Of a DNA stretch of 64,000 nt, positions 1 to 64,000 are shown one piece after another. Source of the stretch: Stieleria varia (GTDB taxonomy: Bacteria > Planctomycetota > Planctomycetia > Pirellulales > Pirellulaceae); the NCBI RefSeq assembly GCF_038443385.1, contig NZ_CP151726.1, forward strand, positions 3,224,001 to 3,288,000, written 5' to 3'. Made by a program: the position numbers and the translations under genes. Numbering within the stretch: position 1 is the stretch's first letter; each line of letters opens with the position of its first letter. Under the pieces are notes generated by a model. That model ran no database searches and was not told the origin of the DNA. It saw only the letters and a list, made by a program, of their open reading frames with translations.

Positions 1-2520
1 GTTGACCAGGAAGCCGAGGTCCGCGTTACTGACTCCCATCTCCGCTGCTTGCAACAGTCTCGGCGTGACGTGAACTTCGGGGCTGGAAAGGTCCAACGAA
101 GGAACCGGTCGGACTTGAGCCTCCGGCATCATGCCTTTGACTTGCCCGAGCACTTGTCCGCCCATCGCAACGAGCTTGGTCAGTTCCGGGCCGGTGATCT
201 CGACGTCAATGGTTCGCCCGGAAGTCAGTCCTTGCTCGAACAAGCTCGATTGTTTGGCCACGGTAAACGTCTGATAGAGCTTGCCGCCGACTTCCTGCAC
301 CAACGGCACCAGTTCAGCGGCTCGGCTCTCATCGACCGCTCGGATACCCATGAAGACCTGACGGCCACGGGCGACGAAAAAGAAATCGTTGATGACCGGG
401 TACTTCAACGCCTCGGCTTCTTTGCTGCCCGGATCGACATCCCAGTAGGGGCTCAAGTCGCGTTCGACTTGCTCGCCCATCGTCATCAACTTGTCGAGGT
501 TGTATCCCGGCGGTGGTAACAAGATCCCGAAGATCAGATTGCGATTGCCCGTGGGCAGATACTCGACTTTGGGCCAAAATGCAAAACTGACCAAACCGGC
601 CGCCGCCGTCATCCCGGCGACCAACGCCAGTCGGCGAAGGACACCGCGTTGCAACCATGCATTGGCTCCGACGATCAGCGTGACAAACTTGTTGCCAAAT
701 CCTGTGATCAAGCGAGGAATCAGCGTCGGCTTGGCTTCGTCGCGGCGCGAGCGAGAGGCACGGTCACCGAACAAGCGAGCTGACAGCGTTGGAATCAACG
801 TCATTGAGATCAAGAGCGAGAAGGCGACCGAAGCACTGATGGCCAACGCGATGTCGCGGAACAGCTGGCCTGATTCTTCTTGGACGAAAACGACCGGCAA
901 GAACACCGCGATGGTGGTCAGCGTGGATGCAACGACGGCGCCCAGCACCTCGCTGGTCGCGGCCGCGGTCGCTTTGAAAACGTTCTTGGACCCTTTGGCG
1001 TGTCGATAAATGTTTTCCAGCACGACCACAGCATTGTCGACCAACATACCGACCGCAAACGCGAGTCCCGCCAGGCTGATCACGTTGAGCGATCGACCCA
1101 GCATTCCCAGCACCAAAAACGTTCCCACGATACTCGTCGGAATGGCCAAGCCCACGATCAACGCACCTCTTGCAAACCACAAACCGACGACCAACAACAG
1201 TGCCAAGCTGACGGCAAAGAACCAGGGCGAGACGTAGGCCGCCGCGAGCGCACTGATCAGGATAAATGGGATCGCGATCAAGGTGCGGATGTTCAAGTGC
1301 AGAAACAACATCAGCACGCACATCGTCAGGGCGCCGCCGACAAAAATGTTTTGTCGAACGAGATCGACGGAGGAATAGATGTATTCGGTTTCGTCATAAA
1401 CCTGGGTTAATTGCAGACCGCGGCTTTTCAAGAGGCCTTCATCCAGCTCCTTGCGGACCTCTTGCAGACCCGTCATCACGTCCAACACGTTCGCGCCGGT
1501 TTCTCGCAAACAGTTCACCGCGATGCTGGATTCACCAAATCGTCGAACGAGACCATCGGGTTTCTTGTAACCCAAACGCACATCGGCGACGTCGCGGACA
1601 AAGACGGGGGCTCCGTTGCGAACGGCCAACAGTTGGTTCTCGACTTGTTCGGTCGAGCGGAATTGGCCCAGAGCACGCACCACCAAGCGCCGCTTGCCCT
1701 CCCAAAAATCACCCGCCGAAGTGTCGTTGTTTTGACCACGCAAGACGTCACGGACGCGAGAAAGTGTCAGTTGCCGCGCGGCGAGCCGTTGTGGGTCAAC
1801 GACCACTTGGACTTCCTCCTCCAAGCCACCGATGACGTTGGATTGCGAAACGCCGGCGACGCGTTCAAATCTTGCTTCGATCTCATCTTCGGCGAATCGG
1901 CGGAGTTTGGTCACGTCCATCGACTCGGGCGGCAACAGCTCGGCGACCTCCGGGTGATCCTTGGCCAAACGACGCAGCCTCAGCATCGCAACGCCCGGAT
2001 TGTGAGCCGAGAGCACAGGCTTCAGCGATTCCTCCAGCGCCGGATGCTGCTTTCCGAAATCGGCAATCTGTTCTTTGGAGGGCTGACGTGCACTGAGGAT
2101 GAACCAAGCGATCGGGCGATCGGACGAGTTGGCGGTGGTGATCACCGGCTGGTCGGCGTTCTCGGGATACTCGGTCACCTGTTGCAAGCGGCTGTTGACC
2201 TTCAGCAACGCCTCCTCCATGTTCGTGCCGACCAGAAACTCCAAAGTGATCGAGCCTTGCGAGTCGGACGAGTCTGACGACATCTTGGTCAGTCCCTCGA
2301 CGCTCTTGAGCTGCTCTTCTTGCTCGATGATGATTTCCTGTTCGACCTCTTGAGGGCTCGCTCCCGGCCAACGCGTGGTGACGGTGATCGTCGGCGTCTG
2401 CACTTCCGGCGTCAGTTGCATCGGCATCCGGTCGAGCGCAACCACCCCGAACAACACGACCAGCAGTACGCCGACGGCGACTTTGATCGGGTTTTGAATC
2501 ATCGTTGTGATCAGTTGCAT
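1..2520 (-). CDS. RND-family efflux permease (AcrB/HAE1-like), 3' end cut by window edge
   Basis: Inner-membrane proton-driven pump subunit. The frame is open from an ATG at 2520 to the left edge (840 codons) without a stop, so the C-terminal part lies outside. The first 30 residues read as TM1 followed by the family motif around 'PGASPQEVEQEI'. A second membrane segment starts near residue 385, and the TM4 motif 'GMLVDNAVVVLENIY' lies near residues 491-505, with Asp494-Asn495 where AcrB has Asp-Asp. Two stretches look longer than in AcrB: about 50 residues in the first porter region (near 155-205) and an extra hydrophobic segment near 417-445 ('PWFFAVSLALLLVVG'). It follows the membrane-fusion gene on the same strand, 160 bp downstream, so it is probably the last gene of a marR-MFP-RND operon. 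The substrate cannot be told from sequence. Confidence 0.93.
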   Translation of the reverse strand, partial: MQLITTMIQNPIKVAVGVLLVVLFGVVALDRMPMQLTPEVQTPTITVTTRWPGASPQEVEQEIIIEQEEQLKSVEGLTKMSSDSSDSQGSITLEFLVGTNMEEALLKVNSRLQQVTEYPENADQPVITTANSSDRPIAWFILSARQPSKEQIADFGKQHPALEESLKPVLSAHNPGVAMLRLRRLAKDHPEVAELLPPESMDVTKLRRFAEDEIEARFERVAGVSQSNVIGGLEEEVQVVVDPQRLAARQLTLSRVRDVLRGQNNDTSAGDFWEGKRRLVVRALGQFRSTEQVENQLLAVRNGAPVFVRDVADVRLGYKKPDGLVRRFGESSIAVNCLRETGANVLDVMTGLQEVRKELDEGLLKSRGLQLTQVYDETEYIYSSVDLVRQNIFVGGALTMCVLMLFLHLNIRTLIAIPFILISALAAAYVSPWFFAVSLALLLVVGLWFARGALIVGLAIPTSIVGTFLVLGMLGRSLNVISLAGLAFAVGMLVDNAVVVLENIYRHAKGSKNVFKATAAATSEVLGAVVASTLTTIAVFLPVVFVQEESGQLFRDIALAISASVAFSLLISMTLIPTLSARLFGDRASRSRRDEAKPTLIPRLITGFGNKFVTLIVGANAWLQRGVLRRLALVAGMTAAAGLVSFAFWPKVEYLPTGNRNLIFGILLPPPGYNLDKLMTMGEQVERDLSPYWDVDPGSKEAEALKYPVINDFFFVARGRQVFMGIRAVDESRAAELVPLVQEVGGKLYQTFTVAKQSSLFEQGLTSGRTIDVEITGPELTKLVAMGGQVLGQVKGMMPEAQVRPVPSLDLSSPEVHVTPRLLQAAEMGVSNADLGFLVN

Positions 2521-2620
2521 GGTCGCAGGTTGGTTTTGGTGGGAGGGATTCACGTCGCCGCGACTCTCGGGACGCGGATGGTTCGCGGCTCGGAAAGGTT
2601 GTGAATTTTTCTTCAAATTC

Positions 2621-2678
2621 ACGTAGCCGAGCCTCTCCGAGGCTCGGAGTTTCGCGTCTCGGAGAGACGCGGCTACGT
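2621..2678. repeat. palindromic intergenic repeat inside the efflux operon
   Basis: A 58-bp element with ends ACGTAGCC and GGCTACGT. It contains two internal hairpins, one around GAGCCTCTCCGAGGCTC and one around GCGTCTCGGAGAGACGC. It sits between the membrane-fusion stop codon and the permease start. Related sequence (cGTCTCGGAGAGACGcg) occurs at 45612-45695 and 45828-45844. It could form RNA hairpins in the operon message. Confidence 0.75.
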
Positions 2679-2682
2679 GGGG

Positions 2683-3963
2683 TTAAAGATTGGAATCGGG
2701 TTGGCGGGTTTCGGCGATCAGGACGCTTTGGGCTGGTCGAAGTCGTTCGTTGCCTTCTACGACGACGAGGTCATCGCTCTCGGCTAAACCACTGACCTGA
2801 ATCCAGCTTCCTTGAGAAACACCGAGCTTGACGGGGACTGGTCTGACGGTGCCCTGCGTATCGGTGGGTGATTTTCGATCGATGACGAACACGCTGATGC
2901 GATCGCCGGCAAAGACGAGCGCGTCCTTGGGGATCATGCGTGCTTCCTGTTGCATCCCGATCGGCAATTTTGCTTGGGCCAACATGCCAGCCTTGATCAG
3001 CGGGACACCATCGATGATTTCGTTCTTGACGCGGATGCGAACGGGAAAGGTTCTCGTTTGCGGATCGGCCATCGGAATGATCTGCTTGACCGTGCCCGTG
3101 AATTCTTTTCCCAACGCTGGGATTTCCAGGCGAACCTCCATGCCCAGTCGAATGCTGGGGATTTGAAACTCGGTCACGAACGCTTCCACGTCGACTTCGT
3201 CCAACGCAGCAACTTCGAATACCACGTCGCCCGTGTTCACCCACGCTCCGACTTCGGTGTGTTTCGTCACGACATAGCCGGCGAATCGAGAGATCACCGT
3301 GTGCTTGCGCTTCTGGTCCTTCAGTTTTTGGACCACCGCAGCTTGCATGTCCACCGCCGCCTTGGCTTGCGCGATCTTTTCATCACGTGGCCCGGCATCC
3401 GCCAAGTCGAACGCGGCTTTGGATTCCGCGTACTGTTTCTGCGCCTCGATGTCAGCCGTCAACGCTTGATCGCGTTCATAAGTCGACGAGCCGCCTTGTT
3501 TGAAGAGCTGTTCACTGCGGGCGCGATTGAGTTTCGTAAACGCCATGCGAGCTTCCGCCGCCAACATGCGTGCGTGAAACTGTTCCAACTCCAGTGGACG
3601 CGTGCCGTTGTTCAGTTCCTCCAGTTCACTCTGTCGCAATTTCCATTCTGCTTCCGCCGCATCGATTTCCGATGTGATGGTTTCGGTCAACAGCTCCACC
3701 ATCGGCTGCATCGATTCCACCCGATCGCCTTCGTCGTACAAACAAGTCGACACGCGGCCGCTGGCGGCGCTGCCGATCAACACGAGCTGAGTCGGACGAA
3801 CGGACGCGACAAAGATTTGGTCTTCCGTGACTTGCCGGGTCACCACCGGGGCGGCTGCGATCGATGCGGCCGCAGGCGGCTGCGCGGCCGCTTCGCGGGC
3901 AGGCCAACAGGCGAGGCTCGCCGCGAGGCAAAGAGTGCAGAGGTAAGGTGTGAATCGTTTCAT
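2683..3963 (-). CDS. RND efflux periplasmic adaptor (membrane fusion protein, HlyD/AcrA family)
   Basis: Periplasmic adaptor that joins the RND pump to an outer-membrane channel; 426 residues, usual size. An N-terminal signal peptide ends near the 'AREAAAQ' stretch. A first lipoyl-like half lies around residues 60-90 ('GRVSTCLYDEGDRV'), an alpha-helical hairpin around 100-220 rich in Ala, Glu, Lys and Gln, then the second lipoyl half and beta-barrel ('FAGYVVTKHTEVGAWVNTGDVV'). The start ATG overlaps the marR stop codon (ATGA), so the two genes are translationally coupled. The permease lies downstream. The family and operon logic are well established; the exported substrate is unknown. Confidence 0.93.
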   Translation of the reverse strand: MKRFTPYLCTLCLAASLACWPAREAAAQPPAAASIAAAPVVTRQVTEDQIFVASVRPTQLVLIGSAASGRVSTCLYDEGDRVESMQPMVELLTETITSEIDAAEAEWKLRQSELEELNNGTRPLELEQFHARMLAAEARMAFTKLNRARSEQLFKQGGSSTYERDQALTADIEAQKQYAESKAAFDLADAGPRDEKIAQAKAAVDMQAAVVQKLKDQKRKHTVISRFAGYVVTKHTEVGAWVNTGDVVFEVAALDEVDVEAFVTEFQIPSIRLGMEVRLEIPALGKEFTGTVKQIIPMADPQTRTFPVRIRVKNEIIDGVPLIKAGMLAQAKLPIGMQQEARMIPKDALVFAGDRISVFVIDRKSPTDTQGTVRPVPVKLGVSQGSWIQVSGLAESDDLVVVEGNERLRPAQSVLIAETRQPDSNL

Positions 3964-4469
3964 GCGTTCGTTTCCTGTGACGAATCGGGCGTCAAGGCAA
4001 AAGGTTCAAACGGGAATGTCGAGTGGGCGGCAAGATTGCCTTGGACACGACGCAACAGATCCTGCAAAGTGGACACTTCATCGGCACTCATGTTCGCCGT
4101 CGCTCGGTCGCGGGTACGCCGCAAACACTCGACAACGCGATCCCAAACCGGTTTGGCTTGGTCACCCAGCTGAATGATCTTGCGTCGACGATCGGCGTCG
4201 CCCGAGGAGCGGACGATCCATCCGTGGGCTTGCATGCGGTCCAACAGCCGAACCAGTGTCGGAGGCTCGATCATCATCCGCTCGGCCAACTTCGCTTGAC
4301 TGAGCTCACCATCGTGAACGAGCCAACCGAGTACCTGGAATTGGCGAAACGTGATGCCCAGCGGGGTCAGCTCACGATCGATTTGACGTTGATAGAGATG
4401 GGACGTGATGCAGATCCAGTATCCGATACTGCCCTCAAAGTCGTAGTCTTGCATCGTTTCGTCGTGCAT
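3960..4469 (-). CDS. MarR-family transcriptional regulator
   Basis: A 169-residue winged-helix DNA-binding protein, the normal MarR length. The recognition region is visible around 'LSQAKLAERMMIEPPTLVRLLDRMQ', followed by the wing 'RSSGDADRRRKIIQLGD', which holds the conserved D-x-R-x-R motif. The N-terminus offers two in-frame ATGs (4469 and 4454); the first is chosen only because it gives the longer product. It is first in the efflux operon and overlaps the adaptor gene by 4 bases. By analogy with MarR/EmrR it probably represses its own operon and releases DNA on ligand binding. A perfect inverted repeat at 4500-4514 is a plausible operator. Confidence 0.93.
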   Translation of the reverse strand: MHDETMQDYDFEGSIGYWICITSHLYQRQIDRELTPLGITFRQFQVLGWLVHDGELSQAKLAERMMIEPPTLVRLLDRMQAHGWIVRSSGDADRRRKIIQLGDQAKPVWDRVVECLRRTRDRATANMSADEVSTLQDLLRRVQGNLAAHSTFPFEPFALTPDSSQETNA

Positions 4470-4499
4470 CGTTGGTAAATCCCACTCCCCGGTCGATTC

Positions 4500-4514
4500 G
4501 TTAGCCTAGCTAAC
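4500..4514. promoter_or_regulatory. candidate MarR operator
   Basis: GTTAGC-CTA-GCTAAC is a perfect inverted repeat with 6-base arms and a 3-base spacer, 31-45 bases upstream of the marR start. It abuts a possible minus-strand -10 box (TATAGT, 4513-4518). MarR proteins bind short palindromes over their own promoters, so autoregulation is a reasonable inference; binding itself is not shown by the sequence. Confidence 0.45.
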
Positions 4515-4554
4515 TATAAACAGTGGGCAAGCAGAACGAAGCAAAAAAGGTCAA

Positions 4555-4672
4555 TAGTGGTCCGTTACAGCTAAAAGTTAGGGTTTAACGTAGTGGATCT
4601 TGCCAAAGATCTCACCGCTACAGGATCTTTAACAAGATCCACTACCCTAAAAAAAGTTGTCCCAGACCACTA
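4555..4672. repeat. MITE-like palindromic element, copy 1
   Basis: A 118-bp element with terminal inverted repeats (TAGTGGTC...GACCACTA). It has a strong internal palindrome of the form GTAGTGGATCTTG ... CAAGATCCACTAC around the centre CACCGCTACA. A second copy of near-identical core lies at 11383-11501. It encodes no protein. It sits between the marR promoter and the 3' end of the dihydrouridine synthase gene. Confidence 0.8.
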
Positions 4673-4698
4673 GAAAGCGATTTTCGCTCGGCTGTGGC

Positions 4699-5811
4699 TC
4701 AGCACTCCTCTTGGGAGCGATGAACTTCCGTAGGGATGTAGCGACCGGGAGCGTCTCGCCCGTAGTGGGTGGCGAGCACGTCCTCGAAATCGTCGAAGGA
4801 GCGGATTTTTGCCAGGGCCACGCGGACGGATTCGTGATCGGGGTGGCACTGGCTGTATTTGATGCAGAATTTCCGCATCAGAACCGGGGCGCGCTCGGGG
4901 GAGTAGGTTTCGGCGCAGAGCCGGAAGTGATCTCGCATCACGTCGGCTTGCTCGAGCAAATTGGGCGGGGGCGGCAGTGGCAAGCCCGCGGCTAACGCTT
5001 GGGCTTGGGCAAAGATCCAGGGATTACCGATCGCGCCTCGGGCAACGGTGACGCCGTCGATCCCGGTTTGTCGGATCATTTCCAAGCACGCATCGGCGGT
5101 GAACAGGTCTCCGCTGCCGAGGATCTTCAGGCGGTCTGCGACATGCTGTTTGACTTCCGCGAGAAACTCCCAGCGGCTGGGACCGACATAGCGTTGTTGG
5201 ACGGTACGACCGTGGATGGTTGCCGCGGCAAGTCCCGCGTCGATCGCACCATCGAGGATGCGAAAGAAATCGTCGCGCGACTGTTGCGTGTCATCAATGC
5301 CACGACGCATTTTGACCGTGACGGGGATGTGGTCGGGGACGATGTCGCGCGTGCGTTGCAGGATTTCGATCGCGACATCGGGTTGGGAAAGGTGAAAGCC
5401 GCCGCGGCATCGTCCAAGGACTTTCTTGACCGGGCAGCCGAAGTTCACATCGATGATGTCAAAACCGGCCTGGACGAGTTTCAACGCGCCGAGCGAAAAC
5501 TGCTCCGGTTCCGCTCCCATCAACTGACCACCCACCGGCGGCTCGTCGGGATGAATGTCCAAGAAATGCTTGGTCTTTTGGCGTTTCGTCAAGGCCAACA
5601 AGAACTGATCCAGCATGACTTCGCAAACACTGTAGCTCGCCCCGTGACGACGCGCGATCACACGCATCGGCAGATCACTGTATCCTGACAAAGCGGCTTG
5701 AACGACCGGAAACCCGATGTCGATACTACCGATCGATAGCGGTTTGAGTCCCGGTGCTGGCCGATCGACCGGCTCGCTGCTTCGTGAATCGATGGTGGAC
5801 GGGTCGTTCAT
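4699..5811 (-). CDS. tRNA-dihydrouridine synthase (Dus family)
   Basis: FMN- and NADPH-dependent enzyme reducing uridines in the tRNA D-loop. The product is a TIM barrel of about 370 residues. The catalytic-loop motif is 'NFGCPVKKVLG', where the Cys is the expected general acid. Further signatures are 'VTVKMRRG', 'ATIHGRTVQQRY' (His of the active site) and 'GVTVARGAIGNPWIF' for phosphate binding of FMN. The sequence after GCP reads 'KVLGRCRGG', a variant of the more usual form with Gly-Ala/Ser. I chose the ATG at 5811; a further upstream ATG at 5850 would add 13 residues lacking family character. The neighbouring epimerase gene is divergent. Confidence 0.92.
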   Translation of the reverse strand: MNDPSTIDSRSSEPVDRPAPGLKPLSIGSIDIGFPVVQAALSGYSDLPMRVIARRHGASYSVCEVMLDQFLLALTKRQKTKHFLDIHPDEPPVGGQLMGAEPEQFSLGALKLVQAGFDIIDVNFGCPVKKVLGRCRGGFHLSQPDVAIEILQRTRDIVPDHIPVTVKMRRGIDDTQQSRDDFFRILDGAIDAGLAAATIHGRTVQQRYVGPSRWEFLAEVKQHVADRLKILGSGDLFTADACLEMIRQTGIDGVTVARGAIGNPWIFAQAQALAAGLPLPPPPNLLEQADVMRDHFRLCAETYSPERAPVLMRKFCIKYSQCHPDHESVRVALAKIRSFDDFEDVLATHYGRDAPGRYIPTEVHRSQEEC

Positions 5812-5861
5812 GGTCGACAAAATTCTCAGTACGCTACACGAATCAGGCAATACAAGTCATC

Positions 5862-6977
5862 ATGAGCCGAGTCACCCATTGCGTCCAGACGCTCCTTCTG
5901 GCTTCGTTCCTCTTGCCCGCCGTTTGCACGGCCTCCGACACCATGAAAGTCACCGCATCCGAGTTCGGTACTGCCGACGGAAAAGCCGTCACCCTGTACA
6001 CCATGACCAATGATCACGGGCACAGTGTTTCGGTCATGAATTGGGGCGCGACGCTGTTGGATGTCAATGTGCCCGATCGCGACGGCAATCTCGCCAACGT
6101 CAATTTGCGTTTCGATACTTTGCAACCTTATCTCACCAAGCACCCTTATTTCGGCAGCACGGTCGGACGATTCTGCAACCGAATCGGGAACGCCAAGTTC
6201 ACGATCGATGGCGTGGAGTATCCGCTGAGCGTCAATCACGGCAAACATCAATTGCACGGCGGCGTGCAGAACTTTGCCTTTTTGCTGTGGGATGCCGAAT
6301 CAGTAAAGTCGGACGATGCTGTGGCTGTTCGCATGACGTTGGTCAGCCCGGATGGGCAAGAAGGATTTCCGGGGACGGTGTCGGCGATCGTCGAATACCG
6401 ATGGAACAATGAGAACGAACTGACGGTCGAATTCACCGCGACGACGGACAAGCCGACGCACGTGAATTTGACCAATCACAGCTATTGGAATCTGGGCGGA
6501 GCGGGTAGTGGCACGGCCAAAGATCACATCGCAACCATCCACGCCGATCAGTGGTTGGACGTCGATGGCGATTTGATCCCGACGGGAAAGCTGAACGATG
6601 TGGAAGGCACACCGTTGGATTTTCGAAGTCCGACCGCCCTGGGCGATCGCATCGATCAACTGCCAGCCACCAAAGGCTACGATCACTGTTTCGTCGTGCG
6701 AGGATCGGCGGGTGAACTGCGTTTGGCGGCGCACGTGATCGATCCCGATTCAGGTCGCGTGCTGGAAATCGAAACGACTCAACCCGGTATGCAACTCTAC
6801 ACCGCCAACCACTTGCCCGGCGATGAGGGTTCCGCTGGCAACGGCGGTCACGACGCGTTTTGCTTGGAGACGCAACATTATCCGGACGCGCCGAACAAGC
6901 CGAGTTTCCCGAGCACGTTGCTCAAGCCCGGCGAGACGCTGCGTGAAACGACGGTGCATCGTTTTTCGGTGCAGTGA
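5862..6977 (+). CDS. aldose 1-epimerase (galactose mutarotase family), exported
   Basis: Interconverts alpha and beta anomers of aldoses. The chosen ATG at 5862 gives a 371-residue protein with a clear signal peptide ('TLLLASFLLPAVCTAS'), so it acts outside the cytoplasm, unlike E. coli GalM. Family motifs are visible: 'GRFCNRIGNAKF', 'HQLHGG', 'NLTNHSYWNLGG' with the catalytic His, 'GYDHCFV', and near the C-terminus 'FCLETQHYPDAPNKP' with the catalytic Glu. Longer frames starting upstream (5754) lack a signal peptide and overlap the divergent Dus promoter. Periplasmic or secreted mutarotases fit the polysaccharide-degrading habit of this group; the actual sugar is not known. Confidence 0.93.
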   Translation: MSRVTHCVQTLLLASFLLPAVCTASDTMKVTASEFGTADGKAVTLYTMTNDHGHSVSVMNWGATLLDVNVPDRDGNLANVNLRFDTLQPYLTKHPYFGSTVGRFCNRIGNAKFTIDGVEYPLSVNHGKHQLHGGVQNFAFLLWDAESVKSDDAVAVRMTLVSPDGQEGFPGTVSAIVEYRWNNENELTVEFTATTDKPTHVNLTNHSYWNLGGAGSGTAKDHIATIHADQWLDVDGDLIPTGKLNDVEGTPLDFRSPTALGDRIDQLPATKGYDHCFVVRGSAGELRLAAHVIDPDSGRVLEIETTQPGMQLYTANHLPGDEGSAGNGGHDAFCLETQHYPDAPNKPSFPSTLLKPGETLRETTVHRFSVQ

Positions 6978-7353
6978 TCCCACCGGATCGAATCATTCGT
7001 AGCTCCCGCGCGGTTCGCTCCAGTTCGCCCGCACGCTGCTGCAATTCTATTTCACGAGCGTCCAGCTCCAACGACCATTCACGCAACCGATCGATCAAGT
7101 CCTGAGCATGATCGGGCAACCAGTCCGCTGCGTTATCGGGCCGCTGGTCATGCACCATGCTGACTTGATCGGTCACTTTGGCTGCCAACTGAGGTCGATC
7201 CACACGCAAGAAACGACCATCGTCAGTTTGAAGCACAGTCGTTGAATCTGTACACAAAGGTATACGAGCAATCACCGGCAGATCGGGACGCTGCAATCGT
7301 ACACGCGAAGGGACCGTCGAGGCGTGAGCGGGGTTCAATAACTGGGACGGCAT
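6922..7353 (-). CDS. hypothetical protein with C-terminal coiled coil
   Basis: Not recognised. About 143 residues from the ATG at 7353 ('MPSQLLNPAHAS'). The first part has a beta-like segment ('TTVLQTDDGRFLRV'). The second half is a charged helix with heptad spacing ('LREWSLELDAREIELQQRAGELERTA'). Its 3' end overlaps the 3' end of the convergent epimerase gene by 56 bases, which weakens the call. A longer version could start at 7464. The amino-acid composition is protein-like, so I favour a real gene. Confidence 0.5.
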   Translation of the reverse strand: MPSQLLNPAHASTVPSRVRLQRPDLPVIARIPLCTDSTTVLQTDDGRFLRVDRPQLAAKVTDQVSMVHDQRPDNAADWLPDHAQDLIDRLREWSLELDAREIELQQRAGELERTARELRMIRSGGITAPKNDAPSFHAASRRA

Positions 7354-7663
7354 GGAACGTTGGACCACCAGAGGGGACGCAAAGTGTCGACAGCGCTCTA
7401 AAATGCACCGTCGACGAATATTGGCGTTCCATCGCCGTGATTTCGCTAGGGTTTCTATCGACAACCCAAGATCAAACCCTGCAAAAATCCGGTCCAGCGA
7501 GATAAGCTGACATAGGGAATCCGTCCGCCTGTGACTTTTGTGGCTGTCATCCGTGTTCTTGATCCGGCATTCTCCGTGACGGTCACCACGCGAAAACGCC
7601 CATTCGTTTCATCCGAACCGAGATTCAACCTTTACTTCCATTCGAATACCGAGGTCCACTGCG
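7354..7663. other. intergenic region, no gene seen
   Basis: About 310 bases between a divergent hypothetical gene and the cyclase-fold gene. Short frames here lack ribosome-binding sites and protein-like composition. It presumably holds the two outward promoters, but no convincing -35/-10 pair was identified. Confidence 0.4.
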
Positions 7664-8848
7664 ATGCGTTGTCGATTCTTTTCCGCCTGTCTATTCTCCA
7701 CAATCTTGGCGTTGCCGCTCACAGCGGCTCATGCCCAAGAATCAAAATCTGAGGCATCAGCGGCCGAGAAAACTCTCACAGAATCGCAATTGGCGATGAA
7801 CCCTCAAGAAGCCAACGCGGCGATCAGGCAGAGTGTGGATCAGGCCATCGCGTTCTTGAAGAATCGTGGGCAAGCCGACGATGGATCGTTCAGCAGTGAA
7901 ACGGGCGTCGCCGTCACGGCTCTGTGCGTGCGTGCGATCCTGGAGCATCGTCCGCAAGCCAAGCAGATGCCGTACATTCAAAAGGCGATCGCGTACATCG
8001 AAGCGAACGTTCAGAGTGATGGTGGGATTTATGCCAAGGGATCCCAACACCGAAATTATGAGACATGCGCCGCAGTAGGGGCGTTGGTGACGGCGGGTGA
8101 ACCCGAGAAATACGACAGCGTTCTGAAGCGCGCCGAAGCGTTCTTGCGGGAGATCCAGTGGGATGCGGGCGAAGGAGCCGAGTCATCTGATACGGCGTAT
8201 GGCGGTGCAGGATACGGCAGCCACAAACGTCCTGACTTGTCCAACACGTCGTACTACATCGACGCGATGAAAGACTTGGGCAACGGTTCGGAGGACGAAG
8301 CGATCCAGAAGGCGTTGCGGTTCGTCTCTCGCTCACAGAATTTGGCCGGTCACGGCAACGACACCGTTCACGCCGACAAGATCAACGACGGTGGATTCTA
8401 TTACACGCCAGCGGCCGGCGGTCAGAGCAAAGCCAATGCGGATGACGATACCAGCGTGGCACTGCGAAGCTACGGTTCGATGACCTACGCAGGCCTCAAA
8501 AGCATGATCTACGCGGGATTGACCAAAGACGACCCTCGCGTCGTCGCAGCGATGGACTTCATTCGCAAGAACTACGCGTTGGACAACAATCCCGGCATGG
8601 GCAAAGCCGGGTTGTATTACTACTACCACACGTTCGGCAAAGCACTCGATGCCGCCGAGGTGGACTTGTTGGTCGATGCGAAAGGCAATCCACACAACTG
8701 GCGTCTCGAACTCGGTCAAACCCTGGTCGCCGACCAGCAGGACGACGGATCATGGGTCAACAATGGCAACCAACGTTGGATGGAAGGCGACCGCCAATTG
8801 GTCACCGCCTATGCGTTGCTGGCACTGAAGTACTGTTATCAGGAGTGA
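7664..8848 (+). CDS. secreted prenyltransferase/squalene-oxidase repeat protein
   Basis: A 394-residue exported protein with a signal peptide ending near 'LPLTAAHAQ'. The body has the alpha/alpha-toroid repeats typical of squalene cyclase and prenyltransferase beta folds, seen as helices carrying 'DDGSFSSETGVAVTALCVRAIL', 'SDGGIYAKGS' and, near the end, 'QQDDGSWVNNGNQRWMEGDRQLVTAYALLAL'. The DxDD catalytic motif of true cyclases is not evident, so it is probably not a classical triterpene cyclase. In planctomycetes such exported repeat proteins are common and of unknown function. It stands alone, followed by a repeat-rich intergenic region. Confidence 0.85.
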   Translation: MRCRFFSACLFSTILALPLTAAHAQESKSEASAAEKTLTESQLAMNPQEANAAIRQSVDQAIAFLKNRGQADDGSFSSETGVAVTALCVRAILEHRPQAKQMPYIQKAIAYIEANVQSDGGIYAKGSQHRNYETCAAVGALVTAGEPEKYDSVLKRAEAFLREIQWDAGEGAESSDTAYGGAGYGSHKRPDLSNTSYYIDAMKDLGNGSEDEAIQKALRFVSRSQNLAGHGNDTVHADKINDGGFYYTPAAGGQSKANADDDTSVALRSYGSMTYAGLKSMIYAGLTKDDPRVVAAMDFIRKNYALDNNPGMGKAGLYYYYHTFGKALDAAEVDLLVDAKGNPHNWRLELGQTLVADQQDDGSWVNNGNQRWMEGDRQLVTAYALLALKYCYQE

Positions 8849-9537
8849 TTTTCAACCACGTTGGCGACGGAGACGGTTGATCAAATCGTGTTGCGTTCTA
8901 CCCGTGAGCCGACGGCGCTAGCCACGGGCCGTGAGCCGATGGCGCTAGCCACGAGCCTCGAAGGATTGCGTCATCACAACAGGGGCCGCGGCTAGCGCTG
9001 GACTGCTCAAAGTTTGGTGTTGTGTCTTTTATGGTTTACGCAAGTTTTCTGTCGCCTCCCCCGGCGCAGGAGACTGCTGATTTAGTGAGCCGCAAGGCGC
9101 TAGCCGCGGGCCTAATGGTGTTGACGGAACCCTTCGAGGCCCGTGGCTAGCGCCATCGGCTCACAGACACAATGCAACACGACTAAATCAGCAGTCTCCG
9201 CAGCCGGGGGAGGTCGGATCGAGCGAAGCAAGATCCGGGAGGGGGCCTACCCTGAGCAATGCGCATGGATGTGTTTCACCGGCGCGCATGCCCCCTCCCT
9301 CGCATTCGCCTAAACGGCTCTGCTCGACCTCCCCCAAGTTCCTTGGTGGAGGTGACAAAGGAATAGTCCGTGAGCCGATGACGGTGACCTGGATATTGCA
9401 TCAGCCGGAGTGCTTGGCGCCCGGTTCTCCAGTCTTGCTAGGGGAACCGGACGCTATCGCGTGTCGACTGACTGATTGTGTGATTGCGTTGGAGGTTGCG
9501 CGTGACCGGCTGAAGCCGGGACACCAGCCTTGGGCAG
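8849..9537. repeat. repeat-rich intergenic region
   Basis: About 690 bases without a supported gene. A 27-bp unit (CCGTGAGCCGACGGCGCTAG...) is repeated directly at 8902-8930 and 8929-8957, and appears inverted at 9140-9166. The stretch at about 9103-9195 closely matches 60950-61050, and CTGCTCAAAGTTTGG at about 9003 recurs near 60723 and, inverted, near 60930. These are copies of a dispersed intergenic family. Open frames across it, for example 9288-9548 on the plus strand, are made of this repeat. Confidence 0.7.
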
Positions 9538-11142
9538 TCAACGGATGACTTCTGGGAAAACGGGCTGCTCCGCTTCCACGGGGACTTCGCCGAAAGGCTC
9601 GTCACTGGGAATTTCATTGAGCGGCTCGTCGCTGGGGGCGATCATCAGTTTCCAATCGTGAAGCATGCCGATGCGATCATTGCGGCTGCCACGAATGATC
9701 AATTGCCACGTGCCTTGCGCATTCTTGCCCTTCATCGCTGACAAGCTCGGACGTTTATAAAGGACACTTTCAGGTTGAAAGGAACCTTGATACGGTGCCG
9801 CCGCACGCGCCACATTGATCTCGGCCTCGTCGTCCAGGATCGTTTCATCGAAGTGATTTCCACCGCCACCGATTCCGGTGAACAGCTCAATCTCTTGACC
9901 GTCCGGCGCCACCAGATACACGTCCAAGCTGCTCACGTTCGTGTGGCTGATCGACAACTGCACGTTCACGTCAGCAACGTAGAAGCTATCGGTAACGACG
10001 ATTTCTGAAGCGACCGTCTTGCGAACCGCCAAGACTTGCGCATCAGTCGAACGGAACACTCTGCCTTGGCTCAGTGTCCCCAACTTCGCTTCATTCACCG
10101 TGATCAAGCCGTCTGCGTTGGTATCGAGTTGATGGAAAGACAACAGTTGGTCTTCCGTCCATTCCTGCGAATACTCGGCCATCGAAATCTGGCGATCTCC
10201 ATCGAGATCCTTTTCATCGAACCAACCGGGGGCCGATTCTGCGGTTCCGCCAGCGGCGTCCTGTTGGACTTTGACGTAGGCGAACATTTCATCGCGAGTG
10301 AGTTCGCCGTCTCGGTTCAAGTCAATCTTGCCGACGGGCAATCCCAACCCGCTGACTTCGTTCTTATCGATGCGTCCGTTTCGGTCGACGTCGAACCGCC
10401 CCATCAAGCTGGCCGTCAGCCAGTACTCCATGCCACCGTCTTGCCACCACTGTGATGAGTCGTCCCTGGTTGCCGGACGCTTTTCGTTGTCTGGAATCAG
10501 GCCGTTGGTACGACGAGCCTTTTGTCTCAACTCGTCTGAGTTGCGATCGAGCAGACGGCGACGCGCGTAACGCTGGGTCAATTCCATCCGACTGAGCCTG
10601 AGGTCACCGTCCAAGTCGTCCGCAAAGGGTTCGCGATGTGTCCAGCGATTCTGAGCCGCTTCGTCTTGATCGATGTATCCATCTCGGTTTTCGTCGTGGC
10701 TGCGCATGGTCCGATCGGCGAAATCCAAGTCATCTTGCGTGTATGGCAGCTTGACTTCCGCCAATCCGAACTCCGGGATCAGCGGTTCATCCGGTGCGGG
10801 CTCAAAGGATCGAATCGTATTCTTGCCTTCACGCGTCGGCTGGACCCTGAGATCAGAGTTCACGCCGTTTTTCACAGCGTAGTAGATCCGAGCAATTTCC
10901 TGGATACGTGGAATCGGGTTGGGACGTCTCAGGTCCAGCCCTCCGCCGCGCGATCCGGTTTCGGCGAGTTGTTCCAGATAGGGACGGGACAGTGGTGTGA
11001 TCTCCTCCGGCTCGATCATCCCATTGCCGTTTCGATCAAGTTTCTCCAACGACGCCCGTAACCCGGACTGAGCAAAACCGATTGACGAACACGCCAACGC
11101 GATCATGCCACTGAGAATCAGAGCGCGCAACAGAGTGCCCAT
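9538..11142 (-). CDS. secreted EF-hand protein with C-terminal P-domain
   Basis: A protein of about 534 residues from the ATG at 11142, which gives a good signal peptide ('LLRALILSGMIALACSSIGFAQ'); an upstream ATG at 11223 is possible. At least five calcium-binding EF loops are visible, with the D-x-N-x-D/N-G pattern: 'DRNGNGMIEPEE', 'DENRDGYIDQDE', 'DVDRNGRIDKNE', 'DLNRDGELTRDE' and 'DTNADGLITVNE'. The C-terminal 130 residues resemble the proprotein-convertase P-domain ('VNVQLSISHTNVSSLDVYLVAPDG' to 'GTWQLIIRGSRNDRIGMLHDWKLMI'). P-domains usually accompany subtilisin proteases, but no protease domain is present. A calcium-dependent structural or adhesive role outside the cell is likely. Confidence 0.87.
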   Translation of the reverse strand: MGTLLRALILSGMIALACSSIGFAQSGLRASLEKLDRNGNGMIEPEEITPLSRPYLEQLAETGSRGGGLDLRRPNPIPRIQEIARIYYAVKNGVNSDLRVQPTREGKNTIRSFEPAPDEPLIPEFGLAEVKLPYTQDDLDFADRTMRSHDENRDGYIDQDEAAQNRWTHREPFADDLDGDLRLSRMELTQRYARRRLLDRNSDELRQKARRTNGLIPDNEKRPATRDDSSQWWQDGGMEYWLTASLMGRFDVDRNGRIDKNEVSGLGLPVGKIDLNRDGELTRDEMFAYVKVQQDAAGGTAESAPGWFDEKDLDGDRQISMAEYSQEWTEDQLLSFHQLDTNADGLITVNEAKLGTLSQGRVFRSTDAQVLAVRKTVASEIVVTDSFYVADVNVQLSISHTNVSSLDVYLVAPDGQEIELFTGIGGGGNHFDETILDDEAEINVARAAAPYQGSFQPESVLYKRPSLSAMKGKNAQGTWQLIIRGSRNDRIGMLHDWKLMIAPSDEPLNEIPSDEPFGEVPVEAEQPVFPEVIR

Positions 11143-11382
11143 CAGACAAATCGCCAGACGTCCTGTGGCGATGTGGTTCACGCGAAACTGGGTGAAGACT
11201 CGGTCGTTCGGGGAATGGACCATCAACTGTTTTGTGTTTTGGGATTCGAATAACTCGCGATTTTCGCGTCTGCGTGCCCTGGATCGACACACGTTATATT
11301 ACTCTAGTGCCGAAATCGCGAATTGACCTTGATTGGAAAAGACACAAATATCAGCACGAATCGCAAATCGCGGTTTTGGCTC

Positions 11383-11501
11383 TAGTGGCCTGGGACAACT
11401 AGAAGTTAGGGTTTGCTGTAGTGGATCTTGTTAAAGATCCCACCGCTACAGGATCTTTAACAAGATCCACTACCCTAAAAGTAAGCTGAAACAGACCACT
11501 A
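11383..11501. repeat. MITE-like palindromic element, copy 2
   Basis: A 119-bp element ending TAGTGG...CCACTA, flanked on both sides by CTAG. It shares the palindromic core of the 4555-4672 copy almost base for base, but the outer 20-base arms are exchanged: its left arm (TAGTGGCCTGGGACAACT) matches the reverse complement of copy 1's right arm, and the reverse holds for its right arm. It lies in the roughly 430-base promoter region between two divergent genes, which otherwise shows nothing clear. Confidence 0.8.
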
Positions 11502-11572
11502 GACGCAAGCCGAGCCAGTTCGGTTTCCCTCCCACCGCTTCGAAAACTCCTGCCCCCCCTGCGAATCGATCC

Positions 11573-12766
11573 ATGTCGAACCTCGTTCGAATCTGTCTGA
11601 TCGCTACAGCGATTGCAATTCCGTGGAAAAGTGCCACGGCTCTCGACGAATCCGAATCACTCAGGAAATTAGTCCACGCGATCGGTGCCAGCGACGACGC
11701 GTCGGTTCAAGCCGCTTTGCTGCGGGGTATGCGGGCGGGCTTGGAAGGACGCCGTGACGTGCCGGCGCCGGGAGGCTGGGCCGATTTGCAGGAAAAGCTC
11801 GCAAGCAGCGGAGACCCAAACGTCCAATCCTTGGCGAACGAACTTGCTCAGATCTTTGGCGATCAGGCTGCCGCCGCACAAGCACTCGCGGTCTTGCAGG
11901 ACGCCCAATCAGAAACGACCAAACGACTGCAAGCGTTGAACTCTTTGCTCGCCCAACGCGACGAGCGGGTGCTCCCGATGCTGCGGATCTTGTTGGACGA
12001 TCCCGATCTGCGGTTGGCGGCGATCCGAGGCTACGCGACGCTGGCTGACCAAGACGCACCGGAAATCCTGATGCAGCGCTATGACAAGTGGTCGCCGGCA
12101 GATCGCCGCGCCGCGCTCGAAACACTTGCATCACGCAAACCGTACGCCGAAGTCCTACTGGGCGCGATCGGGGATCAGCGTGTCCGACGAGATGAAATCC
12201 CCGCGCACGTCGCTCGCTCGCTGAGCCTGATTCTCGGCGAGCGATTCGATCAGCAATATGGCACGGTGGCACCACTTGCGGCCGAGCGAGTTGCCAAGCT
12301 CGAGCATTTCAAGCGGCTGATCAGCGACGAAGCGTTGGCGGCTGCCGACGCAGCGGCAGGGCGAGCGGTGTTCCAAAAAACCTGTGCGTCCTGCCACGTC
12401 TTGTACGGCAGTGGGGCCAACATCGGCCCCGACCTGACCGGCTCCAACCGCGCCAACCTCGACTACTTGTTGCTCAACAGTGTCGATCCCAGTTACGACG
12501 TCCCCGATGGTTACAAGATGGTTTTGATTCAAACCGTTGACGGCCGCGTGCTCAATGGAGTCGTTGCGAGCGAAGACGCAACGCGTGTCGTGCTCAAGAC
12601 CGTTCAAGATCCCGAGGTGGTGGTGTTGAAGTCCGATATTGAGGCCCGCAAGATTTCTGACAAATCGATGATGCCCGACGGACAACTCGATCAACTCAAA
12701 CCTGCCGAAGTCATCGATTTGGTCAAGTATCTGCAAACGACCCAACAAGTGGAGTTGCCCCAATGA
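11573..12766 (+). CDS. PVC-type heme-binding protein (HEAT-like region plus cytochrome c domain)
   Basis: An exported 397-residue protein with signal peptide 'LIATAIAIPWKSATA'. The middle is a helical repeat region (HEAT-like, for example 'LLAQRDERVLPMLRILLDDPDLRLAAIRGYATL'). The C-terminal domain carries the c-type heme motif CASCH (Cys271-His275), then 'GPDLTGSNRANLDYLLLNSVDPS', the pattern of the planctomycete heme-binding domain (TIGR02603-type), whose 'IQTVDGRVLNGVV' and 'MMPDGQLDQL' segments are also present; the last Met is a likely axial ligand. It overlaps the dehydrogenase downstream by 4 bases, implying a two-gene unit in which this protein takes electrons from the dehydrogenase. 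Confidence 0.92.
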   Translation: MSNLVRICLIATAIAIPWKSATALDESESLRKLVHAIGASDDASVQAALLRGMRAGLEGRRDVPAPGGWADLQEKLASSGDPNVQSLANELAQIFGDQAAAAQALAVLQDAQSETTKRLQALNSLLAQRDERVLPMLRILLDDPDLRLAAIRGYATLADQDAPEILMQRYDKWSPADRRAALETLASRKPYAEVLLGAIGDQRVRRDEIPAHVARSLSLILGERFDQQYGTVAPLAAERVAKLEHFKRLISDEALAAADAAAGRAVFQKTCASCHVLYGSGANIGPDLTGSNRANLDYLLLNSVDPSYDVPDGYKMVLIQTVDGRVLNGVVASEDATRVVLKTVQDPEVVVLKSDIEARKISDKSMMPDGQLDQLKPAEVIDLVKYLQTTQQVELPQ

Positions 12767-15153
12767 ACGGAATCCGTCTCACCGCCGGCTCACCTCGTGA
12801 ACGTTCATCGTCGACAAAGGGTTTCCTGGCCGCCACCGCGATGGTCCTGGGTTGCTTGTCCTGCAGCATCGCGCCCGGCGATGAGCCAGCCAAAGAGCCC
12901 GTGAACCGTTTGCCGAAAAAACAGCATCGTACCAGCGACGCTCCGTTCTTGACGCCGCAGCAAGCCATGGCGGCAATGTCGATTCCCGACGGCTTCGACG
13001 TCTCGCTCTTTGCCTCCGAACCCGACATCGCCGAACCGATCGCGTTTTGTTTCGATGATCGGGGCAGGATTTGGGTCGTCGAGAATTTCAACTACCGGAC
13101 GCGACGCGAGCACACGGACGACCCGGTCAGCCGCATTCAGATTTTGACCGACACCAATGGTGACGGCCGTTTCGATGAGAAGAAAACCTTCGCCGACGAT
13201 CTGACCTTCTCATCCGGCATCGCGCTCGGTTTCGGTGGCGTGTTCGTCGGATCGCCACCCAACCTGTCTTTCATCCCCGATGCCGACGGTGACGATCGAC
13301 CCGACGGTCCTCCACAAGTATTGCTGGATGGCTGGGGAATCAACGATCGCCACGAAACGTTGAACAGTTTCAACTGGGGCCCCGACGGCTGGTTGTACGG
13401 TTGCCATGGCGTGTTCACGCAGTCTCGCGTCGGGCATCCCGGTGACGGCGATGAGGATCGCCAATTCATCGACGGCGGCATCTGGCGTTACCATCCCACA
13501 CGCAAGACGTTCGAAGTCTTTGCGAGAGGGCTGTCCAATCCTTGGGGATTCGATTTCGATGATCACGGACAAGGATTTGCAACCTGCTGCGTGATCCCTC
13601 ATTTGTTCCATGTCGTTCAAGCAGGCGTGTATCACAAACAAAGTTTGCCTCACGTCAATCCGCATATCTACGACGACATCAAAACCATACGCGACCACAC
13701 GCACTTGTCCGCGCACGGCGGGGCTCGAATCTATTTGGCCGACGCGTTTCCGCAGCAGTATCGCAATCGACTGTTCATGTGCAATATTCATGAACATGCG
13801 GTGCTGACGGATATCCTGAATCCCAAAGGATCCAGTTTCATTGGTTCGCATGGCGACGATTTTCTACCGACCAATGACTTAGCCTGGGTCGGTTTCAGCA
13901 TCGAGATCGGCCCCGAGGGCGGTGTGTACATCCTCGATTGGCACGACACCGACATCTGCGGCAATACGATCAATTTCCCCAACAGCGGTCGAATCTATCG
14001 AGTGATGCCCAGTGGGGCGAAGCCGATCGATCGTCCGAACTTGCGTTCGCTGTCGGATCAGCAGTTGGTGGATCTGCAGTGGAACAGCAACGATTGGTAC
14101 GTCCGCCAAGCAAGAGTGCTGCTGCAGTCGCGCGCCGCGGTGGGGAAACTGGATTTAGAAACTGTCCGCGGACAATTGACTCGCATGATGGATCAGGCGA
14201 CGTCCACTCCTCGACGATTACGTGCTCTCTGGGCATTGCACGCGATCGGGTGCGCTGATGACGCGATGTTGATCAAGTTGCTGGAGCATGACGAGCCCCA
14301 CATGCGTGCGTGGGCGATTCAGTTGCTGGGGGATCGCAGCAGCATTCACGCGTTCGGGCCACGTCAGACGGCGGTTGAGCAAGTGTTCTCGCAAGAGGTG
14401 CTGACCAAATTCGCGAGTTTGGCCGTGAATGATCCGTCGCCGATCGTGCGTTTGTACTTGGCGTCCGTGATCAGCCGAATGGACTTTCGTGATCGCTGGC
14501 CGATCCTGGCCGGACTGATTTCACATGCCGAAGACGCCGACGATGCGAACCTGCCCCGCATGTACTGGTTCGCATTGGAGCCGATGGTGAGCGACCATGC
14601 CGAGCAAGCGTTGTCGTTGGTCATCAACGGAAAACTCTCCAAGTTGCAAGAGTTCGTTGCACGCCGGATGGTCAGTGGCGATACGCCCGTTGCGGCAAAA
14701 GATTCACCTCGTAAACAGAGTCAGGCCGAGCAGAATCGTTTGATCGGAGCCGTCGCGCCGGATTTCACCGTCCATGCGGTGGGCGAAGGCGGCGTGGTGC
14801 GTCACACCAGTTTCCGCAACGCCGCGGCCATCCAGACGCATCCCTTGGATGCCAAGACCCCGAGTCGCTTGACGTCGCAGGTTCAGATTCCGGCAGAGGG
14901 AAAGACGACGCTGAAAGTTGGTGTCAGCCATCATCCGCACGGCGACTGGCAACTACGTGTTTTAGCTGGAGACAAAGTGTTGACCGAACGCATCGTCAGT
15001 TCCAAAACGGTTGGCCCGAACGAGTGGCTCGACGTGTCGGTGGATCTGACACCGCTGGCGGGGCAGACGATCTCGCTGACACTGGAGAATCGTGCGAACG
15101 ACTGGCACAACGAATGGGCGTACTGGCGCGAGGTCCGAGTGGTGACCGAATGA
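12763..15153 (+). CDS. PVC-type membrane-bound dehydrogenase with HEAT repeats
   Basis: A 796-residue exported protein. A hydrophobic segment near residues 22-36 ('GFLAATAMVLGCLSCS') could be a lipoprotein-type signal, since a Cys follows. The N-terminal two-thirds is a beta-propeller of the TIGR02604 type: 'IPDGFDVSLFASEPDIAEPIAFCFDD', 'GRIWVVENFNYRTR', 'DTNGDGRFDEKKTFADDL', 'GPDGWLYGCHGVF' and 'LSNPWGFDFDDHGQGF'. A helical HEAT-like region follows (about 440-620), then a C-terminal beta domain. There is no CxxCH; the heme is on the overlapping upstream gene. Related proteins are presumed to oxidise sugars or alcohols, but the substrate is unknown. Confidence 0.9.
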   Translation: MNGIRLTAGSPRERSSSTKGFLAATAMVLGCLSCSIAPGDEPAKEPVNRLPKKQHRTSDAPFLTPQQAMAAMSIPDGFDVSLFASEPDIAEPIAFCFDDRGRIWVVENFNYRTRREHTDDPVSRIQILTDTNGDGRFDEKKTFADDLTFSSGIALGFGGVFVGSPPNLSFIPDADGDDRPDGPPQVLLDGWGINDRHETLNSFNWGPDGWLYGCHGVFTQSRVGHPGDGDEDRQFIDGGIWRYHPTRKTFEVFARGLSNPWGFDFDDHGQGFATCCVIPHLFHVVQAGVYHKQSLPHVNPHIYDDIKTIRDHTHLSAHGGARIYLADAFPQQYRNRLFMCNIHEHAVLTDILNPKGSSFIGSHGDDFLPTNDLAWVGFSIEIGPEGGVYILDWHDTDICGNTINFPNSGRIYRVMPSGAKPIDRPNLRSLSDQQLVDLQWNSNDWYVRQARVLLQSRAAVGKLDLETVRGQLTRMMDQATSTPRRLRALWALHAIGCADDAMLIKLLEHDEPHMRAWAIQLLGDRSSIHAFGPRQTAVEQVFSQEVLTKFASLAVNDPSPIVRLYLASVISRMDFRDRWPILAGLISHAEDADDANLPRMYWFALEPMVSDHAEQALSLVINGKLSKLQEFVARRMVSGDTPVAAKDSPRKQSQAEQNRLIGAVAPDFTVHAVGEGGVVRHTSFRNAAAIQTHPLDAKTPSRLTSQVQIPAEGKTTLKVGVSHHPHGDWQLRVLAGDKVLTERIVSSKTVGPNEWLDVSVDLTPLAGQTISLTLENRANDWHNEWAYWREVRVVTE

Positions 15154-15210
15154 CGGCCACCGCATCTCGTCCACTTCGCCACGAAACGCTCGTTGCCGAG
15201 CTGCTGGCTC

Positions 15211-15648
15211 TCAGCTTGCCGTTGCCGGAATGTCGCTGGTGCAGTGACCGCAGCGGGTCGCGTCGATGGGGATCTCCATCTTGCACGCGTCACACTTTTT
15301 CGTCGTCGGGTCGTCCACTTTTTCTTCTTCGAATCGTTTGCGAACGTTGTTCATTACCTTGATCAACAAAAAGATCGCCAGGGCAACGATCAAGAAGCTC
15401 AACATGTTGTTGAGGAACGACCCGATCCCGATCACCACCGCGCCTTCTTCGCCCGGAGTCCCCCGCAAGGTGATCCCCATCTGTTCGAACTTGATGTTCT
15501 CGGTCAGCAGTCCCAACGGCGGTGTCACGATGTCGGCGACGAGCGATTTCACGACGGTGGCGAACGCGCCGCCGATTACAATCGCGACCGCCATGTCGAC
15601 CATGTTTCCTTTGAGCGCAAACTCCTTGAACTCTTTGATCATTCCCAC
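15211..15648 (-). CDS. mscL: large-conductance mechanosensitive channel MscL with zinc-ribbon tail
   Basis: Tension-gated pore that releases solutes on hypo-osmotic shock. The core is standard: 'EFKEFALKGNMVDMAVAIVIG' for TM1, 'VADIVTPPLG', and TM2 'LNNMLSFLIVALAIFLLIKVMN'. After the usual Lys/Arg/Glu-rich tail there is an extra C-terminal segment with two CxxC pairs ('CDACKMEIPIDATRCGHC'), which looks like a small zinc ribbon. The start is GTG at 15648 behind GAGGTG; an ATG two codons later is possible. It converges with the dehydrogenase gene and follows yacG on the same strand. Confidence 0.95.
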   Translation of the reverse strand: MGMIKEFKEFALKGNMVDMAVAIVIGGAFATVVKSLVADIVTPPLGLLTENIKFEQMGITLRGTPGEEGAVVIGIGSFLNNMLSFLIVALAIFLLIKVMNNVRKRFEEEKVDDPTTKKCDACKMEIPIDATRCGHCTSDIPATAS

Positions 15649-15685
15649 TGCAGCACCTCATCATTGTGAAAGTTGACATGCCGGC

Positions 15686-15901
15686 CTACGAATCGGGCGA
15701 TTCGTGTTCGTCATCTCGATATTGGATTTCCTCAGCACCGCCTTCCATCGGCACGCCAATGTCTTCGTTGAGCCATCGGCCCAGATCTACCATTTGGCAA
15801 CGCTCGCTGCAAAAGGGTGGGACTTTGGTTTCGTCGAGCAAGAATTTCTTGCGACAAACGGGACAGTTGACGAATTCGGCGGGTCTGCCTGCTGGGTTCA
15901 T
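15686..15901 (-). CDS. yacG: YacG-like zinc-binding protein (DNA gyrase inhibitor family)
   Basis: A 71-residue protein with the YacG signature: 'NCPVCRKKF', then 'FCSERCQMVDLGRWL'. The four cysteines form one structural zinc site. In E. coli YacG binds GyrB and inhibits gyrase. The acidic C-terminal tail is typical. It lies 37 bases upstream of mscL on the same strand, so the two may be co-transcribed. Confidence 0.9.
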   Translation of the reverse strand: MNPAGRPAEFVNCPVCRKKFLLDETKVPPFCSERCQMVDLGRWLNEDIGVPMEGGAEEIQYRDDEHESPDS

Positions 15902-16091
15902 GGTTCCGACGATAACGGAGGGGGACGAATGACCGGCAGCCAGACGAAGGCTACCCGTAGAAAGCGAGACACGTCGGGCAAACCCGTACTAGAAATGGAG
16001 GGATTGTTGGACGAAGCTCTGGTTGAGCAGTCTCACGAAACCATCGCAGTTGGGCAAGCTGTGCTGGTTTGCAGAAAGTTGAACGGCCGCC

Positions 16092-16305
16092 TCGCGATAG
16101 CGTCCCGCTTAGAAAGTTGAACGCACAGCCATGTTTCTCGTCTTTACTAGCACGACGCGCAAGCGAGTGAATCTTCTTTACTAGCACGACGCGCAAGCGA
16201 GTGAATCTTCTTTTGGTTCATCTATTCACTCGCTTGCGCGTCGTGCTGGTATTTTGCACGGAATTCAATGTGATTCCGCCGCGTTCTAAGCGGGACGCTC
16301 TCTAT
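16092..16305. repeat. nested inverted-repeat element
   Basis: Outer arms of about 22 bases (CGCGATAGCGTCCCGCTTAG at 16092 and its inverse at 16284-16305) enclose an inner set. The inner set is a 34-bp unit repeated exactly in tandem (16142-16175 and 16176-16209, CTTTACTAGCACGACGCGC...) followed by an inverted copy at 16224-16251. The region would fold into long hairpins. No gene is supported in it. Confidence 0.85.
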
Positions 16306-16333
16306 CTCGCTGCGGCTGATGAATAATCCGCGC

Positions 16334-17092
16334 CTAGCGTGTCAAAGTCCGCAACAGATCTTGGATCTGCTGGTGCACATCGGACGTGGCGCGGACCACC
16401 AAGACACGTCGCATGGCAAAGTATCCGATGGAGCCGGGGCCTCCTTGGGTGTCCCAGAAATCCGGCTGGACAGTTCGCTGGATCAATTCGATCAGCTCCC
16501 AACCGTTGTTCATCATTCCGGCGGCGAAAGCACCTTGTTGAGGATCAGATCCGCTGCCGGACTGTGAATCAGAGTTGGATTTTGCATCAGGGTCGGTGGA
16601 CTGTGACGAAGCGGATCGATGTTTTGCCAGGGCGTCGCCGATGGCGCGATCGACCTGAGTTGCCAAAGTGTCTTGTTTGGGAACGCCGTTTCGTTGCAGC
16701 CGATTGCTTTCGTCGCGGGCAACGGTCAGCAGCCGCCGGCGGATCTTGGCCGCATCTTGCTGCAGCATCTCACTTTCGCCATAGCGTGTGTCGGTGCGCA
16801 GGACCGCATACAAGTCGCACAGGGATTCAAGAGCTCGAGCGTTGGCTGACGACTCCTTGGCGGTGGCCTGTTCTCGCAACAATCGGCTTGTTTCCTGTCT
16901 CAGTAGCGACAGTGGCGGAGCGGTGATCGATGTTGAGTTCGGACCGGACGCCTTATCCGCGACGGTCCTCAAAGCGTCATCGGCCGGTGAAGATGAGCCG
17001 CCGATACCGGACAGTGAGAGTAGCAGAATCGTCAAAAACAGCCCGCTTTTCCATAGATAGGCGGTCGTCCGCAATCCCCGCCGCGGAAACAT
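16334..17092 (-). CDS. hypothetical exported protein
   Basis: Not recognised. I chose the ATG at 17092, giving 252 residues with a signal-like N-terminus ('LWKSGLFLTILLLSLSGIGG'); a start at 17140 would add 16 residues. The middle is helical and charged ('LRQETSRLLREQATAKESSANARALESL'). A Ser/Asp/Gly-rich linker follows. The C-terminal 55 residues ('ELIQRTVQPDFWDTQGGPGS' to 'LVVRATSDVHQQIQDLLRTL') look like a compact conserved domain, similar in style to the end segments seen in several planctomycete secreted proteins; the last part resembles the secretin N1-like fold, as a guess. It is divergent to the retropepsin-like gene. Confidence 0.75.
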   Translation of the reverse strand: MFPRRGLRTTAYLWKSGLFLTILLLSLSGIGGSSSPADDALRTVADKASGPNSTSITAPPLSLLRQETSRLLREQATAKESSANARALESLCDLYAVLRTDTRYGESEMLQQDAAKIRRRLLTVARDESNRLQRNGVPKQDTLATQVDRAIGDALAKHRSASSQSTDPDAKSNSDSQSGSGSDPQQGAFAAGMMNNGWELIELIQRTVQPDFWDTQGGPGSIGYFAMRRVLVVRATSDVHQQIQDLLRTLTR

Positions 17093-17300
17093 GTGCCGAT
17101 CGAAATCTTGGAACCATTTCTCGTGTAAGGTAGTCTGCATGGGGGACGCCGCACCGCGGAGGAAAGCAGCGGACTTGAAAAATCCAGTGATTGACCCAGT
17201 GGTTGACCCAGTGATTGACACAGAGTTGGACATTGTTTGGTTGCCTGTCGGAGTAATGCGTGTGCCTGTTTACCTTTCCCGAGGCGAAGGAAAAGCGACG

Positions 17301-18452
17301 ATGAAATGGAGCCGGATCACGCAGATGCCGTTGGGACCGCGGATCGCTGGGTTTGTGTTTGCGATCACGGTGATTCCATGGGGCATCTCCCCAGAAACTC
17401 AAGCCCACGGTGATGAGCGGGCTGTCGAAGTCGGTGCCCAGGCCGCCGATTCCACGCCAAAATTCAGTGATGCGGTGGTGGACAAGGCAGAGTCCATTCT
17501 AAAGGACAAAGGACTACGGCGAAGCGGCAAAGTCATTCAGTCGATCGAGACAGCGGAAATTTCTCGCGTCCTGGCGACATTGGGACGCAAACAACGTGAG
17601 TTACGATTGGTTCAGCAGGACTGGAAAAAACTTGCCGATCAGCAGTCGGCGATGCGTGACGAGCTGCGAAGATTGAATGTCCAAGACGGCGAACTGAATT
17701 TGCAATTGGCCAATGTCGCCGGGGTCAACACATCAGCAAACAACCGTCTGGTGGGGCTGATCAACGCAACGCGGGCCAAAATGCGATTGATTACCGAGCA
17801 AAAAGACCAACTGCAGGAGCAATTGGCGGAAAAGCGAAAGCTCGTCAATCAGGCCGAAGCCGAGTATGCGGATTTGGTGCTGGCTGCCCGTGCGGACTTT
17901 CGCACTTTACAAGACACCATCGCCATGGCGTTGCAGGACGAGCAAGTCAAGATCGCGTTGAAAGTCATGCGGGCGAATTTTGATGTCCCCGACGATCTGA
18001 CCGCACCGCGTGTGTTGTCAGCCCTGGACAAACGAATCGAGCGAATCGAACAAGAAGTTTTCAGTGAATCGATCGCTTTGGATGTCAAAGGCGGATCGAT
18101 GTACGTCAACGTCGTCGTCGGAAACAAGTCGGCACGGATGGTGGTCGACAGCGGTGCGACCCTCATCAGCTTGCCCGCGGCAACGGCCGCCGAACTGGGC
18201 GTCGTCGTGCCGCCGGGGGCTCGCCAGTTGAACTTGGTGATGGCGGACGGCAGGACGATTCCGGCGTTCGGAGTGACCCTGAGTCGTGTTCGGGTGGGCG
18301 AATTCGAAGCCGAAGACGTCGACGCGGCGATCTTGGACCCGTCAGCGCTCAACGCCGAGCCGTTGCTGGGCATGAGTTTTTTGGGGAATTTCAAATTCAC
18401 CCTGGATCGCGACGAAAAAACGCTCCACATCATCCGCGTCAAGGCCGAGTGA
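17301..18452 (+). CDS. retropepsin-like aspartic protease with N-terminal coiled coil
   Basis: A 383-residue exported protein from the ATG at 17301, which has GAAGG upstream. The signal peptide is 'IAGFVFAITVIPWGISPETQAHG'-like. Residues about 55-230 form a coiled coil ('LRRLNVQDGELNLQLANVAG', 'QLQEQLAEKRKLVNQAEAEYADL'). The C-terminal domain has the active-site triplet context 'MVVDSGATLISLP' (Asp-Ser-Gly), followed by 'AFGVTLSRVRVGEFEAEDVDAAI' and 'PLLGMSFLGNFKF', the usual order in gag-asp retropepsin-like bacterial proteases. Such proteases act as dimers. Longer frames reach back to 17091 but lack a translation signal. A perfect 15-bp inverted repeat lies 10 bases after the stop. Confidence 0.88.
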   Translation: MKWSRITQMPLGPRIAGFVFAITVIPWGISPETQAHGDERAVEVGAQAADSTPKFSDAVVDKAESILKDKGLRRSGKVIQSIETAEISRVLATLGRKQRELRLVQQDWKKLADQQSAMRDELRRLNVQDGELNLQLANVAGVNTSANNRLVGLINATRAKMRLITEQKDQLQEQLAEKRKLVNQAEAEYADLVLAARADFRTLQDTIAMALQDEQVKIALKVMRANFDVPDDLTAPRVLSALDKRIERIEQEVFSESIALDVKGGSMYVNVVVGNKSARMVVDSGATLISLPAATAAELGVVVPPGARQLNLVMADGRTIPAFGVTLSRVRVGEFEAEDVDAAILDPSALNAEPLLGMSFLGNFKFTLDRDEKTLHIIRVKAE

Positions 18453-18462
18453 GTCCCCCCAA

Positions 18463-18525
18463 GTACGTCAGCCTTTCTAGTCTGACATTCCCCCCAAACA
18501 TGTCAGCCTGGAAAGGCTGACGTAC
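18463..18525. repeat. inverted repeat after the protease gene
   Basis: GTACGTCAGCCTTTC (18463-18477) and its exact complement (18511-18525) form a 15-bp stem, with related half-sites in the loop. The same sequence family appears at 20194-20211, 20361-20384 and 20392-20415. It may act as a transcription end hairpin. The rest of 18526-18801 shows no gene and presumably carries the clpP promoter. Confidence 0.75.
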
Positions 18526-18801
18526 AAGACACCACCCTCTGTCAAGTGGTCGCATCTTTGCTTCAAAACGCTCCAGCGTTCCACTCTGGTCTTGTCAGAT
18601 TTCGGTCAATCGCGAACACTAGGCAATGATCCTAACCCAGTTCGGTGACACACGACGCCGGATCGCTGATTTCCGTCCCACGGAAATCAACCGGTAAACA
18701 ACCGGTGATCAAAAAGAACCAGACCGATCCTGTTTCCTCATCGAATGGTCCCCGGCGAGCAATCATCGCTGGCGATCCCTTCACTGACAGCACCCCGAAA
18801 G

Positions 18802-19452
18802 ATGACCTCCATGGATTCACCGCTAGCGCACCACTTGGCCGGCAACCAGATTGCCAGCAGCAGCGCGTACCAGAGTTACCAACGGCAGCGGCAATTGACG
18901 CTGGGCGACCTTTTGTTGGAAAACCGAATCGTGTTCTTGCAAGGCGAGATTCACGTGGGCAATGCCAACGAGTTGGTCATGAAATTGCTGTATTTGCAAA
19001 GCGAAAACCGTCGAAAAGACATCCATTTCTACATCAACAGCCCCGGCGGCAGCGTGACGGCGACGTTGGCCATCTATGACACGATGCAAATCCTGTCCTG
19101 CCCGGTGGCGACCTACTGCGTGGGCGAAGCGTGCAGTGGTGCGGCCGTACTGCTCGTCGGCGGAACCAAAGGCAAGCGGTTCTGTCTGCCCAACAGCCGA
19201 GTGATGATGCACCAGCCGATGGGCGGCGTGGGCGGTCAAGTCAGCGACATTGAGATTCAGGCCGCTGAAATGTTCCGTTACCGCGACGTGCTGAACAAAA
19301 TCATCAGCAACCACAGCGGACAGTCGGTCGAGAAAATCGCCGCCGATACCGACCGAGATTTCTTCCTCGGTGCGGAGGAAGCCAAAGAATACGGGCTGGT
19401 CGACGACATCTTGACCAAACCTCCCGCGCAGGTCGAAGACGAGGACGAGTGA
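18802..19452 (+). CDS. clpP: ATP-dependent Clp protease proteolytic subunit (first of two)
   Basis: Serine protease subunit that forms the Clp barrel with an AAA+ partner. 216 residues from the ATG at 18802; a start at 18811 is also possible. The triad is intact: Ser112 in 'GEACSGAAVLL', His137 in 'VMMHQPMGG' and Asp186 in 'TDRDFF'. The Ser motif reads A-C-S-G instead of the usual A-S-M-G, a distinctive change. The N-terminus is longer than in the second copy and low in complexity ('HLAGNQIASSSAYQSYQ'). It is 87 bases upstream of a second, canonical clpP, and the two are probably co-transcribed and could form mixed barrels. Confidence 0.95.
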   Translation: MTSMDSPLAHHLAGNQIASSSAYQSYQRQRQLTLGDLLLENRIVFLQGEIHVGNANELVMKLLYLQSENRRKDIHFYINSPGGSVTATLAIYDTMQILSCPVATYCVGEACSGAAVLLVGGTKGKRFCLPNSRVMMHQPMGGVGGQVSDIEIQAAEMFRYRDVLNKIISNHSGQSVEKIAADTDRDFFLGAEEAKEYGLVDDILTKPPAQVEDEDE

Positions 19453-19539
19453 TCGTTCCCCCAACACAGTCGCGGCATTTTGTGACTGTCTCTCATTTCT
19501 CCCGAGCAAACCAACTCACTCAGTCGAGTCCTTAATCAC

Positions 19540-20136
19540 ATGCCAATCATCCCCTACGTCGTCGAAAAAAGCGGTCGTGAAGAACGCACGTACGACATCT
19601 ATAGCCGGCTACTCAAAGATCGAATCATCTTTCTGGGGCAACAGGTCGACGACCAAATATCCAACTCATTGGTCGCCCAAATGCTGTTCCTGATGTCGGA
19701 TGATCCCAAAGCTGATATCCACCTCTACATCAACAGTCCCGGCGGCAGCATCACCGCCGGCATGGCGATCTACGACACCATGCAGTTCGTGTCCTGCGAT
19801 GTCGCGACTTACTGCATCGGTCAAGCCGCCTCGATGGGCGCCGTGTTGCTGACCGCAGGTGCCAAAGGCAAACGATTCGCTTTGCCCAACGCACGCATCA
19901 TGATCCACCAGCCGCTCGCCGGCATGCAAGGAACCGCACGCGAAGTCGAAATTCACGTTCAAGAACTGCGGCGGATCAAAAAACGCATGAGCGAGATCAT
20001 GATCGAGCACACCGGCCACTCGCTGGAAAAGATCGAAACAGACACCGACCGGGACCGTTTCATGAGTGCCGCCGAAGCCTGTGATTATGGGCTGATCGAC
20101 AAGGTCGTCAAGAAATCAGGCGAAGCAGGGGCCTGA
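19540..20136 (+). CDS. clpP: ATP-dependent Clp protease proteolytic subunit (second, canonical)
   Basis: A 198-residue ClpP with every hallmark: '[15 protein letters not shown]', Ser98 in '[14 protein letters not shown]', His123 in '[10 protein letters not shown]' and Asp172 in 'TDRDRFMS'. The N-terminus ('[21 protein letters not shown]') matches the usual beginning of the mature protein, with little or no propeptide. It lies directly downstream of the divergent clpP paralogue. No clpX or clpA is in the window. Confidence 0.97.
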
Positions 20137-20193
20137 TCTCCATTGAGACACGTCCCCCGTGCCGACGGAAGTGTCTAGGATCTACTTGGGAAA

Positions 20194-20415
20194 GTACGTC
20201 AGGCTTTCTAGTGCATCGTCCAGTCTTAGAACGTGGATTCGGTAGATGAGCCGTTTTGGCGTTAGCCACGGTTTTCGTGCCACAACCGTGGCTAACGCCA
20301 AAACGGCTAACCCCAAAATCAAGACCGGATGATGCACTAGCCTGACTTGCCTAGCAATCGGTCAGACTAAAAAGCCTGACGTACAGGACGTGTCAGACTA
20401 AAAAGCCTGACGTAC
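20194..20415. repeat. hairpin repeat interrupted by a palindromic insert
   Basis: A GTACGTCAGGCTTTCTAG half-site at 20194 is separated from its partner by a 133-bp palindromic insert (20208-20340). The insert's ends are CTAGTGCATCGTCCAGTCTT and the inverse of CTAGTGCATCATCCGGTCTT. Its inside is an inverted pair (TTTTGGCGTTAGCCACGG / CCGTGGCTAACGCCAAAA). After the insert, GTCAGACTAAAAAGCCTGACGTAC occurs twice, at 20361 and 20392. CTAG occurs at both boundaries. Confidence 0.8.
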
Positions 20416-20421
20416 TTTGCT

Positions 20422-20494
20422 GCCCCCTTCGTCTAGTGGCCCAGGACGCCAGGCTTTCCGCCTGGAAACGCCTGTTCGAATCGGGCAGGGGGTA
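20422..20494 (+). tRNA. tRNA-Glu (anticodon UUC)
   Basis: A full cloverleaf folds. Acceptor stem GCCCCCT/AGGGGGT; D-arm in the Glu-typical context TTCGTCTAGTGG; anticodon stem CCAGG/CCTGG with loop CTTTCCG, so the anticodon is TTC; T-stem GCCTG/CGGGC with loop TTCGAAT. The discriminator is A and CCA is not encoded. Oddities: a G1-U72 pair, one G-U in the T-stem and C37/G38 in the anticodon loop. The strong Glu identity context makes the call good. Confidence 0.82.
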
Positions 20495-20796
20495 TGAATG
20501 TGGACTCCAAACGCGGGCACACGCCGCTCGTAATTGTGTACAAGAAGGTGCAGGATCGGCGATTCACGCCCGGGTTTTTAACTTTGGCACGAAAAAGATG
20601 GTTTTTCCGGCTTCGGATTCATCCACCAACGCCGATTTTATTTGACGTGGAGCCCACCACTCTGAGATAATGTGGCAGCGTGGTCATGCACTTCTGGCCG
20701 AGGGGTGCATTCCGGCAGTCATTGCCGGCCCACGTCATCTTGTCTCCCTGTGTCATTGACGGCATGACCTGTTCGAACCCAGAAATGGATCTCGTG
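20495..20796. other. intergenic region, no gene seen
   Basis: About 300 bases between tRNA-Glu and the Met-rich gene. A frame from 20680 reads in phase into the downstream gene but has no signal-like or conserved start, so it is treated as leader. No terminator or promoter could be assigned with confidence. Confidence 0.4.
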
Positions 20797-22455
20797 ATGA
20801 ACAAACCAGTCAACGGAAAGTCATCTCCCAAGTCCTCAATTGCGACCGCAGTTGCGATTGCCAAGACTCAGGAGCAGGAACAAGCCGAGCGTCGCAAGAC
20901 GGCCTACAAGCTGGTTTCGTTGTTTCTGGCGCTCGCGTTGCTAGCAGCATTTGCTCTCAATGCATCGGCACAAGCACCCAAGTACGATTCAATTCCGTTG
21001 GGAGTGAATCTCGACGAAGCACAGAAGAAGGCGATGGAGTCGTCCGCAAAGGCCTACATCACGGCGCGGGACTTGAGTTCGCTCGACGCGCGACAGCAGG
21101 GGATGGCCAAGTTTTACTTCACCAAGTACATCCCGTCAGAGATCACCCAACCGCGAATCAGCCCCGAGTCGTCCACACTGCTGTTGGACGTCCAAAAGCG
21201 ATTGGCCAGTGCCATGCGTTCGCCATCGCCCGTGGCGGCAAGGACGGTCGCTGGCTGGTTGTACACCGGCCTGAAACCGGTTGCCACTGGAAACTACCCG
21301 CCCGCTGGCCGAATCAGCGCCATCATGTGTATCTCGCGGCTCGATTCAGGCTATGCCAATGGTGTTCCTGTTCCCAACAGCAACGTTTTGACGGATTTGT
21401 TGCCCATTTATCGCGATGCCAAGACGCCCGATGCCGTTCGTGCGGCGGCCCTGCAAGGCATTGATCGCTACGTCCGCTACACCCCCATCGCATCCATTGC
21501 CGCCGCCGGCAAAACCGCTCTGTTGGCCGACATGAACCAACTCGTTCAAGCCGATCCGCCCGCGGGACGTGATCCGATGGCACATGCGTACCTGCAGCGT
21601 TTTGCCGTCAACATCCTCAGCAATTTGTCCAACGATGCCAACTTGGCCAAAACCCTGGTCAGCATCAGCACCAAAGCCACCGCACCAGATTTGGTGGCAT
21701 TGCATTCGGCCGCCAAATTTGGGTCGGTCGAGTCAAATGCTGTCAAAGGTGTCGTGCCGACTCCGAAAGACGTCGTGAAGAACTGGTCCACTCGCGCGGT
21801 GGAGACCATGAAATCCGAGATCACGCGATTGAAGGCATTGAATAAGCAGGGGGCGATGATGACCGACACCAGGGTCAAACAGCCTTTGGACCCTGAAAAA
21901 TACCTTGGAATCAAGAGCGACGATGAGGAGAATAAACCCACCACCAATGCGATGTCGATGGAAGACAGCATGATGGACAGTATGGACTCCTCGATGATGG
22001 AGTCCTACGGCAGCGGGATGGATGGGATGGAGGGAATGGACAGCATGATGGACGGCATGGGTGGTTATGGAATGATGTCCGGAATGGTGGCGGCGGCAAA
22101 GCCAAAGCCTCCGGAGGTTGTCGCTTCCCTGCAAAAACTGAATTACATGTTTGAACAAATTCACTTGGGTGCAACCGGCAGCGCACAACTCGGCACGCCC
22201 CGAAATCCTGCCGGATTGCTTGCCGCGGTGGACCCGGCCTCAAAGCCTCTGGTGGAAAATTGGTTGATCGTGCTGACCGAAGTCATCAATGCGGTCAACG
22301 AAAACAAGTTGGACAACGAGCGAGCCTACTTGGCCGCATTGGAAGAAAACGTGATCAAGTTGGAAGCTTTCGCTGAAGCCCCCAAAGCAGCCGCGGATCC
22401 GTCAGACACTCCAACGATTCCCTCTGGACTGGAAGATCTGCTCGGCGGACTGTGA
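20797..22455 (+). CDS. hypothetical exported protein with Met-rich tract
   Basis: Not recognised. 552 residues from the ATG at 20797 (20785 is an alternative). A charged N-terminal stretch precedes one membrane or signal segment ('LVSLFLALALLAAFALNASA'). The following 300 residues are helical and could be HEAT-like ('AVRAAALQGIDRYVRYTPIA'). Near bases 21952-22090 lies a tract of about 45 residues made mostly of Met, Asp, Ser and Gly ('SMMDSMDSSMMESYGSGMDG' and on), resembling copper- or metal-binding Met-rich loops, though that is a guess. The C-terminus is helical and ends 'SGLEDLLGGL'. No operon partner is visible. Confidence 0.82.
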   Translation: MNKPVNGKSSPKSSIATAVAIAKTQEQEQAERRKTAYKLVSLFLALALLAAFALNASAQAPKYDSIPLGVNLDEAQKKAMESSAKAYITARDLSSLDARQQGMAKFYFTKYIPSEITQPRISPESSTLLLDVQKRLASAMRSPSPVAARTVAGWLYTGLKPVATGNYPPAGRISAIMCISRLDSGYANGVPVPNSNVLTDLLPIYRDAKTPDAVRAAALQGIDRYVRYTPIASIAAAGKTALLADMNQLVQADPPAGRDPMAHAYLQRFAVNILSNLSNDANLAKTLVSISTKATAPDLVALHSAAKFGSVESNAVKGVVPTPKDVVKNWSTRAVETMKSEITRLKALNKQGAMMTDTRVKQPLDPEKYLGIKSDDEENKPTTNAMSMEDSMMDSMDSSMMESYGSGMDGMEGMDSMMDGMGGYGMMSGMVAAAKPKPPEVVASLQKLNYMFEQIHLGATGSAQLGTPRNPAGLLAAVDPASKPLVENWLIVLTEVINAVNENKLDNERAYLAALEENVIKLEAFAEAPKAAADPSDTPTIPSGLEDLLGGL

Positions 22456-22496
22456 TTCCCGGTTCGCGTTCCGGTGGATGACGAATCCCGGTTAGC

Positions 22497-22730
22497 GGGC
22501 TGTCACAAGGTTGGGGTTGTGGAGCTGCGCAAGTTTCTGTCACCTTTCCCGGCGCAGTTGGGGGAGGTAACCGTTGCGCATTCGGCACAAGACGGATGGT
22601 TTGAGTTTGGGCGGATGGTGGTGTTCGTTTTCGACTTGGAAAGTCGAACGACAATCGTCGCTCGACTTTCCAAGTCGATAGCGTGCCACATCAAGCGTTT
22701 TGCCATTCTCAGTCATTAACTTGCGCATCA
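22497..22730 (-). repeat. dispersed ~230-bp repeat, copy A
   Basis: On the minus strand this reads CGCTATCGACTTGGAAAGTC and its inverse, then AACGAACACCACC, then TGCGCAACGGTTACCTCCCC. It is clearly related to 52072-52315 and 61098-61285, which read the same way on the plus strand. The core is a hairpin built from CGACTTGGAAAGTCGA arms. The few frames across it are shared by all copies and have no start signals, so it is not taken as coding. Confidence 0.75.
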
Positions 22731-22759
22731 CCGTCCAGTTGCTCGCCCTCGGAGACCCT

Positions 22760-23398
22760 TCACACGGCGTACTGGATGTTCTCGCGGCGTTGCACTCGGC
22801 GGCTGACGATTCCCAACAACGCGCTGACGCAGATCAGCAGGACGAAGCCCAGCCCGATCAGGACCGCTGTGCTGACCAGTCGGTCGTAGACCTGTAAATT
22901 GTTGTAGGAGGCGATGATTTTCTTTCGCGTCTCTTGATCGAACTCCAGACGCACGGCGACTTCTTGTTGCTCCACGTCGCCGACCAAGATCGTGCCTTCG
23001 TAGCGGTCCGTGATCAGCTCGTTTTCGATCCAATCATCGTTGATGGGAAAGGTTTCTTCGCGGACCGATCCGGTGACGTGTTGAATGTACAGATTGACCG
23101 CGATTCGCTGCATGACCTTCAGATTCGCGTCACACTCTTCGATGGTCTCGTACCCGCTGCTGGCGACACTCCAGACATCCACCGGACCGTCGTCCAGAAT
23201 CGGCTGTTGTCCGACCCAGGCGGGACGCGTCTCTGGATATTGAACATGGTCCAACGGGGCGACAGACAGCTCCACCGGCGCGGCAGGCTCCGACTTCTTC
23301 GAGTCTTCTTTGGCATCGACCGTGTCGGCATACGTTACCGCCGTTGCGACAAACATCATTACCAAGCAGACGGAGCCAGAGGTTAGGATTTGTGACAT
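22760..23398 (-). CDS. hypothetical membrane protein
   Basis: Not recognised. 212 residues: an N-terminal signal peptide ('SVCLVMMFVATAVTYAD'), an extracytoplasmic domain with 'HVQYPETRPAWVG' and 'NLYIQHVTGSVREETFPIND', and one C-terminal membrane segment ('LVSTAVLIGLGFVLLICVSALLG') followed by a basic tail. It is a single-pass protein with most of its mass outside the cytoplasm. It lies 54 bases downstream of the kinase gene on the same strand and may be the last gene of that operon, which would put it in a signalling context. Confidence 0.8.
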   Translation of the reverse strand: MSQILTSGSVCLVMMFVATAVTYADTVDAKEDSKKSEPAAPVELSVAPLDHVQYPETRPAWVGQQPILDDGPVDVWSVASSGYETIEECDANLKVMQRIAVNLYIQHVTGSVREETFPINDDWIENELITDRYEGTILVGDVEQQEVAVRLEFDQETRKKIIASYNNLQVYDRLVSTAVLIGLGFVLLICVSALLGIVSRRVQRRENIQYAV

Positions 23399-23452
23399 CG
23401 TTCTCTATTCCTCGCGATGCGAAAGCGTTTTGGGCCAGGACGCCATTGCAAT

Positions 23453-25966
23453 TCAAACGCGTTGTGGTTGGGGCTGTTGGATGGGCGCGTAGTGCTGAGG
23501 CGGAGTCACTCGTCTGGGATTGATCCACGGGGCAGACATCTGAACGGCAATTGCGATGCCTCCCGCGGTCAAGATGCCGAACGGTTGCGGTACCGGCAGG
23601 AACTGCTGGATCGCCCAAGCTGCGACACTGATCACAGCGACGTTCCACAGTGTCAAACGCTTGCGGCGAATCGGGTCCACCGGACGCCACCACCGGATCG
23701 CCGCGAACAACAATGCGAAATGCGCCATCATGCCCGAAGCACGCAGTTGATTTCCGTCGTACAGAGCTTGCGGCAACGCCATTGCCGTAACTTCTCGCTC
23801 GGGGATGCTGAGCGGCAACATCAGATACCGAGTCATTCCGAACGCGACCAAGCCGACGCCGGCCCCGAGTCCCGCCAGCACCAGGCGACGCGGCAGTGCT
23901 TCCCCGTCCTCTCGTTCCCACAGTTTGCCCAAACCAAGGATTCCGAGTGAACCGATCAAGACGACGACGCCGAGCAAACCATAGGGGGCGATGGTCATCG
24001 CGTTGACATCGCCACTGCGCAAACCGAACACGCCTGCGCCCACGGTCATCGCGGCGACCGTTCCAGTGGCCGCCAACCATGAACTGCTCAGTTCGGCGAT
24101 GCGAACCGCGGTGTGTTTCGCCCGCAGATCACTTCGCATGTGGCTGGCCCATTCCTTTTTAGCATACGTCTTGCTGGGAGCCGGCACACTGGCCGCAAGC
24201 CGTTGCGCTTGTGCGTACGATGGTTGCTGCCTGGCATGCAAAACCATTTGCCGACCGATGTAGTACGGCACGTAAAAGACAGCCAGGACAGACAGGGCAG
24301 GTACCAGCCAACTGGTGTTGACGAACAGCACAAATCCGATGATCAATCCAAACACCGCTTTGGCGCGGGGAGACTGATCCATCGAGTTCCACCACGAACG
24401 CAGGTCGCCGGCGCTCTTGCGGACCGCCCGGGCCAGTGGCTCAGAGGACTCCGCGTCCGTGATCGGCGTGGCGACAGGCAGTGTGAGCGGCAGGCGAGCA
24501 ATGGGTTCGGATAAAGCACGCCGCTGCGTGTCAGTTGTCGTTTCAATAGCCGCCGCCGTCGGTTGCGAAACCAAGGCTACCGGTGAACCGAGCGCCGACA
24601 CACCTGTGATGTCGCCCCAGCCCATGGCGTTGAACATATCAATCACGGTCGCTGGACGTTTCGCCGGATCTTTCTCCAAAGCCGCCCCGATGACGGATCG
24701 GACCGGTTCGGCGATCTCTGTCAGATCGGGTGTCGCGGTCATGTGTTTGACAATGATTTCATGACAGCTCTCGCCATCGAACGGAACGCGTCCGGTCAGC
24801 AACTCATGCAGAATCACGCCCAGTGCATAGATATCGATTTCGCGTCCATACTGGCCACGACCAATTTCGGGAGCCATGTAGTGAAACGTGCCGACGCTTT
24901 CGGTGTGCCCGCCACGTTGAGATGCTGAGATGTATTTGCTCAGACCATAGTCGCCGACTTTGACGATCCCCAAATCGTCAAACACATTGCCCGGCTTCAG
25001 ATCACGGTGAACCAGACCTGCGCAGTGCAAGTGGTGCACTCCGGCGCAGATGCCCGTGAACCACCGGCGGACTTCCTCGGACGGCAAACCATCGGGTGAT
25101 TGGTCCAACGCGTCACGAAGATTCATCCCCGCAACGTACTCCATCACCACCCAAGACTGCTCGGTATCATCACGAGCAATGTCGTACAGAGCGACCAAGT
25201 TGGGATGTTTGAGATTCAAACATTGTGAGACACCACGAAGCTCAATCTCCAAGTTCCGCTGAATGCGTTTCAGCGCCACTTCTTTTCCGGCGTCGCTGAC
25301 CGCAAAGTACACTTCACCAAATCCGCCCACGCCGACACCACGCCGTATCGTATACGGCGGCAATGGACGCGATCCGGGGGCGTAAGTGAAGGTCATGGTT
25401 TTCGAACGTGACTCCGATGACTTCCGTGAACCACTGAGGGAAAACTCAGCGATTTGTGTCTCGCCAAGATCGACAGATGAGCGACTGAGCGGCAGCATTT
25501 TACCGAGCCCTTTTTCCGAACCAGTTTGCGCGACATCGTGCCGTTGTCCAACCTCATCCCCGGCCATGCCATCCTGGTCAAAATCGGCTGGTTGGACCGC
25601 GGCAGTGCGTCCTGTCAGTTTATCGACTAAAGCGGACATCCACGGACGTTTTTGCCCGGAGACACCACTTTCTGAAACCGCTGCAACATCGTTGACGGGT
25701 GCCGAGCAACCGGAAAATGGGTTCCCCCAGAAGCCGGAGACCTCGCGACCCCTCGGTTTTTGGGCGACGTTTTCGTCCTGGACGTCTCTTTTCATGGCTC
25801 CAAAACGCTTCCTCCAGGGCGCAAAATTCCATCCACACTGATTTCGCGGTGATGGATGCTGAAATGCGACGGTCGCTCGGAATTCGTTTTCGCTGAGGTT
25901 TTGATCGCTGAAACGACCCAGCTCGGCGCCGCCGGTTCGTTCGTCGATGGATTGCTGGCGACTCAT
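23453..25966 (-). CDS. membrane-bound Ser/Thr protein kinase
   Basis: A protein of 837 residues from the ATG at 25966, which overlaps the stop of the preceding FHA-like gene (ATGA). The first ~200 residues are disordered and charged. The Hanks-type kinase domain covers about 205-470: glycine loop 'GVGGFGEV', Lys in 'VALKRI', catalytic loop 'HRDLKPGNV', 'DYGLS' in place of DFG, and 'GTFHYMAPE'. Thereafter come about seven hydrophobic segments, for example 'LIIGFVLFVNTSWLVPALSV' and 'LLGVVVLIGSLGILGL', so the C-terminal half is a polytopic membrane domain unlike the single TM of PknB kinases. It probably works with the FHA-like partner. Confidence 0.92.
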   Translation of the reverse strand: MSRQQSIDERTGGAELGRFSDQNLSENEFRATVAFQHPSPRNQCGWNFAPWRKRFGAMKRDVQDENVAQKPRGREVSGFWGNPFSGCSAPVNDVAAVSESGVSGQKRPWMSALVDKLTGRTAAVQPADFDQDGMAGDEVGQRHDVAQTGSEKGLGKMLPLSRSSVDLGETQIAEFSLSGSRKSSESRSKTMTFTYAPGSRPLPPYTIRRGVGVGGFGEVYFAVSDAGKEVALKRIQRNLEIELRGVSQCLNLKHPNLVALYDIARDDTEQSWVVMEYVAGMNLRDALDQSPDGLPSEEVRRWFTGICAGVHHLHCAGLVHRDLKPGNVFDDLGIVKVGDYGLSKYISASQRGGHTESVGTFHYMAPEIGRGQYGREIDIYALGVILHELLTGRVPFDGESCHEIIVKHMTATPDLTEIAEPVRSVIGAALEKDPAKRPATVIDMFNAMGWGDITGVSALGSPVALVSQPTAAAIETTTDTQRRALSEPIARLPLTLPVATPITDAESSEPLARAVRKSAGDLRSWWNSMDQSPRAKAVFGLIIGFVLFVNTSWLVPALSVLAVFYVPYYIGRQMVLHARQQPSYAQAQRLAASVPAPSKTYAKKEWASHMRSDLRAKHTAVRIAELSSSWLAATGTVAAMTVGAGVFGLRSGDVNAMTIAPYGLLGVVVLIGSLGILGLGKLWEREDGEALPRRLVLAGLGAGVGLVAFGMTRYLMLPLSIPEREVTAMALPQALYDGNQLRASGMMAHFALLFAAIRWWRPVDPIRRKRLTLWNVAVISVAAWAIQQFLPVPQPFGILTAGGIAIAVQMSAPWINPRRVTPPQHYAPIQQPQPQRV

Positions 25967-26583
25967 GCTCTCTCCAGTGTCATCGCTAGCGATTGGATTT
26001 GAATTCGACGACCGAGCTCTAGCTCCACGAACGTTGGGCCGCTTTTCCCCGGCTTTCCACCCGGCTGCGACAACGGCTTGGCTTGCCAACCGCCGTCGCG
26101 ATACGCCAGCACGGCTCGGTCGGGAAAACTCGATGTGACGACATGATGGTCACTCGACGGGCCGACCAAGATTGTGTCGCCGGCGAAGATGACCGCGTCG
26201 ACATGCCCGTCGAAACGGTGCGGCGGGTCCAAGATCAACACTCCGGTGCGGCTGAGTGTCGACGGTCGGCGAAGTCGAATCGTGGCGGACCCGGCCACCG
26301 GCAACGGCTGCTTGGGGGAAATGAGAATCGACTGCGAGCGGCCGGTGTCCGACAAATCGTCTGCCTCATTGTTTCGCCAGAAATAATCAGAGTCGACTCG
26401 CTCGATTCGTCCCGCGTGTCGCGCGACATCTGCTCGGATTCCAACGTCGGCCACCCCGCCCGGCACCGCGGCTCCCAGTGTCCAGCAGTCCCCCGTCAAA
26501 ATCAAAAAGCCGCCGCAACCATCAACCCAAAGCCGCCATCGTGTGGCGGTCGATGAGTTCGATGCGGTCGCGTCGGCTTTCAC
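25963..26583 (-). CDS. FHA-like domain protein paired with the kinase
   Basis: 206 residues from a GTG at 26583. The text resembles a forkhead-associated fold: 'CGGFLILTGDCWTLGAAVPG', then 'RADVARHAGRIER' where FHA has S-x-x-H-A, and a second block 'TILVGPSSDHHV' that repeats the pattern of a glycine-rich strand before a His. It overlaps the kinase gene by 4 bases and so is co-translated. FHA domains bind phosphothreonine, so a phospho-reading role next to a kinase is natural. The call rests on pattern, not on a full FHA consensus; no experiment-level identity is claimed. Confidence 0.65.
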   Translation of the reverse strand: MKADATASNSSTATRWRLWVDGCGGFLILTGDCWTLGAAVPGGVADVGIRADVARHAGRIERVDSDYFWRNNEADDLSDTGRSQSILISPKQPLPVAGSATIRLRRPSTLSRTGVLILDPPHRFDGHVDAVIFAGDTILVGPSSDHHVVTSSFPDRAVLAYRDGGWQAKPLSQPGGKPGKSGPTFVELELGRRIQIQSLAMTLERA

Positions 26584-26650
26584 GTTGTCACTCGGTGGGG
26601 TTCAGGGCTGGCCGCTGGCGGCAGATAGGGGTCGATGCAAGTTTCAACAC

Positions 26651-27463
26651 TCAGTCTAACTGAATTGCGACCAAAGAGCCCGATTTGCCCGTGGCTTGCT
26701 TGGCGTCAAAGTAGCTGGTGATTTCTTCGAGCAAGTTCTCGTCGTTGGGTTCGTCGAGATCAATCTCACCAAAATACTCCGCATCGACCGTCATCGTTTC
26801 TTCTTCCACGTCGATCCGCGTCTTGATCTGATCCAGCAGTTCACGAGTCTGTGACAACTGGCTGTCGTCCAAGCTCAATTGGCTGCTTGTTTGAGCGACC
26901 CGCAAGGCACCCACCCGGGCTTGCAAGTTCTCGACTTCGACCTCCAGCTGACGACGGGCACTGAGCATCGCATCCATTCGCTCGTGAGCCGCACGCAAGG
27001 TGGCTTGTCGGGCAGACAGCATTTGCTGCAGCTTTTCCGCGGTTGCTTCGCGGGTCTTGTGCCGCTTGAAGCGGTTCTTCAAGTCGTCTTTGACTTGAGT
27101 CGACGTGTACGTGCGGCCCGCGTAGGTGTAATACGTGCTCTCACGCTCCAGGTCTTCACTCAAACGCTCAATGTCCGCTTCGCTCTTGGCCAAGCTTGCA
27201 TCGGTCTGCTCAGCCTGCGACTGCAGTCGAGCCAACTCGACTTTTTCTCGCGCGATCAACGTCGCGTTCTTTTCAATCTCGGGCTGCAAGTCCGTGATCA
27301 TCTGGCGGGCACGTTTCAGTTCCCATTCCAACGGCACGCTGTCACTGGCGGAATCTTGGATCCAGTTCACCCCACAACGGGCATAGCTGAGTAGTGGAAC
27401 GCCGACTGCCATACTGCTCAACAGAGCCAATGCGCCCCCGGCGACAATCGTTTTCTTTAACAT
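26651..27463 (-). CDS. exported coiled-coil protein
   Basis: Not recognised as a named family. 270 residues from the ATG at 27463, which has a strong GGGGAG ribosome-binding site; frames reaching 27652 are upstream leader. The N-terminus is a signal or anchor segment ('TIVAGGALALLSSMAVGVPLL'). The body is a long coiled coil ('LWELKRARQMITDLQPEIEK'-type heptads; 'LARLQSQAEQTDASLAKSEA') with a central 'YYTYAGRTYTSTQVKDDL' motif that breaks the heptads, then another helix and an acidic C-terminus. A cell-envelope scaffold or phage-shock-like role is possible but unproven. Confidence 0.82.
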   Translation of the reverse strand: MLKKTIVAGGALALLSSMAVGVPLLSYARCGVNWIQDSASDSVPLEWELKRARQMITDLQPEIEKNATLIAREKVELARLQSQAEQTDASLAKSEADIERLSEDLERESTYYTYAGRTYTSTQVKDDLKNRFKRHKTREATAEKLQQMLSARQATLRAAHERMDAMLSARRQLEVEVENLQARVGALRVAQTSSQLSLDDSQLSQTRELLDQIKTRIDVEEETMTVDAEYFGEIDLDEPNDENLLEEITSYFDAKQATGKSGSLVAIQLD

Positions 27464-28266
27464 TTGGAAACTCCCCAACACGGTGGATTGGAATGAGCCT
27501 GCGATGGTATGGCTCCGAATACACAGAGACATTCGCCGCCACGCCCGCCGTCTTGGCTGCCGCTTGAGATTTTTTCTCCGAATTTTCTCCTGTTCTCGAA
27601 AATGCCGGGTCGAGACCCCCGGGCGGATTAGCCAATCGAAATAAGTGGACAAAAAACATGAGATCCGAGCCGCTTAGGGGATTTCATTTTACACGAATCG
27701 ACTACAGTGGAATAAAGTGATCCGTTAGAGGGCCAATGCCGATGTAACCCATCGGCTGCCCGCATCGGCATGAACGACTGCCTCATTCTGTGGCAGTCGC
27801 GCATCAAAATCGCGTCAAATAGGCAACCACGGCAAAATGAGGAGACAGCGAGGAGAAAAAAACTTGATGGCCAAAAACGGCTCTATTGCAGTGAAAACGC
27901 TTTATTTTGCTTTTCAATGAAACCAATGGGGTTGTCGGCTCGTCAAAAATACGACGCATTGGCATTTGACTTGCTGATGGTGTGACCTACGGGAGCTGAC
28001 TTAAGGCGATTTCTGAGCGGTGGTCGACAAAGTGGGCGGGAGGCCGGCTTTGCAGACGCCGAATTCGGAGAAGCCCGGCTTGGGCGTTACCAGGATGAAA
28101 CGCTCTGAGCGAGCAGAGCCAAGCGACCGATTCCTCCCACCCAACAACCTTTTTGAATCCAAACCTCCCAACCCAATCAATAGTGAACCCTTTTTGATCT
28201 TGAGGGCTCACTGGAGATGAGACTAACACTGCTTTCCTCGATCTTGTCTTCTCACCGGAGGCTCCG
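27464..28266. other. 800-base intergenic region, no gene seen
   Basis: Between the coiled-coil gene and a small ORF. Short frames on both strands (for example 27770-27985 plus, 27987-28307 minus) lack ribosome-binding sites and normal protein composition. A weak inverted pair (GTGGGCGGGAGG near 28035, CCTCCCACCC near 28134) brackets part of it. Its function is unknown. Confidence 0.5.
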
Positions 28267-28467
28267 ATGTCCAGCGAACAAACGACTCCCAAGCCAGACG
28301 AAACCAAAACGCGTCATGATCTTGGATACTGGAACGACTTCGTCGCGCAAATCGAACTGCGCAGCGACGCGGAGCTCTCTCAATGGATCGACCAAGACTT
28401 GGCCGAGTTGGAGAACCGTCTTGCTCAATTCGTCAGTCCAAACTCGCGTTTGAAAACCCGCGGATAA
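28267..28467 (+). CDS. small hypothetical protein
   Basis: A 66-residue hydrophilic protein ('SSEQTTPKPDETKTRHD' then 'IELRSDAELSQWIDQDLAELENRLAQFV'), with a helical second half. A good ribosome-binding site (CCGGAGG) lies 7 bases before the ATG. The stop falls at the beginning of the tandem repeat array. No family recognised; moderately likely to be real because of the start signal and composition. Confidence 0.55.
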   Translation: MSSEQTTPKPDETKTRHDLGYWNDFVAQIELRSDAELSQWIDQDLAELENRLAQFVSPNSRLKTRG

Positions 28468-28470
28468 GAG

Positions 28471-29205
28471 CGATTGTCGCTCGACTTTCCAAGTCGATAG
28501 CGAGCGGCATCATCCGCCACGCTAACGACCAAACCGCCCAACACACCCGTATTCGATTGCGGGCAGTCTCCACGGCGGGCAAACCGCACGACAGCCCACG
28601 CTAACGATCCGGAGGATCGAGCGACAATCTCCAACGATCCGAAGGATCGATTGTCGCTCTACTTTCCAAGTCGATAGCGAGCGGCATCATCCGCCACGCC
28701 AACGCCCAAACCGCCCAACACACCCGTATTCGATTGCGGGCAGTCTTCACGGCGGGCGAACCGTACGACGGCCCACGCTAACGATCCGGAGGATCGAGCG
28801 ACGATCTCCAACGATCCGAAGGATCGATTGTCGCTCGACTTTCCAAGTCGATAGCGAGCGGCATCATCCGCCACGCCAACGCCCAAACCGCCCCACACAC
28901 CCGTATCCGATTGCGGGCAGTCTTCACGGCGGGCGAACCGTACGACGGCCCACGCTAACGATCCGGAGGATCGAGCGACAATCGATCCGGAGGATCGAGC
29001 GACGATCTCCAACGATCCGAAGGATCGATTGTCGCTCGACTTTCCAAGTCGATAGCGAACAGCATCATCCGCCACGCTAACGCCCAAACCGCCCCACACG
29101 CCCGCATTCGATTGCCGGCAGTCTTCACGGCGGGCGAACCGTACGACGGCCCACGCTAACGATCCGGAGGATCGAGCGACAATCGATCCGGAGGATCGAG
29201 CGACT
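28471..29205. repeat. 177-bp tandem repeat array
   Basis: Four copies of a 177-bp unit, aligned at GATTGTCGCTCGACTTTCC (28472, 28649, 28826, 29027). The spacing is 177, 177 and 201; the last gap is longer because ATCGATCCGGAGGATCGAGCG is doubled (24 bases). Each unit holds two strong hairpins: GATCGAGCGACAAT with ATTGTCGCTCGA, and TCGACTTTCC with neighbouring GC-rich arms. Copies differ by only a few bases. The sequence also contains the CGACTTTCCAAGTCGATAGCG core of the dispersed repeat family. The array ends about 95 bases before putA. Confidence 0.9.
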
Positions 29206-29298
29206 ATATCTATCGATCCCGGACGATCGAACGTCGGTACTAGCAAACGCCTTACAATACCTCCATAGCTGCCCCTTCACACAGCCGGAGAGATTGCA

Positions 29299-32200
29299 AT
29301 GGATGACTCGCTCACCTCGGATGCCGAAGCGGCGATCCAACTCGCCACGACGTTGCTCGTCCGGGCCGCTGCATTGCAAACACCTGCGGAGCGCCGGCAG
29401 CAATCTGAATTGGATCGCATGATCGGTCACGATGCCGACAAAGCCACCTTGGTCGAGATGACCGACCAAGCGTTTCGGACACACACCCCGGCTCGCGTTG
29501 CCGATCAGTTGACGCATCTGTTGGATGTTCAAGGCGTTCCGCGTTTCTTTAGTCCCGTCGAACAAGCCATGCTGAAGGGCTTTCAAGCGTTCGGCGAGTA
29601 CCTGCCCGGCGTGGCGGTTCCCCTGGTCAAAGAAAAGATGCGGCGAGAGACGGCCAACGTCATCTTGCCCGCGGAACAACAATGGCTCCGCGAACACTTG
29701 ACCGATCGCAATCGTCATGGCGTGCAAATGAATGTCAATTTGCTCGGCGAAGCCATCTTGGGCGAAGCCGAAGCGATGCGTCGGATGCAGCGTGTCTTGG
29801 AATTGCTGAAAATGCCGGAGGTTCAATGCGTCTCGGTCAAGATCTCGACGTTGTACAGCCAAGTCTCCCCGCTGGCTTTTCAATACACCGTCAACGTCGT
29901 CGCCGATCGCCTGGAGAATCTCTATCGAACCGCCAGCCAAGAGATCCACGCGGCGAGCGGAAAAAACAAGTTTGTCTATCTCGACATGGAGGAGTATCGC
30001 GATCTGCATTTGACCACCGAGACGCTGATGGAAGCGCTCTCGCGTGAAGGACTCGATGACTGTCACGCGGGAATCGCTTTGCAGGCCTACATCCCCGATT
30101 CCTTTGGCGTCATGAAACGCTTGATCGATTGGTCGACCCACCGAGTTCAAAACGGAGGTCGACCCCTCACGATCCGGTTGGTCAAAGGCGCCAACATGGA
30201 GATGGAACGTGTGGAAGCAGCCATCGCAGGTTTTGACCAGGCACCGTACCACACCAAGATCGAGACCGACGCAAACTACAAACGCATGTTGAGGCATCTG
30301 CTCGATGCCGCGGCGGACGGTTTCATTCGTGTCGGCGTTGCCTCACACAATCTGTTCGACGTCGCTCTGGCGATGATTTGGACGGAGCAACGCGGGGCGA
30401 GCGATCATGTTCAGTTTGAAATGCTGGAGGGCATGGCGAACCACCAGCGTCGTGCAATTTCCGAACACGATGTGCCAATGTTGCTCTACGCACCGGCATG
30501 CCAACGCAAGGATTTTATCAACGCGATCGGATACTTGATTCGTCGTTTGGATGAAAACACCGGCGCACAAAATTTCTTGCGTCACGCCTACCGACTGAAA
30601 CCCGACACGCCCGAGTTCAAATCGCTGGCGGGCGGGTTTCGCGAGTCGTTGGAACAGTCCGAGAAACCCACGCTCGATTCACAACGCAATCAAGATCGGT
30701 TTGCGACGCCGATTCAACCGCCCAAGGTTGCCGTGGTGCCGGAGTTCGTCAATGAACCGGACACCGACTGGGCGTTGCCCCGGCATTCGCTGTGGGCACA
30801 ACAGATCATCGATCGATGGTTGCCCCGTTGCGATGCCAACGCGACTGAGATCCCTTTGTTGATCGGCGGTGAAACCGCGATGGGGAAACGCAGCGAGTCG
30901 ACGGATCCGTCACGCCCTGGCGTCATGGTCGCGCACTACGAGCAGGCCTCGGCCGATCAAGCCCGCCAGGCGGTGCAGATGGCCAAGACAGATCGGAGCG
31001 GATGGCGAGCAATGACGGCGGACCAACGTCGCGAACTGCTGCGAACCACTGCTCAGAACTTGAGAGTCCGACGCGCGGACTTGATCGGCGCGATGATCGC
31101 TGACGGAGGCAAGACGATCATGGAGGCTGATCCGGAAGTCAGCGAAGCGATCGATTTTTGTGAGTTTTACTCGCTGAGCGCGGAACAGTACTATTCGCCC
31201 CAGTGGCAGGAGTTTCATCAATTGAGCGTCCGGCCACGCGGCGTTGTGGCGGTGATCTCACCTTGGAACTTCCCATTGGCAATTCCATGCGGAGGCATCG
31301 CGTCGGCCCTTTCGGCCGGCAACACCGTGATCCTCAAACCGTCCGGCAACACGGTCCTGGTGGCTTGGTTGCTCTGCCAAGCGTTCTGGGACGCCGGAGT
31401 CCCGCATGACTCACTGCAACTGATCACGTGCAGCGGTGCGACGGCGGAAGAGGCCTTGGTGCGGAATCCTGACGTGGACTCCGTGATCTTGACCGGCAGC
31501 ACGCAAACCGCACGACGAATGATGAGCGTGCGTCCAGACTTGCATCTGTTGGCTGAAACCGGCGGCAAGAACGCGACGATCGTCTCCGCGATGGCCGATC
31601 GTGACTTGGCGATCAAGCATGTGGTGCATTCGGCGTTCGGCCACAGCGGGCAAAAATGCAGTGCGACATCGTTGCTGTTGCTGCAAGATGAAGTCTTTCA
31701 CGACGAGACCTTTCGTGAAACGTTGGCCGACGCGGTGCGAAGCATCACCGTGGGATCGGCGTGGGACCTGCACACCAAAATGGGGCCGTTGATTTCGCCA
31801 CCGAGCGAAGTCCTGACGCGTGGCATGAAAACATTGCAAGACGCCGAGTCTTGGTTGGTCATGCCGGAGCATGTGGTGAACAATCCGTGCCTGTATCGTC
31901 CAGGTGTGAAATGGAACATTCGCGAAGGCGGTTTCATGCACCGAACGGAACTCTTCGGCCCCGTCCTGGGTGTGATGCGTTACTCGCGATTGGAGCACGC
32001 GATAGAGATTGTTCGCGGCACCGGTTACGGCCTGACCAGTGGTTTGGAAAGTCTGGACGATCGCGAGATCGAACTTTGGCGTCAGTCAATTCACGCCGGT
32101 AATCTGTACATCAATCGGCCCACCACCGGGGCCATTGTTCTGAGGCAACCATTCGGCGGTGTCGGACTGAGTGCCTACGGACCGGGTGTCAAAGCGGGTG

Positions 32201-32925
32201 GGCCACACTATGTCCTGCCCCTGATGCGGGTGCAGGATGCCGTTGCTCCGCAGCCTTACCACGAGGGTGGCGATGAATCACTTGATCGTCCCATCGCTGC
32301 ATGGGCCAAAGCAACAATCGATCAGTGTGATGACCCCGGAATCGAATCACCGCAATTAGCGCATGCGTTGGAGAGTCAACGAGCAGCGGTTGAGCAAGAG
32401 TATTCTCGCCAGCACGACACATTCCGCTTGCTCGGCCAAGACAACCTACGGCGCTATCGCCCCGCCAGCGGGCTGACGATTCGTTTCACGCCAGATGATT
32501 CGCTTCGTGACGTCCTGCTGGCATTGACTGCTGCCGTCACCGCCGGGACACCGACCACGCTGTCAATCGATCCCGCAGTGGCGTACGAACTCCGAGAAAT
32601 ACTGGAGTCATCGGCTGATCACGAACCCGGGATGATCCATCCGCTTGAGGAATCGGCAGATGAATTGGTCGAGCGAATTACCGCCGGTGACGTCCACCGC
32701 CTGCGTCTCCTTCATGCCACTGACTCACGTTCAGCCGAGTCCATTGCAGCCGCGGCGACTTTGACCACCATCATGGATGCTCCAGTGGTCGCGGCCGGCC
32801 AAATCGAATGCCTGAGATACTTGAGTGAACAGTCCATCAGTTACGACTACCACCGCTACGGCAACCTGGGCCGCCGCGCGGCTGAACAGCGAACGCAGCC
32901 TTCGGCGAATCTCCAAAACGCATGA
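29299..32925 (+). CDS. putA: bifunctional proline dehydrogenase / glutamate-semialdehyde dehydrogenase
   Basis: Converts proline to glutamate in two linked steps. 1208 residues. The first ~430 form the FAD-dependent proline dehydrogenase barrel ('YLDMEEYRDLHLTTETLM', 'LVKGANMEMERVEA', 'FEMLEGMANHQRRAI', 'ENTGAQNFLRHAY'). Residues about 500-1010 are the NAD-dependent aldehyde dehydrogenase: 'VISPWNFPLAIPCGG', Glu753 in 'LLAETGGKN' and Cys787 in 'HSGQKCSATS', the expected 34 residues apart. A C-terminal domain follows to 1208. No ribbon-helix-helix DNA-binding domain is seen at the N-terminus, so it is probably a non-regulatory type B PutA. Confidence 0.97.
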   Translation: MDDSLTSDAEAAIQLATTLLVRAAALQTPAERRQQSELDRMIGHDADKATLVEMTDQAFRTHTPARVADQLTHLLDVQGVPRFFSPVEQAMLKGFQAFGEYLPGVAVPLVKEKMRRETANVILPAEQQWLREHLTDRNRHGVQMNVNLLGEAILGEAEAMRRMQRVLELLKMPEVQCVSVKISTLYSQVSPLAFQYTVNVVADRLENLYRTASQEIHAASGKNKFVYLDMEEYRDLHLTTETLMEALSREGLDDCHAGIALQAYIPDSFGVMKRLIDWSTHRVQNGGRPLTIRLVKGANMEMERVEAAIAGFDQAPYHTKIETDANYKRMLRHLLDAAADGFIRVGVASHNLFDVALAMIWTEQRGASDHVQFEMLEGMANHQRRAISEHDVPMLLYAPACQRKDFINAIGYLIRRLDENTGAQNFLRHAYRLKPDTPEFKSLAGGFRESLEQSEKPTLDSQRNQDRFATPIQPPKVAVVPEFVNEPDTDWALPRHSLWAQQIIDRWLPRCDANATEIPLLIGGETAMGKRSESTDPSRPGVMVAHYEQASADQARQAVQMAKTDRSGWRAMTADQRRELLRTTAQNLRVRRADLIGAMIADGGKTIMEADPEVSEAIDFCEFYSLSAEQYYSPQWQEFHQLSVRPRGVVAVISPWNFPLAIPCGGIASALSAGNTVILKPSGNTVLVAWLLCQAFWDAGVPHDSLQLITCSGATAEEALVRNPDVDSVILTGSTQTARRMMSVRPDLHLLAETGGKNATIVSAMADRDLAIKHVVHSAFGHSGQKCSATSLLLLQDEVFHDETFRETLADAVRSITVGSAWDLHTKMGPLISPPSEVLTRGMKTLQDAESWLVMPEHVVNNPCLYRPGVKWNIREGGFMHRTELFGPVLGVMRYSRLEHAIEIVRGTGYGLTSGLESLDDREIELWRQSIHAGNLYINRPTTGAIVLRQPFGGVGLSAYGPGVKAGGPHYVLPLMRVQDAVAPQPYHEGGDESLDRPIAAWAKATIDQCDDPGIESPQLAHALESQRAAVEQEYSRQHDTFRLLGQDNLRRYRPASGLTIRFTPDDSLRDVLLALTAAVTAGTPTTLSIDPAVAYELREILESSADHEPGMIHPLEESADELVERITAGDVHRLRLLHATDSRSAESIAAAATLTTIMDAPVVAAGQIECLRYLSEQSISYDYHRYGNLGRRAAEQRTQPSANLQNA

Positions 32926-32951
32926 AACGTGTTGATCTCGTCGTAGGTCGG

Positions 32952-34823
32952 TCAATCGATGAGGGAGCCGGGGCTGTTCATCACGCGTTGTGCGGCGATC
33001 AGTTCGCGGTAGCGGACGTAGACGTTCTTGAACCAATAGATCATGTAAACGTTGGCCACGATCGAGACCAGCATGGCTCCATTGAAGAACGATTGAGCGA
33101 CGAAGCCACGTGGCTTCGTCGTGCCGCCGATGTTGCCGTTGGTGCGATCACCGTCGCTAAAAGATGCCGTTCGGTCCTCTTGCTCGGTCGACGCTCGATT
33201 GGAAACAAGGGTGCCCTGGCCGGGAGATACCTGCCCAGGCGCTGCACCGTTGGGTTGATTTCCCATGTTGCCCGCCACGCTACCGTATCGTAGGCGAAAT
33301 TGTTCTTCTTTGCTGACCGGATTGCCGCGGCGATCCAACACCCGGCCGCCTTTGTCCACAGGTAGCCCCCAATCATCAAACGTCCAAGCGTTCGCGGGCA
33401 ACCGCTGCTTGTCTGCTTCGCTCAACGAAGGATCCACGTCACGTTGCGCAGGTGGGGCAGCGGCGGTTGTGTTGGGGAACCCCAAGCGACTGGGGTCACT
33501 CGCGGTTTGATATGGATTGGATTGTGGGTTGTTCGGTGCGCCAGGATTTTGCAGGGCTGGGTTCTGCAACCCAACGTTTTGAATTCCGCTTTGCGCAGGG
33601 TTGCCGGTTTGATTTTGGGTGTTGAATAGCTCCATGTCCCATGAAGTGCCGGCCCCGGTTGTCGCATTGGTGGCTGACGGTGTGCCGGCTGCTGCCAAAC
33701 GCTTTTGATAATCCAACATGGCTTGCTGCTGACGGTATTCCGCCAGACGTTGCTGGTAGGCGACTTGCTCCGGAGTTTGTCCAGCGGCTTGCTGTTGAGC
33801 GCTGGTCTGTCCAGATGTTGCCAATGCAGCCAGTCGCTCTCGCTCGGCTTGCTGGGTGGCTAGGTTCTGTAAACGCAAACGCTCGTTACGCTCGGCGATC
33901 GAAAGATTGATGGCGGCAGGATCGTTGGTTGTTTGCGTCGGATCGTTGGGATTGAAACCGACGCTGCGTGTGTTGGTGCGATCGGCTTGTGCGTTCTGGT
34001 TGGGCAATCCGAGACCACCGGGCAAGGTTGCAAAGTTGGGATTGGTCGCTGCTGGATTGTTTGGGTTGTTGCTGCCCGGCAGCGGAGGAAAGTTGATGTT
34101 GCGATTGCCTGCTTGGGCTGACGCTGCGGCGATACTAGGATCGTTTGCTTGGCCGCTGTTAGCGCTTGCCGCGTTGGCAGCTGCGGCTTGGGCAAAACGT
34201 TCGGCAGCGGTCAGTTGTTGAGCGCCGCTTTGCTGCAGCGCAGACTGAGTGTCACGTTGTGCGATCCTGTCCGTCGTCGGCATTTGCGCACCGGTAACAT
34301 TGGTCCGCCAACGATTGTCGCGTTCTTCCACTTCCGCCGTCGTTGGACCTTGCGGACGGGGCGTTGCACGCTGGTCGGACAGGCCCGTGAAAGCGGGTGT
34401 GTTTTGACCACTTGTTTCTGTTCGATAGGGATTAGGGTTGTTCGCGCCGGCCGCCGCCGCACCGCCAGCGGTTTGGATCGACCCTGGCATCGAAAAACCG
34501 TTCTGCGGTTTCATCTGGACGACTTTGTCCGGTGCAGACGCCTTTGACTGTGCGGTTGAACGGAGTTCAGGGATCGGGATCTCGGCGGCATCGCCCCAAT
34601 CTGCTGATTTGCTGCTCAGGGTAGCAGCGTGTTGGGAGCTGATCGGTCGTGTCGGCAACGTGGACGCAGCGATCGGCCAAGCGGTCATGCCTTGGGGACA
34701 CGAAGGGGTCGTCGACGGCGAAGTCATCGATTGTGCATCAACAGAGCGCGCGCTCGCCAGCACTCCACAGCAGACTGCAATTCCAATCGCCACGAACAAG
34801 CGCATTTGTTTCAGATCGCTCAT
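32952..34823 (-). CDS. Asn/Gln/Ala-rich exported protein with C-terminal membrane anchor
   Basis: Not recognised. 623 residues from the ATG at 34823, which gives a signal peptide ('MRLFVAIGIAVCCGVLASARSVDA'). The middle is long and low in complexity, rich in Asn, Gln, Ala, Thr and Pro ('QNPGAPNNPQSNPYQTAS'; 'QQQAAGQTPEQVAYQQRLAE'), with one charged helical stretch near 270-310 ('RNERLRLQNLATQQAERERL'). Near the C-terminus a short ordered segment ('AWTFDDWGLPVDKGGRVLDR') precedes one TM segment ('FFNGAMLVSIVANVYMIYWF'). It looks like an envelope-tethered protein. Composition is unlike its neighbours. Confidence 0.8.
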   Translation of the reverse strand: MSDLKQMRLFVAIGIAVCCGVLASARSVDAQSMTSPSTTPSCPQGMTAWPIAASTLPTRPISSQHAATLSSKSADWGDAAEIPIPELRSTAQSKASAPDKVVQMKPQNGFSMPGSIQTAGGAAAAGANNPNPYRTETSGQNTPAFTGLSDQRATPRPQGPTTAEVEERDNRWRTNVTGAQMPTTDRIAQRDTQSALQQSGAQQLTAAERFAQAAAANAASANSGQANDPSIAAASAQAGNRNINFPPLPGSNNPNNPAATNPNFATLPGGLGLPNQNAQADRTNTRSVGFNPNDPTQTTNDPAAINLSIAERNERLRLQNLATQQAERERLAALATSGQTSAQQQAAGQTPEQVAYQQRLAEYRQQQAMLDYQKRLAAAGTPSATNATTGAGTSWDMELFNTQNQTGNPAQSGIQNVGLQNPALQNPGAPNNPQSNPYQTASDPSRLGFPNTTAAAPPAQRDVDPSLSEADKQRLPANAWTFDDWGLPVDKGGRVLDRRGNPVSKEEQFRLRYGSVAGNMGNQPNGAAPGQVSPGQGTLVSNRASTEQEDRTASFSDGDRTNGNIGGTTKPRGFVAQSFFNGAMLVSIVANVYMIYWFKNVYVRYRELIAAQRVMNSPGSLID

Positions 34824-35501
34824 CGTTCTCGTCCTTGAACTAACCAATAACTCAAAAGAAAACATGCGACGATGACGCCCGGCTGGAGCCTTCCCGCGAG
34901 TTTCATGACAGATGGTAACGGCGGTGACGAGAATGCGTAAAGAGAGATTTGGTAGGCAAACCGCACAGTGAAACGCGAATGCGGCAAGATGCGGGGAAAA
35001 GCGAGACCGGGTAATTGCCAGGAGCCCTAAAGTTTCGACTAGCCGCCACGCTATACCGCTGCTAGATTGTTGTGACTGAGTCGCACACCGGCGGGTGGGT
35101 GGTGATGGTCCAAGCCGCTGATGATAGCGTTCATCCCAAACGCTGTTGTCAGGCAGAACTTGGGCGGACCCGATCGCCGGCGTGTGACACGGGCGATTGA
35201 TACACAGTCGCGTTGTGTCACCCGCGACCGGAGCGATTTCCATCCCTGCTGGGTTTGCGGAGAACGTGCCGGTCGACTTGATTGTGAAACACCCTCGTGG
35301 ATGCCACGCCTACTTTGTTGGGTTCGTCGCTACTCGTCCGCTGATCTCTGTGAGACTCTGCCGATGCGTTCAGTGGACAATGCAGAGCCAGGCGTATGTA
35401 TTGAGCGTTCGCGTGAGGAACGGGATCTAGCGATCCTGGATCACTCTTGATTGGGACAGACTGCAACGTGATGAACACACCCATTCACACGTCATTGCAT
35501 C
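34824..35501. other. 680-base intergenic region, no gene seen
   Basis: Between the Asn-rich gene and rnc, which are divergent. It contains a pair GTGTGACACGGGCG / GTTGTGTCACCCGCG near 35183-35230 that is a partial inverted repeat, plus GC-rich stretches. Frames here (for example 35121-35450 plus) lack ribosome-binding sites. Promoters for both flanking genes are expected, but no clear box can be assigned. Confidence 0.5.
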
Positions 35502-36296
35502 TTGAACGACCCCATCCCCCCCAACGATTCGTCCGACGAGGATGATCTGTTCGATAGCATTGGACCTGAACAGCAGGCCAAATTGGAAAAATGCCAGGAA
35601 CTGATCGACTATCGATTCCAGGATCTGTCTTTGCTGCTGTCCGCACTGACTCACGCCTCGGGGGCAACACATCGCTTGGCCAGTAACGAACGACTGGAGT
35701 TCCTGGGTGATGCCGTACTTGGCCTGACGGTTTGTCACTGGCTCTTTGAGGAGTACCCGGAGTACAGCGAAGGCGATTTGACGAAGATCAAATCGGCGGT
35801 GGTCAGTCGACGGGCGTGTGGCAAGATCGCTTGGCAGATCGGATTGGATCAATGTTTGATCGTCGGTCGCGGCGTGACACGCAATCGCAGTTTTCCGCGA
35901 TCGCTGGTCAGCGATGTCTTCGAATCGATCGTGGCAGCGATGTTTCTCGACGGCGGTCCGGATGTGGTCCGTGAGCGTTTGAAAAGGTGGTTGGGGGAGG
36001 AAGTCCGGATGGCGGTTCAGAGCCAGGGTTCGGGCAACTACAAGTCAGCCTTACAGCAACGCGCCCAACGCGAACTCAATTGCACACCGGTTTATCGGTT
36101 GAAGCGAGAATCGGGGCCGGATCACCACAAAGCGTTTTTGATCAGTGCGGTCGTCAATGACGAAGAATACGCACCGGCGTGGGGCGAAAACAAAAAAGAA
36201 GCCGAACAGAAGGCCGCAGCCAATGCACTGGCTGCGATGAACAACGAACCGCTGCCGTTTCCCCCGCCGCAGGAAAGCGACGAAGCGGAAACGTGA
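35502..36296 (+). CDS. rnc: ribonuclease III
   Basis: Double-strand-specific endonuclease for rRNA and mRNA processing. 264 residues from a TTG at 35502 (no in-frame ATG sits close upstream). The catalytic motif 'SNERLEFLGDAVLG' gives Glu65 and Asp70; the second pair is Asp138 and Glu141 in 'SDVFESIVAAMFLDGG'. The C-terminal dsRNA-binding domain covers about 185-255 ('GNYKSALQQRAQREL' to 'NKKEAEQKAAANALAAM'). The first 20 residues are acidic and longer than in most RNase III. The downstream gene runs convergent. Confidence 0.96.
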   Translation: MNDPIPPNDSSDEDDLFDSIGPEQQAKLEKCQELIDYRFQDLSLLLSALTHASGATHRLASNERLEFLGDAVLGLTVCHWLFEEYPEYSEGDLTKIKSAVVSRRACGKIAWQIGLDQCLIVGRGVTRNRSFPRSLVSDVFESIVAAMFLDGGPDVVRERLKRWLGEEVRMAVQSQGSGNYKSALQQRAQRELNCTPVYRLKRESGPDHHKAFLISAVVNDEEYAPAWGENKKEAEQKAAANALAAMNNEPLPFPPPQESDEAET

Positions 36297-36297
36297 G

Positions 36298-37125
36298 CTA
36301 GACGGTTTGAACACCGTCGCGTGGCGTGAACTCAAAGCGGGTGCTCTTGGAAAAGAACTCGATCGGGTTGTCGTAAACGACTTTGCGGATCAACGATTCG
36401 CTGTGTCCACGACGCCGCATCTCGAAAATCAAATCCGGCACGGCGGTCGGTTTGCTCGGTCCCCAGTCGCCTGCGCTGTTTGCCAGCATCCGTTCGCCGC
36501 CGTATCGTTCGATCATGTCGACCGCCCGCTCCGGTGTGCATTTGGTGACCGGGTACAACGTCATCCCGGCCCAGAAACCCTGGTCCAGGACCTCTTGGAT
36601 CGTGTGTTCTTCCACATGGTCGACCAATACCCGCGATCGATCCAAACGTGAATCGCCGGTCAACATGTCCAAGATCATCCGCGTGCCTTGGTATTTGTCC
36701 TCCAAGTGCGGCGTGTGGATCAAGATCGACTGGTTGTACTGCACTGCCAGATCGACGTGCTCCAAAAAGATGGTCGCCTCGTTCTTGGTGTTCTTGTTCA
36801 AGCCGATCTCGCCGATCCCCAGCACGTTGGGCGCGTCCAAAAACTCGGGGATCATCGCGATCACGTCTCTCGAGAGCGAAACATTTTCGGCTTCCTTGGC
36901 GTTGATGCACAGCCAAGTGAAATGTTGAATACCGAACTGTGCGGCACGCTTGGGCTCGGTCTGAGTGAGTTGGCGAAAGTAATCTCGAAAACCGTCGACA
37001 CTGCCTCGATCATAGCCGGCCCAGAATGCAGGCTCGCTCATCGCGACGCAGCCCATCCGGGCCAGAGTCGCGTAGTCGTCGGTCGTTCGTGAGACCATGT
37101 GGATGTGCGGATCGATGTAATCCAT
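36298..37125 (-). CDS. TatD-like metal-dependent hydrolase
   Basis: A 275-residue amidohydrolase-type TIM barrel from the ATG at 37125. Metal ligands are in 'DPHIHMVSRTTDDY' (HxH), a Glu in 'GIGEIGLNK', a His in 'SILIHTPH', a His in 'LVDHVEEHT' and a late Asp in 'SAGDWGPS'. This is the TatD layout, in the longer form that many PVC genomes carry; I recall similarity to EboB-like proteins of the ebo clusters, but no other ebo genes are here. The substrate is unknown. It lies 83 bases downstream of a small gene on the same strand. Confidence 0.88.
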   Translation of the reverse strand: MDYIDPHIHMVSRTTDDYATLARMGCVAMSEPAFWAGYDRGSVDGFRDYFRQLTQTEPKRAAQFGIQHFTWLCINAKEAENVSLSRDVIAMIPEFLDAPNVLGIGEIGLNKNTKNEATIFLEHVDLAVQYNQSILIHTPHLEDKYQGTRMILDMLTGDSRLDRSRVLVDHVEEHTIQEVLDQGFWAGMTLYPVTKCTPERAVDMIERYGGERMLANSAGDWGPSKPTAVPDLIFEMRRRGHSESLIRKVVYDNPIEFFSKSTRFEFTPRDGVQTV

Positions 37126-37208
37126 GGCGGCTTGAAAAAGTGGGTGGGTGGCAGGAGGATCAGGCAGGAGGATCAGATGGGGTGGCGAAGAGATCGGTTG
37201 GCGGAAAA

Positions 37209-37508
37209 TCAAACTTTCATTGTTTCTCGCCAATCGGCCTGGTAGGGCCGCGAAAATAGGTGCTGCAGCCGAGCGGCTCGGTCGGGCCCCTCGCTCAATA
37301 GAATCCGAATTCCCTCACGTAGTTTTTCCTGCTGGTCGTTAGCAACACTGCCCAGACGGCCGCTGGCCGGAGCAACACTACCCAGCGGGTCGCCCGATTC
37401 GTCCAAACAGCGATCCACGCGGTCCAATGTGGCGGCGATTTCCAGCAATTTGGCTCGAACATCCAAGAACGTTTCGGTGACGATCTGATCGGCGGCGGAT
37501 GGATTCAT
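37209..37508 (-). CDS. small hypothetical protein
   Basis: Not recognised. 99 residues from the ATG at 37508 (an earlier ATG at 37562 adds 18). It is largely helical and charged: 'AADQIVTETFLDVRAKLLEIAATLDRVDRCLDES' and 'EKLREGIRILLSEG', ending 'LFSRPYQADWRETMKV', a tail of conserved look. It precedes the TatD-like gene and is probably co-transcribed with it. Cyclophilin is divergent upstream. Confidence 0.65.
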   Translation of the reverse strand: MNPSAADQIVTETFLDVRAKLLEIAATLDRVDRCLDESGDPLGSVAPASGRLGSVANDQQEKLREGIRILLSEGPDRAARLQHLFSRPYQADWRETMKV

Positions 37509-37754
37509 GTTTTTTTTCAGAAAATGCGGGTCAGAGGCGTTCCCAGCCCCATTATACGCCATCGGAGAACCTTGGGCATCCGTCCAGCGTAGCTTCTCAA
37601 ACGGCTTGGACGCCGTCCGCCGGGCTACGTCGGCTGGCCAAACTCAGTCGACTTGTGATAATGAAACCCCACAGCGGTCGCAGGGTGGCCAAAACATTCG
37701 TTTGGCCGCTGCGTCACTTTGATGAACTCTCCCCCACCCAACCGGAAATGTTCA

Positions 37755-38387
37755 ATGCAACGTAACTTCCTGACCCGTACCTTTCTCACTCTGTTTGCTG
37801 CTTGCACCCTATCGATCATGACTTCAGAAACATCGTCCGCACAATCCACCGCAGAAGCGCCCGTCACCCACAAAGTCTACTTTGACATCGAAATCGACGG
37901 CGAACCCGCCGGCAAGATCGTGTTCGGGCTGTTCGGTGAAGACGTCCCCAAGACCGCCGAGAACTTCCGTGCCCTGTGCACCGGCGAAAAGGGAAAAGGC
38001 AAAAGTGGCAAACCGTTGCATTTCAAGGGCAGCATCTTTCACCGAGTGATTCCTCAGTTCATGCTGCAAGGCGGTGACTTCACCCGTGGCAACGGAACCG
38101 GCGGCGAAAGCATCTACGGCGAAAAGTTTGCCGACGAGAATTTCAAGTACAAGCATGACGCGCCTTATCTGTTGAGCATGGCCAACGCTGGCCCCAACAC
38201 CAACGGCTCGCAATTCTTTATCACCACGATCGTCACCGACTGGCTCAACGGCAAACACGTCGTTTTCGGACGTGTCCTGGAAGGTCAAGAGTTGGTCAAG
38301 CGAATCGAAGCTCTGGGAACACCCAGCGGCGCAACTCGCTTGCCGATCAAAATTGTTGACTCCGGCGAAGTCAAAAAGGAAGGTTGA
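37755..38387 (+). CDS. exported peptidyl-prolyl cis-trans isomerase (cyclophilin)
   Basis: Speeds proline isomerisation during folding. 210 residues from the ATG at 37755, with signal peptide '[21 protein letters not shown]', so it is periplasmic. The cyclophilin core is complete: '[16 protein letters not shown]' (catalytic Arg and Phe), '[10 protein letters not shown]', '[18 protein letters not shown]' and '[11 protein letters not shown]'. It carries the '[18 protein letters not shown]' insertion typical of eukaryote-like (CypA-type) cyclophilins. A rho-independent terminator follows at 38415. Confidence 0.95.
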
Positions 38388-38414
38388 TCTCACAGCGGTC
38401 AACGAACAAACAAG

Positions 38415-38445
38415 AACCCCGGCGACACTCTCGCCGGGGTTTTTT
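38415..38445 (+). terminator. rho-independent terminator after cyclophilin
   Basis: AACCCCGGCGA-CACTC-TCGCCGGGGTT followed by a run of T; a GC-rich stem of about 10 bp and 28 bases after the cyclophilin stop. Confidence 0.85.
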
Positions 38446-38591
38446 GTTGGTCAGGAGATCTTCGTTTCCGTTCAACAGTCGCGGATGGAAAATACCTCAG
38501 CGAATCCCCGCGTGAATGATCGACTTGGTAGCATGAACATCCAGCCGACCGCTTAAATCAAGCAACGTCCACGCAGTGCAGCGACGCGATC

Positions 38592-39035
38592 ATGCAACTC
38601 AATCCCTATGAGTCGCCACCACCCGGCTACACCAGGCCTAAGAAACCAACTCCCCCGCCCGGTTCGACCTTCACCCGCACCATGTCTGCGGCGCTTGCCA
38701 TGTTTGGCTCGATTTTTCTTATTCCAGCAATGGTGTTCTGTGTGTTTTGGCCGGGGGTTCTTGTTTGGATCTGCTGGTTGCTCATCGCAATGAACCAACG
38801 TTGGCTGGACCATCCAATGTTCTGGACATACTCACTGTTTTGGAACTCACTGATGGTGGCTTGGCTGTCCTACACGATCTGGTGGCAATACACTGGCGGT
38901 CCTCACTGGGATCGGGCCTCAGCCTTTATGATCGGGCATTCCACCGTGGCGTGCATCGTTTCCGTCATTTCGATCGTCATTACCTACCGCCAGCCTCGAA
39001 CATTTAGTCGCGCCAGTCATGACCGACGCTCATAA
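38592..39035 (+). CDS. small membrane protein with N-terminal NPYxxP motif
   Basis: 147 residues. The N-terminus 'QLNPYESPPPGYTRPKKP' is a proline-rich segment with the NPYESP motif that opens many planctomycete proteins; a similar NPYVAP is at the start of the protein at 60262-60711. Four hydrophobic segments follow ('AALAMFGSIFLIPAMVFCVF', 'LVWICWLLIAMNQ', 'LFWNSLMVAWLSYTIWW', 'TVACIVSVISIVITYR'). Function unknown. The next gene overlaps it by 17 bases in another frame. Confidence 0.75.
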   Translation: MQLNPYESPPPGYTRPKKPTPPPGSTFTRTMSAALAMFGSIFLIPAMVFCVFWPGVLVWICWLLIAMNQRWLDHPMFWTYSLFWNSLMVAWLSYTIWWQYTGGPHWDRASAFMIGHSTVACIVSVISIVITYRQPRTFSRASHDRRS

Positions 39036-39363
39036 CCCACCAGAACAATCTCTCGATCCCATTTACCTCGTCCGTGACGCAGCGAGGCTGGCGATCTTGG
39101 ATCCCGAACTCTCGCCGGGCAGAGAAGCCACGGCGGCCGGGATTTGCAAGGTCATGCTGGAACTCTCCGTCGATCAATTCGGTGCCGAAGGCAAAGAAGT
39201 TCTCACGGAATGGGGAATCCAAACCAGCCAAGACGTTGGCGTGATCGTCCATCGCTTGCTCGATGCCGACTTACTAGAAGCGAAACACTACACTCGGATG
39301 GGCAGCTTTGCCGGTCTGTTCGATCTGCAACAACCTCCCGAGTCTTGGACGCTGACTTGGTGA
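39019..39363 (+). CDS. small protein resembling the Minf_1886 family
   Basis: 114 residues. The order 'SVDQFGAEGKEVLTEWGI' then 'DVGVIVHRLLDADLLEAKH' then 'FAGLFDL' matches the Minf_1886 family (uncharacterised, common in planctomycetes and Verrucomicrobia) as I remember it. It is soluble and mostly helical. It overlaps the previous membrane-protein gene by 17 bases and may be translated with it. No function known. Confidence 0.7.
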   Translation: MTDAHNPPEQSLDPIYLVRDAARLAILDPELSPGREATAAGICKVMLELSVDQFGAEGKEVLTEWGIQTSQDVGVIVHRLLDADLLEAKHYTRMGSFAGLFDLQQPPESWTLTW

Positions 39364-39453
39364 TCGATTCGTTGCCTGCTAATTCTGTGGAGAATTCTTT
39401 TGTCGACGGAAGTCTGCGATATTATTAGCCCTGAAAGGGCATCGACATAAAAG

Positions 39454-39482
39454 CCCAGGGCAAAGCGAAGCGACGCCCTGGG
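39454..39482. repeat. palindrome in a short intergenic region
   Basis: CCCAGGGC and GCCCTGGG form an 8-bp stem with a 13-base loop (AAAGCGAAGCGAC); a second stem-loop CACCCT-GCA-AGGGTG follows at about 39507-39521. Both lie within the ~200 bases between two small genes. Confidence 0.6.
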
Positions 39483-39560
39483 TTCAATTGCCGCGGTCCC
39501 TGGTTCACCCTGCAAGGGTGAGACAACCACTTCACCCATCCCTATCGGACAAATCATCTC

Positions 39561-39767
39561 ATGCAACAGGTCAAGATCTTTAAGAGCGTCGACACGGAAA
39601 TCCCAGAGATGGAAAAGCAAATGAATCGCTGGATCCGCAAGACCGGCGTGCGCATCTTGTCCATCACCGGAAACCTGACCAGCCAAAACGCACCCACCGG
39701 TGGTGCCATGAACAGCTTCGCCGCCGGTGATGTCATGGTGATCATCCTCTACGAAGTCGACGCGTGA
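39561..39767 (+). CDS. small conserved hypothetical protein
   Basis: 68 residues: 'QVKIFKSVDTEIPEMEKQMNRWI' (amphipathic helix), then 'GVRILSITGNLTS' and 'GDVMVIILYEVDA' (two beta strands). It resembles small PVC proteins of beta-alpha-beta type that I have seen without assigned function. It faces the ABC permease gene, whose stop lies 33 bases away on the other strand. Confidence 0.65.
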   Translation: MQQVKIFKSVDTEIPEMEKQMNRWIRKTGVRILSITGNLTSQNAPTGGAMNSFAAGDVMVIILYEVDA

Positions 39768-39800
39768 ACAACGCGTGCTGTCCAGACTGGATGCTTCGGA

Positions 39801-41384
39801 TCACCCTCGGGATAGTTCTTCCTGCACCCGTTCTGGTGTCGCCGTTTTACGAGGTTGGACCACGGCAGGAATCGAAAACAACGCCATCATCCACATCAGG
39901 ATGCCGACGCCGAGAATCGTCTTGGCAATCCAAGGATTCAGCCTTCCTTCCACGGACTGACTCAACGTGAATCCCCAGTTGGTGATCTGGGTGCCGGAGT
40001 AGGTGACTTGACGGTAATCGTTGTAATGCAACTCGATCGAATACGGAATCAAAACGGCAAACACGGCAACGACGACGAGCACGGCCAGTCCGATCTCGAC
40101 ACGCGGATTGTTTTTCAGTCGCACCACCATCATGACCAGTCGCACCACGACCAAGAATCCGACCAAATAGCCCGCGTAGACGGCAGCCGGTTGTCCAAAA
40201 TACATCTCAAACTCGTTGGCCCTCCAACCACTGATCCATCCTTGATCGACGATCAAGTAGACCGAGAGCTGTTGCAACGCCAACAGAAACAGAATCACGG
40301 TTCCGGCAAAGACCAATCCCGTCCCCGGTCCGGGGGTCATCCAAGTCAACGCCATGCGACCAAAGAAACTGCTGGGCAACTCACGTTGAATCCGCGGTGT
40401 CATCACGCCTGACTCGGCAACCATCATGCTGGACGCCAGCGTCCACAAGCCCGCACAGGCGACGGCACAGAGCGTGTAAAACCCGATCCCGTCATCACGC
40501 ATGGTGAACATCGCCAGCCCCGCGATCGAAACCAGCACCGCCGTGACGATCAGCAACGCAAGCCGAACAGGTGTGGAGCGATTTTCACTCTCAGGAGTCA
40601 ACTGAGCCGCTGCGATGGTCAGCATCAGGTTCCCGGTCGCCAACGCAAAAGAGAACAATGCCGTGGCGGCAAAAATAGTTGCCGCCGCCGTCATCGGGTT
40701 TCCTTGGGTGATCATCATCACGACCGCAAAACCGACACCATACTCGCCCCATAGTAAGACGATCAGCAACCCCAGCAACGTCAAGATGCGTCCGGTGCGG
40801 GCCCGTGACAGCGTCGCCATGAACAATGCAGTGACGGTCAAGAAAACAGCGACCACGATGGTCAAACCGATGACCAGAATCGTGGTCGGCATGTCCACGC
40901 CACGTAGAGTGTACGCGTACGCGAGACACGGAAACAAGGCAACGAAATAGAGCACCATCTGCAACGAAGCGCTCGCCAATTTTCCCAACACAATTTGCCA
41001 TGGACTCAGTGCGGTGATCGACAGCAGCTCCAACGTCCCGTCATCGATCTCGCCTTCCAGGGATCGGTACGCGGCCATCGGTACGACCAACATCATCGGC
41101 ACGGCCAACAAAAAGTAGTAGCCGACCATCATTCGCGGCGCACTGGGCGTCGTGTAAATCTGTGGCATCATCGACAGACTGCCGCCGACGGTCCACGCCA
41201 GCGCAGCGAACAACACCAACGAGAACGTCACCACAAACTGTCGGCTCTTGAGCGCTTGCCGGGTTTCCTTGACCAAGATCGGATTGAACGAATCGCCCAG
41301 TCGAATGCACCACGCATCGATTCGGTCGATCCAACTTGCTGACGAGGTTTCACTTGGCGGCAGATCCGCAGTAACACTTGCCAC
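39801..41384 (-). CDS. ABC transporter permease (GldF/NosY-like)
   Basis: Membrane subunit paired with the ATPase encoded just upstream. 527 residues from a GTG at 41384, with AAGGAG 7 bases before it. The N-terminal part 'FNPILVKETRQALKSRQFV' is the coupling-helix region that many ABC-2 permeases share; then about 12 membrane segments and the 'EGEIDDGTLELLSITALSPWQIVLGKL' loop typical of ABC-2 type permeases. Twelve segments are twice the usual six, so it may be a fused pair. The upstream stop and this start are 11 bases apart. Last gene of a four-gene operon. Confidence 0.9.
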   Translation of the reverse strand: MASVTADLPPSETSSASWIDRIDAWCIRLGDSFNPILVKETRQALKSRQFVVTFSLVLFAALAWTVGGSLSMMPQIYTTPSAPRMMVGYYFLLAVPMMLVVPMAAYRSLEGEIDDGTLELLSITALSPWQIVLGKLASASLQMVLYFVALFPCLAYAYTLRGVDMPTTILVIGLTIVVAVFLTVTALFMATLSRARTGRILTLLGLLIVLLWGEYGVGFAVVMMITQGNPMTAAATIFAATALFSFALATGNLMLTIAAAQLTPESENRSTPVRLALLIVTAVLVSIAGLAMFTMRDDGIGFYTLCAVACAGLWTLASSMMVAESGVMTPRIQRELPSSFFGRMALTWMTPGPGTGLVFAGTVILFLLALQQLSVYLIVDQGWISGWRANEFEMYFGQPAAVYAGYLVGFLVVVRLVMMVVRLKNNPRVEIGLAVLVVVAVFAVLIPYSIELHYNDYRQVTYSGTQITNWGFTLSQSVEGRLNPWIAKTILGVGILMWMMALFSIPAVVQPRKTATPERVQEELSRG

Positions 41385-41395
41385 GACACGACTCC

Positions 41396-42484
41396 TTATT
41401 GGACCAAACCTTTGGTGACCTGCAAAAACACGTCTTCCAAACTCTTTTTGCGACTGATGATCTCCACCACTCCAAATCCTTCCTGCACCAGCCGTGCCAC
41501 CAGGCCGGCTTGATCGCTCGGGGCTCCCCCGAACGGAAATCGCAACAGGCAACCGTCCAAGATGATGTCGCCGACGCCCGGCAACGTCGCCAGCAGTTTT
41601 TGAGCGTCCTCACCGCGATCCAATACTCGAATGACCAACTCCAGCAAATTGGCTTGCTGTTGATGAATCTCGTCCACGGTGCCCGTCGCCAGCAATGTCC
41701 CTTGCTCGATGATGCCGATCGAATCACAGACTTCCGCCAGCTCGGTCAAAATGTGACTGCTGATCAAAATCGTTTTGCCGCGGTCAGCCAACTCGCGGAT
41801 CATGCGTCGCAGATCGATTCGAGCTCTGGGGTCCAGGCCCGCTGCCGGTTCATCCAAGATCATGACCGCAGGATCATGGATCAATGCGCGACCCAAGCAC
41901 AAACGCTGCTTCATTCCCTTGCTCAATCCACGAATGGGTTTCTCCGCCATCCCATTGGTGCCGGTGAAATCAAGCACCCATTTCAATCGCTCGATTCGTT
42001 CCCTGCCCACGAGCCCGTAGGCGCGGGCAAAAAAGTCCAGGTACTCGCTGCAGTTGACATCACGATACGTGCCGAACGAATCAGGCATGAACCCCAAACG
42101 CTTGCGAACCAACTCAGGATCATTGACGACAGAAAAACCATCCACGTAAGCATCGCCATAGCTGGGCAAGTCCAACGTCGCCAGAATTCGCATCGACGTC
42201 GTTTTGCCGGCTCCATTGGGTCCGATGTATCCGAACACATGGCCTCGATCGACCGAGAAAGTCACATCGTTGACTGCTCGTGTCGAGCCAAAGAACCGGT
42301 GCAGTCGCCGCAACTCAATGCACCGTCGCGTCTCGGTGTGAACGGTTGGCACCTGCGGACTCACGATGCTAGTTGGTTCGGCAATCGGCACCGGATTGTT
42401 CCAGTGGTCAGGCGTTCCAGGTGACCCGGCGGACACAGTGGAATCGCTGCTGCTCGTTTCCTGATGCTCGTCTTGAAAGCTCAT
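41396..42484 (-). CDS. ABC transporter ATP-binding protein
   Basis: 362 residues. Walker A 'GPNGAGKTT' at 88-96, signature 'LSKGM' at 187-191 and Walker B 'VMILDEP' at 207-213 with 'AAGLDPRARIDLR' after it; the switch His is 'SSHIL'. The first ~50 residues are a Ser/Thr/Pro-rich leader, unusual for an ABC ATPase. It overlaps the upstream gene by 4 bases. Similar ATPase-permease-extracytoplasmic protein trios include GldA-GldF-GldG of gliding motility and nos/drug exporters. Confidence 0.95.
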   Translation of the reverse strand: MSFQDEHQETSSSDSTVSAGSPGTPDHWNNPVPIAEPTSIVSPQVPTVHTETRRCIELRRLHRFFGSTRAVNDVTFSVDRGHVFGYIGPNGAGKTTSMRILATLDLPSYGDAYVDGFSVVNDPELVRKRLGFMPDSFGTYRDVNCSEYLDFFARAYGLVGRERIERLKWVLDFTGTNGMAEKPIRGLSKGMKQRLCLGRALIHDPAVMILDEPAAGLDPRARIDLRRMIRELADRGKTILISSHILTELAEVCDSIGIIEQGTLLATGTVDEIHQQQANLLELVIRVLDRGEDAQKLLATLPGVGDIILDGCLLRFPFGGAPSDQAGLVARLVQEGFGVVEIISRKKSLEDVFLQVTKGLVQ

Positions 42485-45036
42485 CGCAGTGTCCCGAATA
42501 CGTAGCGAATGCTTTCGACGACTTCCGCATCGGGAACCGCGATCACGTCGCGGGTGACGTCGGACAGGGCGACGAAGCTTTTTCGTGGCAACTCTCCGGT
42601 CAGCAACATCTTCCGCGTCAACCAGTCTTCCATGACGCCGTCTGTGACCCCACTATCGCCAGTATCAATCCGGCTATTGATCGTCGAAATCATGTCCAGT
42701 GTCCTGCGGTTGTAGCCGTAGGATGGCGTGGTGGTCGACGACTGTGTGTTACCGGTGAACCCTGCGATGGGACGATACTTGCTATACATCTTGCCGATCT
42801 TCTTGGACGCTTCGTTTGCTGCCGGGTCACTGGGCAATGCCGTCAGCTTGACCCCCTGGGCGTTGGCATCCAGGCCATCCACGGTCCAGTACGCACCGTC
42901 GGCGTCTCGAACGACAAGCTGTGTCAATTCAAACCCCATGGTGCTGGTGACCGTTGGCGGCTGAGAACCACCAATGGACGGAGTCAACTGTAGCGTCCCC
43001 ACTTTCATCCGTGGTCGCGAGCTGATGAACTGTTCTTGACTGCGAGCCGGCAAGAAGGACCGGCCCAACCGCAGGCCATCTTCGTCCACCACAACGCGGG
43101 CCATTGCCGCGTCCGGATCGACAGCGTCATCGAATTCTTCCCACGCGGTCGAGCGATTGTTGTGATACGGCATGACCTCCGCTGCCCCATCGAACCGCAG
43201 CCCTTGCGATGGACTGATTCCGGCAAAGTAGGTCGCTCGAACGCGTTCAGCCGCGTCGCCACTGTGCCCGTCTACCCACGTCAACTGGCGGACTCGCGTT
43301 TTGGTTCCAAATCCATCCGCGGTGAAGGAGTATCCCAGCAGAGCGGCGGTTGTCAGGATCGCGAGGACTGGTGCGATGGCGAACATCAGGTGACTGCGTC
43401 CCGCTTTACTCGTTTGCCGATAAGCAATCGGACCCACCAAAATGACAAACAATCCCAGCAGTCCCATGAAGGTATAAACCGGCGGTTGGGCGACCCCTGG
43501 AATCATCCAACGAGCGGAACGTGAATCGCCAACAAACGGATCGATACCGCGTCGCAACATCGCCGACGCGCGATAGGGTGTCCACCAGTGCAAGGCTTCC
43601 ATCTCCGAGGGAGTCATCGGGATCGTGCTGGTCGTCCAAATCACTCGTCCTCCACCCACCGGTGCAACCATCCATCGATCAAACAGTGCGTCATGGCGTT
43701 CGATCTCCGCCGCAACGCTTTCGTTGTATTGGGCGACCGCCGACACGTAATTCTTTGTCGGCAGCCCCTCGCGCGTTACGTCCGTCTGCACCGGAGGACG
43801 CAAGTTGTCCAGTTCATTCAACACAGTCCACGGATCGGTGTTGTACATGTCTGGGGAGCCCATCGCCATCATGCCATCACTTGACATCGCTGCTTGTTCG
43901 TCGATGGCCTGTTTTCCTGTTCGCCCAAGCTTTTCAAGCACACGTTTGCCAAGCTGGACCATCATGGGCTCACTCATCATCTCAGTTGCCGACTCGCCGT
44001 CAGAGCTCCCTGTGGCATCTGAGGCTGGAACCGACAAGTCATCTGATGGGGCATCCACCGCCAACTCATCCATCGTGTCTCGAATCAGCTTGATCCGATC
44101 TTCAAAGGCACGATGTTTTAAGAGGTTGTCTTTCGTCCGCGTCAGTATCTCAGTGACATAATCTGCAAATTCGTCGGTCAGGACTTTGTCGGCACTCGCC
44201 TTGAAATCCAAGGTCGCCGAGAGCGTCTCGCTGTCATCGCAACCGTTGATCACAATGGTGCCGCCCATCAAGACCCAATCTCGTAGTGCGTCTCCGACCG
44301 TGGGATCTGCTGATTCCATCACCGATTTTAGTTCCGGGTAGGTCAGCAGAATCGCATCGACCTGCCGATAGTCACGCCAGTCGTTGGGAAGCTGTTTTAC
44401 AATGATCGGCTGAACCATCCATCCCGACTGAGGAGTGTTGACCTGCTGCCGGATAGCTGAATCGGTTCCCACGATTTTGTTGAAGTACTCATCACTGACC
44501 ATGTGCTCCACCGATCGCAGCCGGTTTTGAGCGTTAGTCGACGACAGTGTCGCCACGTAGTCAGCGACTTGCTTGCCATCTTCGATCAACGCAACGTCGT
44601 ACTCACCAAAAATCGTCCACTTTGGAATCCGGCGTTTGATCACGGTTTGCCGCTTGCCCTGCTCAGCCGTGATCGGTATCTCAACAACGGTGGCGTTGCG
44701 AGCGGGAAAGTGCCGACCCGTCGGTGTCAGTCGCAACACAAACGCCCGTTGTGCCGGTAAAGCAATGGTGCTGTCGAACGAAATCTCCAAGGTCGCGTAG
44801 CCATATGACCCGCCCCCGTCCATGGATACGGAAACCGTAAACCCACGAATCAACGCCGGGTCCTCGGGCAGTACGCAGAGTTGTGCAGGACTACCGGAGA
44901 TCGATATCGGGCCACTATCCGGTATGAAAGTCGGCGGAGCATCCTGCGAGTCAGCACTGGAGACACAAAGCATGACGGCAAGAAAAATTGCCGCCATCGC
45001 ACAAAGCAAACGATCCACGATAGGGTTGATCCTCAT
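42481..45036 (-). CDS. large membrane protein of the ABC operon (GldG-like position)
   Basis: 851 residues: signal segment ('LLCAMAAIFLAVMLCVSSADS'), a large periplasmic N-terminal domain, a long charged helical stretch near 280-400 ('RTKDNLLKHRAFEDRIKLIR'), two TM segments near 510-575 ('PPVYTFMGLLGLFVILVGPIAY', 'HLMFAIAPVLAILTTAALLGYSF'), and a second soluble domain to the C-terminus. A segment 'QVDAILLTYPELKSVMES' and 'LRDWVLMGGTIVING' are typical of the GldG/DUF4350-type glutamine-amidotransferase-like fold. ATGA overlap with the ATPase. Probably the extracytoplasmic partner of the transporter. Identity with GldG is an inference from layout. Confidence 0.8.
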   Translation of the reverse strand: MRINPIVDRLLCAMAAIFLAVMLCVSSADSQDAPPTFIPDSGPISISGSPAQLCVLPEDPALIRGFTVSVSMDGGGSYGYATLEISFDSTIALPAQRAFVLRLTPTGRHFPARNATVVEIPITAEQGKRQTVIKRRIPKWTIFGEYDVALIEDGKQVADYVATLSSTNAQNRLRSVEHMVSDEYFNKIVGTDSAIRQQVNTPQSGWMVQPIIVKQLPNDWRDYRQVDAILLTYPELKSVMESADPTVGDALRDWVLMGGTIVINGCDDSETLSATLDFKASADKVLTDEFADYVTEILTRTKDNLLKHRAFEDRIKLIRDTMDELAVDAPSDDLSVPASDATGSSDGESATEMMSEPMMVQLGKRVLEKLGRTGKQAIDEQAAMSSDGMMAMGSPDMYNTDPWTVLNELDNLRPPVQTDVTREGLPTKNYVSAVAQYNESVAAEIERHDALFDRWMVAPVGGGRVIWTTSTIPMTPSEMEALHWWTPYRASAMLRRGIDPFVGDSRSARWMIPGVAQPPVYTFMGLLGLFVILVGPIAYRQTSKAGRSHLMFAIAPVLAILTTAALLGYSFTADGFGTKTRVRQLTWVDGHSGDAAERVRATYFAGISPSQGLRFDGAAEVMPYHNNRSTAWEEFDDAVDPDAAMARVVVDEDGLRLGRSFLPARSQEQFISSRPRMKVGTLQLTPSIGGSQPPTVTSTMGFELTQLVVRDADGAYWTVDGLDANAQGVKLTALPSDPAANEASKKIGKMYSKYRPIAGFTGNTQSSTTTPSYGYNRRTLDMISTINSRIDTGDSGVTDGVMEDWLTRKMLLTGELPRKSFVALSDVTRDVIAVPDAEVVESIRYVFGTLR

Positions 45037-45506
45037 GATTGGGCGTCCCTGGGTGGCAGGATCTGGGGCGGCAATCGGTCCGCAGCAAACGGGCTGTCGA
45101 GATGATCTGCGGGCGATGATGGAGGAGGCACAAACAGCAGGAAGACTCCGATGAAAAATGTGTTGAGCACAACGATCGGTTCATTGATCCAATCCAATCG
45201 AAGCCCCGCAATGCTCAAAGCAATCATGGCGACCGAATAGCTCAACAGCACCAGACCCACCGGTCGCCGCGCGTGGGCAACCGCCCAAGCCAACAAAAAC
45301 ACCGCCGACAGTACGATCACCGTGCCCAGCAAAAACACCAATCCCATCACCGCAGCGGTCGCGTAAATGCCACCCTGGTTGGCCGACCGAGCGACCGCCA
45401 ACACAACGGCGGAGACCGCCATCAGAATCATCATCGAACGGAAAGAGACGCGGGGCAGCAAGCGGCTGCGTACGATCGGCTCGACCGAAGGAGTGGGTGA
45501 GGACAT
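45033..45506 (-). CDS. small polytopic membrane protein, first gene of the ABC operon
   Basis: 157 residues from the ATG at 45506. Basic N-terminus, then hydrophobic segments 'MMILMAVSAVVLAVARS', 'AAVMGLVFLLGTVIVLSAVFLLAWAV', 'GLVLLSYSVAMIALSIAGL' and 'IVVLNTFFIGVFLLFV', ending in a Pro-rich tail. Overlaps the next gene by 4 bases. Not recognised; probably an auxiliary subunit of the transporter. Confidence 0.78.
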   Translation of the reverse strand: MSSPTPSVEPIVRSRLLPRVSFRSMMILMAVSAVVLAVARSANQGGIYATAAVMGLVFLLGTVIVLSAVFLLAWAVAHARRPVGLVLLSYSVAMIALSIAGLRLDWINEPIVVLNTFFIGVFLLFVPPPSSPADHLDSPFAADRLPPQILPPRDAQS

Positions 45507-45846
45507 CTCAGGATCAATGGACAAGTAAGAAAAGACTCGGCATCCGCCGACCTCCATCTTACCCGCTCGCAAACCCGCCTCGCCACAAGGCACCTGAATT
45601 TAGCATAGCCCACGTAGGCGAGTCTCTCAGAGACTCGTCATTCCCACGTCGGCGAGTCTCTCCGAGACTCGCAATTCGCGTCTCGGAGAGACGCGAAAAG
45701 CAATCCCCTCAGTCGCGGATGCGACGACAGCATACAGCCTGGGGCGCGAGCCCCAGGTGAACACCGCCCGACGCCGCCAACAAGCCGCGGAGCGGCGACA
45801 GATTGCATCTTATTTTCCGCTCGTTCCGAGAGACGCGACTACGTGT
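45507..45846. repeat. palindrome cluster between the ABC operon and polyprenyl synthase
   Basis: ACGTAGGCGAGTCTCTCAGAGACTCG (45612) is followed by GGCGAGTCTCTCCGAGACTCG and CGCGTCTCGGAGAGACGCG (to 45695); the piece CGAGAGACGCGACTACGT recurs at 45828. Between the two lies CCTGGGGCGCGAGCCCCAGG (near 45739), another perfect hairpin. These belong to the same family as 2621-2678. No gene seen. Confidence 0.75.
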
Positions 45847-47001
45847 TCAAAATCGTCGGTCCACCGCGAATCGGGCGATCGCGATCAACGAATCCTTTGC
45901 CGACGAATCCGCCAGCACAGACAAGTGCTGCAACGCGTCTTGCTGATAGCTTCGTGCGACGTGCTCGGTATACGACTTGGCGTCACTCGCATTTAGCCAC
46001 GGCAAGATGTCTCGCACGCGTTGGTCGGCGGGGCCGGTCAAGATCTGGGTGATGGATTTGCGATCCTTCTCGCTGGCCGTCTCCAACAACCGGATCACGG
46101 GTAACGTGATTTTGCCTTGCTGCAAGTCTGTCCCCAGTGTCTTACCGACAGCCCTGTCGTCGCCCCACAGATCCAAATAATCGTCCGCGATTTGGAAAGC
46201 AATCCCCACCTTCGTGCCGTAGTCGGCAACGTTTTGGGTCACGTCACTCGACGCGTCGGCGTACACCGCAGCCAATTGACAAGCCACTCGGCAGAGCTCT
46301 GCTGTCTTGCCCTGAATCACACTGATGTAGCTTTCAAAATCAAGCTCCAGCTGGTCGCGGGTCAAGACCTGACGCAATTCACCTTCGCAAACCAACCTCG
46401 CGGCCTCACCAATCCACTGACAGGCTTGCGTCGAATTCAACGTGGCGGCCAAACGAAAACTCTGCGCGAACAAATAGTCTCCCAACAAGATGCTGGTGTG
46501 ATTGTTCCACTGCGCGTTCACCGTCGGAACATGTCGACGCGTCGATGCGTCATCCAAGACATCGTCGTGGACCAAGGTGGCGGTATGGACCATTTCCAAC
46601 ACGGTGGAAATCACCACATTGTCTTCGTTGCACCCACCGATCGCCTCGGCGACCAGCAAATGCATCGCGGGACGCAACCGCTTGCCGCCCAACTGCACGC
46701 CATGCCTGAGCAGTGGAGCGACCGACTCATAGGGGCTCTGCAACTCTTGTCGCAGGCGGTCTTCGACACACAGCAAGAACTCAGCGACCGGACCATAGAG
46801 ATGCTGCAAGACGCCGTCCTGGATCGATGGGCTCTTTCCTCGGGTCGCATTTTTTCCTTGCGATAGGTCGGTGCCAGTGTCCATTGAATCAAGGATCTGG
46901 TCCATTTTGATCTGGTCCATTTTGATCTGGCCCGATTTGGAGACGAGCTGGCCGCCACCGATTTCGGAAAGCTGATCACGTACCGATGACGTCAAATCCA
47001 T
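45847..47001 (-). CDS. trans-polyprenyl diphosphate synthase
   Basis: Extends isoprenoid chains for quinones or lipid carriers. 384 residues. The two Asp-rich motifs are 'DDVLDD' at 146-151 and 'DDYLD' at 273-277; 'GGKRLRPAM' and 'GKTAELCRVA' complete the pattern. A long chain length (C35-C45) is likely from the bulk of the family. The first 60 residues are extra, with a small direct repeat 'KMDQI KMDQI'. The next gene on this strand is separated by the palindrome cluster. Confidence 0.94.
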   Translation of the reverse strand: MDLTSSVRDQLSEIGGGQLVSKSGQIKMDQIKMDQILDSMDTGTDLSQGKNATRGKSPSIQDGVLQHLYGPVAEFLLCVEDRLRQELQSPYESVAPLLRHGVQLGGKRLRPAMHLLVAEAIGGCNEDNVVISTVLEMVHTATLVHDDVLDDASTRRHVPTVNAQWNNHTSILLGDYLFAQSFRLAATLNSTQACQWIGEAARLVCEGELRQVLTRDQLELDFESYISVIQGKTAELCRVACQLAAVYADASSDVTQNVADYGTKVGIAFQIADDYLDLWGDDRAVGKTLGTDLQQGKITLPVIRLLETASEKDRKSITQILTGPADQRVRDILPWLNASDAKSYTEHVARSYQQDALQHLSVLADSSAKDSLIAIARFAVDRRF

Positions 47002-47405
47002 GATTGATCAAAAGGCTGAAAGCGTTTGGAAATGTTGCGAGCGAGACCAGAAGCCGATCTGGGGCTCTGCGGAACTTCGATGCGTTAGCAACCGCAGAGC
47101 GGACCCGAACGTTAACGCTTTCTGCCGTAATAAAAAAGCGGGGATTCCGGCTCAGTCGACCAGAAATCGCGGACGGGACGGACTAAATCCCCCAAATGCG
47201 CCGCTGGGGTCCGCCATCTGGATCAACCCGGTCTTCAAGGGCGTCTGGAAATTCAATGAAAATCTGTGGTGAAGGGGAATTCTGGCGAATCCCATTACGG
47301 TTCGTGTTCCGGCCATCTCGTCCTGGCTGGAGTTCTTGAGAAAATCGACTGCAAGAATGGTTTTCCCAGCCGATCGACGCTCGCGCAATCGCCGATTCGC
47401 TACCT
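47002..47405. other. intergenic region with hairpin and shared motif
   Basis: About 400 bases between polyprenyl synthase and moaC. GCTCTGCGG (47064) pairs with CCGCAGAGC (47092). GGGGAATTCTGGCGAATCCC (47274) recurs at 52400 and, with small changes and inverted, at 60156. No gene seen. Confidence 0.55.
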
Positions 47406-47936
47406 TCACGCAACGGGATTGTCAGCGACAAAATCACCGGATTTGCCACCCGATTTGCTCAGCAACCGGATCGGACCGATCACGGCACTGCGATCCGTCG
47501 ATTTGACCATGTCATAGACCGTCAAGACGCCGACAGAAGCCGCCGTCATCGCTTCCATCTCCACACCTGTCTTGCCCGTGTTGGCGACAGCAACGACGCA
47601 ACGCAACCGGCATGGCGAACCTGGAGTCGACGTATGCTGGGCATCCGGTGCATCCGTAGAGTTCTCGATCCACTGAAAATCCACGGAGACGCTGTCCAGC
47701 CCGATGCAATGGCACAACGGAATCAAATGCTGAGTCCATTTCGTCGCCCCGATCGCGGCGATCCGAGCCACCGCCAACACGTCTCCCTTGTCCGCAGACC
47801 CGCTACGAATCATCTCTGCGGTCTCAGCGGCCAAGACGATATCTGCCGCCGCAACGGCTCGACGCACCGTCACATCCTTCGCCGAAACGTCGACCATGTG
47901 AACATTGCCGTCCGCGTCAAAGTGTGTTGATTTCAC
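47406..47936 (-). CDS. moaC: cyclic pyranopterin monophosphate synthase MoaC
   Basis: Second step of molybdopterin biosynthesis. 176 residues. The active-site Lys50 is in 'SADKGDVLAVARIAAIG', His76 in 'HLIPLCHCI' and 'GVEMEAMTAASVGVLTVYDM' carries the later Asp/Lys. The motif reads HCI where most MoaC have HPL or HPI. The C-terminus 'GGKSGDF' is usual. Its ATG overlaps the stop codon of the large surface-protein gene. No other moa genes are in the window. Confidence 0.94.
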   Translation of the reverse strand: MKSTHFDADGNVHMVDVSAKDVTVRRAVAAADIVLAAETAEMIRSGSADKGDVLAVARIAAIGATKWTQHLIPLCHCIGLDSVSVDFQWIENSTDAPDAQHTSTPGSPCRLRCVVAVANTGKTGVEMEAMTAASVGVLTVYDMVKSTDRSAVIGPIRLLSKSGGKSGDFVADNPVA

Positions 47937-50857
47937 TGAATGCCACTTGGCTCAAGGTACCACTGCAGATCTTCGTCGTCATCTTCATCATGGCTTTGTC
48001 GATGAATCCGATCAACCGCCACAGCGTTGCCTGGCTCCAAACGCTCCGCTTCGCCTGCCTCGTTGGTCTCCCGACGCCGCAGGGCGATCTCGTTCACCAC
48101 GTTCAAAGCATCCAGCGCAGAAATCCGCAAGTCGCCGTTGACGTCACAGTCCAGCACCGGCAGCACACGGAAATAGATCCTGCCGTCTGAACCTCGGCTC
48201 GCGTGCCGAAACAGCAACTCGTTGATGATGTCCAACGCATCTCGAGCCGTCGTCATGCCGTCACCGTTGACGTCAAATGCGTCCACCGGGTTGGTGTACG
48301 GTGAGGTATCAGTCAATCGAACAGGCACCGCAATCAAATTGTTTTCTTCATCGGTCTCGGCCACCCGATCCTGGTGATCAACCGAAACGAGTAAGTAGTA
48401 GTCACCCAGCGCAGTTCCCTCAGGAATCATCAACGCAGCATCACTGACCACCTGCTCTGCTCCGGCGGCGATGCTGTCCGTCGCGAACGTCGTGATGACT
48501 GAATCGCTGTCGTCCAGCACCGCGTCGGTCGACCAGTGAACAGAATGTTCGGTCGGATGTGCCGGTCCAGGTCCCGCGTTGCGAATGATCCAATCCACAA
48601 GGATTTCATATCCGGGGGCGCCCGACAGTGGTTCGGGATCGCCGAGTGTTCCATCGGGGTCCACTGGTGACACGGCAGACAACTCCGCCGGCGGCAGAGG
48701 GATCGCCAACCGGTTATTGTTCTCGAGGGTCTCCAAGAATCGTTGCTCAGAATCCACCCAAGCGGCGATGTTGGTCGCACCGACAGGCACTGTCTCAAGC
48801 ATGGCGGCGAAATCAAAAACGACTTCTTTCGACACCTGTGACCCGCCCGCCGGCACTCGCGTGAATCCCGCCTGGGACAAATAGGTTCCCGACTGGTCCA
48901 CCCAGTACAGCCCTATTGAAACCAGCTCTGTTGGTAGAACATTTTCCGTTTGAAAGTGAAACTGGATCGTGCTGAAATCATCCGAGATGGCCAACGATTG
49001 CGCGATCAAATCAGGATGGACGGGGAAGAAAAACGGCGGTGGCAATGTGATTCCGAAACCGCCACCAGGATCCGCGATGACGCGCAAACGGGTCGCGCCG
49101 AAGGGCCTTGAATTGACCAACTCAAACGGCTCCAGCTCGACGTTGATCACACCGCTGGCACCGACGATAACGGAAACTTCCGCAGCCAATGCGAGTGATT
49201 CTTCGGATTCGTTCGACCATTCCAGACGCAAGGGAATTTCTTCGAATGCCAGCAGGTTCTGAGTGTTCAGCAGGATGGAAACCCGCTGCGTGAACGAGCT
49301 GTAGCTGGCCGACAAATTGGTCAACGCTCCCGGCAACGCCAGAAAGACTTCATTGTCCGTTTCATCGGCTTCCGCGAATGCAGCATCCGAGTCGACTATC
49401 GCCAACAGACCTGCCCCACCCACTGGTCGACCGGCGACGAAATCATTGCCACTAAACATCACGTCGATCGTTGTATCGTTCCCGACGGTGATCGTTTTCG
49501 TCGCCGCCAGTAACATTGGGTTGCCAACGGAATCTGTCCAGTAGAGTTCTGACGTGATCGTTTCCCCGGCAATCAAATGGTCCACGTCCACTCTCATCAC
49601 GACCGATTGAGGAGATGGACGTTGTAGCGACGTGGCTGTGATAACGGCTTGCAATGGCAGCGTGACTTGATTGTCCTCTTGGTTGACTTCCGGATAGTGA
49701 TTGCCATCGTCCACCACGGCGATCAAGCCAGCAGCGTCCGCCGGACGATTCAGCGACATCTCGCTGGCGGCAAAGTCCACGGTGGTGAATCGATTGACGC
49801 CGGGAACAATGGACTGCTTTGGTGCCGCCGCACCGATCCGGTTGCCTTCGGCATCCGTCCAAAAAAGCTCCACGTCCACGGGGTCCGCAATCAACAGATT
49901 CAATGTTTCCACGAGCACGGAAACGTTTTCGTTGTCTGCCGACTGCTCGATGCTTTGCGCGATCAAGAAAGGTTTGATATCCGTCGTACGCTCATTGTTC
50001 GACTCATTCGATTCCATGTGGCCTTGCGACTCATCGCCGACAACCAGAATCCCAGCCGCCCCGGCCGGCCGGCTGTACGCGCGTCCGGCTTGAATCACCA
50101 GATGATCGTCGCTTCCCTGAGACTGCACAGTCCATTCGTGAATCTTACCAAGGCGATTGTCTTGGTTGTCCAACCAGTAAGCTTCCATCTTCACCGGCAC
50201 CAACAGACTCGCATCGTTGATCTCGTATCCCGATTGGATCTGGCCGGCCGTTTGGGAAATCGAACGGTTGTACAAATCCCCAAACCAATCGCCAGTTGAT
50301 GACCATGTCCCCGATGCGGTGCCATAGTAGATGTCAAAATCCTCGACATACCCGCCCACCCCGGCATCGAAATAATCGCAGCCAAGATATCCGTAGGTCC
50401 CGCTCCAATCCCCGGTCAAACTCTCGAAGTCACCGACGACGTTTCCGGTAAACGTGCCTTGGTAACCCCAGTCGTCTCCCATCACGACATCGTTCCCGGT
50501 GAAGTTGCCGATGCTCAAGTTTCCGGTTCGAGGAATCAGCGTTCGCCCGGTTGTGCAGGGCTGCAGGACTTCCGGTGCCGTGTCGGTCACCGTTCCGTAG
50601 ACATGAGCGTTGCTGATCGTGCCGGTTTGGCTGCCCACGTTGCTGACGTGCAACAGAATCTCACCGGGCTCCATCTGGATGCGGGAGTTCAGATGCATTG
50701 ACGTAACGTCGATGCCAATGTCACCCTTCCAGATCCCTGCGGTCAGCAACCGCCTCGATTCAAGTGACTCCACCGAGAGCCGGGATCGTCGCGAATGTCT
50801 GGGTCGTCGGGATCGACTCGGCCGCTTTGTCAAAATGGGCATGTTGTCACTCAGCAT
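47933..50857 (-). CDS. secreted CARDB-repeat protein with dockerin-like end
   Basis: 974 residues. The N-terminus is basic ('RPSRSRRPRHSRRSRL') and followed by 'SVESLESRRLLTAG', the planctomycete extracellular sorting motif. Residues about 130-720 are beta-sandwich repeats of the CARDB type ('IEQSADNENVSVLVETLNLL', 'DLIAQSLAISDDFSTIQFHFQTEN', 'DVEVGN-like' strands). Near the C-terminus two EF-like loops 'DVNGDGMTTARDALDIINELL' (cut here to 20) and 'DVNGDLRISALDALNVVNEI' form a dockerin-type pair. A His/Asp-rich tail ends the protein. The stop overlaps the moaC start by 4 bases. Alternative start at 50842. Confidence 0.9.
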   Translation of the reverse strand: MLSDNMPILTKRPSRSRRPRHSRRSRLSVESLESRRLLTAGIWKGDIGIDVTSMHLNSRIQMEPGEILLHVSNVGSQTGTISNAHVYGTVTDTAPEVLQPCTTGRTLIPRTGNLSIGNFTGNDVVMGDDWGYQGTFTGNVVGDFESLTGDWSGTYGYLGCDYFDAGVGGYVEDFDIYYGTASGTWSSTGDWFGDLYNRSISQTAGQIQSGYEINDASLLVPVKMEAYWLDNQDNRLGKIHEWTVQSQGSDDHLVIQAGRAYSRPAGAAGILVVGDESQGHMESNESNNERTTDIKPFLIAQSIEQSADNENVSVLVETLNLLIADPVDVELFWTDAEGNRIGAAAPKQSIVPGVNRFTTVDFAASEMSLNRPADAAGLIAVVDDGNHYPEVNQEDNQVTLPLQAVITATSLQRPSPQSVVMRVDVDHLIAGETITSELYWTDSVGNPMLLAATKTITVGNDTTIDVMFSGNDFVAGRPVGGAGLLAIVDSDAAFAEADETDNEVFLALPGALTNLSASYSSFTQRVSILLNTQNLLAFEEIPLRLEWSNESEESLALAAEVSVIVGASGVINVELEPFELVNSRPFGATRLRVIADPGGGFGITLPPPFFFPVHPDLIAQSLAISDDFSTIQFHFQTENVLPTELVSIGLYWVDQSGTYLSQAGFTRVPAGGSQVSKEVVFDFAAMLETVPVGATNIAAWVDSEQRFLETLENNNRLAIPLPPAELSAVSPVDPDGTLGDPEPLSGAPGYEILVDWIIRNAGPGPAHPTEHSVHWSTDAVLDDSDSVITTFATDSIAAGAEQVVSDAALMIPEGTALGDYYLLVSVDHQDRVAETDEENNLIAVPVRLTDTSPYTNPVDAFDVNGDGMTTARDALDIINELLFRHASRGSDGRIYFRVLPVLDCDVNGDLRISALDALNVVNEIALRRRETNEAGEAERLEPGNAVAVDRIHRQSHDEDDDEDLQWYLEPSGIQ

Positions 50858-50997
50858 CAGGAAGCGTCAAATCGGCACCCGACACTTGCCGTGAACACAC
50901 CAGACAAAGGCGACCACCATCCAGAGGGGCGACAGTCTAGTTGCCGGCAACCTCAGCGGAAAGAGCCAGTTTGGGGAAAGAAACCCGCACCAACCAA

Positions 50998-51083
50998 TGC
51001 CCAGGGCGGGACTTGAACCCGCATAGACGTTACCGTCCGGGGGATTTTAAATCCCCTGTGTCTGCCAATTCCACCACCTGGGC
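50998..51083 (-). tRNA. tRNA-Leu (anticodon UAA)
   Basis: An 86-nt class II tRNA on the minus strand: acceptor GCCCAGG/CCTGGGC, D-arm TGGTGGAATTGGCAGACAC, anticodon stem GGGGA/TCCCC with loop TTTAAAA (anticodon TAA), a long variable arm, and T-arm GCGGGTTCAAGTCCCGC. Discriminator A, CCA not encoded. Confidence 0.95.
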
Positions 51084-51572
51084 AGGTGCTGTGTTTGCGA
51101 GCGCATCGGGACCGATTGCGGTTCGCTGAACGATCGCGAAATCCCAAGAGTGACCATTGGGTGGCCGCTCGTGTTCGCTTCTAGCCGAGAATCTTATCGC
51201 CCCGCCCGCCGCCTGACCAGAGATCGCCATGTGACCGATGACATGTTCGCAAAGATCGGTGCAAACGAACGGCGTTGAGCCAAGAGGCGCATGAGGATTT
51301 ACCTGTGGTGGACGAGGTTGCGAGTCCTCAACGCGGTTTTTCGCTGCAGGGACTCGTGACCTCGTCCACTACGGCGGATACAGATTGATCTGCCGCTCGC
51401 CTGAGCGAGTACACCGTCCATGAATAGTTGATGTACAATCAAAGACCTAATCTTCGCGAAAACATAGGCATGTGCCGGCTTCACGCGGTTCACCGTCGCA
51501 TTCGCCAGATTGGGCAGCCCGCCAAGTCCCAGGTAAAGAGACCGGCGAAACCAATACGCTTTTTCCAACGAC
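51084..51572. other. intergenic region with a long hairpin
   Basis: About 490 bases between tRNA-Leu and the FHA gene. GTGGACGAGGTTGCGAGTCC (51308-51327) pairs with GGACTCGTGACCTCGTCCAC (51350-51369) over 18 of 20 positions, loop of 22 bases. No gene seen. Confidence 0.6.
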
Positions 51573-51989
51573 GTGATTGCGATGAATTACAAGTTCACTT
51601 GGATCGACAAAGATTCTGGGCAGCGTTTGAGAAGTTGGGTCCGAACACTTCCCACGCAGATCGGTCGGGGCATCTTCACCGACATCTGTATCGACAGTGG
51701 CTCCATCAGCCGCCGACACTGCGAGTTCACTGAAAACAAAAACGGCGAGCTGGTCGTTGCCGATTTGAATTCCAAAAATGGTGTGATGATCGACGGCAAA
51801 CTGGTCAACGAAGCAGTCGTGCCGCCGGGAGCAGAAATCCGAATCGGGCTGGTGACCGTTCAAGTTGAGCCCACGGACGAACCAGTGAACCGAGAAGCCG
51901 AAGCCGCTCAATTCGGCCAACAGCATGCCGATGAGACGCAAGCCGTCAGAATGATCACCCCCCAAGACGACCGCTACGAAATTGATTAG
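51573..51989 (+). CDS. FHA-domain protein
   Basis: 138 residues; phosphothreonine-reading domain over most of its length. The FHA signature is clear: 'TQIGRG' (glycine-arginine), 'DSGSISRRHCEF' (S-x-x-H) and 'LNSKNGVMIDG' (S/N-x-N-G). A second in-frame ATG is 3 codons in (51582). The C-terminus after residue 100 is acidic and probably disordered. No kinase is adjacent; the nearest one is 26 kb away. FHA domains can also bind other partners. Confidence 0.92.
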   Translation: MIAMNYKFTWIDKDSGQRLRSWVRTLPTQIGRGIFTDICIDSGSISRRHCEFTENKNGELVVADLNSKNGVMIDGKLVNEAVVPPGAEIRIGLVTVQVEPTDEPVNREAEAAQFGQQHADETQAVRMITPQDDRYEID

Positions 51990-52439
51990 GCGTCATCACG
52001 AATCTTAACGGTCACGACCTCGAAGCTTGGGTGAGATCGAATGGAGCCTTCAGCGACATTCGGGAGGAGGGCTGTCTGCGCAAGCCAATGATTGGCGATG
52101 GCAAGACGCTTGGCGAGGCACGCTATCGACTTGGAAAGTCGAGCGACGATTGTCGTTCGACTTTCCAAGTCGAAAACGAACGACACCATCCGCCCAAACA
52201 CGAACCGTTCGCGTTGTACCGTTCGCGTTGTACCGTGCTGCAAAACGGTTACCTCCCCAGCTACACTGAGCGGCGCGACAGAAACCCGCAGAGCACCGTA
52301 GTGCCACAACCCCAAGATCTTGAACAACCAAGAACCAGGCCGCAGGAAAACGGTTCGCGTCACCCCGAGAGGCGATCGCAGCTGGACGATTCACTTCGCG
52401 GGGAATTCTGGCGAATCCCATTACCCGTAGATCTCGCGA
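51990..52439. repeat. dispersed ~240-bp repeat copy B and shared motif
   Basis: Positions 52072-52315 are a plus-oriented copy of the repeat at 22497-22730 and 61098-61285, with a doubled TTCGCGTTGTACCG. GGGGAATTCTGGCGAATCCC lies at 52400. Frames across the region are repeat-derived; no gene seen. Confidence 0.75.
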
Positions 52440-54221
52440 TCAGCCTGCGTCCTTATCTTTCCTCCGCTTCTTTCGTCGGCGTTGTGTGATCAGTGCGTGC
52501 ATGACATCGCTGCGGCGAACCACGCCCAGCAGCTCAGGGTTGTCACCATCAGTGACGACAGGAATGCAGTCGTCTGTTTCGTCCTGGAATAGCTCGAACG
52601 CTCGCGCCGCTGGATCGTCACAGTGCAAACACACTGTGCTTTCGGAAATCAAATCTTCCGCCCGAACCAATTGTGATGCTGCGTGATCAAACATCACATC
52701 ACTGAGCAAGGGATAGCGAATCACGCCCACCACGCTCATCTTGTCGTCGACCACGGGATACGTGTTGTCGTGGCTATGTTCGATGTGTGCAATCACGGCG
52801 TCGAAGTCCGATGACTGGTGAATCCCTTTGGTCTTTCTCAGCAAATCGCGAACCTTGACCTTTGAACTCGGCGGCTCGGCCGGTCCATCACCCCGTAACG
52901 CCGAACGAAACCGATCCACCAAAGCTTGGACTTGCCCCAACGGAGTCAAGTTCGTGTGATGGATCGCTTGAGCCAAGGGCACCTCGCCGGTTTGCAGCAA
53001 CGCTTGGCGAATGAAAAGGGGCCCGATGATTTCAAACAGCACGACGGATCCAAGGATGATGTCCTGAATCGGCTTGCCCAGTTCCGGCGACCGCTCCACC
53101 GCGATGGTTGACAACGCAATTGCCGCACCGGCTTGTGCGAACAGTGCTGCGCCGCCCCAGTTTCGCACTTCGGGTGATTGTTTGGAGATCTTGGCCGCTG
53201 CGTAAACGCCCAGCCATTTGCCCGCCATGCGGAACACGATGTAGACAGCCCCCAGGGTGCCAGCGGCGATGAAGGCACGGACATTCAACTGGGTGCCGTG
53301 TGCAGCAAAAAACAAAACGGCCAACAAGCCCGAAAGGTGATCCAGTTCGTCCACGATCTTGGATTTAAAATCCGACGTGTTGGCAACCGTCACCCCCATG
53401 ACCAGGAACGTCACCATGTACGGAATATGAGTTGACTCGCTGACGCCTAGTAGAAACGTGACCACGGCGACCAGCAACACCAGCCATCGCTTCATCGCCA
53501 GAAACCCGCATCCGTAGCTGATCGCAACGCCACCCAGAACCCCCAACACCACGCTACCAGCAAGGTGCATGACCAACACGCCGATTTGGCTGCCGACGGA
53601 TACGTCCAAGTCTCCTTGCAGAAACCGCACGCCTAGAAACGCGCATTCGAACATCACGATGCAGGCAAAATTATTCATCGCGACCATGAATCCCGTGCTT
53701 TCGGTCACCGGGCCTTCGCTACGCAACTCTTTGAGCACCAAAATGGTTGTTGCCGGTGCCGTTGCAACGGCCAGACACCCCAGCAACAACGCCATGTCGG
53801 TGGGACAACCGAACAGCGCAAGTCCGATTGCGACGAGGATAAACGTGCAACCGATCTCGGAGATCGACAGAAACGAACAGTGTTTGGCGACACGCCTCAC
53901 TTTCTTGATCGTGAACTCACAGCCCAAATTGAATAACACGATCGCCATCGCCAGTTTCAACACGATCTCGAGATTCGAAACATGTTGTTCCGGAATCCAG
54001 TTGAGAGCACTGGGGCCCACCAGCAGACCGACCAAGAGGTAAGCGGTGACCTTGGGCAAATGAAAGAAATCCGCGAACACGCCGGCAGCTAGACAGACAC
54101 CCAATAACAGCCCCAGGCTGCTTGCGATATGGAAGTCAAAATCACCCATGAATGTCCCAATGGAGTCGCTTTCGGACGGCCGCGTCGGCGGGTCTTGTCC
54201 CAAAATCCGACCAAACAGCAT
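52440..54221 (-). CDS. CPA2-family cation/proton antiporter with C-terminal CBS pair
   Basis: 593 residues; exchanges Na+ or K+ for protons across the inner membrane. About 12 membrane segments fill residues 30-400 ('SLGLLLGVCLAAGVFADFF', 'LLVGLLVGPSAL', 'LLGCLAVATAPATTILVLKE' with the unwound-helix motif). 'VLKLAMAIVLFNLGCEF' is the usual gating segment. After residue 450, two CBS motifs follow ('VIAHIEHSHDNTYPVVDD', 'AFELFQDETDDCIPVVTD'), which bind adenine nucleotides and could regulate activity. Rich in Lys/Arg at the end. An alternative start at 54149 gives 569 residues. Confidence 0.9.
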   Translation of the reverse strand: MLFGRILGQDPPTRPSESDSIGTFMGDFDFHIASSLGLLLGVCLAAGVFADFFHLPKVTAYLLVGLLVGPSALNWIPEQHVSNLEIVLKLAMAIVLFNLGCEFTIKKVRRVAKHCSFLSISEIGCTFILVAIGLALFGCPTDMALLLGCLAVATAPATTILVLKELRSEGPVTESTGFMVAMNNFACIVMFECAFLGVRFLQGDLDVSVGSQIGVLVMHLAGSVVLGVLGGVAISYGCGFLAMKRWLVLLVAVVTFLLGVSESTHIPYMVTFLVMGVTVANTSDFKSKIVDELDHLSGLLAVLFFAAHGTQLNVRAFIAAGTLGAVYIVFRMAGKWLGVYAAAKISKQSPEVRNWGGAALFAQAGAAIALSTIAVERSPELGKPIQDIILGSVVLFEIIGPLFIRQALLQTGEVPLAQAIHHTNLTPLGQVQALVDRFRSALRGDGPAEPPSSKVKVRDLLRKTKGIHQSSDFDAVIAHIEHSHDNTYPVVDDKMSVVGVIRYPLLSDVMFDHAASQLVRAEDLISESTVCLHCDDPAARAFELFQDETDDCIPVVTDGDNPELLGVVRRSDVMHALITQRRRKKRRKDKDAG

Positions 54222-54285
54222 CGTGCTCGTGGGCCAAGTTTACTCGAATCGACGACTCTCTGTCGTCCCGGATTCGGCCCCAAAG

Positions 54286-57200
54286 TCACTTCTGACGCAG
54301 CAAATAGCTCACCACGTCCAGTAACTCCTGTTCGCTGAGCGACTCGTCCAACCCCGCCGGCATCGTCGACACGGAACTCGGCGTGATCTGCTCGATCTCA
54401 GTGAGCATCAATGTCACAGTCTCGCCACTGGCGATCTGAACCTGGATCGATGAGGCGGTCTCGCCAACCAAAAGCCCGGTCAATACTCGACCGCTGTGGG
54501 TCAAGACCTGATAGGTTCCATAGTCTCGCACGATGCTGGCCGACGGGAACACGATCGATTCCAGCAAATCGTCGGCCGAGCGATTGGCTCCGATCGTGGT
54601 CAAGTCCGGACCGACGGCCTTGCCGATCTCCGCGATCCGGTGGCACGAACTGCACTTTGCTTTCTCCCCGACAAAGACACTGGCGCCTCGCAGAGGATCC
54701 CCCAGTTCCAAACGACCGCGCAGTGCCTCCAGTCGCGCCAGACGCTGTTGACGATGTGATTTCAGTTGGTCCAACAATGCGTTGGCGCGCTGGAGTGTTG
54801 CCGGGGGAAATTTCTTAACGACATCCGAAAGCTCACTTTCCGCCAACGACCACTTCGCCTGTGCACCATCAATCGCGTCGATGAAACCCACCGCCGTCGG
54901 CTCGTCCACCCCACGCGCATACACGCGCAACAACACTCGCAACTCGGCCGGTGAAACGCTGGTCAAAAGCGGTGTGACCTGCTGCATTTGACCGGACGAC
55001 AGTCTCGCATCGGCGATCGCTTGCGCCGCCAATTGAGTCGCCCGGGGCGAGACATTGAGTTCAATGATCTCTATCAATCGGTTCAGGATTACATCGTCCA
55101 AACGACTGCCATCCGTCGCGATCGCCGACATGGCTTCCACGCGAATCGGCAAAGCGAACTTTTCATTCGTAGCGATCTGTTGCAACTCCTCAGCGAAGTG
55201 ATTCCCACGCATGGACTTGACGGTCACGATCGTTTCGCCCACTTCGGACTCCAAACGGCTGATCAGTCGCTCACGCAACGGCTCCAGCCAGCTCGCATGC
55301 GGCTCGCTTGGGCCGGCCTGCCGGATCGCGGCAAGTACGACACGTTCAGCGGCCGGCGCAACATCATTCTGTTGTAGGATTTCGCCCGCCAGTTCTGCGA
55401 CGTTCGGCTGGGAAATGAATGCCGCCATCAGCACCCCGGCTTGTTCGATCGACCGCAACGTCACCTCATCAACCGTTGACGGATCCTCGCTCTGGGGCGA
55501 GCTATTCGACAGTGTCGTTTGCAGTAACCGTCGGACTTCCGCGGACCACTCAGGGTGCCCGCTCGTGATCCGAACGCACTGCCGCACCGTTTCCTCGTCG
55601 TCTGAATTCAGACCCATCATCACATCACTGAACTGCAACGTAACGTCCGGCATCTGATCGCATGCGACCAACAAACCACGAATCAAACGAGAGTGGACCG
55701 ATTCCGATGACCGTATTTGGCTCAAGGCCGATTTCATTGGCTCGGACCGCCCGATCTCCAACAACGCATAAACGATAGCGTGTTCTTCGCTGCGATCCAT
55801 CTCGTCGTGTGAAAGTGATTCCAGCAGGTGAGCGACATGCGCGGCGTTTCCGATCATCCCCAACGAGGTCGCCGCTTGCCGACGAACCGCCGCGACAGGA
55901 TCGCTCAACATCGAAACGAGCACTTCGCCGTCTCGACCGTCGTCACTGCCACCTCCGACACGCCCCAGCCCATAGCAAGCAGCCTGACGGATCGCTGCAT
56001 CGCTATCCCGCAGACCGACATGCAGTGCCGCAGCGGCCGCGTTTCGCAACACGTTCGCTTCACCCAAACGCGTCAATGCCCAAATCGCATGGGTGCGGAT
56101 TCGAATGTCTGCACGCTTCAACGCCGTTTCCAGCGGTTGGACTGCATCGCGACCACGCGAGACACAATGATCGACGGCTTGTTGGCGTACGCTGTGACGC
56201 GTGTCGTTGAAAAGCTTGATCAGCTCGGCGACGGATAGGCTTGTCCAATCGATTCGCCGGCCTCGCGGATCGACCATGCGTGTCATGCCGTCACGGCTGA
56301 TCCGATAGATTCCTCCCAGCAAATCGGGCTTGGCAAACTGAGACGTCGGACAGCCGCGATAAAACCAGCCTCCGGTATCAATCACCAACAAGCTGCCATC
56401 GGCGTCCTCGATCACATCGGTGGGATGAAACTCACGGCTGGGTGAATGCAAGAACTCATGTTGCGTCACACGGTACGTCGAACCCTCAGGCTGCATCGAC
56501 AGCCGGACGACTTTGCCGCTGTTAAAAAACGTCACGAACAAGTCATCCGTCATGGAGTGGTCCATCACGCCGCTGCGATAACGGGTGATTCCCGAAACGG
56601 CGACATGGCCGAATCGATGAGCAGGCCCCAACAGATCCCCCGTCACCTGGACTTCTTTCAAGACACGTTCGCGATGCGGATATGTCCCTCCGTGCAGCCA
56701 ATGCACCAGGCAATCCACGCGAGGCCGCGTGTACAGAATGTTGACGGTCCCCAGCATGTCTCCGGAGTCGGTGAAGTCAATCTCAACCGGATTGTCCATG
56801 CCACCGCCGCAGTGAATCCTACGATCGGTACCATCGGTCTTGCAGGAAAACAGATAGGAACCTTCGCGGCTGCTGACCACCTGCCCCGACTCGTCGGTGA
56901 ACTCGTGTCCGTGGTAGCCGTCGGTCCAGTAAAGCCGCCCGTCGGGACCGAAGAAACACCCGTGAATGCTGGCCGCATTGCCGTTGTAACCGAACTGAGA
57001 AACCAGAATCTTTCGCTCGTCGGCAACGCCATCGTCATCCGTATCGGTCAGTTTCCAAATGTTTGGCGGCGAAGCCACGTACAGCGAACCGTCGTGCCAC
57101 ACGCCGCCCATGGGAAAAGTCATCTTGTCGGCGAACACAGTGAACGAATCAAACGTTCCGTCGTCATCCGAATCCACCAGCCGATGAATCGCGTTGGGCA

Positions 57201-58863
57201 GATGAGCCTCCAACTCGTCGTTGGTCATGTTCACGCCGGCGTTGTTACAGACGTACAAGCGTCCTTGATCGTCAAGGCAACCCATCGTGGGATGAGTCAC
57301 CAACGGCGGCCCCGCGACCAACCGCGCCGAATAGCCCTCGGGCAACTCGATCGGGGCGGGTTGAAATCCGCTGGGCAACGGCGGTGGGTTCACCGAGGTC
57401 AACTGCGCCAGTTCTTCGTCGATCCCATCGTGCAAGTGTGCTTGCGAGATGCCGCCGTTCCACAAGTCATATTTGGGCGACGCATGTTGATCATAGAAAC
57501 GATCCATCCGACGTTTGAGTTCGTCCCTCAGTCCCGTGTGCTGTGTCACGTTGACCAAATTGGTGAACTCATCCGGATCAGCAACGAGGTCGTACAACTC
57601 ATGCGGCCCATTGGGATGCCGATGCACGTACTTGTGAGACTCCGTACGAATGCACCTCAGGTTTTCGAATTCGTAGTAGACCGCATCGTCGTTCGTGGCT
57701 TGATGATCGGTGCTCTGTTCTGCCGTCAGGATCCGTGACAAATCACAACCGGGCAACGTTGGCCGCAACGGCATGTGCGCCTGCAAACCCAAGTATCCCA
57801 GCATCGTGGGGACAAAGTCATAGTTCGCCGTCATCTGATCGACTCGCGAGCCCGCAGTGATCTTGCCCGGATGACGCCAGATGTACGGTATCTGCATCAT
57901 GCCGTCGCGGGCCGTCAACGGCCGAGTGTGGTCGCCCATGCCAAAGAAGCCGCCATGACCGCCCACCCAACCTTGATCGGCTGCAAACACAACGACGGTG
58001 TCTTTGTCCAAACCCTTGGCCGCGAGTGTCCGCATGATTTCGCCCACGCCGTCGTCGACTCCGCTGACTTCCGTCGCCACGCGTCGAATGGATGTCGGGT
58101 TGTTGATGAAATCCAGATTATTGAGCTGCCAAGGATGCGGCTTACCTCGCGGAAATGAAAGTAATGGCTGCTGGGCATAAAACTCTGCATGACGATTCTG
58201 GCCATCTCGCAACAGCAACCGACTCAGCGCGTAGGGTCCGTTGTAAGCGAGAAACAAAAAGAACGGCTGCTCTGGCTCGGCTGCCTGCTGCTCGATGAAC
58301 CGTACTGCATGTCGCGTCCAAAAATCGGTCAAATATTCCGGCTCAGTTCGCAGCTTGCCGTTCTCGATGACCTGCGCACCATAAAAAGTGCTCGTGCCCC
58401 CATGCGGCATCGTGATCCAATAGTCATCAAGACCTTCCTGCGGTGACTCGTTCGCGCCCAAGTGCCATTTGCCGACCAATCCACAGTTGTAACCCGCTGC
58501 CTTCAGGATCTCTGGCAACGAAGTGAACTCGTCGAGCGTGCATCTTGCGTTGGGGCCGGTTTGCAAGGTGCCCGCACGCAAAAAGGAATGCACTCCGTGT
58601 TGAGAGGGGATCAAGCCGGTCAGCATCGTCGCCCGAGTCGGTGAGCACACTGGATTGGATGCAAACGCGCGTGTGAACAAAGTGCCTTCGCTGGCCAAAC
58701 GATCGATGTTCGGCGTTCGAATCTCTGGGTTGCCGTAACAACCCAGCGTCCACGCACCATGATTGTCGGTCAGGATCAGTACCACGTTGGGTGGCTTTGC
58801 GGACTCGGCCTGCTTGACCAGACAGATCAGACACAAAGCCAGAAACAATGACGTGCGTTTCAT
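54286..58863 (-). CDS. fusion of sulfatase, PVC dehydrogenase, HEAT repeats and cytochrome c domain
   Basis: 1525 residues with a signal peptide ('SLFLALCLICLVKQAESA'). Residues about 25-470 are a type I sulfatase: 'LTDNHGAWTLGCYGN', formylglycine motif C-S-P-T-R at 73-77 ('VCSPTRATMLTG'), and 'GLVGKWHLG'. Residues about 490-900 are the beta-propeller of the PVC membrane dehydrogenase ('LPEGYSARLVAGPPLVTHPT', 'DQGRLYVCNNAG', 'FGPDGRLYWTDGYHGHEF'). About 920-1370 are HEAT repeats. The end has CSSCH (Cys1404-His1408), 'GPDLTTIGANRSADDLLESI' and the TIGR02603-type tail. The second metal Asp of the sulfatase is Asn (DN instead of DD). Confidence 0.92.
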   Translation of the reverse strand: MKRTSLFLALCLICLVKQAESAKPPNVVLILTDNHGAWTLGCYGNPEIRTPNIDRLASEGTLFTRAFASNPVCSPTRATMLTGLIPSQHGVHSFLRAGTLQTGPNARCTLDEFTSLPEILKAAGYNCGLVGKWHLGANESPQEGLDDYWITMPHGGTSTFYGAQVIENGKLRTEPEYLTDFWTRHAVRFIEQQAAEPEQPFFLFLAYNGPYALSRLLLRDGQNRHAEFYAQQPLLSFPRGKPHPWQLNNLDFINNPTSIRRVATEVSGVDDGVGEIMRTLAAKGLDKDTVVVFAADQGWVGGHGGFFGMGDHTRPLTARDGMMQIPYIWRHPGKITAGSRVDQMTANYDFVPTMLGYLGLQAHMPLRPTLPGCDLSRILTAEQSTDHQATNDDAVYYEFENLRCIRTESHKYVHRHPNGPHELYDLVADPDEFTNLVNVTQHTGLRDELKRRMDRFYDQHASPKYDLWNGGISQAHLHDGIDEELAQLTSVNPPPLPSGFQPAPIELPEGYSARLVAGPPLVTHPTMGCLDDQGRLYVCNNAGVNMTNDELEAHLPNAIHRLVDSDDDGTFDSFTVFADKMTFPMGGVWHDGSLYVASPPNIWKLTDTDDDGVADERKILVSQFGYNGNAASIHGCFFGPDGRLYWTDGYHGHEFTDESGQVVSSREGSYLFSCKTDGTDRRIHCGGGMDNPVEIDFTDSGDMLGTVNILYTRPRVDCLVHWLHGGTYPHRERVLKEVQVTGDLLGPAHRFGHVAVSGITRYRSGVMDHSMTDDLFVTFFNSGKVVRLSMQPEGSTYRVTQHEFLHSPSREFHPTDVIEDADGSLLVIDTGGWFYRGCPTSQFAKPDLLGGIYRISRDGMTRMVDPRGRRIDWTSLSVAELIKLFNDTRHSVRQQAVDHCVSRGRDAVQPLETALKRADIRIRTHAIWALTRLGEANVLRNAAAAALHVGLRDSDAAIRQAACYGLGRVGGGSDDGRDGEVLVSMLSDPVAAVRRQAATSLGMIGNAAHVAHLLESLSHDEMDRSEEHAIVYALLEIGRSEPMKSALSQIRSSESVHSRLIRGLLVACDQMPDVTLQFSDVMMGLNSDDEETVRQCVRITSGHPEWSAEVRRLLQTTLSNSSPQSEDPSTVDEVTLRSIEQAGVLMAAFISQPNVAELAGEILQQNDVAPAAERVVLAAIRQAGPSEPHASWLEPLRERLISRLESEVGETIVTVKSMRGNHFAEELQQIATNEKFALPIRVEAMSAIATDGSRLDDVILNRLIEIIELNVSPRATQLAAQAIADARLSSGQMQQVTPLLTSVSPAELRVLLRVYARGVDEPTAVGFIDAIDGAQAKWSLAESELSDVVKKFPPATLQRANALLDQLKSHRQQRLARLEALRGRLELGDPLRGASVFVGEKAKCSSCHRIAEIGKAVGPDLTTIGANRSADDLLESIVFPSASIVRDYGTYQVLTHSGRVLTGLLVGETASSIQVQIASGETVTLMLTEIEQITPSSVSTMPAGLDESLSEQELLDVVSYLLRQK

Positions 58864-58891
58864 GTTTTCACACTTGATAGGTTGTTGCCAA

Positions 58892-60124
58892 TCATTCCCA
58901 GCCCACCGGTTGTGTCCAAGCTTGTTGCTTCTGATCCTTGAAGGACGGATCGGAGTGATCTTGGCTGCTGGTCACGACCGCGCGGACATACAGCTCGGTT
59001 CCGGTCATGGTGTAGCTGGATGAAGTCTCAGAGCTGGAAGCGACCACCACGCCGATCCGTTTTTCTTCGGTTTCAGCTTCCCGTAAAGTCGCGATGAACT
59101 TCGTTTCGTAGGTCACTCCGGGCTCCGCTGCGATCTTGACCGTCAGCGTTTGTGAATCAGCTTTAAAATTCACATCGCTGAGCGTCACGCCGCTGGAAGC
59201 ATAGAAGTCACCGGCACGCATCGCAGCGATCAGGTGCTCTGGCGTCAAGAATCGACTGCGTACCATCACCCAACCACGACCGGGACGCGAGCCGGGTTTG
59301 CCGTGATATTCGTGGCTGTCATCCGTCGCGATCCCCATCATCGGCGGCACATCTAGATTCGTGCGTCGGATCGCGTTGCACAGATCCCACATCCGTTCAA
59401 TGCTTGGATGGTCGTCGTCGCCCAACTGATTGACACCAGGATGTCCGTTGTAGACTTCAAAGAATCGCTCCGAGACCACTGCCGCCAAGTCCTCTGCGGT
59501 GACGGCATAGCCAAAGTTCGGGTGATTGATGTGGGGCAGCACGGATCTGCCGTGATGCTTCTCGTGATCCAGGATCGCTCGCAAGTTATTCTGCATGGCC
59601 TCTCGCACCGTCTCACCGCCAGCCGGCTTGAGCGCCTCGGCCAAATTCGTTGCGTTGATGTGAACCGGTTTGCCTTCGGCGCGATCGCTGATTTCCTCCG
59701 CCGGGATCAGGATGAACTCGCCGCTTCGCTCCAGCAGATAACGAAACTCATCCAACGGCTTCAGACGTACTTCTGTGCCTCCGGATTCTGCTTCGCGTGT
59801 TTCCACCCAATGGTTACCAAACCGCGTGGTGTAGCGTTCTAGAATCCCATCGTCGCTGCGATCGGTGATCTTCTTCAGCGACATCCACCGCTGGCCTTCG
59901 CTGAGCACATTGTGATCGGTGAGAGCGAGGAAGTGGTAACCGCGGGTTCGGTACCAATCGCCGATCATTTCCGGAAACTCATCGCCGTCACTCCACAGCG
60001 AGTGCGTGTGCAGGTTTCCCTTCCACCAACGCGGTTGCCCAAAGTCCACCGGTTCATCCGCGTGGGAGACCGTCGAAACACAGATCGCGACGGCGACGAA
60101 ACAAAGGGTCCAGATGCGTGACAT
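58892..60124 (-). CDS. exported PHP-domain metal-dependent hydrolase
   Basis: 410 residues from the ATG at 60124, with signal peptide 'LCFVAVAICVSTVSHA'. The PHP start is 'WWKGNLHTHSLWSDGD' (HxH and the later D), then 'RGYHFLALTDHNVLSEG', 'LIPAEEIS', 'PHINHPNFGYA' and 'GIATDDSHEYH'. Such proteins act as phosphoesterases or nucleotidases; the extracytoplasmic location is unusual. The C-terminal ~100 residues are a beta domain. It is 28 bases downstream from nothing but 28 bases upstream of the fusion gene's start, same strand, so the two could share a transcript. Confidence 0.88.
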   Translation of the reverse strand: MSRIWTLCFVAVAICVSTVSHADEPVDFGQPRWWKGNLHTHSLWSDGDEFPEMIGDWYRTRGYHFLALTDHNVLSEGQRWMSLKKITDRSDDGILERYTTRFGNHWVETREAESGGTEVRLKPLDEFRYLLERSGEFILIPAEEISDRAEGKPVHINATNLAEALKPAGGETVREAMQNNLRAILDHEKHHGRSVLPHINHPNFGYAVTAEDLAAVVSERFFEVYNGHPGVNQLGDDDHPSIERMWDLCNAIRRTNLDVPPMMGIATDDSHEYHGKPGSRPGRGWVMVRSRFLTPEHLIAAMRAGDFYASSGVTLSDVNFKADSQTLTVKIAAEPGVTYETKFIATLREAETEEKRIGVVVASSSETSSSYTMTGTELYVRAVVTSSQDHSDPSFKDQKQQAWTQPVGWE

Positions 60125-60261
60125 GATGTTTCCAGAAAGGGAGAGGTGGGACAGTGTAGTGGGATTCGCCAGAGTTCCCGTCGCCACGATTCGCTAACGA
60201 ATTTCAACTGACGACTCGTGGCCGGCGACTGACCATTGTAGATGACCGCTCGATCACCATG

Positions 60262-60711
60262 TTACCGACGAGAGGCCTGGTATTCTGCACGTGCCTCGCG
60301 AATGTCTCTGCCTGAGAAAGGGAAAAAACGGTGACATGGCACCAGTCGCCAAAGGAGAAGCCACAACAGGAACCCCGCAAACCAAATCGTCACAACTACG
60401 AAAAAGATAGAAATCATTAGACTGCGGGCGTTTTGTTCCAGTTCATCTGGTACGGTCAAGAAAGCTCCAATGAGAAACAAGGTGTAGCCGACTCCAATGC
60501 CGAAAGCCATCACGTTCCTCAGGAATCGCTGTGGAATCAGCATACGAAGCCGATGTCCGCAGTTGAGACATCGATCGTTTCGAAGCCAGTTGCTTTTGTA
60601 CCGCGAGTCACAAATCGGACACCGATCACGAGAGAGTTGAATCACCTCGCCGTCGGCTCCATCAGCGGCATCGGTTTCTCGGGGAGCGACATAGGGGTTG
60701 GTGTCATGCAT
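60262..60711 (-). CDS. zinc-ribbon membrane protein with N-terminal NPYVAP
   Basis: 149 residues from the ATG at 60711. It opens 'HDTNPYVAPRETD', a motif shared with the protein at 38592. A zinc ribbon follows ('CPICDSRYKSNWLRNDRCLNC'; shown to 21, motif C-x2-C...C-x2-C). Then two TM segments ('VMAFGIGVGYTLFLIGAFL', 'SIFFVVVTIWFAGFLLWLLLW') and a basic C-terminus. Function unknown. It is on the same strand as the PHP gene but separated by about 140 bases. Confidence 0.72.
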   Translation of the reverse strand: MHDTNPYVAPRETDAADGADGEVIQLSRDRCPICDSRYKSNWLRNDRCLNCGHRLRMLIPQRFLRNVMAFGIGVGYTLFLIGAFLTVPDELEQNARSLMISIFFVVVTIWFAGFLLWLLLWRLVPCHRFFPFSGRDIREARAEYQASRR

Positions 60712-60779
60712 TGGAACTGGACTGCTCAAAGTTTGGGGTTGACATTGTTTTTTCAGTCCGTGTTTTTGTTCCATGCATC

Positions 60780-61290
60780 GCAATCAAAGTGAGCCTCAGG
60801 CGCTAGCCGTGGGCCGGCACCACAATCCGCCTCAGGCCCACGGCTAGCGCCTGAGGCTCACTGGGGCCACCGGCTGCGCCGGCAGTAGGGACATACACTT
60901 GCGCAAACCCAAAAAGACACAACACCAAACTTTGAGCAGTCCAGCGCTAGCCGCAGGCCTATTGGTGTTGACGAAACCCTTCGAGGCCCGTGGCTAGCGC
61001 CATCGGCTCACAGACACAACGCAACACGACTAGTTCAGCAGTCTCCGAACTTGGGGGAGGTCGAGCAGAGCCCTTGAGGCGAATGCGAGGGAGGAGGGCC
61101 GTCTGCGCAAGGCACCGATTGGGATGGGCAAAACGTTTGGCGGGGCACGCTATCGACTTGGAAAGTCGAGCGACAGTCGTTCGACTCTCCGAGTCGAAAA
61201 CGAACACTACCCTACGCCCAAACACAATCCATTCGCCCTATGCCCTGACAGAAACTTGCGAAAGCCGAAAATGCCACAACCCTCAACTTC
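60780..61290. repeat. repeat-rich region incl. copy C of the ~240-bp repeat
   Basis: GTGAGCCTCAGGCGCTAGCCGTGGGCC (60791) and its inverse GGCCCACGGCTAGCGCCTGAGGCTCAC (about 60835-60861) form a long hairpin. 60950-61050 matches 9103-9195. 61098-61285 is copy C of the dispersed repeat. No gene seen. Confidence 0.75.
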
Positions 61291-61293
61291 ATC

Positions 61294-61325
61294 AAAAAAC
61301 CTCGCCCGCCGAGGGCGGACGAGGC
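61294..61325 (-). terminator. rho-independent terminator of the first DUF1559 gene
   Basis: On the minus strand CCTCGTCCGCC-CTC-GGCGGGCGAGG then TTTTTTG; 28-60 bases after the DUF1559 stop codon. A stem of similar design follows the second DUF1559 gene. Confidence 0.85.
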
Positions 61326-61352
61326 TGCGATAAACAGTGAGTTGCTGTCAAC

Positions 61353-62600
61353 CTATTGGTTCAGCTGTTCCTCGATGACTTCTTTCATGTCACGCGTACC
61401 CAAAGAACCCCACAACCCGTAGGAGCTTGCGGTTCCAGCAGGCAGACCCGGTGCGTCACGGCAGACGGTATTGGCCTCAAGATTGCCAGTTTCGACGCTG
61501 TCGGTCATGAACACCACGGCTCCGTCGCCCATCAACACGTGAGCACCACCGGAGTGGCGGCTACCCGCAGTTGAGATCACGCCAGAGTGATTGCCGTCGC
61601 CACCATCATGCACGCAACTGGGAGAGTTCGGAGGCAGAATGGTGTGGAAGGCCGTGTAGTACGGCCGCGAATCAGCCCAACGAGTGGCCTTGCCCTGAGA
61701 CAGGTTGGCACTGACCGTTGCAGCTGGATCGTAGAACTGGGGACGAAGTGGATCGATGTGAGCACCTTCCTTGCAACGAGCCGGAGTCAAGACGGTTTCG
61801 TTCGTGTTGATCATGGTGGTGATGTTGCGAACGAAATCCGCACTGATCTCACGCTTGCCACCGGACGTGTTGACTTCGCCAGCAGCAATCGTGTTGGAAA
61901 GACCATCGAGAACGTCACGGAACTTAGATTCGTTACGATTCCAGAAGAATCCGCGTTGTGCCGAACGTGCTCGTGTCACAGCCCAGTCTTCGTCACGGTT
62001 GTTCTGGTTGCCCCAGAAACCGTAATCGTTGATCCCGCCATTGTGACCTCGGTCATTGGCGTCACCGACGCAACAAGCATAGTTCGTGCGTGCAAGTTGT
62101 CCTGGACCACGAGCTTGTCCCGAGTCACTGGGACAACGGTAGGTTGGAACCTGAGTGACCCAAGGCACATAAGTGGTGACCCATGGACAAGGCCCCATCG
62201 CATGCCACGCACCATTGACGGTGCCAGGCAAGGTTGCGCCAGCAGTGACCTGCTGACTGGGGTTGGAGATTTGCTCCCACAATGCTTGCTGCTCGATGTA
62301 CGGCAGGATAGGCACCAACCAACTGAGAAACAGCCGGTTGGATTGGTTGGTCGCGTCCGTCATGGATGGGACTCGCTTGCTACCCGTTCCGTTGGTGGGC
62401 AACTGCTTGAACGAGCTGTGGTAGTTCTGAATCCCAAGACCGATTTGCTTGAAATTGTTACTGCACGACATACGTCGCGCGGCTTCGCGTGCTGCCTGAA
62501 CCGCTGGCAGCAGCAAGCCAACGAGGATGCCAATGATGGCAATCACGACCAACAGTTCCACCAACGTGAAACCCGATCGCAAAGAATGAGTTCTTTGCAT
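61353..62600 (-). CDS. DUF1559 domain protein with prepilin-type N-terminus (first copy)
   Basis: 415 residues. The N-terminus is a type IV pilin-like segment, 'RSGFTLVELLVVIAIIG', with the Gly-Phe cleavage site, then an amphipathic hydrophobic helix. The rest is the DUF1559 (SBP_bac_10) domain, one of the most expanded families in planctomycetes: 'SWLVPILPYIEQQALWEQI', 'CPSDSGQARGPGQLARTNYA', 'GLSNTIAAGEV' and 'HSGGAHVLMGDGAVVFMTDSV' near the end. AAGGAG lies before the start. Processing by a prepilin peptidase and placement in a pseudopilus-like or surface structure is likely but unshown. Confidence 0.95.
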   Translation of the reverse strand: MQRTHSLRSGFTLVELLVVIAIIGILVGLLLPAVQAAREAARRMSCSNNFKQIGLGIQNYHSSFKQLPTNGTGSKRVPSMTDATNQSNRLFLSWLVPILPYIEQQALWEQISNPSQQVTAGATLPGTVNGAWHAMGPCPWVTTYVPWVTQVPTYRCPSDSGQARGPGQLARTNYACCVGDANDRGHNGGINDYGFWGNQNNRDEDWAVTRARSAQRGFFWNRNESKFRDVLDGLSNTIAAGEVNTSGGKREISADFVRNITTMINTNETVLTPARCKEGAHIDPLRPQFYDPAATVSANLSQGKATRWADSRPYYTAFHTILPPNSPSCVHDGGDGNHSGVISTAGSRHSGGAHVLMGDGAVVFMTDSVETGNLEANTVCRDAPGLPAGTASSYGLWGSLGTRDMKEVIEEQLNQ

Positions 62601-62998
62601 AGAAGACTCTCCTTGAATAGAAAAACACCAATTGAAAACAGAAACCCCAAATGGGTCATTTAAGGTAACCGATGACCGCGTTGCGGTGGTAGGGAATTAT
62701 GTGAAAATTCCACCGCGAGATCGTGGGACATAAGACAATCCCCATCTGCCCATGGCCCCTCTAAGGAGGTGTGGGTGCGGCGAGGCGGGAATAAAACTCT
62801 AAAAAAGCGGGTGCGACCACCTGGCCCACTTGGCGATCACTGTGGAATTTGCATCCAAGGCGATCAAATGAAGTGAGTGGAGAAGCTACTCCCTGAACCC
62901 ATTGGCCAGCCACACAGAAGTATCGGTAGCCTGCTTCTGGATTTGCGATTCAATCTCTGGGTTCAAGCCAGCCACAAGAGAGAGAGGGGGAGTCTTGT
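62601..62998. other. intergenic region between tandem DUF1559 genes, no gene seen
   Basis: About 400 bases upstream of the first DUF1559 gene on its strand. It should carry that gene's promoter; a clear box was not assigned. Frames here have no translation signals. Confidence 0.4.
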
Positions 62999-63031
62999 AA
63001 AAAAACCTCGCCTGCGGATGGCAGGCGAGGT
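62999..63031 (-). terminator. rho-independent terminator of the second DUF1559 gene
   Basis: On the minus strand CCTCGCCTGCC-ATC-CGCAGGCGAGG then TTTTTTT; 29-61 bases after the second DUF1559 stop codon. Same design as the one at 61294. Confidence 0.88.
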
Positions 63032-63059
63032 CACGATTGTCGTCAAATTGCGGTCAACC

Positions 63060-64000
63060 TTATTGGTTCAGCTCTTCCTCAATGACTTCTTTCATGTCGC
63101 GTGTCCCCAAGGACCCCCATAACCCGTAAGGGCTTGCGGTTCCGGGAGGAAGACCTGGTGCGTCGCGGCAGACGGTATTGCTTTCCAGGTTGCCGGTTTC
63201 GACGCTGTCGGTGATGAACACCACGGCTCCGTCACCCATCAACACGTGAGCACCACCGGAGTGGCGGCTACCCGCAGTTGAGATGACGCCAGGGTGATTG
63301 CCGTCATTATTTGCGGTCACGCAATTGGGGGCATTCGGAGGGAGAATAGTCAGGAACGCCGAGTAGTAAGCCCGCGAATCAGCCCAGCGACAGTGCTTGG
63401 ATTGAGACAGGCTTCCACTTACCGTCGCACTTGGGTCATAGAACTGGGGGCGTAAGGGATCGATGTGAGGCCCTTCCTTGCAACGAGCAGGAATCAGAAT
63501 CGTATTGTTAGTGACCTGCATGCTTGTGATGTTTCGGACAAAATCCGCACTGATCTCACGCTTGCCGCCTGAGGTGTTGACTTCGCCAGCAGCAATGGTG
63601 TTGGAGAGACCATCCAGAACATCACGGAACTTAGCTTCGTTACGATTCCAGAAGAATCCGCGTTGTGCAGCACGTGCTCGTGTCACAGACCAGTTTTCGT
63701 CCCGGTCGTTGAGGTTGCCCCAGAAACCGTAATCGTTGATCCCACCATTGTGAGCACGGTCATTGGCGTCACCAAGCGAACAAGCGTAATTCGTCCGTGC
63801 AAGCTGCCCCGGACCAAGTGCCTTTCCGGCGTCGCTTGGGCAGCGATAGGTCGGGACCTGAGTGACCCAGGGCACATAAGTGGTGACCCAGGGGCAAGGC
63901 CCCATCGCATTCCACGCTCCATTGACGCTAGCCGGTAAGGTCGCTCCAGCCGTGACCTGCTGACTGGGATTGGAGATCTGCTCCCACAACGCTTGCTGCT
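63060..64000 (-). CDS. DUF1559 domain protein (second copy), 5' end outside window
   Basis: Partial: 313 codons are visible and the frame is still open at the right edge, so the prepilin N-terminus lies outside. It is a close paralogue of the gene at 61353-62600, differing at scattered residues (for example 'CPSDAGKALGPGQLARTNYACS' vs 'CPSDSGQARGPGQ', shown short). The C-terminal 'HSGGAHVLMGDGAVVFITDSV' and 'GTRDMKEVIEEELNQ' are the same. A recent tandem duplication is likely. It has its own terminator. Confidence 0.94.
   Translation of the reverse strand, partial: QQALWEQISNPSQQVTAGATLPASVNGAWNAMGPCPWVTTYVPWVTQVPTYRCPSDAGKALGPGQLARTNYACSLGDANDRAHNGGINDYGFWGNLNDRDENWSVTRARAAQRGFFWNRNEAKFRDVLDGLSNTIAAGEVNTSGGKREISADFVRNITSMQVTNNTILIPARCKEGPHIDPLRPQFYDPSATVSGSLSQSKHCRWADSRAYYSAFLTILPPNAPNCVTANNDGNHPGVISTAGSRHSGGAHVLMGDGAVVFITDSVETGNLESNTVCRDAPGLPPGTASPYGLWGSLGTRDMKEVIEEELNQ

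Follow-up and report, generated by a model that had tools for sequence, protein, structure and literature searches.

A predicted sulfatase-propeller-HEAT-heme fusion protein of Stieleria varia and its relatives in Planctomycetota and Verrucomicrobiota

Introduction

Can a sulfatase and a heme-bearing propeller protein belong to a single planctomycete polypeptide, and if so, do the two halves work on the same sugar? This question is raised by one gene of Stieleria varia, located in a 64,000-nucleotide stretch of DNA that we analyzed as a whole (here, the window; coordinates refer to it unless another locus is named). A sequence-only reading had placed a sulfatase, a propeller, HEAT repeats, and a heme domain in one frame, had taken this fusion to be exceptional, and had suggested that desulfation and oxidation of one sugar could be coupled on the exported chain. 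We take the planctomycete-specific cytochromes PSCyt1-3 to be families other than that of the fused protein. Sulfatase genes are reported to be often located near the genes of PSCyt1-3, and a carbohydrate role has been suggested (PMC5615132). Sulfatases with extra domains are also on record: like the protein studied here, those with HEAT_2 domains noted in two planctomycetes combine a sulfatase with additional modules, but the relevant section of that report names no propeller or heme partner (PMC4807772). These proteins could be members of the family described below. In the open-access full-text literature, represented mostly by listings and abstract openings, we found no description of a sulfatase-propeller-HEAT-heme fusion, nor did the text of PMC8756737 yield a passage on TIGR02603; the architecture is apparently undescribed so far.

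Gene and module architecture

The fused gene, delimited by open reading frame calling and by homologues, occupies positions 54286 to 58863 on the minus strand. It comprises 1525 codons without an internal stop, from an ATG at 58863 to a stop codon at 54286-54288, which bears out the claim of one uninterrupted frame for all four modules and supplies the strand, left unstated before. All of its features therefore lie on the minus strand. The product begins with a signal peptide (residues 1 to 21; 58801 to 58863), a hydrophobic stretch judged by eye, which supports the prediction of an exported single polypeptide. This is followed by an S1 sulfatase (residues about 22 to 478; 57430 to 58800), recognized by Pfam and by S1 carbohydrate sulfatases in the PDB; a short, Pro-rich linker whose length varies in the alignment (residues about 479 to 504; 57352 to 57429); a beta-propeller of the TIGR02604/DUF7133 type (residues about 505 to 870; 56254 to 57351), identified by Pfam and NCBIfam, an AlphaFold2 model, and a match to the structure 1qbi; a HEAT repeat scaffold (residues about 871 to 1383; 54715 to 56253), assigned from Pfam, the AlphaFold2 model, and a fold match; and a c-type heme domain, TIGR02603 (residues 1388 to 1522; 54298 to 54702), found with NCBIfam and resembling the cytochrome Kustd1711. 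The C-S-P-T-R formylglycine motif (residues 73 to 77; 58633 to 58647; also seen in the row alignment) and the CxxCH motif (residues 1404 to 1408; 54640 to 54654) were read in translation exactly where they had been reported.

According to Pfam, the protein contains Sulfatase (PF00884) at residues 25 to 359 (E 8e-45; 153.8 bits against a cut-off of 25), SGSH_C at 322 to 456, and DUF7133 at 505 to 829, as well as HEAT_2 and Cytochrom_C. NCBIfam assigned TIGR02604 to residues 510 to 858 (151.9 bits; curated cut-off, 122.2) and TIGR02603 to 1388 to 1522 (106 bits; curated cut-off, 68.15). All modules are far beyond chance in sequence searches; fold matches likewise support the sulfatase, propeller, and heme parts. 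PVC-type heme-binding CxxCH proteins have three of these modules (TIGR02604, HEAT, and TIGR02603) in the same order, with both models over cut-off; the fused protein differs from them by an S1 sulfatase added at the N terminus. At 11435 to 15150 on the plus strand of the window, overlapping frames carry a TIGR02603 heme domain (11435 to 12763) and then a TIGR02604 propeller (12661 to 15150), both over cut-off, so there the heme and propeller modules are in separate genes.

An assembly error or a frameshift could have merged two genes, an explanation to which we give almost no credence. Near-full-length homologues (51 to 63% identity) from other assemblies, including the single-contig genomes G109, G167-G169, G207, G208, G210, and G264, cross the junction in one frame. 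These homologues rule out an artefactual origin, and they clear residues 470 to 490, where a hidden frameshift had been considered. No evidence favoring an artefact was found.

Distribution of the fusion

Both halves occur in one frame in 22 of 241 genomes of the Pirellulaceae, the family of S. varia; this count takes in one gene split across two contig ends (G203) and one cut by a contig end (G238). A scan of genome contigs gave a single frame matching both halves at 32 of 65 fetched loci, 8 of the 32 being labelled Verrucomicrobiota; several of the 65 loci are cut by contig ends, and some come from the same genomes as in the family scan. Of 392 sampled genomes from the phylum, 3 carry the fusion, that of S. 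varia included. According to these comparisons, the fusion is an old, recurring protein family in two phyla, Planctomycetota and Verrucomicrobiota. The sequence-only reading must be corrected on this point, since the fusion is no one-off, while its single exported polypeptide, complete S1 sulfatase, and heme domain, with ligands invariant among readable rows, were upheld.

In the S. varia genome, a single contig of 9.7 Mb, the fused protein is the sole full-length one among at least 199 listed part-matches (best 150 of 206 candidates scored), which are mostly sulfatases and PVC heme proteins. A search of plasmids gave matches in 735 of 72,556 records, none covering 80% of the fused protein. 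The neighbors of two distant plasmid sulfatases were uninformative, one of the records having no annotated features there.

Sulfatase half

Of 40 fused rows, 39 keep Cys73, Arg77, Lys132, His134, and Asp33 (the remaining one is cut off), as do all 23 solo rows; Asp296 is kept in all 40 and all 23. Three other residues are atypical: where the fused protein has Asn34, Tyr211, and Gln297, 11 other sulfatase rows from the S. varia genome have Asp (11), His (11), and Asn (10) or His (1), respectively. At His312, those rows show varied letters or gaps. These four residues are kept in the fused rows and in the 23 solo rows, except for one solo row with Asn at 297. Asp33, Asp296, Asn34, Gln297, Tyr211, and His312 presumably occupy metal- or substrate-pocket positions of S1 sulfatases. 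Because none of the 11 other rows from this genome has the fused protein's residue at position 34, 211, or 297, the sulfatase half is placed in a distinct sulfatase subgroup.

An AlphaFold2 model of residues 22 to 895 (mean pLDDT, 75.0; pTM, 0.72) matched S1 carbohydrate sulfatases in Foldseek, the best being BT3177 S1_11 (E 2.5e-29). With the S1 formylglycine sulfatases that are among its closest in the PDB (BT3177 S1_11, 7p24; Pedobacter, 7stt), the protein shares the fold, CxPxR, Asp33, Lys132, His134, and Asp296; it departs from S1 sulfatases in Asn34, Tyr211, Gln297, and His312, as judged against the 11 other S. varia rows, and in the attached redox protein. The evidence supports a complete S1 half of the formylglycine type, with the catalytic Cys and Arg and a predicted sulfatase activity. 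The S. varia genome has 16 matches to the FGE family. Elsewhere, a 995-aa frame of this subgroup (L142:4391-7375) appears to contain a long insert or a second domain, and a similar long frame in G181 has one internal stop.

Heme domain and propeller

CxxCH and Met1501 (54361 to 54363), the likely axial heme ligand, are present in 54 of 54 readable rows of the 61 aligned. The heme domain matches the second (C-terminal) domain of the diheme cytochrome c Kustd1711 with 33 to 34% identity, and Met1501 aligns with Met292, reported as the distal heme ligand of Kustd1711 (7zs0; PMC11791136). Kustd1711 differs from the fused protein in that it is free-standing and carries two hemes. From these similarities, the terminal domain is a predicted c-type heme domain with His and Met ligands. 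One partial ResB match was found in the S. varia genome.

The AlphaFold2 model of residues 492 to 1525 (mean pLDDT, 88.1; pTM, 0.80) has as its best propeller match the PQQ glucose dehydrogenase 1qbi (E 4.2e-7; TM 0.55 by target and 0.25 by query; 13% identity), followed by luciferin-regenerating enzyme. Compared with PDB sequences, the propeller profile gave chance-level matches only, with 1qbi kin at E 0.4. In this weak profile alignment, counted by hand, positions 377, 406, and 408 of 1qbi face Asn, His, and Thr, which are invariant in 41 aligned rows. In glucose dehydrogenase, Lys377, Arg406, and Arg408 are presumably the PQQ ligands. The fused protein and the soluble PQQ glucose dehydrogenase are alike in the propeller fold but differ at the three presumed ligand positions, all replaced, and in most of their sequence. 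None of 10 single-contig fusion genomes (of 24 known) had pqqC or a pqqE match over cut-off, and 14 controls likewise gave none; weak partial pqqE matches occurred in 2 of the 10. With the controls silent too, these negatives are weak evidence. We judge it unlikely that the propeller uses PQQ made by the host itself; a dehydrogenase would need another cofactor.

Evolution of the two halves

In a sulfatase tree of 74 rows, the fused and solo members of the subgroup cluster together, apart from the 11 other S. varia sulfatases. The cluster contains 31 planctomycete fused rows (plus the fragment L125), 8 verrucomicrobial fused rows, 22 solo planctomycete rows, and 1 verrucomicrobial solo row (L115). 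L125, which represents half of a fused gene cut at a contig end, carries the solo label in this tree and was counted as fused in the clade test and residue counts. Matched stretches of at least 700 aa (L141 and L142) and spans of at most 300 query residues, e.g., L118, were left out. The best tree does not unite the fused rows in one clade, as it joins the planctomycete ones to the solo group as sisters (88/85); constraining all fused rows to one clade costs 9.6 log units and is not rejected (p 0.109).

The propeller-HEAT-heme tree, from which matched stretches spanning at most 600 query residues were left out, has 73 rows. Here, one supported group (SH-aLRT 99) unites 35 fused rows with 18 solo ones; the other 20 rows fall outside it and are all solo. 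The tree requires 8 changes between fused and solo labels, at least 6 of which are forced by its starred branches, and a single clade of fused propeller parts is rejected (p 3e-8; simpler model, with L057 and the long outgroup L003 left out). L057, counted as solo in the tree, and L083 are on the same contig and start at its end, which makes their solo status doubtful. Divergence of the two halves is matched, with a Mantel r of 0.905 for 34 fused rows and 0.878 for the 27 planctomycete rows; none of 2000 permutations was as high in either set.

Four downstream gene families are common to the fused loci L060-L063 and the loci L081, L083, L084, L097, and L123, each family occurring in 4 of the latter 5. 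This suggests that the two sets represent the same genomic place with and without the sulfatase (L083 being cut at its 5' end). Proteins lacking the sulfatase have a signal-like start of their own in 16 of 17 cases checked by eye; L093 is masked there. A single clade of fused sulfatases is not rejected and one of fused propeller parts is, which fits one fusion plus losses. Judging from the trees, the history is most simply explained by a single old fusion whose halves were passed down together, the sulfatase part being lost several times afterwards; the sulfatase part may also have been regained or fused a second time, and the fusion in Verrucomicrobiota may be independent. The repeated losses of the sulfatase part point to a propeller-HEAT-heme part that functions without it.

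Genomic neighborhood and co-occurrence

Upstream of the fused gene, a codirectional gene (58892 to 60187, minus strand) ends 28 bases before the fused ATG and has a CehA/McbA metallohydrolase match below cut-off, with a PHP-like motif seen by eye. The two genes possibly form one operon; this upstream gene does not recur as a neighbor across fused loci. A pair of closely similar frames lies at 61353 to 64000 (minus strand), the first opening with a pilin-like start and the second continuing past the edge of the window; they are probably DUF1559 paralogues in tandem. On the same strand, a 974-aa frame (47933 to 50857) has repeated CARDB-like units and, at its end, dockerin-like calcium motifs, judged by eye.

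Neighboring frames of at least 180 aa within two genes of 25 fused loci revealed no recurrent operon partner: of 70 such frames, 59 were scanned, giving Sulfatase in 6, DMFA2_C in 4, and 3keto-disac_hyd in 1. Clustering of neighbors at 27 fused and 32 other loci gave no non-self cluster in more than 4 fused loci, and the four clusters reaching 4 (L060-L063) are those common to sulfatase-less loci. Nor did we see a recurrent sugar pathway among neighboring genes at the fused loci examined.

Among 219 non-fused family genomes, 24 have the solo sulfatase (including partial matches in G002 and G056), 33 have the solo propeller part, and 11 have both, where 3.6 were expected (p 1.2e-4; by genus, p 0.016). 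No association remains (p 0.46) among 49 genomes of at least 7 Mb, a biased subset drawn from genomes having a match. In the phylum sample, both solo halves were found in 11 genomes, the sulfatase only in 5, and the propeller part only in 3 (p 2e-15), a co-occurrence carried by just three genera (by genus, p 4e-4). A second copy of the subgroup sulfatase was found in none of 22 fused family genomes at E 1e-110 (best 6 candidates each), and a second propeller part in none of the 21 with a readable one at E 1e-170 (best 3 scored). Propeller-part paralogues of 34 to 40% identity, below that threshold, exist in several fused genomes (G081, G182, G192, G193, and G238). As evidence that the halves work together, co-occurrence and copy number are suggestive only.

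Discussion

We tentatively favor, at somewhat less than an even chance, an exported four-module PVC enzyme that desulfates a sugar, oxidizes it, and passes the electrons on through its heme, and that arose by one old fusion followed by losses of the sulfatase part. After export, the sulfatase would strip a glycan fragment of a sulfate ester, and the propeller would then work on the sugar so exposed, with oxidation as the likeliest reaction; electrons would reach the heme of the same chain and, from there, a periplasmic cytochrome. The ancestral fusion would have been inherited together, the sulfatase part being lost later in lineages that kept the rest. In this scheme, the coupling of desulfation to oxidation on one chain is inferred, and a propeller dehydrogenase acting on the sugar desulfated by the same chain is an unproven prediction.

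Two other readings of the protein deserve weight. The halves may share only export and location and act on separate substrates, the fusion being a convenient tether; we regard this as unlikely, if a serious contender. Several lineages appear to have dropped the sulfatase part while retaining the remainder, which means that coupling of the two steps is not required; the lack of recurrent neighbors and the nonsignificant co-occurrence once genome size is restricted point the same way. On the other hand, the fusion has been retained in two phyla with matching divergence of its halves, and neither half has another close copy in the fused family genomes at the thresholds applied, though the more distant propeller paralogues exist. 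Alternatively, the propeller could be a glycoside hydrolase similar to beta-galactosidase, making the protein a sulfatase-glycosidase whose heme serves in electron transfer or structure only, which we consider improbable. The sole assayed propeller-HEAT-heme relative that we found in the literature, Lac161_ORF7 (AGW45552), is a reported beta-galactosidase. As described in that study, it has the TIGR02604-HEAT_2-TIGR02603 architecture of the fused protein and differs in that no sulfatase is named; the purified protein released glucose from lactose (Km, 1.8 mM; kcat, 13.2 per s), and the cosmid carrying its gene restored lactose growth of an S. meliloti lac mutant (PMC5342196). The label is repeated in a later paper (PMC7823827), and 18 related propeller proteins were counted among the unclassified glycosidase-like proteins of one planctomycete (PMC5352709). 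The rank of luciferin-regenerating enzyme, second after 1qbi among propeller fold matches, also agrees with a hydrolase.

Several details of the same study temper the hydrolase reading. Lac161_ORF7 was made in IPTG-induced BL21(DE3)pLysS, and because the printed genotype lists no lac deletion, contamination by host LacZ may, by our own inference, lie behind the activity; moreover, its authors remark on a LacZ-like Km, the three assayed proteins have similar values (1.8, 2.5, and 3.2 mM), and the same cosmid holds a second candidate, ORF10 (PMC5342196). The invariant heme ligands of the family likewise favor redox work.

A bolder form of the oxidative scheme, which we think has a small but real chance, is a new class of glycan enzyme in which desulfation would be followed by oxidation at a propeller site that uses neither PQQ nor a known hydrolase mechanism, with electrons delivered to the enzyme's own heme. 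If this is true, the breakdown of sulfated glycans in PVC bacteria would be coupled to respiration outside the cytoplasm. The natural fusion points to a sulfatase subgroup and a heme enzyme that may be partners, and it offers a single protein on which to examine desulfation, sugar oxidation, and heme reduction together. It would make directly testable the suggestion that cytochrome proteins of the planctomycete type take part in carbohydrate breakdown (PMC5615132), and it provides a concrete route to asking whether PVC bacteria oxidize sulfated sugars.
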